From the NCBI RefSeq assembly GCF_017357005.1, contig NZ_CP071589.1, forward strand, positions 1,550,001 to 1,614,000: a stretch of 64,000 bases of DNA, read 5' to 3'. Positions within the stretch are counted from its first letter, which is position 1. Each line of letters starts with the position of its first letter. The notes beneath the pieces are model-generated. The model did no database searches and had not been told where the DNA came from. It saw only the letters and a program-made list of their open reading frames with translations. Shown piece by piece: positions 1 through 64,000 of the stretch. The position numbers and the translations under genes are program-made. The DNA comes from Staphylococcus simiae. GTDB lineage: Bacteria > Bacillota > Bacilli > Staphylococcales > Staphylococcaceae.

Positions 1-305
1 TGGTCTCTTTCAATTTTTTCTAAATAACTAGGAAAATCTAATGGATTCGCAGAGGTCATTCCCTTATCGAATTCTGTAAATGTTCCTTCATCTGAAATTG
101 CTTCTATTCGTTTATCAGCTGTTAAAGCAATATGATGATCACAGTTAAAGCACACATTTAAATTTTCAGCTAATTCTTTTGTGTACATTATTTTTTTACA
201 ATTAGGACACTTAGTCATAATACCTGCTGGCACTTCATTGTTCTTAGAGTCTTGCACCGTAAGATATTTTTTCTTCTTTGTTCGATTAAAAAAATCTTTA
301 AACAT
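1..305 (-). CDS. accD: Acetyl-CoA carboxylase carboxyltransferase subunit beta, N-terminal part (runs off the window)
   Basis: The first 101 codons are visible, reading leftwards from an ATG at 303-305 behind a GGAGG ribosome binding site (about 311-316). The translation begins [15 protein letters not shown] and carries two Cys-X2-Cys pairs (TKCPNCKK and VCFNCDHH), the zinc finger that marks AccD of the Gram-positive acetyl-CoA carboxylase. With AccA it transfers CO2 from carboxybiotin to acetyl-CoA, giving malonyl-CoA for fatty acid synthesis in the cytoplasm. It lies 131 bp downstream of the malic enzyme gene on the same strand with no clear terminator between them, so co-transcription is likely. 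The catalytic C-terminal region is outside the window. Confidence 0.93.
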
Positions 306-436
306 AGGTAAACCTCCAAATAACCTCTGTTCTAACCATATAGAGTATCAAACGACAATTTTATAAAAATTACTACTTTATCAACTCTGATTATGACAAA
401 TTAAAATATAGATTTCTTAGTATGATTAAACTTAAT

Positions 437-1666
437 TTATTGTAAATCTGTTAATTTTATTGTTTTATCATACACATCTTGTGGATCCACTTCAATTCTA
501 GCAACACCTGATTCCATAGCTGCTTTAGCAACATTGCGAGCCACTGATGGTGCAACACGTTTATCAAATGGTCCAGGTATACAATAATCTTCATTTAATT
601 CACTACTATTTATTAAATCAGCAATTGCTTCGACAGCTGCTTTTTTCATGTCTTCATTTATGTGAGTTGCTTCAACTTCTAATGCACCTCTAAAAATACC
701 TGGGAAAGCAAGTACATTATTTATTTGGTTCGGATAATCTGAACGTCCTGTACCTATTACTTTAGCACCTGCTTCTTTAGCATCATCCGGGTTTATTTCA
801 GGATTAGGGTTTGCCATTGCAAAGATAATTGGATCAGTTGCCATACTTTTAACCATATCTTGTGATAATGCATTAGCAACAGATACACCAATAAATACAT
901 CGGCATCTTCAATTACACGCTCTAATGAACCTTCAATTTTATCTTTGTTTGTCCATTTTGCTACTACATCTTTTGTTTCATTCATACCATATGGGCGACC
1001 TTCAAATATCGCACCTCTTGAATCACACATAATCATATTTCTTACACCATAAGAATATAATAATTTCACTATAGCAATACCTGCTGCACCAGCACCATTT
1101 AAGACAACTTTAATTTCTGATAGATCTTTATGAACAACTCTTAATGCATTAATTAAACCTGCCATCGTCACTATTGCTGTCCCATGTTGATCATCGTGAA
1201 AGACTGGAATATTTGTTTCTTTTTTTAATCTTTCTTCGATTTCAAAACATCTAGGTGCAGAAATATCTTCTAAATTAATTCCACCATAATTAGGTTGTAA
1301 TAATTTCACTGTTTTGATAATTTCTTCTGTATCAGTAGTATCCAATGCAATAGGTACACCATTAATTCCAGCAAAACTTTTAAATAATACTGCCTTACCT
1401 TCCATAACTGGAATACTTGCTTCCGGACCGATATTTCCTAAACCTAATACAGCCGTTCCATCAGTAATAACAGCAACTGTATTACCTTTTATTGTATAGT
1501 CGTATACTTTACGTGGATCTTCATAAATTGCTTTACATGGTTCGGCAACACCTGGAGAATAAGCTAAACTTAATTCTTCTTTATTAGTCACTTTCACGTT
1601 AGGTTTTACTTCTAATTTACCTTGATTACGTTTATGCATTTCTAATGCTTCATCTTTTAATGACAT
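437..1666 (-). CDS. mez: NAD(P)-dependent malic enzyme
   Basis: 409-aa cytosolic enzyme, the usual length of the short bacterial malic enzymes. It oxidatively decarboxylates malate to pyruvate. Visible features are the N-terminal malic domain with GLGNIGP, the catalytic [11 protein letters not shown] block in the middle, and the Rossmann dinucleotide motif [13 protein letters not shown] in the C-terminal half. The start is an ATG preceded by AGGGGA. It sits between dnaE and accD. Pyruvate and NAD(P)H supply next to a carboxylase gene fits a lipogenic or anaplerotic link, but that is inference. Cofactor preference (NAD or NADP) cannot be read reliably here. Confidence 0.92.
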
Positions 1667-1944
1667 GTCTACATCCCCTATTTTGATATTTATTTGTAAA
1701 AAATTAATATTTTAAAACTCATTACATCATAAAAGGTAAAAAATGGGTTAGTCTTTTAAATAAGTTAAACATTAAATGTTAATAGTAAATATATGGACTT
1801 ATTTTACTTTTGAATACTAAATCATAATTTTATTTTTTCATACAATATATTAACTTGTTTGTGCTTTTTGTGCTAATTATTGTTATGTAAATACTTAAAT
1901 TAACTAAGCAGACATAAAAATAATAAGAATAAAAAACAATATAA

Positions 1945-1982
1945 AAATAAACTGATAGTTAATAATATCTAACCATCAGTTT
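1945..1982 (-). terminator. Intrinsic terminator after dnaE; remainder of the 1667-2012 gap is AT-rich
   Basis: Arms 1971-1982 and 1949-1960 pair over 11 of 12 positions, and in the minus direction they are followed by a T-rich stretch (about 1941-1948). The rest of the 346-bp gap between dnaE and the malic enzyme gene is very AT-rich. I see no ORF, repeat or RNA gene in it; it presumably holds the malic enzyme promoter. Confidence 0.6.
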
Positions 1983-2012
1983 ACTATATCATAATTTTTT
2001 ATTTGATAAAAG

Positions 2013-5000
2013 TTATATAAGTCTAATATCTGTAGGCTTGAACGATTGAATAAACTCATCTAAGCGACTTTCTTTTTGATTAATATAACCAATAGGTATC
2101 ATATTATTTGTTGTTTCATCATAAAACATTATTTCTATATCAATTTGATGTTGCTTCTGATTATATATAATCTCCTTAAATTCATCTATGTTTTCTTTTG
2201 TTCGAATAACAATTTGTTTAGTCGATAATCTTTTTTGCTCTTCATAATGATCAAGTTGCATTATATCATTGATAATAAATTGTTTTTGTTGATTTCGCAC
2301 ATCAAATTTACCGCTAATAATATAATAATCATGTTGTGATAGTTCTGTTTCATACTTTTTATATTTATCAGGGAAAATAACCCCGTCCAACATTTGTCTG
2401 CCATCATTCAGTGTCACAAAGGCCATATTTTGACCATTTTTAGTACGAATTTGTTTGATATTATCAAATTGTACTAATATAGGATGATAGTTTTTAGCAT
2501 TTGCTAACTTGTATATAGTTAAATATTGTTTCTTTTCGAACATTTTTTCAACAGGATGTTTTGAAATATAAAATCCTAAATATTCCTTTTCGAACTGGCT
2601 TATCAAACCATCAGATAATTCTTCTTTTTCTTCATAAATTTCTTTGGGCGTTAACATATCAAATAATAAATTTTCTTGTTCAATATTTAAGCCATCATCC
2701 ATAACTTGATCAATGGCATGTAATAGCGTTGCACGTGTCTTGTTAAAATTATCAAACGCGCCTACCAAAATTAAAGCTTCTAACAATTTCTTGGTCTTAA
2801 CACGCTTAGGAATACGTCTTGCAAAATCAAAAAAATCTTTAAATTTACCATTTTGATAACGTTCGTCAACAATTACTTTAACACTTTGGTAACCAACACC
2901 TTTAATCGCTCCTAGTGACAGGAAAATGCCTTTTGGTGTTGCTTTATAAAACCAATGACTCTCATTAATATTCGGTGGTAATATTTTTATATTTTGTTGC
3001 TTAGCTTCTTCAATTATTTGAGCCGTCTTTTTATCTGCACCAATCACATTACTTAAAATATTTGCATAAAAATAATTTGGGAATCTTACTTTCAAATATG
3101 TCATAATATAAGCAATTTTTGAATAGCTTACCGCATGCGCTCTAGGGAAACCATAATCAGCAAATTTTAAAATTAAGTCAAAGATTTGTGTACTTATCGC
3201 TTCACTATAACCATTAGCGATAGCACCCTCAATAAAATGTTGACGTTCACTTTCTAATACTGCTCTATTTTTTTTACTCATCGCACGTCTCAATATATCC
3301 GCTTCACCATAACTGAAATTAGCAAACTTACTAGCTATTTGCATAATCTGCTCTTGATAAATAATAACACCATAAGTATTTTTTAAAATAGGTTGTAAGT
3401 CAGGATGTAAATATTGAACTTTTGAAGGGTCATGACGTCTACTAATATATGTTGGAATTTCTTCCATTGGTCCTGGACGATATAATGAAGTAACAGCAAC
3501 AATATCTTCAAAATGTTCTGGTTTTAATCTTTTTAACACATTTCTAACACCATCGGATTCTAATTGGAAAATACCTGTCGTATCTCCTTTTGATAATAAT
3601 TCAAAGACTTTCGGGTCATCTAACGGTATTTTTTCAATATCAATATGAATATCCAAATCTTTATTAACTTGATTAATGATTTGATGAATAATTGATAAAT
3701 TTCTTAATCCTAAGAAATCAATTTTTAGTAGTCCAATTTTTTCATCTTCGGTCATTGTCCACTGCGTCAATAGCCCAGTATCGCCTTGTGTTAACGGAAC
3801 ATAATCATATAAAGGTTGATCATTAATAATAATTCCAGCTGCATGGGTAGATGTATGTCTTGGCAAACCTTCTAATTTTTTACTTAAATCAAACCAACGC
3901 TCATGACGGTGATTACGATGGACAAAATTTTTAAATTTTTCATTTTGATATGCTTCATCTAAGGTTATTCCTAATTTTTGTGGTATCAAACTGGAAATTT
4001 CATTTAAAGTAATATCATCAAAGCCCATAATTCTACCAACATCTCTAGCAACTGCTTTAGCTAATAAGTGGCCAAATGTCACTATCCCAGAAACATGCAA
4101 TGATCCGTATTTTTGTTGAACATACTGTATGACTTTTTCACGTCGAGTATCTTCAAAATCAATATCGATATCTGGCATTGTTACACGCTCTGGATTTAAA
4201 AATCTTTCAAACAGCAAATTGAATTTTATAGGATCAATGGTTGTAATTCCTAATAAATAACTCACTAGCGAACCTGCAGATGACCCCCTACCAGGTCCTA
4301 CCATAACATCATGTGTCTTAGCATAATGTATTAAATCACTTACTATTAAGAAATAATCTTCAAAGCCCATATCCGTAATGATTTGATATTCATAGGTTAA
4401 TCGTTGCTGATATTGTTCTTGTTGCAGATTTAATTGTTCTAACTTCTTAACTAATAAGCCCCACAAATATTCTTTTGAAGGTTGTTCTTCAGGTGTTTCA
4501 TATTGAGGTAAGAGTGATTGATGGTATTTTAATTCAGCATTGCAAAGCTGTGCTATTTTATCAGTTTCTTCTATAAATTTTTGATTTATAGAAAGATCTT
4601 GTCTCTCATTTTTAGTAATAAAATGTTCACCATAGTCTCTAGGTTCATGAATTAAATCTAATTTTTGATTATTCTTTATCGCAGACATTGCTGCAAGTGT
4701 ATCTGCATCATTTAAAGTTAAATATCTGATTGACTGTAACCATGTATGCTGCATGTGATCCATTGATATACTAAGATGATCTAAATAAACAAATGGATGG
4801 TGCTTAAATTCTTCCACGATAGCTTTATGTTGTGGCTCGACATGCTTAAAAATCATTATCAAGTTTTCATTATAGCGCTGTAACAAGTCACATTGTACAT
4901 TTTCTAATTGATTCATTTTAATTTCAGATGATAGTTGAAATAATGCTTGTAAGCCCTCATTATTTCTAGCTAGAACTACCATTTCTAAATAGTCTAAACC

Positions 5001-5210
5001 ATTAGTTACATGAAGTGTCATTCCAAAAATGGGTTTAATGTTATGCGCTAAACATGCATCATAAAATTGTGGATAGCCATACAACACATTGGTATCAGTC
5101 AACGCAATGGCACTAACATCTTCAGACACTGCTTTTTTAACAATATCTTCTATCTTTAAACTAGAGCTTAATAAATCATATGCTGAATGTATATTTAAAT
5201 ATGCAACCAT
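2013..5210 (-). CDS. dnaE: DNA polymerase III subunit alpha, DnaE type
   Basis: 1065-aa replicative C-family polymerase. In Firmicutes DnaE works beside PolC, extending RNA primers on the lagging strand. The N-terminal PHP domain is visible (YLNIHSAYDLLSSS, about residues 3-190). The palm carries PDIDIDFEDTRRE at about residues 346-358, where the aspartates are the catalytic metal ligands. GPGRGSSAGSLVSYLLG lies just before it. FLGLRNLSII, YRPGPMEEIP, QIMQIASKFA and a C-terminal OB-fold region follow. The AAAGGAG site lies 7-8 nt before the ATG. The gene begins 18 bp after nrnA, so the two are co-transcribed. No truncation is seen. Confidence 0.96.
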   Translation of the reverse strand: MVAYLNIHSAYDLLSSSLKIEDIVKKAVSEDVSAIALTDTNVLYGYPQFYDACLAHNIKPIFGMTLHVTNGLDYLEMVVLARNNEGLQALFQLSSEIKMNQLENVQCDLLQRYNENLIMIFKHVEPQHKAIVEEFKHHPFVYLDHLSISMDHMQHTWLQSIRYLTLNDADTLAAMSAIKNNQKLDLIHEPRDYGEHFITKNERQDLSINQKFIEETDKIAQLCNAELKYHQSLLPQYETPEEQPSKEYLWGLLVKKLEQLNLQQEQYQQRLTYEYQIITDMGFEDYFLIVSDLIHYAKTHDVMVGPGRGSSAGSLVSYLLGITTIDPIKFNLLFERFLNPERVTMPDIDIDFEDTRREKVIQYVQQKYGSLHVSGIVTFGHLLAKAVARDVGRIMGFDDITLNEISSLIPQKLGITLDEAYQNEKFKNFVHRNHRHERWFDLSKKLEGLPRHTSTHAAGIIINDQPLYDYVPLTQGDTGLLTQWTMTEDEKIGLLKIDFLGLRNLSIIHQIINQVNKDLDIHIDIEKIPLDDPKVFELLSKGDTTGIFQLESDGVRNVLKRLKPEHFEDIVAVTSLYRPGPMEEIPTYISRRHDPSKVQYLHPDLQPILKNTYGVIIYQEQIMQIASKFANFSYGEADILRRAMSKKNRAVLESERQHFIEGAIANGYSEAISTQIFDLILKFADYGFPRAHAVSYSKIAYIMTYLKVRFPNYFYANILSNVIGADKKTAQIIEEAKQQNIKILPPNINESHWFYKATPKGIFLSLGAIKGVGYQSVKVIVDERYQNGKFKDFFDFARRIPKRVKTKKLLEALILVGAFDNFNKTRATLLHAIDQVMDDGLNIEQENLLFDMLTPKEIYEEKEELSDGLISQFEKEYLGFYISKHPVEKMFEKKQYLTIYKLANAKNYHPILVQFDNIKQIRTKNGQNMAFVTLNDGRQMLDGVIFPDKYKKYETELSQHDYYIISGKFDVRNQQKQFIINDIMQLDHYEEQKRLSTKQIVIRTKENIDEFKEIIYNQKQHQIDIEIMFYDETTNNMIPIGYINQKESRLDEFIQSFKPTDIRLI

Positions 5211-5228
5211 GGTTGTATGACTCCTTTC

Positions 5229-6170
5229 TTAGTTTAATTTTGTTCGCAATGCTTGAGCTAATTCATCAAATTGTACCCATGTAGCAACTGAAACACCACA
5301 AGCATTAGGATGTCCACCACCACCAAATTCATTAGCTATATCATTAATTGCTATATGACCTTTTGAACGTAATCTACATCTAATTTCATTACCTTCATCG
5401 ACACCAAACATCCAAATTTTCAATCCTCTGATATCAGCAATAGTATTAACAAATTGAGAAGCTTCATTTGCTTTAATATCAAATTGCTTTAGTACTTGTT
5501 GTGTTATTTTCACTTGGCAAAAACCATCATCCATTAATTCAAAATGTTGTAATACATATCCTTGAAACGGTAGCATTTTAGGATCTTTTTCCATCATTTT
5601 ATTTAATTCTGCATTATGATCAAAATCTTGAGCGATAAGTTTACCAGCAACATCCATTGTATGTTCAGTTGTATTATTAAATAGGAAACGACCTGTATCT
5701 CCAACAATCCCTAAATAAAGTACTCTAGCAATATCTTTGTTAATAAGAGACGTATCATTAAAATGATTAATAAAATCAAATATAATTTCACTTGTTGATG
5801 AGGCCGAAGTATTCACAAAATTTATATCACCATATGGATCAGTTTCAGGATGATGATCGATTTTTATTAATTGTTGTCCTAAATTAAAACGGCTATCATC
5901 AATACGTGGTGCATTTGCTGTATCACACACTATAACTAAAGCATTTTCATAAGTTGCGTCACTTATATTATCTAAATTACCAATAAAAGCTAAAGATGGT
6001 TCTCCATTACCTACGGCATAGATATCTTTATGTGGGAATTTCTGTTGTAAGTAATATTTCAAACCAAGTTGTGATCCGTAAGCATCAGGATCTGGCCTAA
6101 CGTGTCTATGGATGATTATAGTATCAGCTTGTTCAATTTTTTCCATTATATTATTCATTGTCTTTATCAT
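5229..6170 (-). CDS. nrnA: Bifunctional oligoribonuclease / 3'-phosphoadenosine-phosphate phosphatase, DHH family
   Basis: 313-aa DHH/DHHA1 phosphoesterase. NrnA degrades nano-RNAs (2-5 nt) to mononucleotides and dephosphorylates pAp to AMP. The metal-binding motifs are [13 protein letters not shown] (residues 21-33), an aspartate in [10 protein letters not shown] and the DHHPETD signature. The C-terminal DHHA1 motif is [10 protein letters not shown]. The start has a strong AGGGGG site 7 nt upstream. It is followed at 18 bp by dnaE, a pairing conserved in staphylococci. A palindromic repeat block separates it from the upstream CBS-domain gene. Confidence 0.95.
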
Positions 6171-6187
6171 AATATTTCCCCCTTTTA

Positions 6188-6376
6188 GAGCTAGTAAGAT
6201 TTTTAATCTATACTAGCTCTTATGCAGTTGTACCTCAGTACAACTGTATTCCTTTTATCATTTTTAATCTATACTAGCTCCCCAACTTGCATATTTTTGT
6301 AAAAATTCTCCAAGTAGAATTTTTAGATGTTGGGGCCCCTATGCAGTTGTATGTCAGTACAACTGTATTCCTTTTA
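6188..6376. repeat. STAR-like modular palindromic repeat array
   Basis: This AT-rich intergenic block is made of small palindromes. AGCTAGTAAGATTTTTAATC is followed by its inverted partner TACTAGCTC. Two near-copies of a GCAGTTGTAC...GTACAACTGTATTCCTTTT cassette lie at about 6222-6256 and 6343-6375. Between them is a hairpin (TGTAAAAATTCTCC...AGAATTTTTAGA) ending in TGTTGGGGCCCCT at 6328-6340. That core matches the published S. aureus STAR consensus as I remember it. It separates the CBS gene from nrnA and may act as a terminator or processing site. Confidence 0.75.
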
Positions 6377-6420
6377 AATTACTATTTTAATAGTTAGAAG
6401 TTCCTCATTATCCCACATTT

Positions 6421-7719
6421 TTACAGTTCATCAAACATTTGACATATTACAAGTGCACTTGCTACTTTTTCTTTACCACTAACCATAGTAACTTCAATCT
6501 TAGCAAAATTACGGCCTAAATCTAGTATGTCATAATCAACGGTAATATAAGACTCAATCGGTACAGTTTTAATATAGACAATGTTCAAATTTTCTATCAT
6601 TACATTACCTTTTTTATATTTACGCATTTCATACTGTATGGTTTCTTCAATGATACTAACAAAAGCACCTTTACTCAAAGTACCATAATAATTAATAAAT
6701 AGTGGAGAAACTTCAACTGTAATTTCATCTTGATTCATCGTAATATATTTAGCAATTTGATCATTGATAGTGTCACCCATTTGAGGTTGACGTCCTATCA
6801 CTTGTAATGATTTTAAAACGTCTTGTCGATTAATGACACCAATCGTTTTATTATTACTTGCCACTACCGGTATCAATTCAATACCTTCCCAAATCATCAT
6901 ATGCGCACAACTAGCTACAGTACTTGAAGCTGTAACACAAATTGGATTTTTAGTCATAATTGAACCAATTTCATCATTATCTTCGGTATTAATTATTTCT
7001 CTACTTGTTACAATGCCAACTAACTTATATGTTTCATTAACAACCGGGAATCTAGTGTGCCCTGTTTCATTTGCAATTCTTTTATAATCTTCAATTTTCA
7101 TATTATCAAATAAAACGGATAAATCATCGAGAGGCGTCATGATATCTTGTACAATCAAAATATCTTTTCGTATTTTTTGATCAAATAAGGCTTTATTAAT
7201 AATATTAGCTACTAAAAATGTATCATAGCTTGATGAGATAACAGGTAATTCTTTCGCATTAGCATATTCTATGACCCTACTTGATGGTTTAAAACCACCA
7301 GTGATAAGAATTGCAGTATCTCTTTTCAATGCTTCAATTTGCACATCATCTCTATTACCAACAATTAATAAAGTTTTATCACCAATATATTTCATAATAT
7401 CTTTAATTTCCATTGCCCCAATAGCAAATTTCGACACAGTTTTAGTTATTCCTTTATGACCACCTAAAATTTGACCATCAATAATATTAACAATTTCATT
7501 AAACGTTAAATGTTCAATTTCAGATCGGTTACGTTTTTCAATTCTTACAGTACCGACACGATCAATGGTTGCAACCATACCGATTTTGTCAGCATCTTTA
7601 ATTGCACGATATGCTGTGCCTTCCGATACATTTAAAAATTTGGCGATTTTACGTACTGATATTTTAGAGCCAATAGAAAGTGATTCAATATAATCTAAAA
7701 TTTGTTCATGTTTTGTCAT
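6421..7719 (-). CDS. HTH-DRTGG-CBS-hotdog domain protein (YtoI-like regulator)
   Basis: 432 aa from the chosen start. Order of domains: N-terminal winged helix (about 1-65, VRKIAKFLNVSEGTAYRAIKDAD), DRTGG domain (about 75-180), a CBS pair (about 190-305, IMTPLDDLSVLF and IMTKNPICVTASS) and a C-terminal hotdog-like domain. CBS pairs usually bind adenine nucleotides, so a nucleotide-sensing DNA-binding role is inferred; the target is unknown. A reading frame opens earlier with GTG at 7743, but that codon has no ribosome binding site and lies just after a TATAAT-like -10. The ATG at 7717-7719 has GAGGT 7 nt upstream and is preferred. Confidence 0.85.
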   Translation of the reverse strand: MTKHEQILDYIESLSIGSKISVRKIAKFLNVSEGTAYRAIKDADKIGMVATIDRVGTVRIEKRNRSEIEHLTFNEIVNIIDGQILGGHKGITKTVSKFAIGAMEIKDIMKYIGDKTLLIVGNRDDVQIEALKRDTAILITGGFKPSSRVIEYANAKELPVISSSYDTFLVANIINKALFDQKIRKDILIVQDIMTPLDDLSVLFDNMKIEDYKRIANETGHTRFPVVNETYKLVGIVTSREIINTEDNDEIGSIMTKNPICVTASSTVASCAHMMIWEGIELIPVVASNNKTIGVINRQDVLKSLQVIGRQPQMGDTINDQIAKYITMNQDEITVEVSPLFINYYGTLSKGAFVSIIEETIQYEMRKYKKGNVMIENLNIVYIKTVPIESYITVDYDILDLGRNFAKIEVTMVSGKEKVASALVICQMFDEL

Positions 7720-7924
7720 GATATACCTCGTCTTTTCAAACACTAATAGCTATATTATAACTTTATTTTCAATAAAAAGCATTGAACAATAACTGATAAA
7801 TAACTACCAGTAGTATTTTATATTTTACATAAAAGTGTGTTTATAAAATATTTCAAAAAAGATATATTTTAAATGGAAAAATTTACTATTATTTATTAGA
7901 ATAGAAGTGAGGAGGGATGTACCG

Positions 7925-8338
7925 ATGTATAAAAATATATTACTTGGTGTAGACACTCAACTTAAAAATGAAAAAGCATTAAAAGAAGTGTCTAAATTAG
8001 CTGGCGAAGGTACAGTTGTAACAATTTTAAATGCTATTAATGAGCAAGACGCACAAGCTTCAATTAAAGCAGGTGTTCATTTAAACAAATTAACAGATGA
8101 ACGAAGCACACGTTTAGAAAAAACACGTAAAACTCTTGAAGATTATGGTATTGATTATGATCAAATCATTGTAAGAGGAAATGCTAAAGAAGAATTACTA
8201 AAACATGCCAATAGCGGTAAATATGAAATTGTTGTGCTTAGTAACCGTAAAGCTGAAGATAAGAAAAAATTTGTTCTTGGTAGTGTCAGCCATAAAGTAG
8301 CAAAACGTGCAACAATCCCTGTGCTGATCGTTAAATAA
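7925..8338 (+). CDS. Universal stress protein (UspA family)
   Basis: 137-aa cytosolic UspA-fold protein starting MYKNILLGVDTQ. It carries the ATP-binding-type motif GSVSHKVAKRATIPVLIVK at its C-terminus (consensus G-X2-G-X9-GS/T, partly conserved). GGAGG at 7911-7915 lies 9 nt before the ATG at 7925. An in-frame GTG at 7907 overlaps the ribosome binding site and is rejected. Function: stress survival, mechanism unknown for the family. Its downstream terminator has been split by an IS element. A second, longer usp gene lies at 13102. Confidence 0.88.
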   Translation: MYKNILLGVDTQLKNEKALKEVSKLAGEGTVVTILNAINEQDAQASIKAGVHLNKLTDERSTRLEKTRKTLEDYGIDYDQIIVRGNAKEELLKHANSGKYEIVVLSNRKAEDKKKFVLGSVSHKVAKRATIPVLIVK

Positions 8339-8573
8339 TAATTTAATGTTAGATTCGAAGCGGTTTTGAAGAATAATTTATATTGTTAAACTCAACTAAA
8401 AAACTGATAAATTGATACTATAGTTTATCAACTTTATAACCATTCGATTAATAACAGCATTAAAAATAACGCGTTAGATTTCACGTTACTGAGCTGACCC
8501 CAATTAGTGGGAATAAAATAAAAACACTTCCGTTGAATTCGTGTAAAATGAATCTAAACGGAGGTGTTTTTCT

Positions 8574-8885
8574 ATGAAAAGAGTATCTTATTCATTAGAA
8601 ACTAAAAATAAAGCTATTGAAATGAAAAGTGCTGGTTATACTTCAAAACAAATTATGGAGACCTTAAATATTAGAAATAGAACACAGGTCGATACATGGT
8701 GGCGTTGGTATCGAAATGGAGAAAGTTATAGATTTTCTCAACAAGTAGGAAAACAGTACAGTTATGGCAAGGGTATTGAAGAATTAAGTGAATTAGAAAG
8801 ACTAGAATTAGAGCTTAAAAGAAAAGATGTTGAATTGGACATTTTAAAAAAGTACAAAGAATTGGAAAGGAAGTGGTTCCAGTAG
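8574..8885 (+). CDS. IS150-group transposase OrfA (helix-turn-helix), also first half of the OrfAB fusion
   Basis: 103-aa DNA-binding protein with an N-terminal HTH (SLETKNKAIEMKSAGYTSKQ) and a C-terminal leucine-zipper-like stretch (ELSELERLELELKRKDVEL) typical of IS3-family OrfA. An ACGGAGGTG site precedes the ATG. The zero-frame sequence A AAA AAG at 8846-8852 is a canonical -1 slippery heptamer. Slippage there joins OrfA to the OrfB frame, giving a product of about 380 aa (8574-9715), the functional transposase in this family. OrfA alone usually represses transposition. Confidence 0.92.
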   Translation: MKRVSYSLETKNKAIEMKSAGYTSKQIMETLNIRNRTQVDTWWRWYRNGESYRFSQQVGKQYSYGKGIEELSELERLELELKRKDVELDILKKYKELERKWFQ

Positions 8886-9715
8886 TAGTTATAGAATTAG
8901 TAGAAGAATTGAAGGATAAGTATTCAACCAAAATGATACTTGAGGTTTTAAACATACCTAAATCAACATTTTATAGATGGAAAAAGAACCAAAATAAAAT
9001 AGATTTTATTACTGAAAAAGTCATTGAATTATGTGAAGAAAACAACTATACCTACGGTTATCGAAAGATTACAGCGCTAATTAATCAATCATCTTCTGTA
9101 CCTGTTAATCATAAACGAATTCAGAGAATTATGCAGGAGAACAATTTGAATTGTCGAGTTAGACCTAAAAAGGCTAAAAAAGCTGGATCTGCTTATTATA
9201 AAACAGATAATTTATTACAAAGACAATTTAAAGCTAATCAACCAATGAAGTTACTAACTACTGACATTACTTATTTACCATTCGGTAATTCAATGTTGTA
9301 TTTATCTTCGATTATGGATCTTTACAATGGAGAGATTGTGGCATATAAAATAGGATCTAAACAGGATCAAAATTTAGTTAACGAAACATTAAATCAACTA
9401 GATATACCCGAGGGTTGTATACTACATAGCGATCAGGGAAGTGTGTATACATCGTATTCTTACTATCACTTATGCGAAGAAAAAGGCATTGTCAGAAGCA
9501 TGTCCCGTAAGGGAACACCTGCTGACAATGCCCCGATAGAAAGTTTCCATTCCTCGCTAAAGTGTGAAACCTTTTATCTCAACAATGAGCTTAGTAGCTC
9601 TAATAACATTGTAATCGATATTGTGGAAAAATACATTGATTATTATAATAAATTTAGAATTCAACAAAAACTAGGCTACTTTTCTCCTATAGATTTTAGA
9701 AAATTAGCAGCCTAG
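8873..9715 (+). CDS. IS150-group transposase OrfB (DDE catalytic domain)
   Basis: 280-aa frame in the -1 phase relative to OrfA, opening with a GTG that overlaps OrfA by 13 bp. It is normally made as the C-terminal part of OrfAB by frameshifting at 8846-8852. The DDE triad is visible: D131 (LLTTDITYLPFG), D187 (HSDQGSVYTS) and E223 (NAPIESFHSSLK). The last two are separated by 35 residues, as required for the IS3 D-D(35)E catalytic core. An HTH_21-like region (YGYRKITALINQ) precedes the core. No stop or frameshift interrupts it. Confidence 0.93.
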   Translation: MVPVVVIELVEELKDKYSTKMILEVLNIPKSTFYRWKKNQNKIDFITEKVIELCEENNYTYGYRKITALINQSSSVPVNHKRIQRIMQENNLNCRVRPKKAKKAGSAYYKTDNLLQRQFKANQPMKLLTTDITYLPFGNSMLYLSSIMDLYNGEIVAYKIGSKQDQNLVNETLNQLDIPEGCILHSDQGSVYTSYSYYHLCEEKGIVRSMSRKGTPADNAPIESFHSSLKCETFYLNNELSSSNNIVIDIVEKYIDYYNKFRIQQKLGYFSPIDFRKLAA

Positions 9716-9791
9716 AATATAGTGTTTTTATTAAGTTCCCGTTTTAAGGGTTCAGTGCCTTACAAACATGATAATCTAACGCGTTTTTATA

Positions 9792-10481
9792 TTAAAATTT
9801 AACTTCTTCTCCAGGTTTCAACACTTGAACTTCCCCAACTGTCACTGCATCTTTAAATTGTTGTGGATCCTGTTCAATAATCGGGAAGGTATTGTAATGT
9901 ACAGGAACAGAAACTTTCGGTTTGATAAACTCATTGATTGCATAACTTGCATCATCAATACCCATCGTAAAATTGTCACCAATTGGAACGAAACATACAT
10001 CTACTGGATGGCGCTTAGCAATAAGTGACATATCGCTAAATAGTCCTGTATCTCCTGTATGATAAATTGTTTTACCTTCTGCTTCAATAATGATACCCAT
10101 AGGCATACCTAAATATACTGGTATACCATCTTCATGTGTGAAACTAGAACTATGAAATGCTTGAACATATTTAACACTGCCGAAATCCAAATTAGCTTTA
10201 CCACCAATATTCATACCTCTAACATCTTTAACACCATGATATGTTGTTAAATAATCAGCTAATTCTGCACTACCAATAACAGTAGCATGATTTCTATTAG
10301 CTAATTCAACCACATCACCAAAGTGATCAGCATGTCCATGAGTAAGAATAATATAATCTACCTCTAATGTTGAAGCATCTAAATCTGATTGTTCATTACC
10401 TGTAATAAATGGATCGACGATAACCTTTTTACCATGTGCTTCAAAATATATTACCGATTGACCATGAAATGAAAGTTTCAT
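9792..10481 (-). CDS. Metal-dependent hydrolase, metallo-beta-lactamase fold (UPF0173 / YtkL-like)
   Basis: 229-aa cytosolic MBL-fold protein. The THGHADH metal motif is at residues 47-53. Other ligand regions are [13 protein letters not shown], a histidine in YHTGDTGLF and the C-terminal VPVHYNTFP. The family is conserved in Firmicutes but no physiological substrate is established. The ATG follows an AGGAGGGC site. Its 3' end lies just after the right arm of the IS-split terminator, so it now reads out toward the insertion sequence. Confidence 0.9.
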
Positions 10482-10661
10482 TAAAATAGCCCTCCTATTT
10501 AATTTCTAATAATTTTAATATACCCTACTATAAACCAATTATAACAAATAAAATTTCTTTCAAGTGATAGTGTAATAAATTCTAAATTCGAACTCATTCT
10601 ACTTTATATTATAAAATGCTAAAATAAAGTTAACTAATACAAGTATTGGAGTGTTAATTTA

Positions 10662-11717
10662 ATGGCAAACATACAAAAAGTAATTGAAGCATTAAAAGAA
10701 CAACAAGCAGATGCAGCATGGATTACGACACCGTTAAATATTTTTTATTTCACTGGATATAGAAGCGAGCCTCATGAAAGATTATTTGCTTTGTTAATTA
10801 AGCAAGATGGTTCGCAAGTTTTATTTTGTCCGAAAATGGAAGTTGAAGAAGTTAAAGCATCTCCATTTAAGGGTGAAATTATTGGGTATTTAGATACTGA
10901 AAATCCATTTTCATTATATCCAGCCACTTTCAAAAAGTTACTTATCGAAAGTGAACATTTAACTGTAGCCCGTCAACGACAATTGAAAGAAGGATTTAAT
11001 ACGACTGATTTTAATGATATTGACTTAACCATCAAACATTTACGCAACATTAAATCTAAAGATGAAATTGCTAAAATTAAGAGAGCAGCAGAATTAGCTG
11101 ATAAATGTATTGAGATCGGTGTAGCATATTTAAAAGTAGGTATTTCAGAGCGTGAAGTTGTCAATCACATTGAACAAACCATCAAACAGTATGGTGTTAA
11201 TGAAATGAGCTTTGATACGATGGTATTATTCGGTGATCATGCAAGCTCTCCTCATGGTACACCAGGTAACAGAAAGTTAAAAAACAATGAATATGTATTG
11301 TTTGATTTAGGTGTTATTTATGAACATTATTGTAGTGATATGACTCGCACAGTTGCTTTTGGTACGCCAACCCAAGAAGCACAGGATATTTATCAAATTG
11401 TTTTAGAAGCGGAAACGTCAGCTATTGAAGCAATCAAACCAGGTGTACCATTACAACATATCGATAAAATTGCGCGAGATATTATTAGTAATGCTGGATA
11501 TGGTGACTATTTCCCTCATCGTTTAGGACATGGCTTAGGTTTAGAAGAACATGAATACCAAGATGTATCTAGTAGTAACAGTAATCTACTTGAAGCTGGT
11601 ATGGTCATTACCATAGAACCAGGTATTTATGTACCACAAGTTGCAGGAGTGAGAATTGAAGACGATATTTTAGTTACAGAAAATGGCTATGAAGTCTTAA
11701 CTCATTACAAGAAATAA
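10662..11717 (+). CDS. pepQ: Xaa-Pro dipeptidase / M24 family metallopeptidase
   Basis: 351-aa cytosolic prolidase-like enzyme. An N-terminal creatinase domain (about 1-125) precedes the pita-bread M24 domain. The five metal ligands are visible: D215 (VLFDLG), D226 (CSDMTR), H290 (HRLGHGLG), E319 (IEPGIY) and E333 (VRIEDD). It hydrolyses dipeptides or aminoacyl-proline bonds during peptide turnover. A TTGGAG site lies upstream of the ATG. It is transcribed convergently with ald and shares the terminator at 11729-11768. Confidence 0.92.
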
Positions 11718-11728
11718 AATAATAATAA

Positions 11729-11768
11729 AAGAACCTCTCATCATCAACTACCTGTTTGAGAGGTTCTT
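11729..11768. terminator. Shared terminator between pepQ and ald
   Basis: AAGAACCTCTCA (11729-11740) pairs perfectly with TGAGAGGTTCTT (11757-11768). The T-run is stronger in the minus (ald) direction (TTTTATTATT) and shorter in the plus direction. Confidence 0.85.
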
Positions 11769-11842
11769 TAGTTATATAAAAATATAGTTAAGACAATATC
11801 ACATTAAAATATTTCTTTTCACTATTGGAATATTTAAATGTC

Positions 11843-12961
11843 CTATGATTCAAGTGCAGCTTCTACTGTTTGATATGGTAAATCAAATGCTTGTGCTACA
11901 CCTTTATTAGTTACATGACCTTTATAAGTGTTTAAACCTAAAGATAATGGTTGGTTAGATTTAAATGCGTCTCTATAGCCTTTATTAGCTAACATTAATG
12001 CGTAAGGTAAAGTAGCATTATTCAATGCAATTGTTGAAGTACGAGGAACTGCACCAGGCATATTGGCAACAGCGTAATGAACAACACCATGTTTAATATA
12101 AGTTGGGTCATCATGTGTCGTAATTTTATCTGTTGTTTCAAAAATACCGCCTTGGTCAATAGCAATATCAATAACTACAGAACCATTTTTCATTTGTTTA
12201 ATCATCTCTTCAGTAACAAGTCTTGGTGCTTTAGCGCCAGGAATTAACACTGCCCCAATAACTAAGTCACTTTGTTTAACATATAATTCTATATTTAATG
12301 GATTAGACATAATTGTATGAACACGACCATCAAATAAATCATCTAATTGTTGTAAACGTTTTGGATTAACGTCTAAAATAGTAACATCGGCACCTAAACC
12401 AAGCGCAATTTTAGCTGCATTTGTTCCTGCTTGTCCACCACCAATGATAGTTACTTTACCTTTAGGTACGCCAGGTACGCCACCTAGTAAAATACCCATA
12501 CCACCATTTAATTTTTGTAAAAATTCTGCGCCTACTTGAGCAGACATACGACCTGCTACTTCGCTCATTGGTGATAGTAATGGCAATGATCTATCAGGTA
12601 ATTGTACTGTCTCGTATGCAATACTAATAACTTTGCTATCGATTAAAGCTTGTGTTAGTTTTTCTTCATTAGCTAAATGTAGATAAGTAAAGAGTACTAA
12701 ACCTTCTTTAAAATATTTATATTCTGGTTCAAGTGGTTCTTTCACTTTGATAACCATATCTACATCCCATACTTTTGCTTGTTCAGCAATAATTTCTGCA
12801 CCAGCTTCTTTGTAATCTTTATCTTCAAAGAATGATCCAGAACCTGCGTTTGTTTCCACCAATACAGTATGTCCACTTTCAACTAATGCATGAACACCAC
12901 TAGGGGATAAACCAACACGGTTTTCATTATTTTTTATCTCCTTAGGTATACCAATTTTCAT
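11843..12961 (-). CDS. ald: Alanine dehydrogenase
   Basis: 372 aa from the ATG at 12959-12961, which has GGAGGTGG upstream. The longer open frame to 13009 lacks a ribosome binding site and adds 16 residues absent from family members. The enzyme interconverts L-alanine and pyruvate plus ammonia with NAD. The N-terminus [18 protein letters not shown] is diagnostic. The Rossmann motif [19 protein letters not shown] (about 167-185) and [10 protein letters not shown] are conserved. Divergent from the following usp gene. In S. aureus-type genomes there are usually two ald paralogues; this one lies in the ackA region. Confidence 0.95.
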
Positions 12962-13101
12962 TACATCCACCTCCATACTCATCTTAACGCGAACTATATG
13001 AAAGCGCAATCAAATTTACACAAAATTGTAACTGTTATTTCTCTAACTTTTCGGAAAATTATGTTAAAATAGACTTAAGAAAGAAGAAGGAGGCACTTAC
13101 T

Positions 13102-13602
13102 ATGATTACTTATAAAAATATTTTAATTGCAGTTGATGGTTCACATGAGGCAGAATGGGCATTTAACCGTGCTGTTGGCGTTGCAAAACGTAATGATGCG
13201 AAATTAACAATTGTGAATGTTATCGATTCAAGAACATATTCATCATATGAGGTTTATGATGCTCAATTCACTGAAAAGTCTAAACACTTTGCAGAAGAGT
13301 TATTAAATGGCTATAAAGAAGTAGCCACTAATGCAGGTGTAAAAGATGTTGAAACTCGACTAGAATTTGGTTCTCCTAAATCTATCATTCCTAAAAAACT
13401 TGCTCATGAAATTAATGCAGATTTAATAATGAGTGGTACTTCTGGTTTAAATGCTGTAGAAAGATTTATCGTCGGCTCAGTATCTGAAGCTATTGTACGT
13501 CATGCACCATGTGATGTATTAGTCGTTCGTACAGAAGAATTACCAGCTGACTTCCAACCACAAGTAGCTACAACTCAATTACGTGAGAAATATCAAAATT
13601 AA
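13102..13602 (+). CDS. Universal stress protein (UspA family)
   Basis: 166-aa UspA-fold protein. MITYKNILIAVDGSHEAEWAFNRA opens with the beta1/nucleotide-binding aspartate. The C-terminal ATP-binding motif GTSGLNAVERFIVGSVSEAIV fits G-X2-G-X9-GS, so ATP binding is likely. AAGGAGG lies before the ATG. An extended -10 TGTTAAAAT occurs at 13062-13070. It sits divergent to ald and convergent to ackA, a placement conserved in staphylococci. Exact function unknown. Confidence 0.92.
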   Translation: MITYKNILIAVDGSHEAEWAFNRAVGVAKRNDAKLTIVNVIDSRTYSSYEVYDAQFTEKSKHFAEELLNGYKEVATNAGVKDVETRLEFGSPKSIIPKKLAHEINADLIMSGTSGLNAVERFIVGSVSEAIVRHAPCDVLVVRTEELPADFQPQVATTQLREKYQN

Positions 13603-13622
13603 TCATTTATAATAATTAAATA

Positions 13623-13656
13623 CATCTCGTTGTAGTTTCAAAACTGCAACGGGATG
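13623..13656 (+). terminator. Terminator after usp
   Basis: CATCTCGTTGTAGTTT pairs with AAACTGCAACGGGATG over 16 positions, two of them G-U. A short T-rich stretch follows (CATTATTTTAT). Confidence 0.7.
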
Positions 13657-13673
13657 CATTATTTTATATCAAC

Positions 13674-13713
13674 AAAAGCTCTAATCTGATAAACCAATCA
13701 GATTAGAGCTTTT
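13674..13713. terminator. Strong bidirectional terminator between usp and ackA
   Basis: A perfect 17-bp stem (13674-13690 with 13697-13713) contains AGCTCTAATCTGAT, starts with AAAA and ends with TTTT. It serves the convergent usp and ackA genes. Confidence 0.92.
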
Positions 13714-13745
13714 CTACTTTAACTTATATTACCGCTACTATTTAA

Positions 13746-14945
13746 TTATTTTAAATTTCCGAATGTCATAACATCACGTGCAATCATACTTTCTTCATCA
13801 GTTGGTATTACAATAACTTTAACTGGTGAATGTGGGTAGTTAATAAAGCCTTCTTTTCCACGTAACTTTTCATTTTTCTTAGGATCCCAGTATACACCCA
13901 TAAATTCTAGTCCTTCTAAAACTTTAGCACGTATTTCTACTGAGTTTTCACCAATTCCAGCTGTGAAGACGATGACATCAACACCGTGCATTCTTGCTGC
14001 ATAAGAACCAATGTATTTATGGATTTTAGAAGCAAAAACATCTAATGCCATTTGAGAACGGTCTTTACCGTTTGAAGCTTCTTCAGATAAATCACGTAAA
14101 TCACTTGACGTACCAGAAAGTCCTAATAAACCAGACTCTTTATTTAAAATTTCTAATACTTGTTCAGCAGTCTTACCTGTTTTTTCCATAATGAATGGAA
14201 TTAAAGCTGGGTCAATATTACCTGAACGTGTACCCATTGTTACACCAGCAAGTGGTGTGAAGCCCATTGACGTATCAATTGATTCTCCACCATCAATAGC
14301 TGCAATTGAAGCACCATTACCAATATGACAAGAAATAATACGTAGATCTTCAATTGGTTTGTCTAAAATCTCTGCTGCTCTTTGTGATACAAATTTGTGA
14401 CTTGTACCATGGAAGCCATATTTACGAATACCATAATCTTTATAATAATGATATGGCAAGCTATATAAATATGCTTTCTCAGGCATCGTTTGATGGAATG
14501 CAGTATCGAAGACAGCTACATGCGGAATATTTGGTAATAATTTACGGAATGCACGAATACCCATTAAGTTTGCTGGGTTGTGTAAAGGTGCTAATTCACT
14601 TAATTCCTCAATTTCTTTTTCAATTTCATCAGTGATTTTGACAGACTCAGGGAATTTTTCACCACCATGTACAACACGGTGACCAGTACCGTCGATATCA
14701 TTAATATCGTTAATAATATTATGTTCCTTAAACGCTTCTAACATAATATCAACTGCTTCTACATGATCATTAATATCTTTAATTGTCGTTTCTTTTTCAC
14801 CATTCACTTCAATTGTAAAAATTGAATCTTTTAATCCAATTCTTTCAACTAGTCCTTTAGTTACTAATTCCTCTTCAGGCATTCTTATCAATTGAAACTT
14901 TAATGATGAACTACCAGCATTGATAGCCAAGATTAATTTTGACAT
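13746..14945 (-). CDS. ackA: Acetate kinase
   Basis: 399 aa from the ATG at 14943-14945 (TGGAGGAC upstream). The open frame continues to 15005 without support. It converts acetyl-phosphate plus ADP to acetate plus ATP in overflow metabolism. Visible signatures are [14 protein letters not shown] at the N-terminus, [23 protein letters not shown] and [12 protein letters not shown]. It lies 87 bp after the ytxK-like methyltransferase on the same strand, as in Bacillus and Staphylococcus. AckA links to acsA, acuA and acuC elsewhere in the window as the other half of the acetate cycle. Confidence 0.97.
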
Positions 14946-15032
14946 AAATATTGTCCTCCATCGTTTGCTTATTTGTACTATTTCATTTCCCATTTTATCA
15001 TTCAAACAGTTTTATGACTATACTATTACAGA

Positions 15033-15980
15033 TTATTTTTTAGGATGATTTGTGTCCATCCAATGATTTAATTCAGTTATAAATCCTTGGAATTGTGTCG
15101 GATTTTTAAAATCTGGAATATTAGCTAATAAGACTTCGACTGGCTTTGTTTCACCTGACTTTTTCTTTTGCAAAATTAATATAGATTTTCTAGCTTTTTC
15201 ACTTTTAAATAAAGTTGGTGGTAAATTTAAGAATGCTTGCATTTCTGTTTCTGTTGCAATATATTTTTCAAGCTGTTTTACATGGTCACCATTAAAAATA
15301 TCACTTGGTACAATTAAAAAGGCATAACCTTTTTCTGTTAAAACATTTACTGCTTGTTCCAGTAATAAATAATGGGAATAACTATGACCTTCTGAAAAAC
15401 CTAAATGAAAGTCATTACTACGTTCATCAACTGGATAATAGCCAACTGGAAAATCTCCTACTACAATATCTGCCCCTTCAATAGGTAAAGGCATAATAGC
15501 ATCTTGAGGATACACATCAAATGGTATTTCTAAAAAGTTAGCTAAATGTACACTAACTCTTGATAATACAGGGTCTACTTCAATTAAATGATGCATAATA
15601 GCTATTTCAGGTAATACTTCTTTTACGGTTGCACTTAAATGTCCAGCGCCACTAGCTAAATCAACCATATGTAATTCTTGTTGATCTTGCATAAAACGCT
15701 CTACTAAAAATCCCAATATTAAACCGATAGAATCAGGCGTAATTTGATGATTCGCTTGTATTTTTTCTTCTTGCATTAAACTTAAATATGCAAATTGAAA
15801 CGCTTTTCTACGATCTTGTAATGTTGCTTGCTCTAATAATTGTCTATCGTTAGTGTAAATGTACTCCATTGCTAACCCAAGATTTTCGATAAAGCTTTGT
15901 CCATTCTCATTGTTTAATGCTTTAGCCTTTTCATCTAAAGTATGAAATAAGCGTTCCATAATCGTTTGTTCTTCAGCCAT
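15033..15980 (-). CDS. Class I SAM-dependent methyltransferase, YtxK-like
   Basis: 315 aa. An N-terminal helical region (1-100) precedes a Rossmann-like methyltransferase domain. The SAM loop is VDLASGAGHLSATV. The catalytic-loop position reads VVGDFPVGYYP, a variant of the NPPY motif of N6-adenine methyltransferases. The substrate is unknown. A AGGAATT site precedes the ATG. The gene is conserved directly upstream of ackA, suggesting co-transcription. It is not clearly part of a restriction system: no restriction or specificity gene is nearby. Confidence 0.85.
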   Translation of the reverse strand: MAEEQTIMERLFHTLDEKAKALNNENGQSFIENLGLAMEYIYTNDRQLLEQATLQDRRKAFQFAYLSLMQEEKIQANHQITPDSIGLILGFLVERFMQDQQELHMVDLASGAGHLSATVKEVLPEIAIMHHLIEVDPVLSRVSVHLANFLEIPFDVYPQDAIMPLPIEGADIVVGDFPVGYYPVDERSNDFHLGFSEGHSYSHYLLLEQAVNVLTEKGYAFLIVPSDIFNGDHVKQLEKYIATETEMQAFLNLPPTLFKSEKARKSILILQKKKSGETKPVEVLLANIPDFKNPTQFQGFITELNHWMDTNHPKK

Positions 15981-16000
15981 TATTTAATTCCTTTCTAATA

Positions 16001-16072
16001 AAAAATGTCCATAAGTTTCTAGCAATCATAGATAAATATAATCTATTACAATGCTGTAAACAACTATGGACA
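16001..16072 (-). terminator. Possible terminator after tpx
   Basis: TGTCCATA (16006-16013) pairs with TATGGACA (16065-16072). In the minus direction the stem is followed by ATTTTTTATT. The loop is long (about 51 nt), so the assignment is tentative. Confidence 0.4.
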
Positions 16073-16097
16073 CTTATTGTATAAATAAATTTAAAAA

Positions 16098-16592
16098 TTA
16101 AATGTTTTTATATGCAGTTAAAGCAGAGTCAAAGTCTGGGAAATCTGTTCCTTCACTAACAATCTCTTTATACACTACTTTATTGTCAGCATCTAAGACA
16201 AATACTGAACGTGCTAGTAAGCGTAATTCTTCCATAACTACACCAAAGTTTTCACCAAAAGATAAGTCACGGTGATCACTTAAAGTAATAACATTATCTA
16301 AACCGTTAGAAGCACACCATCTTTTTTGAGCAAATGGTAAGTCAGCAGAAATTGTTAATACAACGCCATCTTCTTTTGAAGCTTCTTCATTAAATTTACG
16401 TGTTTGTTGGTCACAAACGCCTGTATCAATTGATGGTACAACACTAATCAATTTCTTTTTACCTGCATAGTCAGCTAATGTAACTTGATTCAAATCGTTA
16501 TCTAACACTGTAAAATCTGGAGCGATATCTCCTTCATTAACTTGTTGTCCAACTAATTGTATTGGTCCACCTTTAAATGTTATTTCAGTCAT
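16098..16592 (-). CDS. tpx: Thiol peroxidase (Tpx, atypical 2-Cys peroxiredoxin)
   Basis: 164 aa, the standard Tpx length. The peroxidatic cysteine is C60 in [14 protein letters not shown] and the resolving cysteine is C93 in [11 protein letters not shown]. Threonine 57 of the T-X2-C active site is present. It reduces hydrogen peroxide and alkyl peroxides using thioredoxin. A TAGGAGGTC site precedes the ATG. Monocistronic by appearance, with a possible terminator downstream. Confidence 0.96.
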
Positions 16593-16681
16593 TATTTTGA
16601 CCTCCTAGTAGTAGTTTCTATTCATATCATACGTAATTAATTGCGAAATTACAATTTTCAAGCATTAAATTGAATATTTTT

Positions 16682-17458
16682 CTAATGATGTACGATTTGT
16701 TGAAGATAGTCATATATATTTTTAACTATTAAAATAGCTGTAATCACTATAAATAAAACTTTAATATAGCCGACACCTTGTTTAATGGCGAATTGCGCAC
16801 CAACATATGAACCAACAATCATACTAGCAGCCATAATAAGACCATAAACATAATTCACTTGGCCTAATGCCATAAATAAAACTAATGCACCAAGATTTGA
16901 AGCAAAGTTTAATACTTTGGCATTACCAGCAGCACTTAAAAAGTCAAACCCAAATAATAATAAAACGAACAACATAAACGACCCAGTACCACCACCAACG
17001 AATCCATCATAAAAACCGATAACAATGAATAACCCAGCAAATAATATTGCTTTGGCTACTGTGAAATGTGTAAAAGTTCTCACACTTCCCCAATCTTTTT
17101 TAAAAATTGTAAATATAAATACAGATGTTAGCGCAATAATAATTAATGGTTTAAGTATTTGTGATGGAATCATGGTTGCTACAAATGCACCAAGTGATGA
17201 TGCTAAAAAGACGAATATAAAAAGTTTACTTACTACTTTTAAATCGACTTTTCCTGAACGGATAAATCGTAACGCACTTGTGAATGAGCCAAATGAGCTC
17301 GCTAGTTTATTCGTTCCTAATGCTACAGATGGCGGTAAACCAATTGCTAATAAAGCCGGTGTTGAAATTAGTCCGCCTCCACCTACAACTGAATCTATAA
17401 ATGCTGCTACAAAACCAAAAACAATAATAGTCGAAATAATAGTTAAACTTAAATCCAT
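16682..17458 (-). CDS. TSUP family permease (sulfite/sulfonate exporter TauE-SafE type)
   Basis: 258-aa integral membrane protein with about 8 hydrophobic segments. It starts MDLSLTIISTIIVFGFVAAFIDSVVGGGGLI; the DSVVGGGG motif and its repeat GFYDGFVGGGTGSF mark the two TSUP repeats. The ATG at 17456-17458 sits 10 nt after AAGGGG. The alternative at 17467 is too close to that site. Likely substrate: sulfite, sulfoacetate or another small organic anion; not determinable. It lies immediately downstream of thiI, and a sulfur link is only inference. Confidence 0.85.
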   Translation of the reverse strand: MDLSLTIISTIIVFGFVAAFIDSVVGGGGLISTPALLAIGLPPSVALGTNKLASSFGSFTSALRFIRSGKVDLKVVSKLFIFVFLASSLGAFVATMIPSQILKPLIIIALTSVFIFTIFKKDWGSVRTFTHFTVAKAILFAGLFIVIGFYDGFVGGGTGSFMLFVLLLFGFDFLSAAGNAKVLNFASNLGALVLFMALGQVNYVYGLIMAASMIVGSYVGAQFAIKQGVGYIKVLFIVITAILIVKNIYDYLQQIVHH

Positions 17459-17501
17459 ATGTAACATTCCCCTTTGTTTTTATTGGATTTATGATACTTT
17501 A

Positions 17502-18725
17502 TTATAAGAAATCATTAATTAAATCATCCGTTTGTTGTTGTTGTTCAGTTTTATAGTCACTTGAAATTGTTAGAGTCTCTATATTGTCAACAGCATGATT
17601 AATCATATCTTCAAAATCAAATGTACTTTCATATTGGACAACTTTGTCAAAATTAGGTTCTGTGACAGGATTCTTTGGTGTGAATATTGTACAACAATCT
17701 TCAAATGGTTGTATTGAAGTTTCAAAAGTACCGATATCTTTTGATTTCACAATGATTTCTTCTTTGTCATAAGTTAATAATGGGCGTAATACTGGTGTCG
17801 ATGTCACACTATTGATTGCATACATACTTTGTAGTGTTTGACTTGCAACTTGACCAAGGTTCTCACCATTTACAATGGCATACGCGCCAATCTTATGAAC
17901 TAATTTATCAGCGACACGCATCATCATACGTCTTGTAGATGTCATTGTATACCTTGGATGAACAACTTTATTGACTTGTTTTTGTAGTTCAGTGAAAGGA
18001 ACAATGTGTAACTTAATAGGTCCTACACGCTCTGCTAAAATTCTAGTTAATTCAATTACTTTTTCTTTAGCTTGTTCACTCGTAAATGGCGGACTATGGA
18101 AATGAATCGCTTCGATTGTAACACCGCGTTTCATTACTTCAACACCTGCCACAGGTGAGTCTATACCACCTGATAACATTAATAATGTTTTTCCACCAGT
18201 GCCAACTGGTAATCCACCAGCTCCCGCAACAACATCAACATACATATAAATAGCATCTAATCTTACTTCAACTCTTATTTCGTGATCTGGTTTTTTGACA
18301 TTAACAGTTATATCATCAACATTTGATAGTACTGCTCCACCAATTTCACGTTGTAGTTCATATGTATCCATTGGATAATTTTTATCGGTGCGTTTAACAT
18401 CTATTTTAAATGTGCTATTTGTTTCAAATTGTTGTGCAAAAGATACTGCTGCTTGATTGATCGTTTCAAGTTCTTTATCAATTTTAATAACCGGACTAAT
18501 AGATTTAATTCCAAATATTTTAGATAAACGTTGTATTATTTCATTAATATCCGCATGCTCTTGTAATTCTATATACATACGATCTCTTTTACCTTTTACT
18601 AAAAAACCATCTAGTCCTTTTAATGAACGATGGACATTATCACGCAATTGATTAACAAATTTTTTACGGTTAGAACCTTTTAACGTCAGTTCTCCATATC
18701 TCACTAATAAGTGATCATATTTCAT
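17502..18725 (-). CDS. thiI: tRNA 4-thiouridine synthetase ThiI
   Basis: 407 aa with an N-terminal ferredoxin-like/THUMP region (about 1-165) and a PP-loop ATP pyrophosphatase domain ([21 protein letters not shown], about 182-202). It activates U8 of tRNA by adenylation for sulfur insertion. The C-terminal rhodanese domain of the E. coli protein is absent, as is normal in Gram-positives. Here sulfur comes from the cysteine desulfurase encoded just upstream. Its ATG overlaps the desulfurase stop by one base (TAATG), indicating translational coupling. Confidence 0.95.
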
Positions 18726-19864
18726 TATTTTAGCAACTCCTTAATTTCTTCATAGATTAATTTGAATTTTTCTTTAAAAATAGCTATGTCTTGTGAAGTT
18801 GTCGTCATTCCCATTGATAATCTAATACTACCTTCAATTGCAAGATCAGAGATATTCATAGCCTTTAATACTTCATTTAATTTATGCCTTTTAGACGAGC
18901 AAGCACTGGTAGTAGAAACCATAATATCATGTTTAGAAAATGCATTAACAAGCACTTCTCCTTTAACCCCTGGAAAACTTACATTTAAAATATATGGTGA
19001 ACCGTCTTCGGCTGAGTTGATATAGACACCTTGATAATTGGTTAAAAATTGACGTAATTCTTGATTAAAATGACTTATCGTTGCGTGTAAATGATCTACA
19101 TTATTTATAGCTTCTTTCATCGCTTTAACCATGGCAATATCAATTGGTAAATTTATAGTACCACTTCTGACATTATATTCTTGCCCACCACCATGAATAG
19201 TTGGTTCTATGTTTTGTACATGATTAATTAATAACAAGCCTTGTCCTTTTAAACCATTAAATTTATGACCACTGAAACTTAAACTATCAATATTATCATA
19301 TGTCATTGGAATTTTTCCGAAAGCTTGAACTGCATCAACATGAAAATGTGCTTTAGGATAACTTTTAACTATGTCAGCAATTTGCTTAATCGGTTGAATT
19401 TGGCCTGTGATATTATTTGCATACATACATGTAACTAAACCAACTTTTTCTGTCATCAATGACTTTAAGTGATCAAGATTAATTTTGCCATCTTTATCAA
19501 CATCTACTAATTTCAAAATAAATCCCTGTTGTTCAGCTAAATATCTAACAACTTCTAATACAGATGGATGCTCAATGACGGATGTTATAATCTCATTTGC
19601 CGTATCTTTTTTACGATAAGCTATTCCTTTAAGTGCTATATTGTTAGATTCTGTTGCTCCACTCGTAAACACTACATCATAATTCATATTAGAGTTAATC
19701 ATATTTTTAATTTGTTGTTTTGCTTGTTGCAGTAATTGTTCTGCTTGTAATCCAGCTTTATGTGGACTATTAGGATTAAAATACATTGTTTGATTTACTT
19801 TGACAAAAGACTCTAAAACTTCTGGTAAAGCTTTTGTCGTTGCAGCATTATCTAGGTATATCAA
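18725..19864 (-). CDS. Cysteine desulfurase (IscS/NifZ-like, partner of ThiI)
   Basis: 379 aa from a TTG at 19862-19864 ([15 protein letters not shown]), which has GAGAAG 8 nt upstream. A GTG at 19873 overlaps that site and is less likely. It is a PLP enzyme that takes sulfur from cysteine onto its active-site cysteine. Visible motifs are [11 protein letters not shown], the Schiff-base lysine in [12 protein letters not shown] and the mobile-loop cysteine in [11 protein letters not shown]. The 1-nt overlap with thiI and the absence of an iscU or suf gene nearby point to a tRNA thiolation role. Confidence 0.93.
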
Positions 19865-20014
19865 ATTAAACACTTCTCTTTCATTTTTCAGCCAATTTTA
19901 AAAAGTTTTTACTCAAGCATTATACTATTATCACATAAAAAATAAAGGCTATTGCAATATTTCATTATATTTTAATATTATATATCCAAAAAGGATATAA
20001 TAGATTAAAAATAA

Positions 20015-20248
20015 GGTTCTCTAACAAATCGGACTGATACATAATTAAATTTTCAAGCCTCGCTATGCCCAACTTGCATTGCATGAAAAAACTGGATAAC
20101 CAGTTTTTCTGTGTTGGGTCCCTTCCTAGGGTGCTGTCTCAGCCTGTAGTCTTCGATTAGCACTGCTCCCTAAGGAGTCTCGGCTTCAAATTAATTTTCG
20201 ATTTAAATTATTCATTTTTTATTTATCAGTCCTAAAAAACAGAGAACC
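20015..20248. repeat. Repeat element with inverted ends GGTTCTCT / AGAGAACC (MITE-like, 234 bp)
   Basis: Left end GGTTCTCT...GGACTGATACATAA (20015-20045) recurs inverted at the right end (TTTATCAGTCC...AGAGAACC, 20221-20248). Inside is a hairpin cassette with CCCAACTTGCATTGCATG, an ACTGG...CCAGT stem and TGTTGGGTCCC. The rest of the 19865-20323 gap holds the desulfurase promoter region and the ezrA terminator. The same ends recur at about 47555-47606 (inverted, followed by the same cassette) and at 61346-61372. Confidence 0.7.
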
Positions 20249-20263
20249 AAAAATAATAACAAA

Positions 20264-20308
20264 AAGACCTAAGACTTATGTGTATTCACATTAAAAGTCT
20301 TAGGTCTT
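20264..20308 (-). terminator. Terminator after ezrA
   Basis: AAGACCTAAGACTT (20264-20277) pairs perfectly with AAGTCTTAGGTCTT (20295-20308). A T-run follows in the minus direction. Confidence 0.88.
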
Positions 20309-20323
20309 GACTGTAGTTAATGA

Positions 20324-22018
20324 TTATCCTTTAATAACTTCTTCTTCAATATGCTTAGTTATGCCTGGTTCAACACTTTCAAGTGCTTGTTCAGAAATTT
20401 CAATCGAGCGTTTATATCGATTATTTTTAAATAAACGTTCTGCTTCATTTAAACTTTTATCTACACTGCTATAATCTTTTCTAAATCTATTACCATATTG
20501 GATCAATTTCTCAGCGTAAACAGCATTAACTAATACATCATTGGCTTCATCTTCAAACGTATTCATTTGGATAACAATTTTCGAAACTTTGTCTTTTAAT
20601 TGTTTGACGTGAATTGGTCTTTCATTAAATTGTTCATTTACTTCACGTACTTCATGGTCTATTTCATTTTTCATAATAATAAAACGTTCTGGTACACTTG
20701 TTAAATTTGATGCTAATAAGCGACGATAAACTTCTTCTTTTTTAGATTGTACTCGAAGTAAGTTATCTTCCGCTTCTGCTTCATCTTCTCTAAGTTGAAT
20801 GAGATGATTTTGCAGTTTTTCTTGTTTGTCGTTAATAACTGTAACATGATCTTCTAAATATTGCAGATTATCTTGAACTTCACTATAACGAACTGCAGAT
20901 TTTGACATTTCTTTTAAAATATCATCATATACAGAAATTAAACTTTGTATTTCGTTTTCAAATTGACGAACACTTTGTGCATCTGATTCATTAATGTAGT
21001 AATTCTCACGTACATATTCAATTTCAGTTTGTAACGTGTAGTTCATGTCTTTAGCTTTGAACAAGTTATCTGTAATGATATCTTTAGTTTCTTCGACTTC
21101 ATTTTTGGCTTTAACTTCGTGCTCAATTAAATCGTACATTTCATCTAACTTATCATTAATATTTGCAAGTTTATCATTTGCTTCATCTAATTCTAAGCGA
21201 CTAATTAATGGTTCAACAAAACTTAATTCTGTTTTTAAGCTTTGTAAAGTACTATCTACTTTAACATGATCTAAGTCATAACCTTCGACTTTCAAATCAC
21301 GACAACCATATTTTAAATCTTGGAATTGACCAGGTAGCTCTTTTTGAGTTTCTCTAATAAGCTCTGGTATTTCTTCCATGTAAGACTTTAATTGTTCCAT
21401 ATGCTCATGTAATGCTGAAATATGATTATGCGCTTGAACATAGTTACCATCAGCTTTCAATATTTCATATTGTTCAAGTTGTGGTTCAAAACGTTCAATT
21501 TCTGATTCTAATAATGATGCAGCCTCTCCAAATTGATGACGATTAGCAAGCACATCACGCTTCATCTCACGGTAATCGACCTTACATTTGTCATAAAGTC
21601 CGTCGTTATCTTTATACAATGCAACAATTTCATTAACTTGATGTTGTTGTTGCTCATAATTTTGTTCATATTGATCCATTAATTCATTAGCATCATCTAT
21701 TTCACTTTGTGATGCAGTGAAATTAAATTTATCTAATAATGTTTCAGCATTATGAATCTTTTCTTCTACAGGAGCTAAATATTTGTTTGCACTTTCTAAG
21801 TTGTCCTTTTTCATTACTTCATATTTTGTTTTTGTTTCACCTTTTAAATTTAACTTAGATAATTGCGCAAGATTTTGATCAAAAGGTAATGTTTCTACTT
21901 CTTTTTTACGCTCAATTGCTTTTTCAATTACTTGTCGCTTAGTGGAACGTAAATAAAACAATACGCCGACAGCAATTAAAATAATCACAATGATTGCTAA
22001 AATGATATATAACACCAT
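20324..22018 (-). CDS. ezrA: Septation ring formation regulator EzrA
   Basis: 564 aa. One N-terminal membrane segment (about 2-21, [21 protein letters not shown]) is followed by a long cytoplasmic coiled coil built from spectrin-like repeats rich in E, K, Q and L. EzrA binds FtsZ, limits Z-rings at wrong sites and helps recruit penicillin-binding proteins to the septum. Length and topology are typical of staphylococcal EzrA. An AGGAGGAGAAGC site precedes the ATG. It is transcribed divergently from the fRMsr gene. Confidence 0.95.
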
Positions 22019-22153
22019 ATGCTTCTCCTCCTATTTTATCATTATTATTATAACGTAATTTTAACTAAGGATAAATTATAAAATGAATTTATTGCCATAA
22101 TATTTGAGAAACTTTATACTATTATAAAATTTATGAAAAAAAGAGGGTTTAAT

Positions 22154-22636
22154 ATGGCGACATTTCAAACAACAAATTATGACTTATTAAAAAAACAAAC
22201 AGTTAGTTTAATTGAAGATGAACATAACATGATTGCAATATTAAGTAATATGTCCGCCCTATTAAATGACAATTTAGATCAAATTAATTGGGTAGGTTTT
22301 TATTTAATAGACAATGGCGAACTCATCCTTGGACCTTTCCAAGGTCATCCGGCTTGTGTTCATATTAAAATTGGCAGTGGTGTTTGTGGCACTGCAGTTG
22401 CTGAAAATCAAACACAAGTTGTAGCTGACGTAACACAATTTGAAGGACATATAGCATGTGATGCTAATAGTCGTTCTGAAATTGTTATCCCTATTAGAGT
22501 TAACGATAAGGTGATTGGCGTACTTGATATTGACGCACCTATCACAAATCGCTTTCATAACGAAGATAAAACAAATTTAGAAAGTATTGTTGAACTAATT
22601 GAAAATCAATTAGAACTGACTGATGGAACTAAATAG
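22154..22636 (+). CDS. Free methionine-(R)-sulfoxide reductase, GAF-domain type
   Basis: 160 aa from the ATG at 22154, 6 nt after AGAGGG. The frame opens earlier at 22133 but that start has no ribosome binding site. A single GAF domain carries C68, C78 and C102 (GHPACVH, SGVCGTA, HIACDAN). Their spacing of 10 and 24 residues equals that of E. coli fRMsr C84/C94/C118. Role: thioredoxin-dependent repair of free Met-R-sulfoxide. It lies just upstream of rpsD and has no obvious terminator before the rpsD promoter. Confidence 0.9.
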   Translation: MATFQTTNYDLLKKQTVSLIEDEHNMIAILSNMSALLNDNLDQINWVGFYLIDNGELILGPFQGHPACVHIKIGSGVCGTAVAENQTQVVADVTQFEGHIACDANSRSEIVIPIRVNDKVIGVLDIDAPITNRFHNEDKTNLESIVELIENQLELTDGTK

Positions 22637-22646
22637 CAATAAAGTA

Positions 22647-22861
22647 TTGACACTTTACAAGAAAATGTTACAATAATCTTTGTGTGAATTAACGAAAGTA
22701 GCAGTTGTATATTATTGAGCGCTATGTTGTTCCCAATGCGGACGTGTCACGTAACTGTCGCTATAAGGTGAAGACACATAAAACAACATATCTTAATAAG
22801 CATATAACACTCTTTTTTGTTTATTCATAACAACAAAAAAGATTAAAGGAGGAGTCAAATT
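22647..22861 (+). promoter_or_regulatory. rpsD promoter and structured 5' leader (candidate S4 autoregulatory element)
   Basis: TTGACA (22647-22652), a 16-bp spacer and TACAAT (22669-22674) form a strong sigma-A promoter. The roughly 180-nt leader can fold: ATGTTGTT (22724-22731) pairs with AACAACAT (22782-22789), and GTGTC (22744-22748) with GACAC (22773-22777). A CTTTTTTGTT/AACAAAAAAG hairpin lies just before the AAAGGAGGAG site. In B. subtilis S4 represses rpsD through a structured leader. The same role here is inference from position and foldability. Confidence 0.7.
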
Positions 22862-23464
22862 ATGGCTCGATTCAGAGGTTCAAACTGGAAAAAATCTCGT
22901 CGTTTAGGTATCTCTTTAAGTGGTACTGGTAAAGAATTAGAAAAACGTCCTTACGCACCAGGACAACATGGTCCTAACCAACGTAAAAAATTATCAGAAT
23001 ATGGTTTACAATTACGTGAAAAACAAAAATTACGTTACTTATATGGAATGACTGAAAGACAATTCCGTAATACATTCGACATCGCTGGTAAAAAATTCGG
23101 TGTACATGGTGAAAACTTCATGATTCTATTAGCAAGTCGTTTAGACGCTGTTGTATATTCATTAGGTTTAGCTCGTACTCGTCGTCAAGCACGTCAATTA
23201 GTTAACCACGGTCATATCTTAGTAGATGGTAAACGTGTAGACATCCCATCTTATTCTGTTAAACCTGGTCAAACTATTTCAGTTCGTGAAAAATCACAAA
23301 AATTAAACATCATTGTTGAATCAGTTGAAATTAATAATTTCGTACCTGAATATTTAAACTTTGATGCAGACAGCTTAACTGGTACTTTCGTACGTTTACC
23401 AGAACGTAGCGAATTACCTGCTGAAATCAACGAACAATTAATCGTTGAGTACTACTCAAGATAA
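22862..23464 (+). CDS. rpsD: 30S ribosomal protein S4
   Basis: 200 aa, the usual Firmicute length. [21 protein letters not shown] is the zinc-free type N-terminus. The S4 RNA-binding domain follows ([30 protein letters not shown], about 92-122), then the C-terminal [14 protein letters not shown]4 is a primary 16S rRNA-binding protein that nucleates 30S assembly and can repress its own mRNA. AAAGGAGGAG precedes the ATG. Monocistronic, with its own promoter and terminator. Confidence 0.98.
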
Positions 23465-23501
23465 TATGTTTGTACACATTCATACTCAAATGTATGGATA
23501 C

Positions 23502-23536
23502 AAAAACAGCATTGCCAACATGGCTATGCTGTTTTT
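23502..23536 (+). terminator. rpsD terminator
   Basis: AAAAACAGCAT (23502-23512) pairs with ATGCTGTTTTT (23526-23536), with an inner GCCA/TGGC extension. It is followed by a T-run. Confidence 0.9.
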
Positions 23537-23541
23537 TTTAT

Positions 23542-23594
23542 AAATGTCCCCCATTCGATATCATTCAAATCATGATATCAGATGAGGGACATTT
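23542..23594. terminator. Second, bidirectional hairpin between rpsD and the GDPD gene
   Basis: AAATGTCCC (23542-23550) pairs with GGGACATTT (23586-23594). The inner part GATATCAT/ATGATATC also pairs. The T-tail follows in the plus direction and A/T-rich sequence in the minus direction. Confidence 0.75.
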
Positions 23595-23619
23595 TTATTT
23601 TACTTATAAACTTATCATT

Positions 23620-24366
23620 TTATAATTTAAAAATTTCAAATGGTACATCTGTAATTAATCCATCGACACCATAGTTAATCATTTTTTGAGCAACTTTACT
23701 TTTATTCACAGTGTAAGGTAAGACTTTCAATCCAACTTTATGAGCCTCTTTGATAAATTGCTTAGTCACTAGCATATAATTAGGATTTGCATAAGTTGCA
23801 CATTGAGCTATTTTAGCGAAATCAGGTCTTTTATACCAGTACTTCTTTTTACTACATAATACACCTAATTCGTAAGGACAATCCATATTATATAAATATT
23901 CAATACTGTTAATATCAAATGATTGAATAATCACTTTATGTTCTGGAATGTTATGTCGTTTCAACGTCTCTAATAATATCTTCTCTATATTAGGATATTG
24001 ATTTGGTTTCTTTATTTCAATAAGTAATTGTTTTGAAAATTGTTTAGCTGTTTGTAATACTTCTTCCAATGTTGGTATAGTTTCATCTTGATAACTTATA
24101 TCCTTATAACTACCAAAATCAAATGACTTAAGTTCATCCAATGTATAATTTGTAATCAAACCTTTTCCATTAGAAGTTCGATCAAGTTTATCATCATGAA
24201 TAATAACGAGTTGATTATCTTTAGTTAAATGAATATCAATTTCTAACATATCAATATGATGCATTAAAGCGGCTTTGTAGCCAACCATCGTATTTTCTGG
24301 ATATGTATTTGGTAAACCACGATGTGCAACAATTTTAAATTCTTTATATGGCTTTGTTATCTTCAT
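23620..24366 (-). CDS. Glycerophosphodiester phosphodiesterase family protein
   Basis: 248 aa from the ATG at 24364-24366 (AAAGG 8 nt upstream). A GTG at 24375 overlaps the ribosome binding site. It is a GDPD TIM barrel: the catalytic block is VAHRGLPNTYPENTMVGY (HRG...PENT), with metal ligands in LEIDIHLTKDNQLVIIHDDKLDRTSNGKG. It would hydrolyse glycerophosphodiesters to glycerol-3-phosphate plus alcohol. No signal peptide is seen, so it is cytosolic. Divergent from the OsmC gene. Confidence 0.92.
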   Translation of the reverse strand: MKITKPYKEFKIVAHRGLPNTYPENTMVGYKAALMHHIDMLEIDIHLTKDNQLVIIHDDKLDRTSNGKGLITNYTLDELKSFDFGSYKDISYQDETIPTLEEVLQTAKQFSKQLLIEIKKPNQYPNIEKILLETLKRHNIPEHKVIIQSFDINSIEYLYNMDCPYELGVLCSKKKYWYKRPDFAKIAQCATYANPNYMLVTKQFIKEAHKVGLKVLPYTVNKSKVAQKMINYGVDGLITDVPFEIFKL

Positions 24367-24444
24367 ATAAGACACCTTTCTATGAATCTTAGAGAAATTA
24401 TTCTAAACTTAAGTTATCATAAACAACTCAGGAGGAAAAAGAAT

Positions 24445-24888
24445 TTGGTTCAACACGACTTTAAAGTAACAACCATGTGGTCAGGCGGACGTAATAATGT
24501 AGGTAAAGTAAATGGAGATATCTTAAGCGAGCAAATATCTATACCTTCTTCCCTAGGCGGTATTGGTAAAGGAACTAATCCTGACGAGATGTTAGTTGCA
24601 GCAGCATCATCTTGTTACATTATCTCCCTTGCAGCTACATTAGAACGCGCTAAATTTGAAAATGTCACGATTGAACTCGAGTCAATTGGTACTGCAACAT
24701 TTATAAATGGTAAGTTTGCTATGGAAAGCATCAACCATTATCCAAAAATTCAAATTGATAACAAAGATTTCGAGCGCTTGACTGAAAGATTACCAAAATT
24801 GTTACAAATTGCAGATCATAATTGCATGATTTCAAATTCAGTCCGTAATAACGTTAAAATCAACATTTCGCCTACTATTACAACATAA
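24445..24888 (+). CDS. OsmC/Ohr family peroxiredoxin-like protein
   Basis: 147 aa from a TTG start at 24445-24447 with GGAGG at 24431-24435 (spacing 9). The longer frame to 24322 overlaps the divergent GDPD gene and is rejected. The OsmC fold is supported by GTNPDEMLVAAASSCYIISLAATLE, with the first conserved cysteine in SSCY, and by the second cysteine in ADHNCMISNSVRNNV. This two-cysteine arrangement reduces organic hydroperoxides in the family. Terminator at 24897-24947. Confidence 0.88.
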   Translation: MVQHDFKVTTMWSGGRNNVGKVNGDILSEQISIPSSLGGIGKGTNPDEMLVAAASSCYIISLAATLERAKFENVTIELESIGTATFINGKFAMESINHYPKIQIDNKDFERLTERLPKLLQIADHNCMISNSVRNNVKINISPTITT

Positions 24889-24896
24889 ATATAGTT

Positions 24897-24947
24897 AAAC
24901 AGAAGCATCATTTACGTAATTTTTATTTCTAAATCATGCTTCTGTTT
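24897..24947 (+). terminator. Terminator after the OsmC gene
   Basis: AAACAGAAGCAT (24897-24908) pairs with ATGCTTCTGTTT (24936-24947). It is followed by ATTTTTCC. Confidence 0.8.
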
Positions 24948-25016
24948 ATTTTTCCTCTTTTAAATTGTCAGAAAATTTGCTAAAATAAAAAAATCTTATT
25001 TTTAGGAGGACTACCT

Positions 25017-26177
25017 ATGTATTATCATCATTCTTTATTACTGACACCTGGCCCAACACCTGTTCCTGATCACATTATGAAAGAAATTCAATCTCCAATG
25101 GTCGGTCATCGTTCAAGTGACTTTGAAGATATTGCTGAAGAGGCATTTCATGGTCTTAAACCAATATTTGGAAGTCAAAACGATGTACTCATATTAACTT
25201 CTAGTGGGACGAGTGTACTTGAAGCTAGCATGTTAAATATCATTAATCCTGATGATCACTTTGTTATTATTGTTTCTGGTGCATTTGGTAATCGTTTCAA
25301 GCAAATTGCACAAACATATTATAAAAATGTACACATTTACGATGTTGAATGGGGTAAAGCTGTAAATGTTGAGGAATTTATAACTTATTTAAAATCTCTC
25401 AACGTAACAATCTCAGCTGTTTTTAGTCAATTTTGTGAAACTTCAACTACAGTTTTACATCCTATTCACGATTTAGGCAATGCTATTCATCATTATAATA
25501 GTGACATATTTTTTGTCGTTGATGGTGTGAGTTGTATAGGTGCAGTTGATGTTGATTTAGCCAAAGATAAAATTGATGTGTTAGTATCAGGAAGTCAAAA
25601 AGCCATCATGTTACCTCCTGGATTAGCTTTTGTTGCTTATAATCAACGTGCAAAAGATCGTTTCCAACAAGTGACAACACCACGATTTTATTTAGATTTA
25701 AATAAATATATTTCTTCTCAAGTAGCACACTCAACACCTTTCACACCAAATGTTGCTTTATTTAGAGGGGTTAATGCTTATGTAGAATCAGTTAAAACGG
25801 AAGGCTTTAATCATGTTATTGAACGTCACTATGCCATCAGAAATGCGTTACGCCAGGCATTAAAAGCACTTAACTTAGACTTATTAGTAAATGATCATGA
25901 TGCTTCACCTACTGTTACTGCTTTTATTCCTAAAGATAAAGAAGAAGTAAATCATATCAAAAACCAACTTAAACAACGTTTTAATATCACTATTGCTGGT
26001 GGACAAGGTCATTTAAAAGGACATATTTTAAGAATTGGTCATATGGGACAAGTTAGTCCATTTGACATATTATCAGTTGTAGCTGCATTAGAAATTATCC
26101 TATCTGATTACCGACAAGTTAGCTTAATTGGACAAGGAACTGCAAAATTTATGGAGGTTATTCACAATGAAATTTAA
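25017..26177 (+). CDS. Class V aminotransferase (serine-glyoxylate/alanine-glyoxylate type)
   Basis: 386-aa PLP enzyme of fold type I. LLTPGPTPVPDHIMKEIQSPMVGHRSSDF is the typical N-terminus. VVDGVSCIGAVDVD supplies the PLP-aspartate and VLVSGSQKAIMLPPGLAF the Schiff-base lysine. The C-terminal arginine region is LRIGHMGQVSPFD. It would transaminate serine, alanine or 3-phosphohydroxypyruvate-like substrates. It is followed by serA with an 11-bp overlap, and because no serC-like gene is nearby it could serve as the phosphoserine or serine aminotransferase. That last role is inference. Confidence 0.88.
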   Translation: MYYHHSLLLTPGPTPVPDHIMKEIQSPMVGHRSSDFEDIAEEAFHGLKPIFGSQNDVLILTSSGTSVLEASMLNIINPDDHFVIIVSGAFGNRFKQIAQTYYKNVHIYDVEWGKAVNVEEFITYLKSLNVTISAVFSQFCETSTTVLHPIHDLGNAIHHYNSDIFFVVDGVSCIGAVDVDLAKDKIDVLVSGSQKAIMLPPGLAFVAYNQRAKDRFQQVTTPRFYLDLNKYISSQVAHSTPFTPNVALFRGVNAYVESVKTEGFNHVIERHYAIRNALRQALKALNLDLLVNDHDASPTVTAFIPKDKEEVNHIKNQLKQRFNITIAGGQGHLKGHILRIGHMGQVSPFDILSVVAALEIILSDYRQVSLIGQGTAKFMEVIHNEI

Positions 26178-27768
26178 TGTTTTAGTTGCTGATCCAATTT
26201 CTCAAGACGGTATAAAAAGTTTATTATCTCATGAGCAATTTAACGTTGATATTAACACTGGTCTTAGTGAAGATGAGTTAATTACGATTATTCCAGATTA
26301 TCATGCACTAATTGTACGTAGTCAAACTACCGTTACACCTAATATTATCAATGCTGCTGATCACCTAAAAGTTATTGCACGCGCAGGTGTTGGCGTTGAT
26401 AATATTAATATTGAAAGTGCAACTTTAAAAGGTATTTTAGTTATCAATGCACCAGATGGTAATACGATTTCAGCTACCGAGCATTCTATGGCTATGTTAT
26501 TATCTATGGCTAGAAACATTCCTCAAGCACATCAATCTTTAAAAAATAAAAAATGGGAACGCAATCAATTTAAAGGTACAGAACTTTATCATAAAACATT
26601 AGGCATTATTGGTGCCGGAAGAATTGGTTTAGGTGTTGCTAAAAGAGCAAAAAGCTTCGGTATGAATATATTAGCTTTTGATCCTTATTTAACAGAAGAT
26701 AAAGCTAAACAATTAAATATTACGAAAGCTTCTATTGATACCATTGCACAACAAGCTGACTTTGTAACACTACATACGCCACTTACCCCTAAAACAAAAG
26801 GTATTATAAATGAAGATTTCTTTGCTCAAGCTAAACCTAATTTACAAATTATTAACGTTGCACGTGGCGGTATTATTGATGAGCAAGCATTAATTAACGC
26901 ACTTGATAAAGGACAAATTAGTCGTGCTGCCATTGATGTTTTTGAACATGAACCAGCTACTGATTCACCATTAGTCAGCCATGATAAAATAATTGTAACT
27001 CCCCATTTAGGTGCGTCTACGATCGAAGCACAAGAAAAAGTAGCAGTATCTGTATCCAATGAAATTATAGATATTTTAATCAATGGTACTGTTACACATG
27101 CAGTTAATGCACCAAAAATGGATTTAAGCAATGTTGATGATACGATTAAATCATTTATTGATTTGAGTCATACAGTCGGTGAATTAGCAATACAATTCCT
27201 TCATAATGCTCCTAGTACTATTAAAATTACGTATGGTGGAGAAATCGCAACTATAGACAACAGTCTATTAACTAGAACGATTATTGCAAGTATTCTAAAA
27301 GAAGATCTAGGTTCTGAAGTTAATATTATCAATGCTTTATTATTATTAAATAAACAAGATGTAACCTATAATATTGAAAATAATAAATCAGAAACAGGAT
27401 TTAGTAATTATTTAGAAGTTGAATTGATTAACGATACTGATACTGTAAAAGTTGGTGCCTCAGTGTTTGCAGGTTTTGGATCTCGTATTGTACGTATTAA
27501 TGATTTTTCTGTAGATTTAAAACCAAACCAATACCAAATTATTTCCTATCATAATGACATTCCAGGTATGGTTGGTAAAACTGGTGAATTATTAGGAAAA
27601 CATCACATTAATATTGCCTCTATGACATTAGGTAGAACACAAGAAGGTGGCGATGCTTTGATGATTTTATCGGTTGATCAACCTGTCTCACAACATATTA
27701 TTGATGAACTTAAACAACTGGGTGATTATAATCAAATATTTACCACTGAATTAACTGCCGTGCACTAA
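26167..27768 (+). CDS. serA: D-3-phosphoglycerate dehydrogenase
   Basis: 533 aa from the ATG at 26167 (TGGAGG upstream). The frame extends to 26128 inside the aminotransferase gene without support. It makes 3-phosphohydroxypyruvate, the first step of serine synthesis. The order of domains is: substrate/Rossmann (TLGIIGAGRIGLGVAKRA about 150-167; INVARGGIID; catalytic H in TPHLGAST), an intervening domain (about 320-450), and a C-terminal ACT domain (ISYHNDIPGMVGKTGELLG) that usually senses serine. Overlap with the aminotransferase implies coupling. Terminator at 27837-27878. Confidence 0.96.
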   Translation: MKFNVLVADPISQDGIKSLLSHEQFNVDINTGLSEDELITIIPDYHALIVRSQTTVTPNIINAADHLKVIARAGVGVDNINIESATLKGILVINAPDGNTISATEHSMAMLLSMARNIPQAHQSLKNKKWERNQFKGTELYHKTLGIIGAGRIGLGVAKRAKSFGMNILAFDPYLTEDKAKQLNITKASIDTIAQQADFVTLHTPLTPKTKGIINEDFFAQAKPNLQIINVARGGIIDEQALINALDKGQISRAAIDVFEHEPATDSPLVSHDKIIVTPHLGASTIEAQEKVAVSVSNEIIDILINGTVTHAVNAPKMDLSNVDDTIKSFIDLSHTVGELAIQFLHNAPSTIKITYGGEIATIDNSLLTRTIIASILKEDLGSEVNIINALLLLNKQDVTYNIENNKSETGFSNYLEVELINDTDTVKVGASVFAGFGSRIVRINDFSVDLKPNQYQIISYHNDIPGMVGKTGELLGKHHINIASMTLGRTQEGGDALMILSVDQPVSQHIIDELKQLGDYNQIFTTELTAVH

Positions 27769-27836
27769 AGATTAGCACGTTTTAACTGCAATCACTAAAA
27801 GTTTTTCATAAATATTAAATTAAAACATACTAAAAT

Positions 27837-27878
27837 TAGCCGTGAACGAATCTATGATGATAGATTTATTCACGGCTA
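27837..27878 (+). terminator. serA terminator
   Basis: TAGCCGTGAA (27837-27846) pairs with TTCACGGCTA (27869-27878), with an inner TCTAT/ATAGA stem, then TTTATTAT. Confidence 0.85.
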
Positions 27879-27898
27879 TTTATTATAGTTGTAGAGAC

Positions 27899-28283
27899 TG
27901 GGACAAAATATTTCACTCTTAAATTCAAGCATTTGACAGTAACTGTCTGATTTGTAAAATGTTGATAAATCACCATTTTGAAAACCTAGTCAGTCTTGCC
28001 GGGGTGGGAGGGACCCGTCATAGAGAAATATAGGGATTACAATTGGTTTGAAAAAGGTTTACAGTTTATTAATTCATAATAAACTGCATAAGATTTTCTA
28101 GCTATTAAAATAGCAGAAACTCTAACAATTGCATAGGGACCCATCACAGAGAAACTGTACTTACAGTTTCTACAAACAATGCAGGTTGGGCAAAAGCTAC
28201 TAAAAATTAAAATCTAAGTAGCTTTAAATGTGCAAGACGGGCATCTAAGAAATAAATTTTATATAAAATTTATTTCTGTCCCA
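27899..28283. repeat. TGGGACA-bounded intergenic repeat carrying a nested STAR-like block
   Basis: The outer element runs from TGGGACA (27899) to TGTCCCA (28277-28283). Its left part (27899-28010, core AGTCAGTCTTGCCGGGG) and right part (about 28249-28283) match the uninterrupted 150-bp copies at 34765 and 40072. About 238 bp (28011-28248) of palindromic cassettes are inserted between, including GGGACCC (28136) and an inverted 57-nt cassette (28136-28192). This repeat fills most of the 27769-28297 gap; I see no gene there. Confidence 0.8.
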
Positions 28284-28297
28284 CTCCCTTTAGCTAT

Positions 28298-29422
28298 TTA
28301 TAATAATATATTACGGATATCTCCAATGTGATCAACGATATAATTTGCATTATGGTCTTCTAATTCTTGTCTTGCTTGTTGTCCTTTTAAACCAGTTAAA
28401 GTACCAATAAATGTTGCACCTATCGTTTGAGCACTCAATAAATCTGCTAATGAATCTCCAACAATGTATACATCACTTTTAGCAACAATTTGATGCTGTT
28501 GTAAAGCATATTCCTCATAATTCTGTTCTACATTCCCTTTTAATGCTGCAATATAACTAAATGGATTAGGCTTACCAAGTGGTCTATATTGTGGATATAA
28601 TTCCTCAGCTTTTAAAACATCAGTCGCTGTTGCAATATGTCGCTTATCAAAATAATTTAATAATCCTAATGTTTCAAATGGCACAATAGTTTCAGTATAA
28701 GGTCTACCAGTGGCAATCCCTAATGAATATCCACCATTAATTAAATCTTCAAGTAATTGTTTTACCTCTGCAATTGGTCTTAAGATTACTTCTTGATATA
28801 TAAAACCTTTTTTAAAATCTGTTTTACTAGCCTTTTGTTCAACTTCACTAAACAATGTCGTTCCTAAATACCATTCTTGATACACTTCCTGTGCTAACAC
28901 CCATAATTTTCCTTTTAAACTAAATAACTTAGTATGTTTAATATTTAACCGCTGTGCCGCAAACTGTTCTAAAGCTTGATATATATTACTTTTACCACTA
29001 TGTACTTGGCTTAAAAACTGTAACGGTTGTTGATAATCAAGAACAACATCATTGTTAAGCAATTGCCCTATATGTTGAAGTGTATTATCATCAAAGTTAT
29101 GTTGTTCAATATAATAATCAATATCTTGTTGATTTAGTGTAGTTAATAGTTCAATAAAATGAATACAAAAAACTATAAATAACATATCCCAGTTAGAATT
29201 TAAACCTAATGATTTGAGTTTATTTAAAATTGTATCATTTAAAAAAATTTGCTCTCTAATCTCCGTAATTTGTTGATTAGAAATAGTTGCTAAATTTTGT
29301 GAATGCGCTAACCCTAAATAGGCTTTATCCATCAATAATTCATAAACTGTCAATGCTGAAACATCAAAACATCTTTCTTCACTTAAAAAGACTCCATCAA
29401 CATCAAATAAAATCGTCGCCAT
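28298..29422 (-). CDS. HAD-superfamily hydrolase with a large insert
   Basis: 374 aa from the ATG at 29420-29422. A GGAG lies 12 nt upstream and the frame opens 6 codons earlier over that site. The HAD nucleophile motif is ILFDVDGVFLSE at the N-terminus (first D nucleophile). Motif II is the S/T in LGIATGRPYTE, and motif IV is VYIVGDSLADLLSA near the C-terminus. Between motifs I and II is an unusually large, mainly helical cap (about 200 residues). The substrate is unknown. No operon partner is evident; the PTS gene terminator lies upstream. Confidence 0.85.
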   Translation of the reverse strand: MATILFDVDGVFLSEERCFDVSALTVYELLMDKAYLGLAHSQNLATISNQQITEIREQIFLNDTILNKLKSLGLNSNWDMLFIVFCIHFIELLTTLNQQDIDYYIEQHNFDDNTLQHIGQLLNNDVVLDYQQPLQFLSQVHSGKSNIYQALEQFAAQRLNIKHTKLFSLKGKLWVLAQEVYQEWYLGTTLFSEVEQKASKTDFKKGFIYQEVILRPIAEVKQLLEDLINGGYSLGIATGRPYTETIVPFETLGLLNYFDKRHIATATDVLKAEELYPQYRPLGKPNPFSYIAALKGNVEQNYEEYALQQHQIVAKSDVYIVGDSLADLLSAQTIGATFIGTLTGLKGQQARQELEDHNANYIVDHIGDIRNILL

Positions 29423-29487
29423 ATACAGTATCCACTCCATTTCTGAAAATTCAGATATAATTAATCATTGTACTATTAGCACTAAAA

Positions 29488-29519
29488 AAGCGCAAACCTA
29501 TTCATATAGATTCGCGCTT
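29488..29519 (-). terminator. Terminator after the PTS EIICB gene
   Basis: AAGCGCAAACCTAT (29488-29501) pairs with ATAGATTCGCGCTT (29506-29519) at 12 of 14 positions. TTTTTT follows in the minus direction. Confidence 0.85.
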
Positions 29520-29546
29520 CAAGATGCTTATTAATACATCACTATT

Positions 29547-31013
29547 TTACATTTGTTTCTCAAGTTCATCAGCTATTTGCTGTACATGTGTACCAATGAT
29601 GACTTGTGATGAATGTTTACCACTTACTGTCACACCAACAGCTCCTGCACTTTTAATTTTTTGTTGATCTATTAAATTAGTATCCTTTAATTCTAAACGC
29701 AATCGTGTCGCACAATTTGTTAAATTAGTTATATTGTCGCGACCACCCAAACCTTCTAAGATAATCATTGCATTATGATAAAATTTTCCGCGCGTCGAAT
29801 TCGTTTCACCTGTAGCCACAGTTTTATTATCAGTCGTTGGATCAGTTAACTCATTATCTCCACGACCTATAGTGTTTAAATTAAACACTTGAATAACAAA
29901 TCTGAAAATAACATAGTACAAAATAAAGAACACTACACCTTGAACTAAAAGCATCAATGGATGATTAGCAACTGGATTAACTAATGATAAGACATAATCG
30001 ATTAATCCAGCGCTAAATGAAAATCCTGCTGTCCAATGGAAAAATGAAGCAATAAATAATGATAAACCAGTTAATAACGCATGAATAACGTATAAAACCG
30101 GCGCAACAAACATAAAAGCAAATTCAATAGGTTCTGTTACACCAACAAAAAATGCTGCTACTGCACTCGCTAAAAACCAACCATATACTTGCTTTTGTTG
30201 TGATGATTTAGCTGTATGATACATGGCAAGTGCAGCAGCTGGAACACCAAACATCATGATTGGGAAGAAGCCTGCTTGGTATCGACCAGTGATACCTTTA
30301 ATAGCATCTTTACCACTTTGGAATTTACCAATGTCATTAATACCAACTGTGTCAAACCAAAAAACACTATTTAATGCATGATGTAAACCTGTTGGAATTA
30401 ATAAACGATTGGTTACACCATATAGAAATGCACCTAACGATCCCATACCGACAATTGACTCACCAAACCATACTATCCAAGAATATACAACTGGCCAAAC
30501 AAAAAGTAATACCACAGCTAAAAACGTACAAAAGAATGCTGTTAAAATAGGTACAAGTCTTTTACCACTGAAAAATGATAAGGCCAAAGGTAATTCTGTT
30601 TCACTAAATTTATTATATGTATATGCAGCAATTAAACCAATTATAATTCCTACAAAAACATTTGTATTATCCATTTTTTCAAAAGCCATATCAATACTAG
30701 ACATCTTCATACCTAATAATGGTGCTAATTTTTTTGGTGATAAGACTACAGTTACAAGTAAAAACCCAAGTGTAGCCGCTAAAGCAACGGCACCATCATT
30801 CTTCTTAGACATTCCTATCGCTACACCAATTGCGAATAATATTCCTAATTGTTCTAATATCGTTGTCCCTACTGTTGTGAAAAAAGTAGCGATTAATGGT
30901 ACAACATGTAAGGCATTTAATGAGTTACCTATACCAGTTATAATAGCTGCTGCTGGCAATACTGCTACAGGTAACATTAAAGAGCGTCCTAAATTTTGAA
31001 AAAATTTATACAT
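29547..31013 (-). CDS. PTS transporter subunit EIICB, glucose/N-acetylglucosamine type
   Basis: 488-aa membrane protein. The EIIC domain (about 1-370) has roughly 10 membrane segments and the GITEPIEFAF-like signature VGVTEPIEFAFMF. The sugar-loop motif is GLHHALNSVFWF. A linker follows, then a C-terminal EIIB domain with its phosphorylated cysteine C434 in NLTNCATRLRLEL. No fused EIIA is present, so it relies on a separate EIIA. Sequence type is NagE/PtsG; GlcNAc or glucose is the likely sugar. AAGGGG precedes the ATG. No GlcT-type antiterminator site was recognised upstream. Confidence 0.9.
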   Translation of the reverse strand: MYKFFQNLGRSLMLPVAVLPAAAIITGIGNSLNALHVVPLIATFFTTVGTTILEQLGILFAIGVAIGMSKKNDGAVALAATLGFLLVTVVLSPKKLAPLLGMKMSSIDMAFEKMDNTNVFVGIIIGLIAAYTYNKFSETELPLALSFFSGKRLVPILTAFFCTFLAVVLLFVWPVVYSWIVWFGESIVGMGSLGAFLYGVTNRLLIPTGLHHALNSVFWFDTVGINDIGKFQSGKDAIKGITGRYQAGFFPIMMFGVPAAALAMYHTAKSSQQKQVYGWFLASAVAAFFVGVTEPIEFAFMFVAPVLYVIHALLTGLSLFIASFFHWTAGFSFSAGLIDYVLSLVNPVANHPLMLLVQGVVFFILYYVIFRFVIQVFNLNTIGRGDNELTDPTTDNKTVATGETNSTRGKFYHNAMIILEGLGGRDNITNLTNCATRLRLELKDTNLIDQQKIKSAGAVGVTVSGKHSSQVIIGTHVQQIADELEKQM

Positions 31014-31159
31014 GATATCATTCCCCTTAAAAAAGGTAGCAATACATTGAACAGTATCACATCGACATGATTTGATAGGTTAGTAAAACTTTATATTCGT
31101 CACTATCAATATCATACGCTTAATACTCAAACAATTTTATTACTACCTAAAGATGTTAG

Positions 31160-31777
31160 TTATAAACTTTTAGCAATTTCGTTTAATTCTTGTTGTAACT
31201 TTGCAGTACGTGTTTCAATTTCTTTAGTAATGTAATCAATACGTTCATTACGTTTTAAATCTTTTGGTAACTTAGCAAGATCAATCGGTTCACCAATATT
31301 AATCAGCGCTTGCCCTGTAATTAGTCCATGAATTTTGTTAGGACCGACATAAGCAACTGGTAAAATTGGAGATTTACTTAACATCGCAATCGTTGCAGCC
31401 CCTCTTTTTAATGGTGCGCCTTCAGCTGAAGTACGATGACCTGTTGGGAAAATACCAACTGTCTTATGCTCTTTTAATAAATTAATTGGACGTTTTAATG
31501 TGCTAGGTCCTGGATTCTCCCTATCGACAGGAAAAGCATTTAATGATGTTAAAAACTGTCCAATCCATTTGTTATTAAATAATTCTTTCTTTGCCATATA
31601 ATGGATTTGATTTGGATATAATGCCATTCCTAACATAATAACTTCGTTATAACTTTCATGTGTACAAGTTACAACATATTTATTATCTTGTGGAATATTA
31701 TCTTTACCAATAACATACAGTGATTTTGATAATTTCACTAAAATAAATTTTAAAATACTACTGACAAACGAATACAT
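31160..31777 (-). CDS. 1-acyl-sn-glycerol-3-phosphate acyltransferase family protein
   Basis: 205-aa PlsC/LPLAT-like protein with an N-terminal hydrophobic patch (about 1-18) and likely membrane association. The motif I position reads THESYNEV: H40 and E45 in place of the usual H-X4-D. FPVDREN and FPTGHRTS stand for motifs II and III (the usual EGTR glutamate is not present). AYVGPNKIHG fits motif IV. It probably acylates lysophosphatidate or another lysolipid, but the altered motifs leave the acceptor uncertain. AGGTGG precedes the ATG. Divergent from the HtrA gene. Confidence 0.83.
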   Translation of the reverse strand: MYSFVSSILKFILVKLSKSLYVIGKDNIPQDNKYVVTCTHESYNEVIMLGMALYPNQIHYMAKKELFNNKWIGQFLTSLNAFPVDRENPGPSTLKRPINLLKEHKTVGIFPTGHRTSAEGAPLKRGAATIAMLSKSPILPVAYVGPNKIHGLITGQALINIGEPIDLAKLPKDLKRNERIDYITKEIETRTAKLQQELNEIAKSL

Positions 31778-31945
31778 AGTGCCACCTACTTAACTTTTTT
31801 GTATATAACATCTAAATTTTATCATTATCTTTTTAGTTGAACAAGATAGGATCATTATACATCTAAAGTTGTATAGTGTATTACTAGCATAAATTTTGAA
31901 AAACATACATAATTAAAATGAATATTATACAATTGGAGGTTAAAT

Positions 31946-33130
31946 ATGTCAGTTTTTAATCAATCAAATCAAACAACAAGATATAAAGGTCCTAAATTCC
32001 CATGGTTTAAAACCATTATTGTCGCTCTAATTGCAGGAATTATTGGCGCATTACTCGTCCTTGGAATTGGAAAAATTTTAAATCATACGCTGTTAGATGG
32101 TGATGGTTCCAAAGTTCAAACAACCAACTCTAAAGGAGGTAATCAATTAGATAAAGAAAGTGATAAATATGGTTCAGTACACGACATGATTAAAAATGTA
32201 TCACCTGCCATAGTAGGTGTAATTAATATGCAAAAATCATCTAGCATTGATGACTTATTAAAAGGTAAATCATCAAAACCTGAAGAAGCTGGTGTCGGTT
32301 CTGGTGTTATTTATCAAATCAATGGTAACTCAGCTTATATTGTGACAAATAACCACGTTATAGATGGCGCAAATGAAATTAAAGTCCAACTTCATAACTC
32401 TAAACAAGTAAAAGCAAAATTAATTGGTAAAGATGCAGTGACAGATATTGCAGTATTAAAAATAAATAATACTAAAGGTATCAAAGCTATTAAATTTGCC
32501 AATTCATCTAAGGTTCAAACAGGAGATAGTGTATTTGCAATGGGTAATCCACTTGGTTTAGAATTTGCCAATTCTGTAACATCAGGAATTATTTCAGCTA
32601 ATGAGCGTACAATTGGAGCTGATACTACTGGTGGCGATACAAAAGTGAGTGTTTTACAAACTGATGCTGCCATCAACCCAGGAAACTCTGGTGGTGCTCT
32701 TGTCGATATTAATGGTAATTTAGTTGGTATTAATTCTATGAAAATTGCAGCAGCCCAAGTTGAAGGTATTGGTTTTGCTATTCCAAGTAATGAAGTCAAG
32801 GTGACAATAGAACAACTCGTTAAACATGGTAAAATAGAGCGCCCTTCTATTGGTATCAGTCTCATTAACTTGTCTGATATCCCAGATTTAGATCGTCAAG
32901 AATTAGATACAAATAGAGATAGTGGCGTTTATATAGCTAAGGCCCCTAAAGATAGTGATCTAATAAAAGGCGACATCATTACTAAAATAGATAATACAGA
33001 GGTCAAAGATGATGTTGATCTTAGAAGTTATTTATATGAACATAAAAAACCTGGTGAATCAGTAACGTTATCTATTATCCGAGATGGTAAGAAAAAAGAT
33101 GTTAAAGTAACTTTAAAAGAACAAAAATAA
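31946..33130 (+). CDS. HtrA-like serine protease (S1C family), membrane anchored
   Basis: 394 aa. A short cytoplasmic N-terminus, one membrane segment (about 23-43) and an external protease domain. The triad is H137 (TNNHVIDG), D167 (VTDIAVLK) and S248 (NPGNSGGAL). A single C-terminal PDZ domain (about 295-392) ends with KKDVKVTLKEQK. It degrades or refolds damaged exported proteins. TTGGAGG lies 7 nt before the ATG. The membrane anchor and single PDZ match the staphylococcal HtrA1-type gene. Convergent with the MFS gene. Confidence 0.92.
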   Translation: MSVFNQSNQTTRYKGPKFPWFKTIIVALIAGIIGALLVLGIGKILNHTLLDGDGSKVQTTNSKGGNQLDKESDKYGSVHDMIKNVSPAIVGVINMQKSSSIDDLLKGKSSKPEEAGVGSGVIYQINGNSAYIVTNNHVIDGANEIKVQLHNSKQVKAKLIGKDAVTDIAVLKINNTKGIKAIKFANSSKVQTGDSVFAMGNPLGLEFANSVTSGIISANERTIGADTTGGDTKVSVLQTDAAINPGNSGGALVDINGNLVGINSMKIAAAQVEGIGFAIPSNEVKVTIEQLVKHGKIERPSIGISLINLSDIPDLDRQELDTNRDSGVYIAKAPKDSDLIKGDIITKIDNTEVKDDVDLRSYLYEHKKPGESVTLSIIRDGKKKDVKVTLKEQK

Positions 33131-33220
33131 GTAGAGTCAAAACATCATGACCAAAAACAACAACTACCAAATGACAATGATAGTGATTTTACTAGATAAT
33201 TAACTTTAAACTATAAATTA

Positions 33221-33258
33221 ATCCCCACATACGACATTATAAAGTCCTATGTGGGGAT
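33221..33258. terminator. Bidirectional terminator between the HtrA and MFS genes
   Basis: ATCCCCACATA (33221-33231) pairs with TATGTGGGGAT (33248-33258). AGTTTTAATTT follows in plus; A/T-rich sequence follows in minus. Confidence 0.82.
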
Positions 33259-33262
33259 AGTT

Positions 33263-34675
33263 TTAATTTAATGACTTATTGTTATGTGACGTTAACATGA
33301 GTGCAGGAATAATAATTAATAATATTGCTATAACTGCAACTAAGAACCCTGCATGATAAGCAGTTAATGTATGCGAAACCGTTGTATGTGTAGCCGGCAT
33401 TATAATTGCTATAACTGTGGCAATTATTGCAGTACCCACACTTGAACCAGCATTTTCAATTATATTGATCCCTATACCTGCCTCAGCTAGATTTGATTCA
33501 GCAACACCTAAATATGCATCGGTAGTTAGTCCTAAATTAATTCCACCAACACTGCATCCTCTGATAAATAAAATAAGTGAAATAATCCAAATACTCGTAT
33601 GATTCGTTATAAATAACAATGGGATTGAACCAAACATAGCAATAATAATACTATATATGATAACAGACTTAGCTCCAATTTGATCAATCATTTTACCGAT
33701 ATATGGTCTTGTTATAAGCATTCCTACACCTTGTGGAATTAATGCAATTGCAGTTTCAATCGTTGAATAACCTTTAAATACTTGGAAATATAATGGAATA
33801 ATTAACATAGGTCCCATAATCCCAATATTTGCCAATAATAATCCAATCGATGCTGCACTATAACTCTTACTTTTAAATAGTGTTATAGGTAAAATTGTCT
33901 TGTAATTCATCTTGATATTATAAAGGATATATATTACAGCAAAAATGATAGCTAAACTTATAAGCACAAGTGACATCATATCAATGGCGTGTGTAGCATT
34001 TGATAAACGTGTCACTCCTAAAATAAGCAATGTACTAATTAATCCAAGTAAGACAATACCAATAGCATCTAATTTACTATTACGGTTAAAAGGTTCGAAT
34101 TGTGGAATATATTTGATCATTAATGGAATTGCGATAATTAAAATAACAATGTTAATGAAAAATATCCATCTCCAACTAAGTAAATGAATAATGACGCCAC
34201 CTAATACTGGTCCAAGTATAGGACCAAATATCATCGGTGTACTAACTATAGCCATGACTTTACCAGTATGTTCACGACCAGCAATTTTTACAATTAATGT
34301 AAACATCAGTGTTGTGATTAATCCTGCACTAAATCCTTGAGCAACTCTAAATATAATCAATGCTGTCATAGACCAACTGAGTCCAGCTAAAAGTGACGTT
34401 ATACCGAAAAGTAACATAGCATTAATAAATACTTTCTTACCATTGAAGCGATTGATTAACCAACCAGCTATTGGTACAGCAATTGCTAAAGCTAATACAT
34501 AACCGGTGATGGTCCACTGTGTTATTTCTATTTGTGAATGAAATGTTTCATTTAATTGTTTTATAGCAATATTAATCATTGTTGCATCAAGCATTGGTGC
34601 AATTGCACCTAATGTAATTGCCCATGCTGCAATCATAATATGTTTGGGTACTTTATTCTGTTGACGTTGTGACAT
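33263..34675 (-). CDS. MFS multidrug exporter, DHA2 (14-TM) family
   Basis: 470-aa integral membrane protein of the QacA/EmrB class. It has about 14 hydrophobic segments, motif A-like GWLINRFNGKKVFI, motif B RVAQGFSAGLITTLMF and the antiporter motif C FGPILGPVLGGVII. Drug:H+ antiport is expected; substrates unknown. It lies downstream of a marR gene on the same strand. Its own promoter carries TTGACA/TATATT with a perfect inverted repeat over the start site (34689-34706), which suggests repression by that MarR protein. It may be an insertion relative to S. aureus, where htrA and tyrS are neighbours as I recall. Confidence 0.88.
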   Translation of the reverse strand: MSQRQQNKVPKHIMIAAWAITLGAIAPMLDATMINIAIKQLNETFHSQIEITQWTITGYVLALAIAVPIAGWLINRFNGKKVFINAMLLFGITSLLAGLSWSMTALIIFRVAQGFSAGLITTLMFTLIVKIAGREHTGKVMAIVSTPMIFGPILGPVLGGVIIHLLSWRWIFFINIVILIIAIPLMIKYIPQFEPFNRNSKLDAIGIVLLGLISTLLILGVTRLSNATHAIDMMSLVLISLAIIFAVIYILYNIKMNYKTILPITLFKSKSYSAASIGLLLANIGIMGPMLIIPLYFQVFKGYSTIETAIALIPQGVGMLITRPYIGKMIDQIGAKSVIIYSIIIAMFGSIPLLFITNHTSIWIISLILFIRGCSVGGINLGLTTDAYLGVAESNLAEAGIGINIIENAGSSVGTAIIATVIAIIMPATHTTVSHTLTAYHAGFLVAVIAILLIIIPALMLTSHNNKSLN

Positions 34676-34688
34676 AATACGCTCCTTT

Positions 34689-34736
34689 TTGTTTCTTTAG
34701 AAACAAAATATACACCTTTTATTGTTTCCTTGTCAA
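34689..34736 (-). promoter_or_regulatory. MFS promoter with palindromic operator
   Basis: In the minus direction: TTGACA (34736-34731), an 18-bp spacer, TATATT (34712-34707), then the exact palindrome TTGTTTCT-TT-AGAAACAA (34689-34706) over the expected start site, then GGAGCG before the ATG. The position and symmetry fit a MarR-family operator; binding is inferred. Confidence 0.65.
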
Positions 34737-34764
34737 CAAAAATTCCAAAAAATAAAAAACATCC

Positions 34765-34913
34765 TGTGCCAAAAACATTTCACACTTCAATTCAAGTATT
34801 TGGCAGTAACTGTTTGGTTTGTAAAATATTGATAAATCAACGTTTACAAACTTAGTCAGTCTTGCCGGGGTAGGATAACGACATAAATTTTATTAAAATT
34901 CATTTCTGTATCA
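34765..34913. repeat. TGGGACA-type intergenic repeat, degenerate ends (149 bp)
   Basis: It contains the family core AGTCAGTCTTGCCGGGG and the ATTTGGCAGTAACTGTTTGG block. Its ends have decayed to TGTGCCA and TGTATCA. It lies between marR and the MFS gene and could act as a transcription-attenuating hairpin. Confidence 0.75.
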
Positions 34914-34954
34914 TTCACTTAATATCCTTTTCAATTCAAGTTAACAATGCTTTC

Positions 34955-35422
34955 CTACTTTTTGATGTTTTCTTTTTCGATAATTTCTTTGTCTAGATGA
35001 TGATTATATTTTTCAATAAATGTCATCATATGTCGATATTCATCCTCTGTCATTTGATTGAATACGTCTCGATCACGTTCTTCAAATTCTTTATGTAACT
35101 GTTCGTGTAATTGATAAACATCAATACCTGCTGGAGTTAATTTAAAGTAAATTTCTTTTTTATTATCTTGATATTGGTAAGTTTCAATTAAACCTTTAGC
35201 TATCAAACGTTTCGTTAATTTACTTATTGCGCCTCTAGTCATATATAATGCTCTAGTTAATTTGGTGACATTGGGTGCTTCTATTTCTTCTATTGCCTCT
35301 AAACAATGAATCTCGCTCGACTTATACCCTTTTAAAGCTTCTTCCATACGGTCTTTATTTAAATAAGCAATTTTATTAAAAATTTCGCGTAATTGTGACA
35401 TTAATTGTTGCTCTTTATTCAT
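34955..35422 (-). CDS. MarR-family transcriptional regulator
   Basis: 155-aa winged-helix repressor. The DNA-binding region (about 50-115) includes VTKLTRALYMTRGAISKLTKRLIAKGLIE and the wing YQDNKKEIYFKLTPAG. Dimerisation helices lie at both ends. GGAGG precedes the ATG. It is encoded 279 bp upstream of the DHA2 exporter on the same strand with a repeat element between, so the expected role is ligand-relieved repression of the exporter. No effector can be predicted. Confidence 0.88.
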   Translation of the reverse strand: MNKEQQLMSQLREIFNKIAYLNKDRMEEALKGYKSSEIHCLEAIEEIEAPNVTKLTRALYMTRGAISKLTKRLIAKGLIETYQYQDNKKEIYFKLTPAGIDVYQLHEQLHKEFEERDRDVFNQMTEDEYRHMMTFIEKYNHHLDKEIIEKENIKK

Positions 35423-35470
35423 TGCTAGACCTCCTGAACCTTATATCAATTTAATGATTCTCATACATAT

Positions 35471-35505
35471 AAAGAGGTTGAGACATCATAAGTCCCGACC
35501 TCTTT
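35471..35505 (-). terminator. tyrS terminator
   Basis: AAAGAGGTTGAGA pairs with TCCCGACCTCTTT with one mismatch and one G-U. The T-tail in the minus direction is short (TTTATAT). Confidence 0.7.
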
Positions 35506-35519
35506 ATTGGTAAGTCATC

Positions 35520-36815
<1,296 letters not shown>

Positions 36816-36849
36816 TTATATTATAAGTTTAATTGATAATTATCATAAA

Positions 36850-38715
36850 ATCGAGTAGGAGGATAACCATTATTTGATTATCCGTCCTCTCACACCACCG
36901 AGCGTACGGTTCCGTACTCGGCGGTTCAATATCTTGCGTAAGCCGTCTCTGCGAGTTGGGTTAATGGTTCTAACCCCCACTTGTAGAGACGTTTTGTTGT
37001 AAGTGCACGATGAACTTCATGCGTTGATGATAAGCGCCAGTATTTCTTTCTTGAATTGGCAATTTTCATTGCACTCTTATGGTCAAGTCCATACTTACGT
37101 AACATCTTATATTTGGTTTTTATTCTTTTCCATCTTTTGAGGATTAGTTGTCTAATGCGTCGGTTTAACCATGATTGTAACTTCGTTACAAAACCTGTAA
37201 TAAATCCTTTACCAAAGTAATTTATCCACCCTCGTGTTACTTGATTAATTTCTGATATAATCTCTTTAAAGGTACCTGGTCTATTTCGTTTCGTTAGACG
37301 TCTTAAGGTGCGTTTTAAATTTCTTCTTGCTTCCATAGTCGGTCTGAAACGATAAGTGCCATTTACTTTGGTCATTAGACAACTCAAGAACTTTAAACGT
37401 GTGATAGAACCTACCTTGCTCTTTTCACTATTTACAATAAGTTTAAGGTCTTTTTCGATAAACTTTGTCACACTTTCCATGACACGTTGACCCGCTCGTT
37501 TTGTACGTACAAAGATGACGAAGTCATCTGCATAACGAACAAAGCGATGACCACGTTTCTCCAATTCATTATCTAATTCGTGAAGATAAATATTACAAAG
37601 TAACGGGGAAATAACACCACCTTGCGGTGCACCTATTTCTCTACTTCGATAATTACCATTGAGGTCGATTGCACCAACCTGTAGGCTTCTACGAATAAAT
37701 TTAGAAATGGCTTTATCTTGAACATGTCGTTCAAATAGATACATTAATTTATCATGGTTCAACATATCAAAGCACTGTTTTAAATCACAATCAACTGCAA
37801 CTAAGTAACCTTCTTCATAGTATGTTGCACATTCTTTAAGTGCAGTTCCTGTACTACGATTCGGTCTAAAGCCATGACTGTGTTTTGAGAAAGTACGGTC
37901 GATACTAGGTTCAATGACTTGTTTAATGGCTTGTTGGATAACTCTGTCTCTTGCGACAGGGATTCCAAGCACGCGCTTTTTCCCATTTGATTTAGGTATT
38001 TCAACCTTTCTTACTGCTTGTGGCTTATACGTGCCATCAAGCAGTTTTTGTTTAATTTGTGGAAAGTATTTTGCGAAATGTGATGTTAATTCACTTACTC
38101 GCATGCCATCGATGCCAGGTGCACCGTTGTTTTTCTTCACTTTCTTAATTGCTTTTTGTATATTATTCTCTCTTACAACAAGCTCCATCATAGATGGAGA
38201 CTCACGATACATTTCTTTCATTTCACCTAAGATTTACTGTACGCACTCATATATCCTTTTTCGTTCCACTACTTATCTTTCTATGAGTTGCCAATCATTA
38301 ATTGTATTCTGTACGTTGTAAATCTCTAACCTCCATTCTTTACTTTGTATGAATATTGTTCAGTCCTTCAGTATTTCTACCTACTATGACCTCTGCTGAC
38401 TTCTCATCATTCGTTATTACTACGATTTTTTTTATCGCTGATGAGACCTCCCCGGGTAAGAGTAACCACTTTCCACTCATTCCACTGCATCATTTACTAT
38501 ATAGAACTCGGGTAGTATCGGACTTTATCTTGTATTGCAGATTCATCCATTCCACATAGCCTTGTATGATATTTCTGTTCGTCAGTGCGAGTGTTTGCGT
38601 CCGACTTCCTTCAGATTCCATTTCACAATGGACACCCTTGTCTTTCGCTAACAGTTCCTACTACCAAGCCTGTAACGGACTTTCACCGTCTAGTAATTAC
38701 CCATGCCGGGCGCAC
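36850..38715 (-). mobile_element. Group II intron, bacterial class C, with maturase ORF
   Basis: The 5' end on the minus strand reads GTGCGCCCGGCATGGGT (from 38715), a class C-type start matching the GTGYG rule. Domains I-III occupy about 38222-38715. The maturase gene is in domain IV. Domain V is the hairpin at about 36892-36927 (GAACCGCC...GGTGGTGT with a GGAAC cap), with the CGC-type catalytic triad of class C. Domain VI is about 36855-36885. The sequence is close in form to the Oceanobacillus iheyensis group IIC intron as I remember it. The 3' end is placed at the AT at 36850, with 36855 as an alternative. It sits right after a terminator U-tract, the known class C target. Confidence 0.9.
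36926..38221 (-). CDS. ltrA: Group II intron-encoded reverse transcriptase/maturase
   Basis: 431 aa. The RT domain spans about 20-290. NNGAPGIDGM is at 31-40, HGFRPNRST at 116-124, GAPQGGVISPLL at 197-208 and the catalytic YADD at 230-233. A maturase (X) domain follows (RGWINYFGKGF onward). The protein ends soon after, with no HNH endonuclease domain, as in class C introns, which home without second-strand cleavage. It promotes splicing and retrohoming. Its TGA stop (36928-36926) overlaps the first bases of domain V. Intact frame, so the intron could be mobile. Confidence 0.93.
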   Translation of the reverse strand: MKEMYRESPSMMELVVRENNIQKAIKKVKKNNGAPGIDGMRVSELTSHFAKYFPQIKQKLLDGTYKPQAVRKVEIPKSNGKKRVLGIPVARDRVIQQAIKQVIEPSIDRTFSKHSHGFRPNRSTGTALKECATYYEEGYLVAVDCDLKQCFDMLNHDKLMYLFERHVQDKAISKFIRRSLQVGAIDLNGNYRSREIGAPQGGVISPLLCNIYLHELDNELEKRGHRFVRYADDFVIFVRTKRAGQRVMESVTKFIEKDLKLIVNSEKSKVGSITRLKFLSCLMTKVNGTYRFRPTMEARRNLKRTLRRLTKRNRPGTFKEIISEINQVTRGWINYFGKGFITGFVTKLQSWLNRRIRQLILKRWKRIKTKYKMLRKYGLDHKSAMKIANSRKKYWRLSSTHEVHRALTTKRLYKWGLEPLTQLAETAYARY

Positions 38716-38949
38716 AATAAAAATGCACCCTCACAAATATGTAAGGGTGCATTGTGCACGTTACCACCAAACTTAAACATAACTTTAATGTATGTTCACT
38801 CTATTAATGATACGTTCATTAATTAAACGTAGGATATCATATTAAGAGGTGTATTCGTATGACGAACATTACCAGTTTGCAGCGACCACTAGCTCTCTTA
38901 AAATGCAAATCATATTACTTGTCCTCGTACCCTATTTCATTATACATTT
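38716..38949 (-). promoter_or_regulatory. Tyrosine-specific T-box riboswitch (leader of tyrS)
   Basis: On the minus strand the leader shows the stem I terminal motifs GAGAGCTAGTGG and CTGCAAACTGGTAATG, then a specifier loop GAA-TAC-ACC with the Tyr codon UAC at 38853-38851. The T-box-like GGTGGTAACGTG is at 38768-38757. The terminator ATGCACCCTTAC (38752-38741) pairs with GTGAGGGTGCAT (38734-38723), followed by TTTTTATT. Uncharged tRNA-Tyr should favour antitermination. The intron begins at the next base after this U-tract. Confidence 0.9.
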
Positions 38950-38955
38950 TCTCTA

Positions 38956-38984
38956 ATTATAATTAAGGTAAATTTAAAAGTCAA
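38956..38984 (-). promoter_or_regulatory. Promoter of the tyrS T-box transcript
   Basis: TTGACT (38984-38979), a 17-bp spacer and TATAAT (38961-38956) on the minus strand. It lies in the -35 region of the divergent sgtA promoter. Confidence 0.85.
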
Positions 38985-38995
38985 CTTGTCTGATA

Positions 38996-39004
38996 TGGTA
39001 TACT
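38996..39004 (+). promoter_or_regulatory. Extended -10 of the sgtA promoter
   Basis: TGGTATACT is a TGn-extended -10. There is no good -35, since that space is shared with the -35 of the divergent tyrS leader promoter. The expected start is within about 10 nt of the AGGAGG site, so the leader is very short. Confidence 0.55.
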
Positions 39005-39027
39005 ATACCTAATTTAGGAGGTTAAAG

Positions 39028-39933
39028 ATGGTAAATTCAGATAACAATCAACAAATGGATCATCGTTTATATCGCTTTGAAAAAATATATAAGTCAATTA
39101 AACATACTTTGGTTGTATTTGGTATGGTCTTAATCGCATTGATATCTATTTTGTTGATTATCATGTCTATTTATTTTCATCATTTAACTAAAATGTCTGA
39201 TTCATTGTCAGACCAATCTCTCATTAAACAAGTTACCCATTTACCAGGTGATGAAATGTTAGATCATAACAATAAAAATATTTTATATGAATACAATCAT
39301 TCGCAAAACTCATTAATCATTGGCCCTAAAACTTTAAATCATAGTGCTATAAAAGCATTAACTTCATCAGAAGATACTTTATTTTATAAACATGATGGTA
39401 TTTTACCTAAAGCTATTTTTAGAGCAATGTTTCAAGATATATTGAATAGTCATCAAAGTTCTGGTGGTAGTACGATTACGCAACAACTCGTAAAAAATCA
39501 AGTATTATCAAATGAAAAAACATATAGTAGAAAAGCGAATGAACTTAGATTAGCCATTCGTTTAGAACATTTAATGTCTAAAGATGAAATTATTTATACT
39601 TATTTAAATATTGTGCCTTTTGGAAGAGATTATAACGGTAACAACATTTCAGGAATAGCTTCAGCATCTTATAGTTTGTTTGGTATACCACCTCAAAATT
39701 TAAATATTGCACAATCTGCATACTTAATTGGATTATTACAAAGTCCTTATGGTTACACACCATACAACGAAGATGGTAGCTTAAAAGCAAACGATGACAT
39801 TCAACATAGTATTCATCGCCAGCATTATGTATTGAAAAGGATGTTAGTTGAGCAACAAATTTCACAAAACGAATATAAAAGTGCATTAAAGTATGACATA
39901 AAGAAACATTTATTAAGTAAACCAACTAAATAA
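39028..39933 (+). CDS. sgtA: Monofunctional peptidoglycan glycosyltransferase (GT51)
   Basis: 301 aa. One membrane segment (about 27-50) is followed by an extracellular GT51 domain that polymerises lipid II into glycan strands. The catalytic motif is SSEDTLFYKHDG (E115), then GGSTITQQLVKNQVL, RKANELRLAIRLE and ILNIVPFG-like YLNIVPFGRDYNGNNISGIASASYSLFG. No transpeptidase domain is present, so it is not a class A PBP. TTAGGAGG precedes the ATG. Of the two staphylococcal monofunctional enzymes, length and location favour SgtA. Confidence 0.9.
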   Translation: MVNSDNNQQMDHRLYRFEKIYKSIKHTLVVFGMVLIALISILLIIMSIYFHHLTKMSDSLSDQSLIKQVTHLPGDEMLDHNNKNILYEYNHSQNSLIIGPKTLNHSAIKALTSSEDTLFYKHDGILPKAIFRAMFQDILNSHQSSGGSTITQQLVKNQVLSNEKTYSRKANELRLAIRLEHLMSKDEIIYTYLNIVPFGRDYNGNNISGIASASYSLFGIPPQNLNIAQSAYLIGLLQSPYGYTPYNEDGSLKANDDIQHSIHRQHYVLKRMLVEQQISQNEYKSALKYDIKKHLLSKPTK

Positions 39934-40071
39934 TTATTATGTTAGTTAACTTTGTATTTATGTAAATTAATCATTTTAATTTATATAAATGTATATAGTG
40001 ATATGAAAGTCACCACTTAAACTGCAGTTAAACCTCTTTTCCACATTAAATATCACTATAAAAAGTAAGGG
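39934..40071. other. Intergenic segment after sgtA with one AT-rich hairpin
   Basis: TATAGTGATAT (39994-40004) and ATATCACTATA (40050-40060) form an 11-bp stem with a 45-nt loop. It lacks a T-tail in the plus direction, so it is not a clear terminator. No ORF or RNA gene is seen. A TGGGACA-type repeat follows. Confidence 0.45.
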
Positions 40072-40222
40072 TGGGACAGAAATAAATTTTATATAAAATT
40101 TATTTCGTCATCCCACCCCAGCAAGACTGACTAGCCTTATAAAACTTTGACTTACCTATATTTTTCAACACAGACAGTTACTGCCAAATGCTTGAATTTA
40201 AGTGTGACATATCTTTGTCCCA
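40072..40222. repeat. TGGGACA-bounded intergenic repeat, complete copy (151 bp, inverted orientation)
   Basis: It begins TGGGACA (40072-40078) and ends TGTCCCA (40216-40222). The core reads CAGCAAGACTGACT, the reverse complement of the AGTCAGTCTTGC core seen at 27.9 and 34.8 kb. The left part contains the palindrome AAATTTTATATAAAATTT. It lies between the convergent sgtA and fhs genes and may serve as their terminator. Confidence 0.82.
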
Positions 40223-40273
40223 GCTTCACTATATTTATAACTCAATTAAATTTCAATATATTCTAATATTTTA

Positions 40274-41941
40274 TTAGAATAAACCGATTGCATGACCATC
40301 ATCAGTAACATCCATATTTAAAGCTGCTGGTTTTTTCGGTAATCCCGGCATTGTCATAATTGCACCTGTTAATGCAACAATAAACCCTGCACCTGTTTTA
40401 GCTTCAAGTTCGCGGATTGTGATTTCAAAATCACTTGGTGCACCGAGTAATGTTTGATCATCTGAGAAGGAATATTGTGTTTTAGCCATACATATTGGGT
40501 AATTATCCCAACCATTATCTTTAAATTGTTTTAATTGCTTTTGCGCTTTACTACTGAATGTAACTTTAGAACCACCATAAATTTCTTTCACAATGGTTTC
40601 TATTTTTTGTTCTAACGGTAGTTCTAAATCGTATAGTGGTTTAAATGAATTAGGTTGAGCTATTACTTCTAACACTTCTTTAGCTAAATCAACACCACCT
40701 TTACCACCTTTTTCCCATACTTCAGTTAAAGCAATACGTACATTGTTTTCTTTAGCCCACTGTTTTACATATTCTACTTCCGCATCAGTATCATGAATAA
40801 AAGCATTAATTGCAACGATAGGTTCTACACCGAACTTTTTAATATTTTTTACATGGCGTTCTAAATTTACAATACCAGCTTTAACGGCATCAACATTTTC
40901 TTCTTTAAGATTATCTTTAGCAACGCCACCATGCATTTTCAAAGCACGAATCGTAGCTACTACTACGACAGCAGAAGGATCAAATCCCGCTTCTCTTGCT
41001 TTAATGTCCATAAATTTTTCTGCCCCTAAGTCAGAACCAAAACCTGCTTCTGTGACAACTATATCCGCTAACTCACGTGCTGTTTCAGTAGCTAAAATAG
41101 AGTTACAACCATGTGCAATATTAGCAAATGGACCACCATGTACTAATGCAGGTGTGCCTTCAATTGATTGAACTAAGTTAGGTTTAATGGCATCTTTGAG
41201 AATCATTGCCAAAGCACCTTGTACTTTTAAATCTGCAACTGTCACAGGTTTACGATCTCTAGTATAACCAATGGTAATACGACTTATTTTATCTTTAAGA
41301 TCATTAATATTACGACTTAAACATAAAATAGCCATGATTTCTGAAGCCACTGTAATATTAAAGCCATCTTCACGAGGAACACCATTTGTTGGTCCACCTA
41401 AACCAACATTAACATGACGTAAAGCACGATCGTTCATATCAAGAACACGTTTCCATTCAATTCGACGTTGGTCAATTCCTAATTCATTACCTTGATGAAT
41501 ATGATTATCTATAAATGCTGATAAAGCATTATTGGCTGTTGTAATCGCATGAAAATCTCCATTAAAGTGCAAATTGATATCTTCCATAGGTAACACTTGC
41601 GCATAACCACCACCAGTTGCGCCACCTTTAATACCAAATGTAGGTCCTAATGCTGGTTCACGTAAAGCTACCATGACACTTTCACCTAATTCATGAAAGG
41701 CATCTGCTAAACCGACTGTTACTGTTGATTTCCCTTCTCCTGCAGGTGTTGGACTCATAGCAGTAACTAAGACAACTTTCCCTTTTTTATCTTTTTTGTT
41801 GATTTTATTAATATCTATTTTGGCTTTGTAGTGTCCGTATGGTTCCAATGCATCTTCTGAAATACCAACTGTTGCTGCAATATCCTTGATTGGTTGTAAT
41901 GTAGCTTGATTTGCAATTTCTAAATCTGATAAGTGAGTCAA
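40274..41941 (-). CDS. fhs: Formate-tetrahydrofolate ligase
   Basis: 555 aa, standard length. It makes 10-formyl-THF from formate, THF and ATP. The ATP-binding loop is [22 protein letters not shown] (about residues 59-80). [28 protein letters not shown] and the C-terminal [21 protein letters not shown] are conserved. AAAGGGGCG precedes the ATG. It appears monocistronic, between sgtA and acsA. It supplies one-carbon units for purines and formyl-Met-tRNA. I looked for a ZTP-type riboswitch upstream and did not find one. Confidence 0.96.
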
Positions 41942-42154
41942 CGTTATTCGCCCCTTTTTGTTTATTAAAATTACTGCACATCAAATATGTAAGTTGAAAC
42001 TAAGAAAACTTACCTTACATTCATATAATAACGAACTGTTATCCACTTGTCGACTAAATAGAGTTAGCGCTTTCATTTTCTAAATATTTATTTTTATTAA
42101 CTATTTTTATATCAAATAGATATTAAAGTTAAATTTTTTTATTATACAATGATA

Positions 42155-42185
42155 AAAGCAGAAACCGACATACGATTTCTGCTTT
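42155..42185 (-). terminator. acsA terminator
   Basis: AAAGCAGAAA (42155-42164) pairs with TTTCTGCTTT (42176-42185). TTATCATTG follows in the minus direction. The rest of the 41942-42216 gap is AT-rich and holds the fhs promoter region. Confidence 0.82.
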
Positions 42186-42216
42186 CCTAGTTATCAATTA
42201 TTGTACCTAATTGATA

Positions 42217-43923
42217 TTATTCCATGGTACTTAAATCACCTGCATCTAAATCTAATTCCCAAGCTTTTAACACGCGTCTCATAATTTTACCTGAACGTGT
42301 TTTTGGTAATTTATCTTTAAATTCAATTTCTCTTGGTGCTGCATGAGCAGATAAACCTTCTTTAACAAACTTTCTAATATCTTCTTTCAATTCATCAGTT
42401 GGCTCATAGCCTTGCCTTAAAGCAACAAAAGCTTTAATAATTTCGCCTCTTACCGGATCTGGTTTACCGATAATACCCGCTTCAGCAACAGCTTCATGCT
42501 CTACTAATTTCGACTCTACCTCAAATGGACCAACGCGTTCACCTGCTGTCATAATGACATCATCTACTCGCCCTTGGAACCAATAGTAGCCATCTTCATC
42601 TTTATAAGCAGAATCACCAGACACATACCAATCACCAATGAAATAAGACTGATATTTGTCAGGATTATTCCAAATTTCATACATCATTGATGGCCATCCT
42701 TTTTTAATAGCTAAATTACCCATACGATTTGCTGGTAACTCATTACCTTCATCATCAACAATAGCTGCTTCAATCCCTGGTAATGGTTTCCCCATTGATC
42801 CTAATTTAACATCCATTGCAGGGTAATTCACAATCATATGACCCCCAGTTTCAGTCATCCACCAAGTATCTAATACAGTTAAACCGTACACTTGTTTAGC
42901 CCATTTAATTACTTCAGGATTGAGTGGCTCACCTACAGATAAAATTGAGCGTAATGAAGATAAATCATATTTTCCAACTATATCATCTCCAGCACTCATT
43001 AACATGCGTAAAGCAGTTGGAGCTGTATACCAAATCGTGACATCAAATGTTTCAATCATACTATACCATTGTTCCGGCGAAAATCTTCCACCTGCAATAC
43101 AATTTGTGACACCATTTAACCAAGGTGCAAAAATACCATATGACGTTCCAGTAACCCAACCTGGGTCTGCAGTACACCAGTATATATCATCTTCTGTTAA
43201 ATCAAGAACATATTTACCTGAAATATAATGAACTAGCATTGCTTGTTGAATATGAAGCACGCCTTTAGGTTGTCCAGTCGATCCAGAAGTATAATGTAAA
43301 ATAAGACCATCATCTGGTTTCAACCATTCGATATCAAAGTCTTCACTAGCTTCTTGCAATAATGCATTAAAATCAACAAATTCTTCATCAACCTCATCAT
43401 CTACAATTACAATTTTTTCAAGATGTGGTAATTTATTCACTGGAACACGTGGTAATAATGCTTTATTTGTAATTAATACTTTAGCTTCACTATTTTGTAA
43501 GCGATCTGAAACTGCTTTTTCCATAAATGCTTCAAATAGAGGTCCGACAATTGCACCAATTTTCAAGACACCCATTAATGCAAAATATAGTTCAGGTGTT
43601 CTGGACATAAAAATAAATACGCGATCCCCTTTTCGTACATGCGCTTCATTTTTCAAAATATTTGCTGCTTTATTAGAATATTTTTGCATATCACGATAAG
43701 TATATGATTCTTGACGCTGTTCATCTTTATAGTTAAGCGCAATTTTATCTCCTAAACCATTATCAACATGACGATCAATACATTCATATGCCATATTCAT
43801 TTTTCCAGAATCATACCAAGAAAATTCTTTTTCTACATCTTTCCAATTAAAGTTATCGTATGTAGTGTCATAATCCGTTAAATTATAATCCCCTTGTTGA
43901 CTTTTATATACTTCAACTTTCAT
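42217..43923 (-). CDS. acsA: Acetyl-CoA synthetase (AMP-forming)
   Basis: 568-aa adenylate-forming enzyme that makes acetyl-CoA from acetate. The P-loop-like motif is LHYTSGSTGQPKGVLH. WWMTETGGHMIV, the hinge GRVDDVIMTAGERVGPFEVE and the catalytic lysine K546 in TRSGKIMRRVLK are visible. K546 corresponds to the residue that AcuA acetylates in B. subtilis AcsA. It is transcribed divergently from acuA-acuC, as in Bacillus. A cre-like site (43948-43961) lies in its leader, about 25 nt before the ATG, pointing to repression by CcpA when glucose is available. Confidence 0.95.
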   Translation of the reverse strand: MKVEVYKSQQGDYNLTDYDTTYDNFNWKDVEKEFSWYDSGKMNMAYECIDRHVDNGLGDKIALNYKDEQRQESYTYRDMQKYSNKAANILKNEAHVRKGDRVFIFMSRTPELYFALMGVLKIGAIVGPLFEAFMEKAVSDRLQNSEAKVLITNKALLPRVPVNKLPHLEKIVIVDDEVDEEFVDFNALLQEASEDFDIEWLKPDDGLILHYTSGSTGQPKGVLHIQQAMLVHYISGKYVLDLTEDDIYWCTADPGWVTGTSYGIFAPWLNGVTNCIAGGRFSPEQWYSMIETFDVTIWYTAPTALRMLMSAGDDIVGKYDLSSLRSILSVGEPLNPEVIKWAKQVYGLTVLDTWWMTETGGHMIVNYPAMDVKLGSMGKPLPGIEAAIVDDEGNELPANRMGNLAIKKGWPSMMYEIWNNPDKYQSYFIGDWYVSGDSAYKDEDGYYWFQGRVDDVIMTAGERVGPFEVESKLVEHEAVAEAGIIGKPDPVRGEIIKAFVALRQGYEPTDELKEDIRKFVKEGLSAHAAPREIEFKDKLPKTRSGKIMRRVLKAWELDLDAGDLSTME

Positions 43924-43947
43924 ATGAAACTCCCCCTTTGAATTGTA

Positions 43948-43961
43948 TGAAATCGCTTTCT
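43948..43961. promoter_or_regulatory. Candidate cre (CcpA site) in the acsA leader
   Basis: TGAAATCGCTTTCT matches the TGWNANCGNTNWCA consensus at all but the last position. It lies between acsA and the divergent acuA, close to the acsA start. Confidence 0.6.
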
Positions 43962-44093
43962 TTTTTCTTATTATACATATAATTTCAAATTATTCAAAAT
44001 TTTTACAATTATCATTATTTGTATATTCATAAATGTAATTTTTCTATATAATGTAATTAATACATTTATTGCGTCATCTAAGGAGCTGAAGAT

Positions 44094-44726
44094 ATGAATC
44101 ATGTTAAGACGTATAAAAGAGAAATTTATAACGTTAATGATCAACAATTTATTATTGAGGGGCCAGTTTCTAACTCTTATTTAAAATCATTCAATTTTGA
44201 TACTAATTTGACTGCCTTCAGAAACGCAAATGATCAATTTGAAGCCCTATTAGACATCACTACTTTGGACGAAGGTCGAATCTATATTATTCATATTGAT
44301 AACTTAATTATTGGCTATGTAACATATCATTACCCTGATGACATTGAACGATGGTCAACGGGCCACCTTCCTTACTTAATCGAACTAGGTGCTATTGAAG
44401 TGAGTATTAATTTTAGACAACGACAGCTTGCTGAAAAATTAATCATGCTTAGTTTATCTGCACCAGAATATGAAGATTATATCGTCATAACAACGGAATA
44501 CTATTGGCATTGGGATTTAAAAAATTCTAACCTAGACGTATTCGAATATAAAAAAATTATGCAACGTTTAATGGCGACAGGCGGTTTAGAAATATTTGCT
44601 ACTGACGATCCAGAAATTACTAGTCATCCAGCAAATTGTTTAATGGCAAGAATTGGACGAAATATTACACTAGAGCAACAACAAGCGTTTGATGATATAC
44701 GCTATATGAATAGATTCTTCTTTTGA
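44094..44726 (+). CDS. acuA: AcuA protein acetyltransferase (GNAT)
   Basis: 210 aa. The GNAT region (about 50-150) includes LIIGYVTYHYPDD and the acetyl-CoA-binding stretch LGAIEVSINFRQRQLAEKL. In Bacillus AcuA acetylates and inactivates AcsA at its catalytic lysine. Its location divergent from acsA and 28 bp before acuC supports the same function. AAGGAGCTG precedes the ATG. The C-terminal extension (about 150-210) is family-specific. Confidence 0.92.
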   Translation: MNHVKTYKREIYNVNDQQFIIEGPVSNSYLKSFNFDTNLTAFRNANDQFEALLDITTLDEGRIYIIHIDNLIIGYVTYHYPDDIERWSTGHLPYLIELGAIEVSINFRQRQLAEKLIMLSLSAPEYEDYIVITTEYYWHWDLKNSNLDVFEYKKIMQRLMATGGLEIFATDDPEITSHPANCLMARIGRNITLEQQQAFDDIRYMNRFFF

Positions 44727-44754
44727 TGACTAGTGAGAAAATTAAGGTGATGAC

Positions 44755-45927
44755 ATGACAAATACTACACATTTAACAACTGGTTATGTTTATTCTGATA
44801 AGTTATTAAATTATCGTTTCCATGATAAGCATCCATTTAATCAGATGAGATTAAAATTAACTACTGAATTATTATTGGATACGGGTCTTTTATTACCCGA
44901 ACAAATTATTAAACCTAGATTGGCAACCGATGATGAATTACTACTTGTTCATCAATTTGACTATATTCAAGCAATTAAGCATGCATCTCATGGAATTATT
45001 AGTGACGAAGAGGCTGAAAAATATGGTTTAAATCAAGAGGATAATAGTCAATTTAGACATATGCATCAACATAGTGCCAGAATTGTTGGTGGCGCGTTAA
45101 CACTAGCTGATAAAATAATGGCTGGTGAACTAAATAATGGCTGTCATCTTGGTGGTGGCCTACATCATGCTCAACCTGGACGTGCTAGTGGTTTTTGCAT
45201 TTATAACGACATTGCCGTAACTGCGCAATACTTGGTCACTAACTATCAACAACGTGTACTTGTTATTGATACAGATGCTCATCATGGTGACGGTACACAG
45301 TGGAGCTTTTATACTGATGAACATGTCTTCACTTATTCTATACATGAAACTGGTAAATTTTTATTCCCTGGTTCTGGTCATTATACTGAACGTGGTGAAA
45401 ATATTGGATACGGACACACTGTTAATGTACCACTGGAACCATTTACCGAAGATGAATCATTTATAAATACGTTTAATAAAACAGTTGAACCAGTGGTCAA
45501 AGCATTTAAACCAGATATTATTTTAAGTGTTAACGGTGTAGATATTCATTATCGAGATCCACTAACTCATATGAATTGTACGCTACAATCTCTCTATCAA
45601 ATTCCATATATTGTTAAATCTTTAGCTGATACCTATACAAATGGAAAGTTAATGATGTTTGGTGGAGGTGGTTATAATATTTGGCGCGTTGTACCTAGAG
45701 CATGGAGTCATGTTTACTTTAGTTTAATCGACCAACCGATTCAAAGTGGTTATTTACCTTTACATTGGGTTAATAAATGGAAAAATTATGCACCAGTTCA
45801 GTTACCCAAACGCTGGGAAGACAAACTAAATGATTATACTTATGTAGCGAGAACTAAAGAAATAACTGCTAAAAATTATAAACTAGCGCAGTTAATTACT
45901 AGCTGGCATGATGATAGTGAAACATAA
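44755..45927 (+). CDS. acuC: AcuC, class I histone-deacetylase-like protein deacetylase
   Basis: 390 aa with the HDAC fold. HHAQPGRASGFCIYNDIA supplies the active-site histidines, VIDTDAHHGDGTQWSFY the zinc ligands, and MMFGGGGYNIWRVVPRAWS the C-terminal glycine-rich motif. AcuC deacetylates AcsA and so reactivates it, opposing AcuA. AAGGTGATGAC precedes the ATG. It is cotranscribed with acuA and shares a strong terminator with ccpA. Confidence 0.94.
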   Translation: MTNTTHLTTGYVYSDKLLNYRFHDKHPFNQMRLKLTTELLLDTGLLLPEQIIKPRLATDDELLLVHQFDYIQAIKHASHGIISDEEAEKYGLNQEDNSQFRHMHQHSARIVGGALTLADKIMAGELNNGCHLGGGLHHAQPGRASGFCIYNDIAVTAQYLVTNYQQRVLVIDTDAHHGDGTQWSFYTDEHVFTYSIHETGKFLFPGSGHYTERGENIGYGHTVNVPLEPFTEDESFINTFNKTVEPVVKAFKPDIILSVNGVDIHYRDPLTHMNCTLQSLYQIPYIVKSLADTYTNGKLMMFGGGGYNIWRVVPRAWSHVYFSLIDQPIQSGYLPLHWVNKWKNYAPVQLPKRWEDKLNDYTYVARTKEITAKNYKLAQLITSWHDDSET

Positions 45928-45995
45928 TTACCTCTTGTAACGTCTCAAAGTAACTAATTAAACTTACGAGTCACTTACATTGCATAATAAACAAC

Positions 45996-46044
45996 AAAAT
46001 GGACTTATGCTCGTTATCAAAAAACGTGTCATAAGTCCATTTTT
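45996..46044. terminator. Strong bidirectional terminator between acuC and ccpA
   Basis: AAAATGGACTTATG (45996-46009) pairs with CATAAGTCCATTTT (46030-46043), with an inner ACG/CGT element. It has a T-tail in plus and an A-tract that becomes a T-tail in minus. Confidence 0.9.
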
Positions 46045-46117
46045 GTTATGCAGAAAAACTATATTTTTGAAAATACACTTCGTCTACTTCATCAAAGATT
46101 CAAAGTAAGATTGATCT

Positions 46118-47107
46118 TTATTTAGTAGTGCCTCTATACTCAATTCTATGCGGAAGAATAACATTCGGCTCTTCAATTGGTTCTTCACTCATATATTTAG
46201 TCAATAAACGCATACCTACTGCACCTATATCATAAAGAGGTTGAATTACACTTGATAATTGTGGTCTAACCATTTCAACTAAGCGTGTATTATTAAAACT
46301 AATAATTTGTAGCTGTTCTGGTACTTTAATGCCAGCATCCATAGCACTGTGCATAATTCCAATCGCTTCTTCATCACTAATACATAATACTGCATCAGGT
46401 AAGTTATCTTTCATCATTTCGAAAGCTTTAACACCTTCTTTGTAACTTTCAGCACCAGTTGCATTAAGTGCATCATCTAATTCTAAATTATGTTTATCAA
46501 GTACTGTTGTTAATCCACTTAAAACATCTTCTTGAGCTTTTCTAGAATAATCTCCACCTACAAGTGCAAATGATTTAGCCCCGCTTTCGATAAGATGTTG
46601 TGTGATTTCTTCTGCAGCTGCTGTAAAATCAATATTAACAGAAGCAATATCTACATCTTTACCGTTTGTACCCGATACAACGACTGGAACAGAAGATTGA
46701 TTAATCATTTCTTTCATTTCATCAGAAATTGTGCCACCTAAGAAAATAATACCATCAACTTGCTTACTTAATAAGTTATTAAAAATTTCTTTTTCTTTAT
46801 TTGGATCATTATCTGAATTTGAAATGATTGAATGATATTTATACATTGTTGCTATATCCTCAAGTCCTCTAGCTAATTGAGAATAATAAATATTTGAAAT
46901 ATCTGGGATAATTACACCAACTGTTGTTGTTTTTTTACTAGCCAAGCCACGTGCCACCGCATTGGGACGATAATTCAAACGCTTGATTACTTCATTCACT
47001 TTATTTTTTGTTTCAGCTTTAACATTTTGGTTACCATTTACAACGCGTGATACTGTAGCCATTGAGACTCTTGCTTCTCTTGCTACATCATATATAGTTA
47101 CTGTCAT
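46118..47107 (-). CDS. ccpA: Catabolite control protein A
   Basis: 329-aa LacI/GalR regulator. The N-terminal HTH is [22 protein letters not shown] (3-24), followed by the hinge helix [21 protein letters not shown] and a periplasmic-binding-like core. With HPr-Ser46-P it binds cre sites and controls carbon catabolite repression. AAGGAGGAC precedes the ATG. A cre-like sequence lies immediately before this site (47120-47133), suggesting autoregulation by roadblock. The candidate cre at acsA lies only 3 kb away. Confidence 0.96.
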
Positions 47108-47119
47108 TATTGTCCTCCT

Positions 47120-47133
47120 TGTAAACGCTTTAT
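47120..47133. promoter_or_regulatory. Candidate cre in the ccpA leader
   Basis: TGTAAACGCTTTAT matches the left 11 positions of the cre consensus. It directly abuts the AAGGAGG site of ccpA. A second partial match, TGATAGCGTTTATT, is at 47236-47249, in the upstream region. Confidence 0.6.
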
Positions 47134-47389
47134 TTATTATAATAACATGTTTTCATATCATTTTCATAGTTTACCACAATTTATAAATCTCTAAAATTAA
47201 TTTGTTTGGGATTTTGACTACTTGTCATTAATAAATGATAGCGTTTATTTTGTATTAGTTTGTTATTAAAGTTTTATACATATTAATTTTATAATTTTCA
47301 GAAAGCCTTTTCAATTAACTTTTGGTTGTGTTGAAAAATAGCCACAAATTTACATTTACATTCTTATTGATCTAGGTAGCTTAGCAACT

Positions 47390-47606
47390 GGGACTGTTAG
47401 TTTTAAGCAAGTTGTAATCTTTAATAGCTATGCCCAACCTTGCCCGTCTGGCACATTTAGAGCTAGTTAGATTTACAATCTTTACTAGCTCTTGCCCAAC
47501 CTGCATTGCATGAAAAACTGGCTGACCAGTTTTTTCATGCAATGTAAGTTGGGCATAGCAAGGCTTAAAAAAATAATTATGTATCAGTCCAATTTAGGAA
47601 AGAACC
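47390..47606. repeat. STAR-like palindromic cassette block with GGTTCT-type end
   Basis: The block contains GAGCTAGTTAGATTTACAATC/TACTAGCTC-type palindromes and a large hairpin with CCCAACCTGCATTGCATG at the left and CATGCAATGTAAGTTGGG at the right (about 47490-47560). The right end, TATGTATCAGTCC...AGAACC, is the inverted form of the left end of the 20.0-kb element. It occupies the middle of the 613-bp gap between ccpA and aroA. The left part of that gap holds the ccpA promoter region. Confidence 0.7.
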
Positions 47607-47647
47607 TAAAAAAAAATGACTTTAATTTAATAATTAAAAACACAATA

Positions 47648-47685
47648 AACGACAATTCCTATTATTTTTAATAAGAATTGTCGTT
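47648..47685 (-). terminator. aroA terminator
   Basis: AACGACAATTC (47648-47658) pairs with GAATTGTCGTT (47675-47685), and the inner TATTA/TAATA also pairs. TTATTGTGTT follows in the minus direction. Confidence 0.82.
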
Positions 47686-47720
47686 ATTAAGTTCTTTGTA
47701 ACTGTAGCTAATAAAATTAA

Positions 47721-48809
47721 TTACAATTTGTTTTGATTATATAAATCTGCTAATGGTTTAATTTCATCATAGAATGCTTGGAATTCATTTAAATCCATTT
47801 GTTGTCCTGCATCACTTAATGCAACAGATGGGTCTGGATGTACTTCTGCCATAACACCATCTGCACCAACAGCTAAAGCTGCTTTGGCTGTTGGTAACAT
47901 GATATCTTTACGTCCTGTACTATGAGTTACATCTACCATTACTGGTAAGTGTGTACCTTGTTTCAAAATAGGTACAGCAGAAATATCTAAAGTATTACGT
48001 GTTGCTTTTTCATGTGTACGGATACCACGTTCACATAAAATAATATTTTGATTTCCTTGAGCTGCAATATATTCAGCAGCATAGACAAACTCTTCAATAG
48101 TTGCAGATAGTCCTCTTTTCAATAAAATTGGTTTGTTTGTTCTTCCAGCTTCTTTTAATAATTCAAAGTTTTGCATATTACGTGCACCAATTTGGAATAC
48201 ATCTAAATACTCGTCTGCAACTTCAAAGTCATTAGGATTAACAATTTCACTGACTACATTTAAATTATATTTATCTTTAACATTTTTTAAGATTTTAAGA
48301 CCTTCTACACCTAAACCTTGGAAATCATATGGTGACGTACGTGGTTTAAATGCACCACCTCTAATGAACTTTTCACCTTTTGCTTGTAAATTTGCAGCCA
48401 CGGCATCAACTTGTTCTTGAGATTCTACAGAACATGGGCCAAAGACAAATGATTTATTCCCATCACCAATAATACCACCATTATCAAATTTAACAATTGT
48501 ATCTTCTGGTTTTAATTTACGAGATACATATAAATGCTTTTCGTTCTCAGATTTTTGTAAATCTGTAGAGGCTTTAAATATTTCTTTAAATAATTGCTTA
48601 ATTGTATTGTCATTAAATGGACCTTGATTTTTATCAATCAAATCATTTAACATTTCTTTTTCACGTTGTGGGTCATAAATACGTGTACCTTGTTTCAATT
48701 TTTCTTCGCCAATTTTTTGAGCTAATTCACCACGTTTAGATAATAAGTCTAAAATTTGATGATTTAGCTTAACGACTTCATCTCTGTAACCTTCTAATTT
48801 ACTAGTCAT
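47721..48809 (-). CDS. aroA: Bifunctional chorismate mutase / DAHP synthase
   Basis: 362 aa from the ATG at 48807-48809, with GAGGTG 6-7 nt upstream. A GTG three codons earlier overlaps that site. N-terminal AroQ-type chorismate mutase domain (about 1-90, [27 protein letters not shown]) fused to a KDO/DAHP synthase barrel ([44 protein letters not shown]). It starts the shikimate pathway; the mutase domain usually provides feedback control by chorismate or prephenate. Symbol follows staphylococcal usage (aroA/aroG). Confidence 0.93.
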
Positions 48810-49049
48810 CCTACTCACCTCTACGAATTATTACTGTTAATTGCACTTTAAAGCGATAAAATAATATGTTAAAAAATATTCTAACAATTCTATTACTATT
48901 GTTCAACCCCGAATTGACAGAAAATAAAAAATCTTCGTACTACTATATTATTTATAACATCAGCAAACAATTATACACTATGTATTATTAGTCAATTAGT
49001 AAACCGTATTATATTAATTATAAAGATAAGTGAAAAAATATCTAAGCTC
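48810..49049. other. Upstream region of aroA, no gene seen
   Basis: AT-rich, with scattered TATAAT-like hexamers and no ORF, tRNA or clear terminator. The next 150 bp (49050-49197) is a diverged TGGGACA-type repeat. Confidence 0.4.
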
Positions 49050-49197
49050 TGGGACAAATAACATTCTATACTTAATATAATGTTATTTGTCGTAATTATT
49101 TGCATTATTAAATGTTGCTAATTCAATAAATAATTGATAACTTTAATCAGCCTTGCTGGAATTATTTATTTAACAAATAATTAAATGATATGTCATA
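49050..49197. repeat. Diverged TGGGACA-type intergenic repeat (148 bp)
   Basis: It starts TGGGACA (49050-49056), has a decayed core TAATCAGCCTTGCTGGAAT near two-thirds of its length, and ends TGTCATA. Total length and core position match the intact copies, but internal similarity is low. Confidence 0.55.
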
Positions 49198-49242
49198 ACT
49201 AAACATCGTTATAACTTCCTTTTTTCACTCTCTTAAAACAAG

Positions 49243-49286
49243 TTTAGTATAGAAATATCTAATTTAATAGATATTTCTATACTAAA
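49243..49286 (-). terminator. Terminator-like perfect palindrome after the YtxH-like gene
   Basis: An 18-bp perfect stem (49243-49260 with 49269-49286), all A/T except two G-C pairs. It lies 54 bp past the stop. The T-tail is weak, so termination is only likely. Confidence 0.6.
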
Positions 49287-49339
49287 ATCTAACAATTCAT
49301 ATATTATATATTCACACTATTGTTCTTTAAAGACATTTA

Positions 49340-50326
49340 TTAATCATTAAATGTACGTTTTTCTATTTTACTTTTAGCTGTTTCTACTTTAGTTGAGTCA
49401 TCTTTGTTTTGTTTAGTTGATGATGTTGTTGTTTTGTTAGTTGTTTGTTTAGTTTTTTTAGGCTTTGCACTTGCTTTAGTTGTTTTTTCTGTTTCTGTTT
49501 TTTTAGAATTCGCTACTTTTGATGTTTTAGGTTTAGTATTTGTAGCCGTTTTTTTAGTTGTTGTTGACTTTTTAGTTGTTGATGTTTGCTTAGTCGTTGA
49601 TTTCTTTTTAGTCGTATTTTGATTATTTGTTGGTGTTTTCTTTGTTGTAGTAGTATCAGTTGTTACTACACCTTTGTCGAATGTTGTTTCTTTTCGTTGT
49701 ACTTTATTTTGCTTTTTCGATGATGTTGCTGTTTGATTACTTTTTTTTGAGGCATTTTTTTTAGTTACTAAATTTGGTACTTCTTTCATTTGTGACTTGG
49801 CAACCGGTTGTTCTTTTAATAGTTTGTCAGTTAATTGACTTTCTTTAGAACCTTTCGTCAATTTAGCACGTTTATTTTTGGCTGCGTTAGCTAATTTTTC
49901 AGCTGAAGAAAACTCAGTTATATGTTGTTCTTGCTTAATATGTTGCTTTTCTTGTGCTTTTTTTGAAGTATCGCTTAAGTTATTAGCTGTTGCTTCTTCT
50001 TCTTTGATTGCTCGTTGTTGTGCTGTCAATTCAGCTTGTTCATTTTGCTTTTTATGTAGTATATTTTCAAATTTATCTTTTACAGATTCTACATTACTTT
50101 CTAATTGTGTTTTTGTTTCTTTAACTTTTTTTGAAATTTCTTGTTCTTTTGCAATAAGTTCATCTGTTTTTTGATAAACTTTATTTTTATAATATAAACC
50201 TAATGCCGAACCTATAATTGCACCTGTTATAAAACTTACTACAAAATCTTTTCTATTTGGTAACTGTATATTTTGATAGCCATGTTTATTTTTTAACACT
50301 CTTTTATTGCACTTTTCTTCAGCCAT
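49340..50326 (-). CDS. YtxH-like membrane-anchored protein with Lys/Thr-rich tail
   Basis: 328 aa from the ATG at 50324-50326 (GGAGGATAT upstream). The frame runs 19 codons further up without support. Residues about 20-45 form a glycine-containing membrane segment (FVVSFITGAIIGSALGLYY), as in YtxH. A coiled coil follows (about 50-150, rich in K, E and Q). The C-terminal 130 residues are almost entirely K, T, S, N and Q in KKxTTT-type repeats, and strongly basic. Function unknown. It is transcribed with the DUF948 gene upstream; the tail may bind nucleic acid or anionic wall polymers (inference). Confidence 0.8.
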   Translation of the reverse strand: MAEEKCNKRVLKNKHGYQNIQLPNRKDFVVSFITGAIIGSALGLYYKNKVYQKTDELIAKEQEISKKVKETKTQLESNVESVKDKFENILHKKQNEQAELTAQQRAIKEEEATANNLSDTSKKAQEKQHIKQEQHITEFSSAEKLANAAKNKRAKLTKGSKESQLTDKLLKEQPVAKSQMKEVPNLVTKKNASKKSNQTATSSKKQNKVQRKETTFDKGVVTTDTTTTKKTPTNNQNTTKKKSTTKQTSTTKKSTTTKKTATNTKPKTSKVANSKKTETEKTTKASAKPKKTKQTTNKTTTSSTKQNKDDSTKVETAKSKIEKRTFND

Positions 50327-50341
50327 AATATATCCTCCTAC

Positions 50342-50388
50342 AACAAATGCACTTAAATAAGTAACATCCTTATTTAAGTGCATTTGTT
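50342..50388 (-). terminator. Perfect 20-bp intercistronic hairpin before the YtxH-like gene
   Basis: Arms 50342-50361 and 50369-50388 are exact complements with a 7-nt loop. In the minus direction the stem ends just before TAGGAGG, the ribosome binding site of the next gene, and there is no T-tract. An attenuating, processing or stabilising role is more likely than simple termination. Confidence 0.65.
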
Positions 50389-50398
50389 TAATTATTAA

Positions 50399-50890
50399 TT
50401 ATTTATCTACACGAGTAGTGTAACTATGATCTGCATCACTAGCTACATTATTTGCTTTGTAGTTTGCACTTCCACGACGGTAGTGTCTATTTTGCCATTT
50501 GTCAGCAATTTCCATTGCTACATTTGACCATTGAACAACTTGTGATATTTTCTCTTCATTTTGTGAGATATTATGCGTAATTGAATTAGTTACACGATCA
50601 ACAGAGTTGTTTAATGTTTGAACTGAATCACCGATACCTTTAACAGCATCTACAACTGAATTCAAACGATCAAGTTTACCTTGGATATCTTCAGTTAAAC
50701 GATTGACTTTATGTAATAAGTCAGTAGTTTCACGAGTAATACCTTGTACTTGTCCTTCAACACCATCAAGTGTTTTTGCGACATAATCTAAGTTTTTCTT
50801 AACAGAAATCAATACAACTACGATACCGATACATAAAATTAAGAATGCTATCGCAGCGATAATTCCAGCAATTGGTAAAATCCAATCCAT
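50399..50890 (-). CDS. DUF948 (YtxG-like) membrane protein
   Basis: 163 aa. One N-terminal membrane segment (about 4-30, LPIAGIIAAIAFLILCIGIVVVLISV) precedes a helical, coiled-coil region with regular hydrophobic spacing (about 35-120). The tail is polar. In Bacillus YtxG and YtxH are encoded together and linked to general stress; the same pairing occurs here. AGGAGGCG precedes the ATG. Biochemical function unknown. Confidence 0.85.
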   Translation of the reverse strand: MDWILPIAGIIAAIAFLILCIGIVVVLISVKKNLDYVAKTLDGVEGQVQGITRETTDLLHKVNRLTEDIQGKLDRLNSVVDAVKGIGDSVQTLNNSVDRVTNSITHNISQNEEKISQVVQWSNVAMEIADKWQNRHYRRGSANYKANNVASDADHSYTTRVDK

Positions 50891-50964
50891 TAAAAACGCC
50901 TCCTAATTAACATATAATGAATGTCATTAATTATAAATACCCATGCAAATCTATTATAAACATA

Positions 50965-52278
50965 TTAAAACTCATTTTTCATACCTATTTTATCTAAATA
51001 TGCTTTTAGTAATTTCTGAATATCACCAGCACCCATAAATAAAATAACAGCATTATCAAATTGCTCTAATACATCAATAGAATTTTCATCAATTAATGAA
51101 GATCCGTCAATCTTATTAATTAAATCTTGTATTGTTAAATCACCTGTATTTTCTCTAATGGAACCAAAAATTTCACATAAAAAGACTTGATCTGCTTTAC
51201 TTAAACTTGAAGCAAATTCATCTAAAAATGCTTGAGTTCTAGAAAATGTATGAGGTTGGAAAACAGCTACAACTTCTTTTTGTGGATATTTTTTTCTTGC
51301 GCTTTCTATTGTAGCACTAATTTCTCTAGGATGGTGTGCATAATCATCAACAATAACTTGATTTAATACTTTTGTTTCGTTAAAGCGACGTTTAACACCA
51401 CCAAATGTTTCTAAAGCTTCTTTAATATTTTCAACATCTAATTTTTCAAGATAGCTTATAGCAATTACAGCTAAAGTATTTAAAATGGTATGATCTCCAA
51501 ATTGTGGTGATAAGAAATGATTATAATATTCACCATTAATATACACATCAAACGACGTACCTTTTTCTGTGATTTCTATATTATCAGCATAAATATCATC
51601 AGATTTGTTAAACCCATAATAATATATTGGGACATCAGCTTCTATTTTACGTAAATAGTCATCATCACCCCAAGCAATAATGCCTTTTTTCACATTATGC
51701 GCCATTTCTTGGAAAGCTTCAAAAACATCGTCAATATCTTTGAAATAATCAGGATGATCAAAATCAATATTAGTCATAATCGCATAATCTGGTTTGTAAC
51801 TTAGAAAATGTCTACGATATTCACATGCTTCAAATGCAAAATAGTCACTTTCAGGTAAGCCCATTCCAGTACCATCACCGATTAAAAATGATGTTTTTTT
51901 ATCTCCATTCATAACATGAGAAAGCAGTCCTGTTGTAGATGTTTTACCATGAGCACCTGTTACTGCAACAGAAGTATATTGATCAATGATATGTCCTAAA
52001 AAGTCATTGTAGCTAATCACATCTAGTTTAAGTTGATGTGCACGCACTACTTCTTCATGATTGTTTGGAAATGCATTCCCTTGGATAACAACCATATCTT
52101 CTTTTATATTATCAGCATCAAATGGTAGTATTTTAATCCCTTTATTTTTAAGAGCTACTTCTGTAAAAACATAATTTTCAATGTCTGACCCCTGAACATC
52201 GTGGCCTAAATCATGCATAATTTGTGCTAATGAACTCATGCCAGAACCTTTAATTCCGACAAAATGATAGTGTGTCAT
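50965..52278 (-). CDS. murC: UDP-N-acetylmuramate-L-alanine ligase
   Basis: 437-aa Mur ligase adding L-Ala to UDP-MurNAc in the cytoplasm. The N-terminal Rossmann motif is [16 protein letters not shown]. The ATP loop is [13 protein letters not shown] (105-117). [31 protein letters not shown] and [14 protein letters not shown] are the other Mur signatures. AGGAGT precedes the ATG. It follows sftA by 22 bp, so division-linked chromosome transport and wall precursor synthesis are cotranscribed. Confidence 0.96.
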
Positions 52279-52300
52279 TATATAAAACTCCTTACTAAAA

Positions 52301-55300
52301 TTATTCGTTATTTAAATCTGCTTCTGTAATATAAACATCTCTAGGTTTTGATCCATTAGCGCCTGAAACGTAACCAAGCTGTTCTAGTTGGTCTATGATT
52401 CTTGCTGCTCTGTTATAGCCTATTTGGAAATGTCTTTGAATTAACGATGTTGAAATATGTCCTTCTCTAACTATAAACTCACAAACATCATCAAATAACT
52501 CATCTTGTGCTTGTGTTTCTGTTTTTTTCAATAATTCTTTTTCCTCAAATAAATAATCTGGTTCTCTTTGTTGTTTAATAAAGTCAACAACATCATCAAT
52601 TTCGTCATCAGAAACAAAAGTTCCCTGAACTCTAATTGGTTTGTTCATACCGCTTCCAAGATATAACATATCGCCATATCCTAACAAGCGTTCTGCTCCG
52701 CCACTATCTAAAATAGTTCTTGAATCTACACTAGATGATACCATAAATGCAATTCTAGTAGGAATATTGGCTTTTATCAATCCAGTAATTACATTTACAG
52801 ATGGTCTTTGTGTTGCAACTAACATATGAATACCACAAGCACGTGCTTTTTGAGCAATTCTTGCAATAGATTGTTCAACTTCTTGTGGTGCCATCATCAT
52901 TAAATCAGCTAACTCATCAATAACTATAACAATTTTTGGCATTCTTTCATCATAAGGTGCTTTCTTATTAAAGGCAGTGATGTTTCTTACATGATAATGT
53001 GCAAATAATTTATAACGTCTTTCCATTTCTTCAACTGCCCATTTCAAACTTTGAGTTGCCGCTTTGACATCAGTTATAACTGGAGACACCAAATGAGGTA
53101 AGCCATTATAAGGAGCCAATTCTACCATTTTAGGATCAATCAGTAATAAACGTAATTCTTCAGGATGATTTTTATATAATAATGACATCAAAATACTATT
53201 TATGCACACAGATTTACCTGAGCCAGTCGCACCAGCAATGAGCGCATGTGGTGTTTTAGCAATATCCATTAACAATGGTTCATTATTAATTCTATAGCCC
53301 ATTGCAACTGTCAATTTAGACTCTGCATTTTTAAAACTAGCTGTTTCAATAATTGATCGTAAATTGACTTTAGTTGGATTTTGGTTTGGAACTTCTATAC
53401 CTACTCTACTTGTACCTGGAATTGGTGCTTCAATACGTATATCTTTAGCAGCTAATGCCATTTTTATATCATCTTGCAATGCTGTAATTCTAGATACTTT
53501 CACACCTTTTTCAACTGATAATTCGAAACGTGTTACACTTGGACCTTCAGTCACATCTTGTACTTCTGCAGGAACATTAAAATAGTATAAGGCATCGTTT
53601 AACTCTTGTTTCTTTTCATCTATCCATGTTTCATTAGGTTCTAACACTTTTGGTTCTTCTAATAAATCTACACTTGGTAATTTTATATTAGGACCTTTAC
53701 GAATTGTCACTTTGTTATCACTGTTATTTGTTTGTTGTGCTGTATTTTGTTGTGATATTGACTGAGTATTAGTATTATTTACTGTCACGTTATTAGTAAT
53801 ATCACTTACTGCTTTACTATTGTCATCATGTGTTGATGTTGGTTTATGACTCTCATCATTCATATTATCATCATTAGTATGTTGTGTATTAGTAACATTT
53901 TCTTGCTGTTGTTCTGCATCCTGTTGTAGACTTGCTGACTCTATTTCAGACTGTTCATGTATGTTATTTTTTTCTAACTCATCGCTTGAATTAGATATAA
54001 TATCAACTGAAGATTCACTACTATTATTGTCATTAGTCGTTGTTGTCATATTACTGTCACTTTGATGTTCATCCGTTGATATATTAGCTGACTGTTTATT
54101 ATTAGAGCGTTGTACCGGCTTTAGTTCTGGTACTCTAACTTGGCTATGTTTCTTTTTATCCATCATCCGTTTTTTGTCTGATGGCGTCATGACAACATTG
54201 AAAGGTCGTTTAGTAGTAATGTCTGTTGTTTTTTTAGCATCCTGACTTGTGTTTTCTACCTTTTGAGATTGTTGTTCTTCGTTTAGTTGACCACTTGTTG
54301 CTCGAGATTCACTACTATCAGATAACATACTTTGTTGCTTATTTTTAAATTCAGAAGTCGTGTCTGTCGCAGTATTATTTTTGTCATTGACCTCATTTGA
54401 AGCTGATTGTTTATGACGTTTTGCGAATTCAATTTCATTATCAATCGTTTTATCAATATTATTAATATTGTGGTGATTGTTTGGTTGTTTCGTTGAATTT
54501 TCATCTTGTTCATCTTTGCTATTGCTTTCAATTGGGTTAGCAGTATTACTATCTTGATCATGTTGTGTCTCTGTTAGCTGTTCGCCATCAAGCTGTTGAT
54601 GATTTAATTCATAATAATCTGCATCATCGACATCTTCAGTGTCATGATGTTCATTGTCGTCTTTAGCTTTAGAATCATTTTTAGATGTAGTTAAAATTTC
54701 ACTATGCTTATTAACATCTTTACCTTGTTGTTCAGTATTCACTTTAGACGTTTCATCAATATCTTTGACAGTCACATCTTCATCATTAAGTTGCTGTTTA
54801 TTATTAAGATGTACGTCAGTTAATGAAACTTCTTCATAATCATAGTTTGGATTTTCATCTAATTGTTCATCATTATGTTCTTTATTGTTATTTGTATCTA
54901 ATGCTGTTGCTTCATCTGAAGAAGGTTGATTATCATCATCATCGATAGAAGCATCGGCATCTAAAGAACTTTCTCCAATATATTGTTCTGCTTGTCTTGC
55001 ATACATCTCATCAATAGCTTTTTGGATGCTATCTTGTTCATCTTCGCTATGCTGCTCTCTTTTTTGTTGTAATGCCTTTTTGAAACGACGCTTTTGTAAA
55101 ATTTTTCGTTCTCTTTCGCGTCTAATTTCTTCTACTATTTGTGATGCATAAATATTTTCAATATTAATTGTGTTATCAACTTTTGAATAATTAGGCGTCT
55201 CTTTAATCGAAGTTTCTTTTTTTGGTTGCTTAATGTCAACTTTAGATTTAACAGCATCGTTACCCAGACTACTATCACTACTTTGTTGGGATGATTCAGT

Positions 55301-55999
55301 TGTCTTTTGTGCTGATATACTTTGTACTGCTTTATCCTCTAGATTTACTGATTCATTACTATTGTCTTGATTTTTTGTTGTAGGAATTCGGCCATTCTCT
55401 AATTTTTTAGGTTTCATTGTTCCAAAAATAGCTGATGGCACTTCTGATGTTCTAAAACTTTCTTTATGATAATTACCAACAGTTGAATCATTCACTTTAG
55501 TAGTCGCTTTAGAGTTACTTTGCTTTTTATTTTCAGATGTTACACCATCGATAGCTGAAATGTATGTACCAATTTTATTGACAAAATAATAGTCATTATC
55601 ATGATTTTTTGAATGTTGTTTACTAGTAGACTGTGAATTAGATCTGCTTCTATTAACTTCTTTGTTACTATCTTCTCTATCTTCTCTTAACTGACTTCTT
55701 CTTCGACGATGTCTTTTATGATTTTGTGCTACGTCGTTATAGAGTTGGTTGTCCTTTCGATAATCAGATATACCTTCAGAAATAGTAGTTTCATCATTGT
55801 CTTGTTGTTCAAAGTTTGAGTTAACATTCATAGGGAATCTAAACTTCCCTCTTGGACGATTATATATATCGTTATTTTGAGGAAGTAATGAGTCATGATG
55901 ATTGTCTTTTTGAAGAGATGATTGTCTTTTCTTTTTTCTATGGATTAGATCATCACTTGAATCATTATCTTCACCGAATAACTTATCAAACCAACTCAT
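52301..55999 (-). CDS. sftA: FtsK/SpoIIIE-family DNA translocase (SftA-like)
   Basis: 1232 aa. No N-terminal membrane segments (starts [15 protein letters not shown]), unlike FtsK and SpoIIIE, which favours SftA. Residues about 60-740 are a low-complexity region rich in D, N, Q, S, E and T. The motor follows: alpha/beta domain (about 790-1100) with Walker [17 protein letters not shown] (about 920-933) and Walker [17 protein letters not shown]-terminal gamma winged helix ([24 protein letters not shown]) reads chromosome polarity signals. It clears DNA from the closing septum. The start has AAGGTAG 7-8 nt upstream. Confidence 0.93.
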
Positions 56000-56019
56000 A
56001 TTTCCACTACCTTCCTAAT

Positions 56020-56616
56020 TTATTCAAAAAATGGTTGACCAATATCATAACTATCATTAAGTACCATGATGCCTTTTTCTGCTGGTGCATTTGGTAAATC
56101 TAGTTCTTTCATTGAACAAATCATACCACTTGATGCTACACCACGTAATTCTGCATCTTTGATAACCATACCACTTGGCATTACTGCTCCTACTTTAGCT
56201 ACTACTACTTTCTGTCCAGCTTCTACGTTAGGTGCACCACAAACAATTTGTAATGTATCGTTACCAACATTAACATTTAAGACGCTCAATTTATCTGCGT
56301 CTGGATGTTTATCTTTTGTTTCGACATATCCAACAACAAATTTGGGAGATAAATCAGCATCTAAAGTATAGTCAAAACCAGCTTGAGTAATACTTTGTTG
56401 TAATGCATCAAGTAAGCTTTCATCTAATTTAATATGTCCATTACCATTGATTGTTGTTACTGTTGAAATATCAAATATATTGTAACCAACGACTTTATTG
56501 TCATTTGTAATTTCCACAACGTTTCCTTTTTTGTTATATGCTAATTCTCCGTCTACTGGTTCAATTTGTAAAAATGCAACATCTCCTACAAATTGTGGAT
56601 TATAAAATAAATTCAT
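56020..56616 (-). CDS. ytpR: YtpR-like tRNA-binding-domain protein
   Basis: 198 aa. The C-terminal half is an OB-fold of the Trbp111/PheT-N type (about 92-197: FVVGYVETKDKHPDADKLSVLNVNVG, QIVCGAPNVEAGQKVVVAKVGA). The N-terminal half is a DUF4479-type domain. Structure-specific tRNA binding is expected; the physiological role is unknown. It is not a fragment of PheT, since it has its own start with AAGGAGT and conserved length. Transcribed with DUF1444 and sftA. Confidence 0.9.
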   Translation of the reverse strand: MNLFYNPQFVGDVAFLQIEPVDGELAYNKKGNVVEITNDNKVVGYNIFDISTVTTINGNGHIKLDESLLDALQQSITQAGFDYTLDADLSPKFVVGYVETKDKHPDADKLSVLNVNVGNDTLQIVCGAPNVEAGQKVVVAKVGAVMPSGMVIKDAELRGVASSGMICSMKELDLPNAPAEKGIMVLNDSYDIGQPFFE

Positions 56617-56634
56617 AATGTATGTACTCCTTAT

Positions 56635-57501
56635 TTAATCTTGTTTGTTATTATTATTAAATTTTTGTCTATTGGCTTCTAATCTTTGTATAACGTTAGG
56701 ATCTCTTTTTTGTTTGTTATTCTTACCAAGTATAAATATGGGTTCAAGATGGCCTTGTTGATAGCCAAATGATAACGATGTTATTGGTACTAAGCCTTTA
56801 GTGAAAAATTCCATAGTTAAATGTGCCATAACATCATAACCTGTTTTATTGCGTATATCTGCCACAATTAAGACATCTTGGTGAGGTACAGCAACAAGCA
56901 TTTCACCTTGACACTGTTCTTCAAAATCATTTAAAAATGTTGTGTTTAAAATTCTACTAGCATCGTAACCGTCATTCGAATTGATGAAGTAAAAAAGGTT
57001 TCCTTTAACTTCATCAGTTGAATAGTTATTTGGTAATTTTCTAACATTAAATAACGAAATTTCTTTAACTTGTTGAGCAGATAGATTTAATTCTTTTAAC
57101 ATACTTTCATCTATTAAACGATAGGATTTACCTAAATCCACAGCGTAATAGATGTTAGTTTCTGCCGTATGTTCATCATAAACGAATTGATGTCCTTCTT
57201 TCGTTTGTTTATCAAAACTTGTCGCTCTGATAACTGGCATGATTTTTGAAGAATCAATTCCTGATAATTGTTGATCTTGCATTTGTGCAATGGCTTCTTC
57301 AACATAATAGACAATTTCATCTACAATTTTTTCTTTTTGAACTTCATATTTTGCCACAATAGCATTTAATTTGACTGTAATTCCTTTATTATTGTCAACT
57401 CTATAAATACGTAAAGTTTCTTCTTCACGATTAAATTTAAATTCAACATCTAAGTGCTTTAAACGTTGTTTGATTTTATCTCTCATTTGAAAGGTATTCA
57501 T
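56635..57501 (-). CDS. DUF1444 family protein
   Basis: 288 aa from the ATG at 57499-57501 (AGGAG 8 nt upstream). A GTG at 57510 overlaps that site. A predicted soluble cytosolic protein of a Firmicute family without assigned biochemistry (YtpQ in Bacillus). The N-terminal [23 protein letters not shown] is characteristic and the C-terminus is polar (KFNNNNKQD). Gene neighbours (thioredoxin-like upstream, ytpR downstream) match the Bacillus ytpPQR order. Confidence 0.85.
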
Positions 57502-57566
57502 GTATAACACTCCTAATTTCGCACCTTTTAATAGTTTACAATAAAATAAGTCACAGTAACAGAGAA

Positions 57567-57586
57567 AAACGAGATTGCTCTCGTTT
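57567..57586 (-). terminator. Terminator after the thioredoxin-like gene
   Basis: AAACGAGA (57567-57574) pairs with TCTCGTTT (57579-57586) over a TTGC loop. TTCTCTGTT follows in the minus direction. It may be partial, since the ytpQR genes continue on this strand. Confidence 0.7.
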
Positions 57587-57600
57587 CTTAACTGTATAAT

Positions 57601-57912
57601 TTATACATATTGCGCTAAAAAATTATCAATTTGTTCTATAGATTTTCGTTCTTTACCAATGTAACTGCCAACTAATTGTCCATTTTTAAATACTAAAAAA
57701 CTTGGGATACCCATAATTCCATTATCTATACATATATCCATGAATTGATCTCTATCGACAGAAACAAAATCAAACATAGGATATTTTTGTTCTAATTTAG
57801 GTAAATCTGGTTCTATTACTTTACAATCAGGACACCACCCTGCTGTAAACTCAAATACTGTCGCACCTTGCTTTAATTCTTCAAATTGTTTTGCAGATTC
57901 TAATTGTTTCAT
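57601..57912 (-). CDS. Thioredoxin-like protein (YtpP type)
   Basis: 103-aa single thioredoxin fold with active site WCPDC (W26, C27, C30) in place of WCGPC. The cis-proline lies in GIMGIPSFLVFKNG. Probably a disulfide reductase or bacillithiol-related redox protein in the cytoplasm; partner unknown. AGGAGTAA precedes the ATG. It sits between the M42 peptidase and DUF1444 genes on one strand. Confidence 0.9.
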   Translation of the reverse strand: MKQLESAKQFEELKQGATVFEFTAGWCPDCKVIEPDLPKLEQKYPMFDFVSVDRDQFMDICIDNGIMGIPSFLVFKNGQLVGSYIGKERKSIEQIDNFLAQYV

Positions 57913-57953
57913 AGTTAAATTACTCCTTTAATAAATATTATTATTGTTATTAC

Positions 57954-59030
57954 TTACTTATATTGCAATGTATAAATTTGGTCATCATCTAAATTTAAAA
58001 GCGCTTGTTGCAATAATTCACGTGCTGAATAGTAATCTCTGATATCGAAAACTGCATCTGTACTATGGATATATCTCGCACATACACCAATAACAGCAGT
58101 TGGTATACCAATATTTGCTTTATGAATTTCTCCACCATCAGTACCACCTGGAGAAATATAATATTGATATTTAATATGATGATGATCGGCCAACTGTAGT
58201 AAATAGTCTCTAAATGTTGGTTTCAAAATCATAGTGCCATCTTTTATGCGAATTAATGTGCCTTGACCTAATTGCCCAGATAATGATTGTGTTGATTTAA
58301 CATCATTTGCTGGTGAACAATCTACAACAAATGCAATATCAGGATCTATTAATTCAGCCGATGCTTTTGCACCTCTTAAGCCAACTTCTTCTTGAACATT
58401 TGCTCCCACATATAAATCAAAATCTAATTCTTTATCATGTAATAATTCTAGTATTTCAATAGCAATGACACAACCGTAACGATTATCCCAAGCTTTGGCA
58501 CTGTAACGATTTTCAGACAGTTGTGTCAATGATGTGTTAGGTACTATCGTATCTCCAATTTCTATTCCTCTACGTCTTATATCTTCTTCGGATTCTGCAC
58601 CTATATCTAACGTTAAATCATGTATTTGGGGTGCGCCTTCTTGACCTGTTCTAAAATGTTTAGGAATGTTAGAAACAACGCCTATAATTTGTTCTCCGTG
58701 ACGATTCTTAACCGTTAATCGTTGTCCTTGCCAAATATCATTAGCAACGCCGCCTAAATTAGTAAATTGCAACATACCATTGTCAGTGATATTTGTAACC
58801 ATAAATCCTATTTCGTCCATATGTGCAGCAATCATCACACGTTTAGCATTGGGTTTCTTAGATTTCTTCACTCCAAAAAATCCACCCATACGATTTTCCA
58901 CAAACTCATCTATATAAGGTTCCATTTGTTGTTTCATATATTCTTTCACATCATTTTCAAAGGCTGGAGCCCCATGCATTTCTGTTAATGATTTTATTCT
59001 GTTCAATGTTGTTTTTTTATCTATGTTCAT
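57954..59030 (-). CDS. M42 family metallopeptidase (glutamyl/deblocking aminopeptidase-like)
   Basis: 358 aa from the ATG at 59028-59030 (AAGGAG 8 nt upstream). A GTG at 59039 overlaps the ribosome binding site. A two-zinc aminopeptidase with ligands in AAHMDEIGFM (H), AWDNRYGCV (D), QEEVGLRG (EE catalytic/ligand), FVVDCSPAND (D) and RYIHSTDAV (H). Family members form large tetrahedral peptidase shells that trim short peptides. The substrate is unknown. Divergent from the small PepSY-like gene. Confidence 0.92.
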   Translation of the reverse strand: MNIDKKTTLNRIKSLTEMHGAPAFENDVKEYMKQQMEPYIDEFVENRMGGFFGVKKSKKPNAKRVMIAAHMDEIGFMVTNITDNGMLQFTNLGGVANDIWQGQRLTVKNRHGEQIIGVVSNIPKHFRTGQEGAPQIHDLTLDIGAESEEDIRRRGIEIGDTIVPNTSLTQLSENRYSAKAWDNRYGCVIAIEILELLHDKELDFDLYVGANVQEEVGLRGAKASAELIDPDIAFVVDCSPANDVKSTQSLSGQLGQGTLIRIKDGTMILKPTFRDYLLQLADHHHIKYQYYISPGGTDGGEIHKANIGIPTAVIGVCARYIHSTDAVFDIRDYYSARELLQQALLNLDDDQIYTLQYK

Positions 59031-59113
59031 AAAACTCACTCCTTAAAAGTTATTATATCATCTTCAATATGGTAAACTAAAAATATGAATTTTTAATTAA
59101 GGGAGCATAAGTG

Positions 59114-59425
59114 ATGACAAAAGCAAAATACATAATTCCAACAATAATTACGCTGTTAGTCATAATTATTTCAACTGTCTCAATTATACAATTAATCAAC
59201 CGTAAACGTTATAATCCCGTTAAAGTACTAAACGAAGTAAAATCTTATTTTATGAATGTAACTGGATCTTATATTGTTTATGAACCATTCGTTCATCCAG
59301 AAACTGATAAATATCGTTTAGTGTATCAAGGTGGTATTACAACTATCAAAAATGGCAATCCTATTCATTATGACTTTTATGCAGATGCCTATACTGGAGA
59401 AGTTATCAATATTGTTGAATGTTAA
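59114..59425 (+). CDS. Small membrane-anchored PepSY-like protein
   Basis: 103 aa from the ATG at 59114, 8 nt after GGGAG. A GTG lies one codon earlier. One N-terminal membrane segment (about 8-30, IIPTIITLLVIIISTVSIIQLI), then an external domain of about 70 residues. It ends YDFYADAYTGEVINIVEC, similar to a PepSY repeat (D-X2-TGEV-X-N). PepSY domains often inhibit peptidases, so a link to the adjacent M42 gene is tempting but unsupported. Homologous small proteins occur at this locus in other staphylococci. Confidence 0.75.
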   Translation: MTKAKYIIPTIITLLVIIISTVSIIQLINRKRYNPVKVLNEVKSYFMNVTGSYIVYEPFVHPETDKYRLVYQGGITTIKNGNPIHYDFYADAYTGEVINIVEC

Positions 59426-59686
59426 TATTTAGTGTTCAAGTGTTTAAAGCGTTAAGTTCAACCAAGGGGAAGCATAATATTTAAAAGTTTATTGTCAAAC
59501 CGTTACACAAACGATGACATAAGTTCACAATGGTGAAGATAGCTATATAAGATAGTGCTTAATAAGCATACAGTAATACGTTTATCTTTATGTTCGCTTA
59601 TGTTTGAAAGTGTAAAATAACTTTCCAAATCTAGTACTTAGTTCATAAAGAATGACAAAACATATCTTCTTATAATTACTCAAATT
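59426..59686. other. Unassigned intergenic DNA upstream of a strong terminator
   Basis: No ORF longer than about 30 codons with a ribosome binding site is seen. Sequence is less AT-extreme than nearby gaps and ends at the 59687-59726 terminator, so either the PepSY-like gene has a long 3' UTR or a small RNA is encoded here. Confidence 0.4.
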
Positions 59687-59726
59687 AAAACCGAAGTTTT
59701 CACGATCATGTGAAAGCTTCGGTTTT
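59687..59726. terminator. Bidirectional terminator
   Basis: AAAACCGAAG (59687-59696) pairs with CTTCGGTTTT (59717-59726). The inner TTTCAC/GTGAAA also pairs. It is flanked by A-runs and T-runs and serves the convergent PepSY-like and MBL genes. Confidence 0.9.
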
Positions 59727-59768
59727 TTAATTTTAATATTTTAAAATAACTTGTACGGCAAATACGTT

Positions 59769-60605
59769 TTAAGTTTCTCTTGTTATAAATGATTCGATTG
59801 TTTTACCGTCTTGATCGTATTTTACAGCGAAATATTGTTCATCATGATAAAACAAGAACCAATACTGTTGATATATAAAGTATGGTAGTAATCTTTCTTT
59901 TTCACGAATTGATTGCATTGGATAATCATCATATGACGTCACCCACAATGGATTAAGATGAGCATGCGTTGGGAAAATGTCACCCATATGTACTGCTTTT
60001 TCTCCCTTACTTTCAATCAAAATAATACTATGACCAAAACTATGACCACCAGTATGTTGTAATTTAATACCTGGTATAGGTTCAAATGTTTTATCGTATA
60101 AGATTAAATTATCATCATAGTCACCAATATTTTTAGGCCAATACGTCGATTTGCTTCGTATATTAGGTGCTAAAAATTCATGCCATTCGTCTTGTTGAAT
60201 GACATGTTTTGCATTTTTAAATACAGCTTTACCTTCAGTATCAGTGAGACCTGTGGCATGATCAAAATGCATATGTGTCATCAAGACAAAATCAATATCA
60301 CCCGTAGTTAAATGATATGACTCTAAATCTTTTTCTATTTCACTTTCATAATCAACACCAAAGTTTCTAAGTTCTTTATCTGTTAGTTTATGTTGTCCAA
60401 TACCAGCATCAATAATAATATTATACTGTTCAGTCTGAATTAAAATTGGATGTGTAGGTAAATGGATTTGATTACGTTCATTTACTTGATACTTTTTAGA
60501 CCATAATGGCTTAGGTACTGGGCCAAACATGGCTCCACCATCTATTTTAGTATTACCACCATTTAAATAATGAATTGTAAAATCCCCTATTTTCATCTTC
60601 GTCAC
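59769..60605 (-). CDS. MBL-fold metallo-hydrolase (YtnP lactonase-like)
   Basis: 278 aa. The zinc motif is MTHMHFDHATGL (H111, H113, D115, H116), with further ligands in QHTGGHSFGHS and AVHMGDIFPTHAH. The IIIDAGIGQHKL loop is typical of the AHL-lactonase/YtnP branch, so lactone or ester hydrolysis is possible, but the substrate is unknown. Start: ATG in MTKMKIG, or the in-frame ATG three codons later; the region upstream reads TTAGGTGACGAAG. It is followed by a large repeat array upstream. Confidence 0.88.
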   Translation of the reverse strand: MTKMKIGDFTIHYLNGGNTKIDGGAMFGPVPKPLWSKKYQVNERNQIHLPTHPILIQTEQYNIIIDAGIGQHKLTDKELRNFGVDYESEIEKDLESYHLTTGDIDFVLMTHMHFDHATGLTDTEGKAVFKNAKHVIQQDEWHEFLAPNIRSKSTYWPKNIGDYDDNLILYDKTFEPIPGIKLQHTGGHSFGHSIILIESKGEKAVHMGDIFPTHAHLNPLWVTSYDDYPMQSIREKERLLPYFIYQQYWFLFYHDEQYFAVKYDQDGKTIESFITRET

Positions 60606-60760
60606 CTAATTTCTATATTTTTCGGCATTCATAAAATCGAGAGATATTCTTACATACATAAATGTAACTTTACAATAAAAATACCAATTTCATTTTTTAT
60701 CTATATTAAGCCTATTATAAATGAATGTTGTCATTAAAGTACAATTTTAGGAGTTATTAA

Positions 60761-61372
60761 AGCTACTTAGATTTTTAATCTTTAGTAGCTTTTATGCAAT
60801 TGTTGCGCTAGCAATCAATTGTAATCCTTTATGTTAGATTTATAATCTTTACTAGCTCTTGCCCAGCTTGCACATTATTGTAAAAATTCTGTTGACAGAA
60901 TTTTTCTTTGCTGGGTCCCTTGCCCAACCTGCATTGCTTGTAGAAACTGTTTCGCAGTTTCTCTATGTTGGGTCCCTATGCAATTGTTAGAGTTTCTGCT
61001 ATTTTAATAGCTAGAAACTCTTATGCAGTTTATTTTGAATTAATAAACTGTAAACCTTTTACAAATCAATTGTAATCCTTTAAAACCAGGTGGATTTTTA
61101 ATCTTTACTGGTTCTTGCCCAACCTGCATTGCTTGTAGAAACTGTTTCGCAGTTTCTCTATGTTGGATCCCTTGCCCAGCTTGCACATTATTGTAAAAAT
61201 TCTGTTGGCAGAATTTTTCTTTGCTGGGGCCCTAATGCCCAACTTGCATTGCTTGTAGAAACTGTTCCACAGTTTCTCTGTGTTGGGTCCCTACCTCAAG
61301 ATTCTCGGATTTAAAATAATTTTTATTTTAAATTACTCAATTTTTATGTATCAGTCCAAAAAATAGAGAACC
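60761..61372. repeat. Large STAR-like array of palindromic cassettes
   Basis: About 610 bp with no credible gene. A 57-nt cassette (TGCCCAACCTGC...TTGGGTCCCT with a GAAACTG/CAGTTTC stem) occurs at 60921-60977, 61116-61172 and 61236-61292. A 61-nt cassette (TGCCCAGCTTGC...GCTGGGTCCCT with an AAAATTCTG/CAGAATTTT stem) occurs at 60860-60920 and 61173-61233. Shorter palindromes lie between. One copy ends GCTGGGGCCC, matching the STAR core. The right edge is TATGTATCAGTCC...AGAGAACC. Confidence 0.85.
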
Positions 61373-61378
61373 TAAAAA

Positions 61379-61408
61379 AGCATCTCTATATCATCCAATA
61401 GAGACACT
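61379..61408 (-). terminator. trmB terminator
   Basis: AGCATCTCTAT (61379-61389) pairs with ATAGAGACACT (61398-61408); on the minus strand all 11 positions pair, two as G-U. TTTTTT follows. Confidence 0.85.
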
Positions 61409-61438
61409 TTTTCAAATTATTATATTTTGTTCTAACTA

Positions 61439-62080
61439 TCATTGATGATGGAATTTTGCTTCCATACGATAAATTCTAGATCCTTTTTGAGAAAACTTTT
61501 GCTCATACTCAGTCAAAATATTACTACCATCGTCTTCTTCATGAAGATTTAAATTTATTTTAGTAAAATACATACCAAATTGAGACATACTTTCTAAACT
61601 GTAAGCAAATAATCCTCTATTATCAGTTTTAAAATGTATTGCACCATCTTCTGCAAGTATTTGCTTATATAATGCTAAAAATGTTTCATAAGTTAACCGT
61701 CTTTTAGTATGTCGCTTTTTAGGCCAAGGATCTGAAAAATTTAAGTAAATACGAGAAACTTCTTCAGGTTTAAAGTATTCATTAAGTTCTATTGCATCAT
61801 TACAAATCATTTTCAAATTTGTTAATTGCAATTCTTTCACTTTATCTAATACTTTATACATGACACTTTTTTCACGTTCAATAGAAACATAATTTATATG
61901 TGGATTTTGTAGGGCTAAAGTAGTTATAAATTGTCCCATGCCTGAACCAATTTCAATGTGAATGGGTTGAACTGTGTCAAACCAATCAGTTATTTTCCCT
62001 GCATGTTGACCATCTAAATCTACTAAATCAGGATGATCTTTTAAATAATCTTCGGCCCATGGTTTGTATCGAACTCGCAT
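61439..62080 (-). CDS. trmB: tRNA (guanine-N7-)-methyltransferase
   Basis: 213-aa Rossmann methyltransferase making m7G46 in tRNA. The SAM loop is [14 protein letters not shown], followed by [14 protein letters not shown]. The active-site block is [20 protein letters not shown] (the DPWPKKRH signature). AGGAGAATT precedes the ATG. It follows the phosphotransferase gene by 12 bp, so the two are cotranscribed, as in Bacillus ytmP-trmB. Confidence 0.97.
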
Positions 62081-62092
62081 TCTTAATTCTCC

Positions 62093-62893
62093 TTAAATAA
62101 ACATGTTACTTGTCATTACTTCATTTAAGAATTTCAGCCAAGTATTCATATCTTTATATCTCTTCTGCTCTTCATACCATTGAACAAGACCTATTGATTG
62201 AATAACCGTATACCATTTCATGCGTTTATTCAAATTCAAACTTTCTTCTACACCATAAGTTTTAAACCATGATGACCATTGCTGTTCGGGAACGTAGTTG
62301 TATAGCAGCATACCTATATCAATTGCTGGATCTGCAATCATTGCGCCTTCCCAATCCACTAAAAATAATTCATCTCTATCAGATAATAACCAATTATTAT
62401 GATTAACATCACCATGAACTACAGTGAAAAATCGTGAATCTAGACTCGGCATATGGTCTTCTAAATATGTTAACGCTTTTCTAACAGTATGATGCGTTAG
62501 TACTTCTCTAGACAATGATGCATTGATTTTATTAAGCATAATTTCTGGTGTTATAGGTTCCATTTCCATACGTTTTAGCATATTCAATAATGGTCTAGAA
62601 CTATGAATTTTCTTTAATAAATGTGCAACTCTAGCTTGTTTCATTTCATTTAAGTTTAATTCACGTCCATTTTTCCAATGTTGTGCTGTTACAACTTCAC
62701 CTGTTTCAATACGTTTAGTCCAAACTAATTTTGGCACAATACCTTCAGCAGATAAAGCAGCAATAAATGGATTTGAATTACGTTTAAGAAATAACTTTTG
62801 ACCATCTTGTTCAGCCATATATGCTTCACCAGATGCACCACCTGCAGAATCAAGTGTCCATCCTAATTGATAAAACTGCTCCAACTCGTTCAC
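62093..62893 (-). CDS. Phosphotransferase, choline/thiamine kinase-like (YtmP)
   Basis: 266 aa from a GTG at 62891-62893, giving MNELEQFYQLGWTLD as in the S. aureus orthologue as I recall it. The frame runs on to a TTG at 62935, but a hairpin (TGGCTC...GAGCCA) covers that start. The true start is therefore not fully certain. APH-type kinase fold: catalytic loop VVHGDVNHNNWLL, metal motif LVDWEGAMIADPAID. Small-molecule kinase of unknown substrate. Promoter at 63065-63093; operon with trmB. Confidence 0.85.
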   Translation of the reverse strand: MNELEQFYQLGWTLDSAGGASGEAYMAEQDGQKLFLKRNSNPFIAALSAEGIVPKLVWTKRIETGEVVTAQHWKNGRELNLNEMKQARVAHLLKKIHSSRPLLNMLKRMEMEPITPEIMLNKINASLSREVLTHHTVRKALTYLEDHMPSLDSRFFTVVHGDVNHNNWLLSDRDELFLVDWEGAMIADPAIDIGMLLYNYVPEQQWSSWFKTYGVEESLNLNKRMKWYTVIQSIGLVQWYEEQKRYKDMNTWLKFLNEVMTSNMFI

Positions 62894-63239
62894 CTCACTT
62901 TCAATTAGAAAATGGCTCCAGAAATATGTTTTCAAGAGCCATATATTCTAATTTATAACGCAGTATAACTACTCGTTATACTAGTATTTAGATTTATTTT
63001 AGATAAATCTTAACGTTCTTTGTAAAATATGATTAATGGTTACCACATTTATAACTCATAGAAAATTTTATAATTTTTACGTTGATATTTCAACTGAAAA
63101 TGATAAACAAAATGTCACTTTTTACTAATAACCATTTGTTAATAAACGTTTTTTAGATTCGATATAAATTATAACATAATTAACTTACGATAGTTGATAA
63201 TTTTATGAATTTAAGTTGAAAATTTTAATGATTAGTAAA
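62894..63239. other. Intergenic region between dat and the phosphotransferase gene
   Basis: Very AT-rich, with no ORF. A short stem AGTATAAC/GTTATACT (about 62963-62984) and an AGATTTA/TAAATCT stem are present without a convincing T-tail, so no definite dat terminator is called. It contains the phosphotransferase promoter. Confidence 0.5.
63065..63093 (-). promoter_or_regulatory. Promoter of the ytmP-trmB operon
   Basis: On the minus strand TTGAAA (63093-63088), a 17-bp spacer, TAAAAT (63070-63065). The expected start lies near 63058, giving a leader of about 165 nt. Confidence 0.6.
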
Positions 63240-64000
63240 TTAAATACTACGAGTTGCGATTGCTTTATCAAAACCTTGTTGTAATTTACGTGTGATAGGT
63301 CCAACTTGACCATCATTTACAACTTCTCCATCTAATTTAATGACTGGTGTCACTTCTGCAGAAGTACTAGATACAATAATTTCATCTGCATTTTTTAAGA
63401 AATCAACAGTAAAAGCCTCTTCTTTAAAAGGAATTTGGTAGTCATCAGCTATATCTTTAATTACTCTACGCGTAATACCATTAAGAATAAAATTGTTAAC
63501 TGGATGTGTATAAATTACCCCATCTTTAATGGCATAAGCATTACTAGATGAGCCTTCAGTTACAGTTTCACCACGATGTTGAATTGCTTCAACAGCATTA
63601 TATTTCACAGCATATTCTTTTGCTAAGACATTACCTAGTAAATTCAAACTTTTAATATCACAACGTAACCATCTAATGTCTTCTACAGTTACTGCATTAA
63701 CTCCATTTTCTAAGTGATCAAATGGACGGTCATAGCTTTTAGTATAAGCAACAATAGCTGCATCAACTGCTGGTGTTGGGAAATTATGATTTCTTTCAGC
63801 TACACCTCGTGTTGCTTGGATGTAAATGGCACCATTATTAATGTTATTGATTTCGACTAACTTTCTTGATAATTCAATAAGTTGATCAATATCATAATTT
63901 AAATCCAAACCAATTTCTCCAGCACTACGCAAAAATCTTTCATAATGTTCTGTTACAGTGAATAATTTCCCATTGTAAACTCTAATATATTCATATATAC
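63240..64000 (-). CDS. dat: D-amino-acid aminotransferase, 5' end outside the window
   Basis: Open to the window edge: the frame continues upstream of the internal ATG-like start as [24 protein letters not shown] (given in two parts: [10 protein letters not shown], then [11 protein letters not shown]). About 30 N-terminal residues are missing. PLP fold type IV enzyme. The Schiff-base lysine is in [14 protein letters not shown] and the cofactor loop is [24 protein letters not shown] is near the C-terminus. It makes D-glutamate/D-alanine for the cell wall. The protein ends ...[15 protein letters not shown]. Confidence 0.93.

Follow-up and report, generated by a model that had tools for sequence, protein, structure and literature searches.

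A group IIC intron lies directly behind the terminator of the tRNA-sensing T-box leader of tyrS in the chromosome of Staphylococcus simiae. We consider it likely that transcription of this recently multiplied intron, set behind an intact tyrosine T-box terminator, starts at the leader promoter, extends over the maturase and tyrS, and takes place mainly while tRNA-Tyr is uncharged, and that splicing would restore the ancestral leader. The window analyzed here is a stretch of 64,000 nucleotides, and its minus strand reads, in order, a promoter, a tyrosine T-box with the specifier UAC, a 12-bp terminator, TTTTTATT, the 1,866-nt intron without a gap, 67 nt of leader, and tyrS (Table 1). The initial annotation had placed a IIC intron at the U-tract of a tyrosine T-box terminator, in the sense orientation and with a complete maturase, and the sequence analysis confirms this. 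What is new is a recurrent combination of known parts with a specific predicted consequence.

Table 1. Features of the tyrS locus, in window coordinates
Feature	Position	Strand	Basis
Sigma-A-type promoter of the tyrS leader	38956..38984	-	TTGACT-17-TATAAT, 11/12; TTGACT...TATAAT likewise placed in sister species
T-box leader, tRNA-sensing	38740..38940	-	RF00230, 86.9 bits, E 6.8e-19; Rfam gathering score of 93 not reached
Specifier codon UAC (Tyr) in GAA-UAC-ACC	38851..38853	-	GAATACACC in 29/29 fetched loci of relatives
T-box antiterminator motif GGUGGUAACGUGC	38756..38768	-	RF00230 alignment; GGTGGTA[AC]CGTGC in 29/29 fetched loci of relatives
Hairpin of the terminator and, at the same time, 5' exon stem-loop for the intron	38722..38753	-	12-bp core stem, loop of 4, -20.2 kcal/mol
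U-tract UUUUUAUU (TTTTTATT in DNA)	38716..38723	-	ends in UAUU, a candidate IBS1
Group IIC intron, 1,866 nt, GUGCG ... CGAU	36850..38715	-	ribozyme matches; 20 identical copies; empty site in relative
Candidate EBS1 AAUA	38533..38536	-	domain I, loop of RF02001 alignment, by eye; complements UAUU (4 bp)
Intron-encoded reverse transcriptase/maturase, 431 aa	36926..38221	-	RVT_1 and GIIM (Pfam); TIGR04416, 393.5 bits
Intron domains V and VI	36850..36926	-	RF00029, 45.9 bits
Candidate branch-point A	36856	-	by position only, 7th base from the intron end
3' exon, residual tyrS leader	36783..36849	-	67 nt; AGGAGG at 36790-36795; matches sister-species leader
tyrS, tyrosine--tRNA ligase	35520..36782	-	TIGR00234, 452 bits; single copy found in genome

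The tyrosine leader and its intron

The promoter of the tyrS leader lies just beyond position 38949, the upper limit of the segment to which the initial annotation applied, and the specifier UAC agrees with the synthetase gene downstream. The alternative terminator and antiterminator folds of the T-box leader are both present in the fold prediction; calculated with no tRNA, the leader reaches -29.4 kcal/mol with the terminator and -13.3 with the 3' arm of the terminator blocked, a gap of 16 kcal/mol. When the leader is folded together with the start of the intron the terminator stem is kept (mean pairing 0.99), and the antiterminator region pairs with the very start of the intron, a predicted interaction that might hide the 5' splice site and could either help or hinder splicing.

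The intron begins with GUGCGCCCGGCAUGGG and ends with CUACUCGAU at 36850 on the minus strand, and its ribozyme matches RF02001 (144.8 bits), RF01998 (52.3) and RF00029 (domains V-VI, 45.9). The assignment to group IIC agrees with the ribozyme domains, with a maturase free of an endonuclease (the Pfam scan gave matches to RVT_1 and GIIM only, and none to an endonuclease domain), and with a target site that follows a terminator stem-loop and offers a short EBS1-IBS1 pairing. GsI-IIC RT is the nearest relative of the maturase by sequence among solved structures (PDB). All 17 plasmid records that match the intron are from Staphylococcus, with 60-95% identity, and 10 of them cover at least 80% of its length.

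The unbroken leader in relatives

We searched 84 genomes of the genus (83 relatives) for tyrS and fetched the loci of 30, of which 29 are from other species. A single tyrS is present in 83 of the 84 genomes, and G041 has two; the match in G058 is partial, with one stop. The UAC specifier motif is present in all 29 of the other-species loci, as is the antiterminator motif, and the intron start is absent from the available stretch of each of them; the T-box and intron pattern occurs in one of the 84 genomes, that of the window. In the closest relative (G061, TyrS 98%) the leader reads GGGTGTATTTTTATTTTTTATGATAATTATCAA where the window has GGGTGCATTTTTATT, the intron, and TTTATGATAATTATCAA. At the junction G061 has the bases of the window, TTTTTATT and TTTATGATAATTATCAA, apart from an additional T where the two meet in G061, and the few differences lie farther off. 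We assign the T that follows the tyrS intron to the exon, since three of the 33 insertions in this genome have another base at that position. The unbroken leader of G061 and the motifs shared by the relatives indicate that the T-box is ancestral and the intron a newcomer, the intron-free state being known from other species rather than from sister strains. Comparison with an intron-free tyrS leader, which the initial annotation had proposed as the way to establish the ends of the insertion, was made with a sister species; its leader is free of the intron, and the boundaries are fixed.

The 20 identical copies of a 1,866-nt sequence in this chromosome are hard to assemble, and their collapse could in principle have created a false junction at tyrS. 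We regard such an artefact as highly improbable, because the genome is a single contig, the two flanks together make up a leader that a relative has in one piece, and G153 and G431 (below), two further genomes assembled as single contigs, have the same arrangement.

Expression of tyrS behind the intron

The initial annotation had held that tyrS expression must pass through the intron or be restored by splicing, and a need for splicing is made less likely by the position of the intron in the untranslated leader, behind which tyrS keeps its own Shine-Dalgarno sequence. The fold predicted for the RNA before splicing leaves the AGGAGG (36795-36790) free of pairing, which speaks against the possibility that the UCCUCCU in domain VI masks it. 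The read-through mRNA could thus be translated unspliced, and splicing is probably optional for TyrS.

tyrS might instead have become uncoupled from the T-box, being transcribed now from a promoter in the 3' end of the intron or in the 67-nt residual leader. The residual leader does contain a TATAAT at 36825-36820 that is also present in the sister species, and IIC-attC introns are reported to carry outward promoters, according to a title in the reference list of PMC4424553. However, a TATAAT within the last 80 nt before tyrS is found in only four of the 29 relatives' leaders, and a consensus scan gives no promoter-like site in the residual leader; that scan, over both strands of 2.4 kb, yielded eight promoter-like sites where 9.8 are expected by chance, one of them being the leader promoter. 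We consider uncoupling quite improbable, and favor transcription from the leader promoter.

A plausible series of events can be proposed for the T-box-governed reading. With no tRNA the leader would terminate and leave the intron untranscribed, because the terminator fold is better than the blocked fold by 16 kcal/mol. With uncharged tRNA-Tyr, and applying what is established for T-boxes, formation of the antiterminator would let RNA polymerase continue through the intron and tyrS. The read-through transcripts would carry the intron ahead of tyrS, and TyrS would be translated from its own ribosome-binding site in either the spliced or the unspliced form. Once RNA polymerase has passed, the leader would be expected to refold to the far more stable terminator hairpin, and the refolded hairpin would serve as the exon stem-loop for recognition of the 5' splice site. 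That the tyrS copy is transcribed mainly when tRNA-Tyr is uncharged is in this sense a prediction by analogy from T-box logic. An aspect that is new relative to the initial annotation is that the hairpin which must be kept open for transcription of the intron is the same exon stem-loop that IIC introns use to locate the 5' splice site.

A more elaborate version, which we put forward as fairly unlikely, is a gate with two levels. Uncharged tRNA would open the terminator for transcription, but the antiterminator held by the tRNA would withhold the exon stem-loop until the tRNA leaves, such that the amino-acid state would govern transcription and splicing of the intron alike, and the copies behind T-box and PyrR terminators would be starvation-induced sources of an otherwise silent family.

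The intron family and its target rule

The 2.62-Mb chromosome contains 33 insertions of the intron, comprising 20 identical copies, six with one to three differences, and seven split by a 2.2-kb insertion sequence, one of the seven being a diverged copy (87-88% alike). Twenty-six of the 33 are therefore uninterrupted, including the tyrS copy, leaving 25 others. The intron-start pattern gives 33 matches in this genome and none for the reversed control, and chance does not account for them. The 5' exons, folded over 60 nt, reach about -10 kcal/mol or lower at 32 of the 33 sites, the exception being L024 (-4.7 kcal/mol). From -5 to -1 the 5' exons of the 33 sites follow the consensus T(T/A)(A/G)TT, and the first base of the 3' exon is T at 30 sites. 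The element is thus a recently active IIC family that obeys the usual target rule, and the identity of 20 copies suggests recent mobility. Nearly all of the 33 insertions adjoin hairpins, and the tyrS T-box was therefore probably targeted for being a terminator and not for sensing tRNA. The suggestion in the initial annotation that starvation is perhaps coupled to mobility is weakened, as the 25 other uninterrupted copies could supply maturase. We also note that two sites, L024 and L002, have weak or untypical hairpins ahead of the intron (-4.7 and -10.0 kcal/mol).

A second insertion in this genome (L010) lies behind a conditional terminator. Its leader matches RF00515 with 49.2 bits (E 8e-4), under the gathering score of 54, and contains AGTCCAGAGAGGCT, which we take to be the PyrR binding loop; pyrR begins 25 bases 3' of the intron (NF003546, 347 bits), and in a relative the same pyrR leader is unbroken with an identical junction. 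The PyrR attenuator of the pyr operon resembles the tyrS site in that its termination is conditional and a copy of this intron follows, although it senses PyrR and uridine nucleotides whereas the T-box senses tRNA. Two of the 33 insertions (tyrS and pyrR) are thus in regulated leaders, with the other loci compared to Rfam at the gathering level and weaker matches allowed for a few of them.

Recurrence in other bacteria

The initial annotation had suggested a search of other genomes for class C introns beside T-box terminators, and the arrangement proves to be recurrent and not unique to this locus. We scanned genome_contigs (84,980 genomes) with a pattern in which 23-83 bases containing a T-tract separate a T-box core from a IIC start, and a T-box directly before a class C intron was found in 13 contigs. 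All 13 match the T-box model with E of 2e-11 or better, eight of them above gathering. Every one of these matches lies within about 710 bases of one end of its stretch, such that the scan may undercount, and in 12 of the 13 the available stretch stops 22 to 651 bases into the intron, with the downstream gene out of view. The Alloiococcus otitis contig has a T-box (GUA), an intron with a run of unknown bases inside, and valS, and is otherwise complete. Specifiers could be read by eye in six of the 13 contigs, giving Val (L132), Tyr (L124), Trp (L127), Ile (L129 and L134) and Pro (L136), and are not safely assignable in the other seven (L125, L126, L128, L130, L131, L133 and L135).

A sample of 398 genomes drawn evenly from the phylum gave five matches including that of the window (four in the 397 others), all five with a T-box match, and the reversed-pattern control gave none. 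The 397 genomes besides that of the window together contain 530 intron starts, and the reversed start pattern occurs seven times in all 398. The rates of the genome_contigs scan and of this sample differ, and of the four other sampled genomes with a match only G237, which has the same sequence as contig L128, is represented in the 13 contigs. In G431 a T-box (60.2 bits, specifier ACC) is followed by a 1,880-nt intron and thrS, and in G101 a T-box (97.8 bits, specifier GUC) is followed by a 1,896-nt intron with a maturase and valS. In G153 a T-box (119.5 bits, specifier CUC) is followed by four tandem IIC introns and then leuS. The whole order of T-box, intron and synthetase gene is thus present at four loci besides the window, with valS (two), thrS and leuS downstream, and in all five of the whole-order loci, the window included, the specifier as judged by eye fits the downstream synthetase.

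The leuS locus of G153 has two peculiarities of its own. The four introns (L175, 676-3323) are arranged head-to-tail behind one terminator, each of exactly 662 nt with no exon between them, a length that leaves no room for a maturase gene. Its T-box leader (L175; L176, 8394-8468) contains a tRNA-Ala gene (anticodon GGC) with CCA directly after it, situated before the antiterminator motif.

Neither a T-box nor a PyrR motif was found in the 49 assessable intron flanks of a separate sample, which was drawn as 60 loci, of which nine were dropped for lack of the start pattern and two of the remaining 51 were too short upstream; two of the flanks are from the genome studied here. Viral contigs gave no match to the T-box/intron pattern. 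We considered and rejected a preference of the introns for T-boxes, as the observed rates (one of the 33 insertions here, four matches in 397 genomes with 530 intron starts, and none in 49 flanks) need none. A strong avoidance of T-box sites, a notion based on the 13 contigs of the larger scan, was likewise dropped, given the matches in four of the 397 other genomes.

These considerations bear on the strongest competing model, to which we give somewhat less than an even chance, namely that the insertion at tyrS is an ordinary IIC insertion behind a terminator, and the T-box has no consequence for expression or mobility of the intron, with the other copies making the maturase and the tyrS copy being silent or irrelevant. 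It overlaps with the model that we favor, as both take the choice of site to be accidental. T-box terminators are, however, read through by design when their tRNA is uncharged, and the single copy of tyrS must be transcribed either through the intron or from behind it. On the other side are the three rates just given, which call for no preference, and the 25 other uninterrupted copies. Further support comes from PMC8919778, where IIC introns behind terminators are inferred to be rarely transcribed.

Relation to known systems

The insertion of IIC introns behind intrinsic terminators, with a strand bias and supposed silence, is known (PMC8919778), and B.h.I1 is a class C intron behind intrinsic terminators (Robart et al. 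2007 and Toor et al. 2006, as represented in PMC8919778, PMC7161350 and PMC4424553). As far as these accounts go, the tyrS intron shares with B.h.I1-type introns the ribozyme class, the endonuclease-free maturase, the hairpin-plus-T target, and an orientation on one strand per chromosome half. It differs in that the terminator at tyrS is a regulated T-box switch within a leader, with the regulated gene downstream, and the view that IIC introns are rarely transcribed would consequently not hold for this copy under starvation. Relative to other tyrS T-box leaders (RF00230), the UAC specifier, antiterminator motif, terminator and downstream synthetase gene are shared, but the window has a 1.87-kb mobile intron between the terminator and the gene. 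In titles and the starts of abstracts, a search in which subscription papers were mostly not included, we found no published link of group II introns to T-boxes, riboswitches, attenuation or synthetases. Behind a conditional terminator, be it a T-box or a PyrR attenuator, a selfish element would become nutrient-regulated without a regulator of its own. Given the recurrence before several synthetase genes, the timing of IIC intron expression and splicing can be probed through a single defined input, namely how far one tRNA is charged.

Further observations on the insertions and the window

The orientation of the insertions is divided along the chromosome, the 20 from 0.17 to 1.16 Mb being without exception on the plus strand and the 13 from 1.26 to 2.54 Mb on the minus strand, a split that is expected for replication-tied insertion if base 1 is assumed to be near the origin. 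The element that interrupts seven of the intron copies is presumably IS21-like, a name that we base on its istA/istB-like open reading frames. There are 13 full copies of it in the chromosome, of which seven are inside intron copies (L027-L033) at seven different positions and two more are less than 1 kb from an intron; the introns make up about 2.35% of the genome, and the binomial chance of seven of the 13 copies being inside them is about 6e-9.

One intron copy (L013, at 781762 in this genome) is situated 38 bases past the end of the tmRNA gene, where the terminator of that gene is likely to be. Small-RNA families of S. aureus in Rfam match loci near insertions in the genome. Within the window, positions 9519-9616 on the minus strand match the Listeria RNA rli23 (86.6 bits); this match is probably part of an insertion sequence, as it is antisense to an open reading frame at 8873-9715 that by eye is transposase-like. 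The plus strand at 61096-61388 matches the Staphylococcus sRNA S35 (RF02894) with 72.3 bits, relative to a gathering score of 69.
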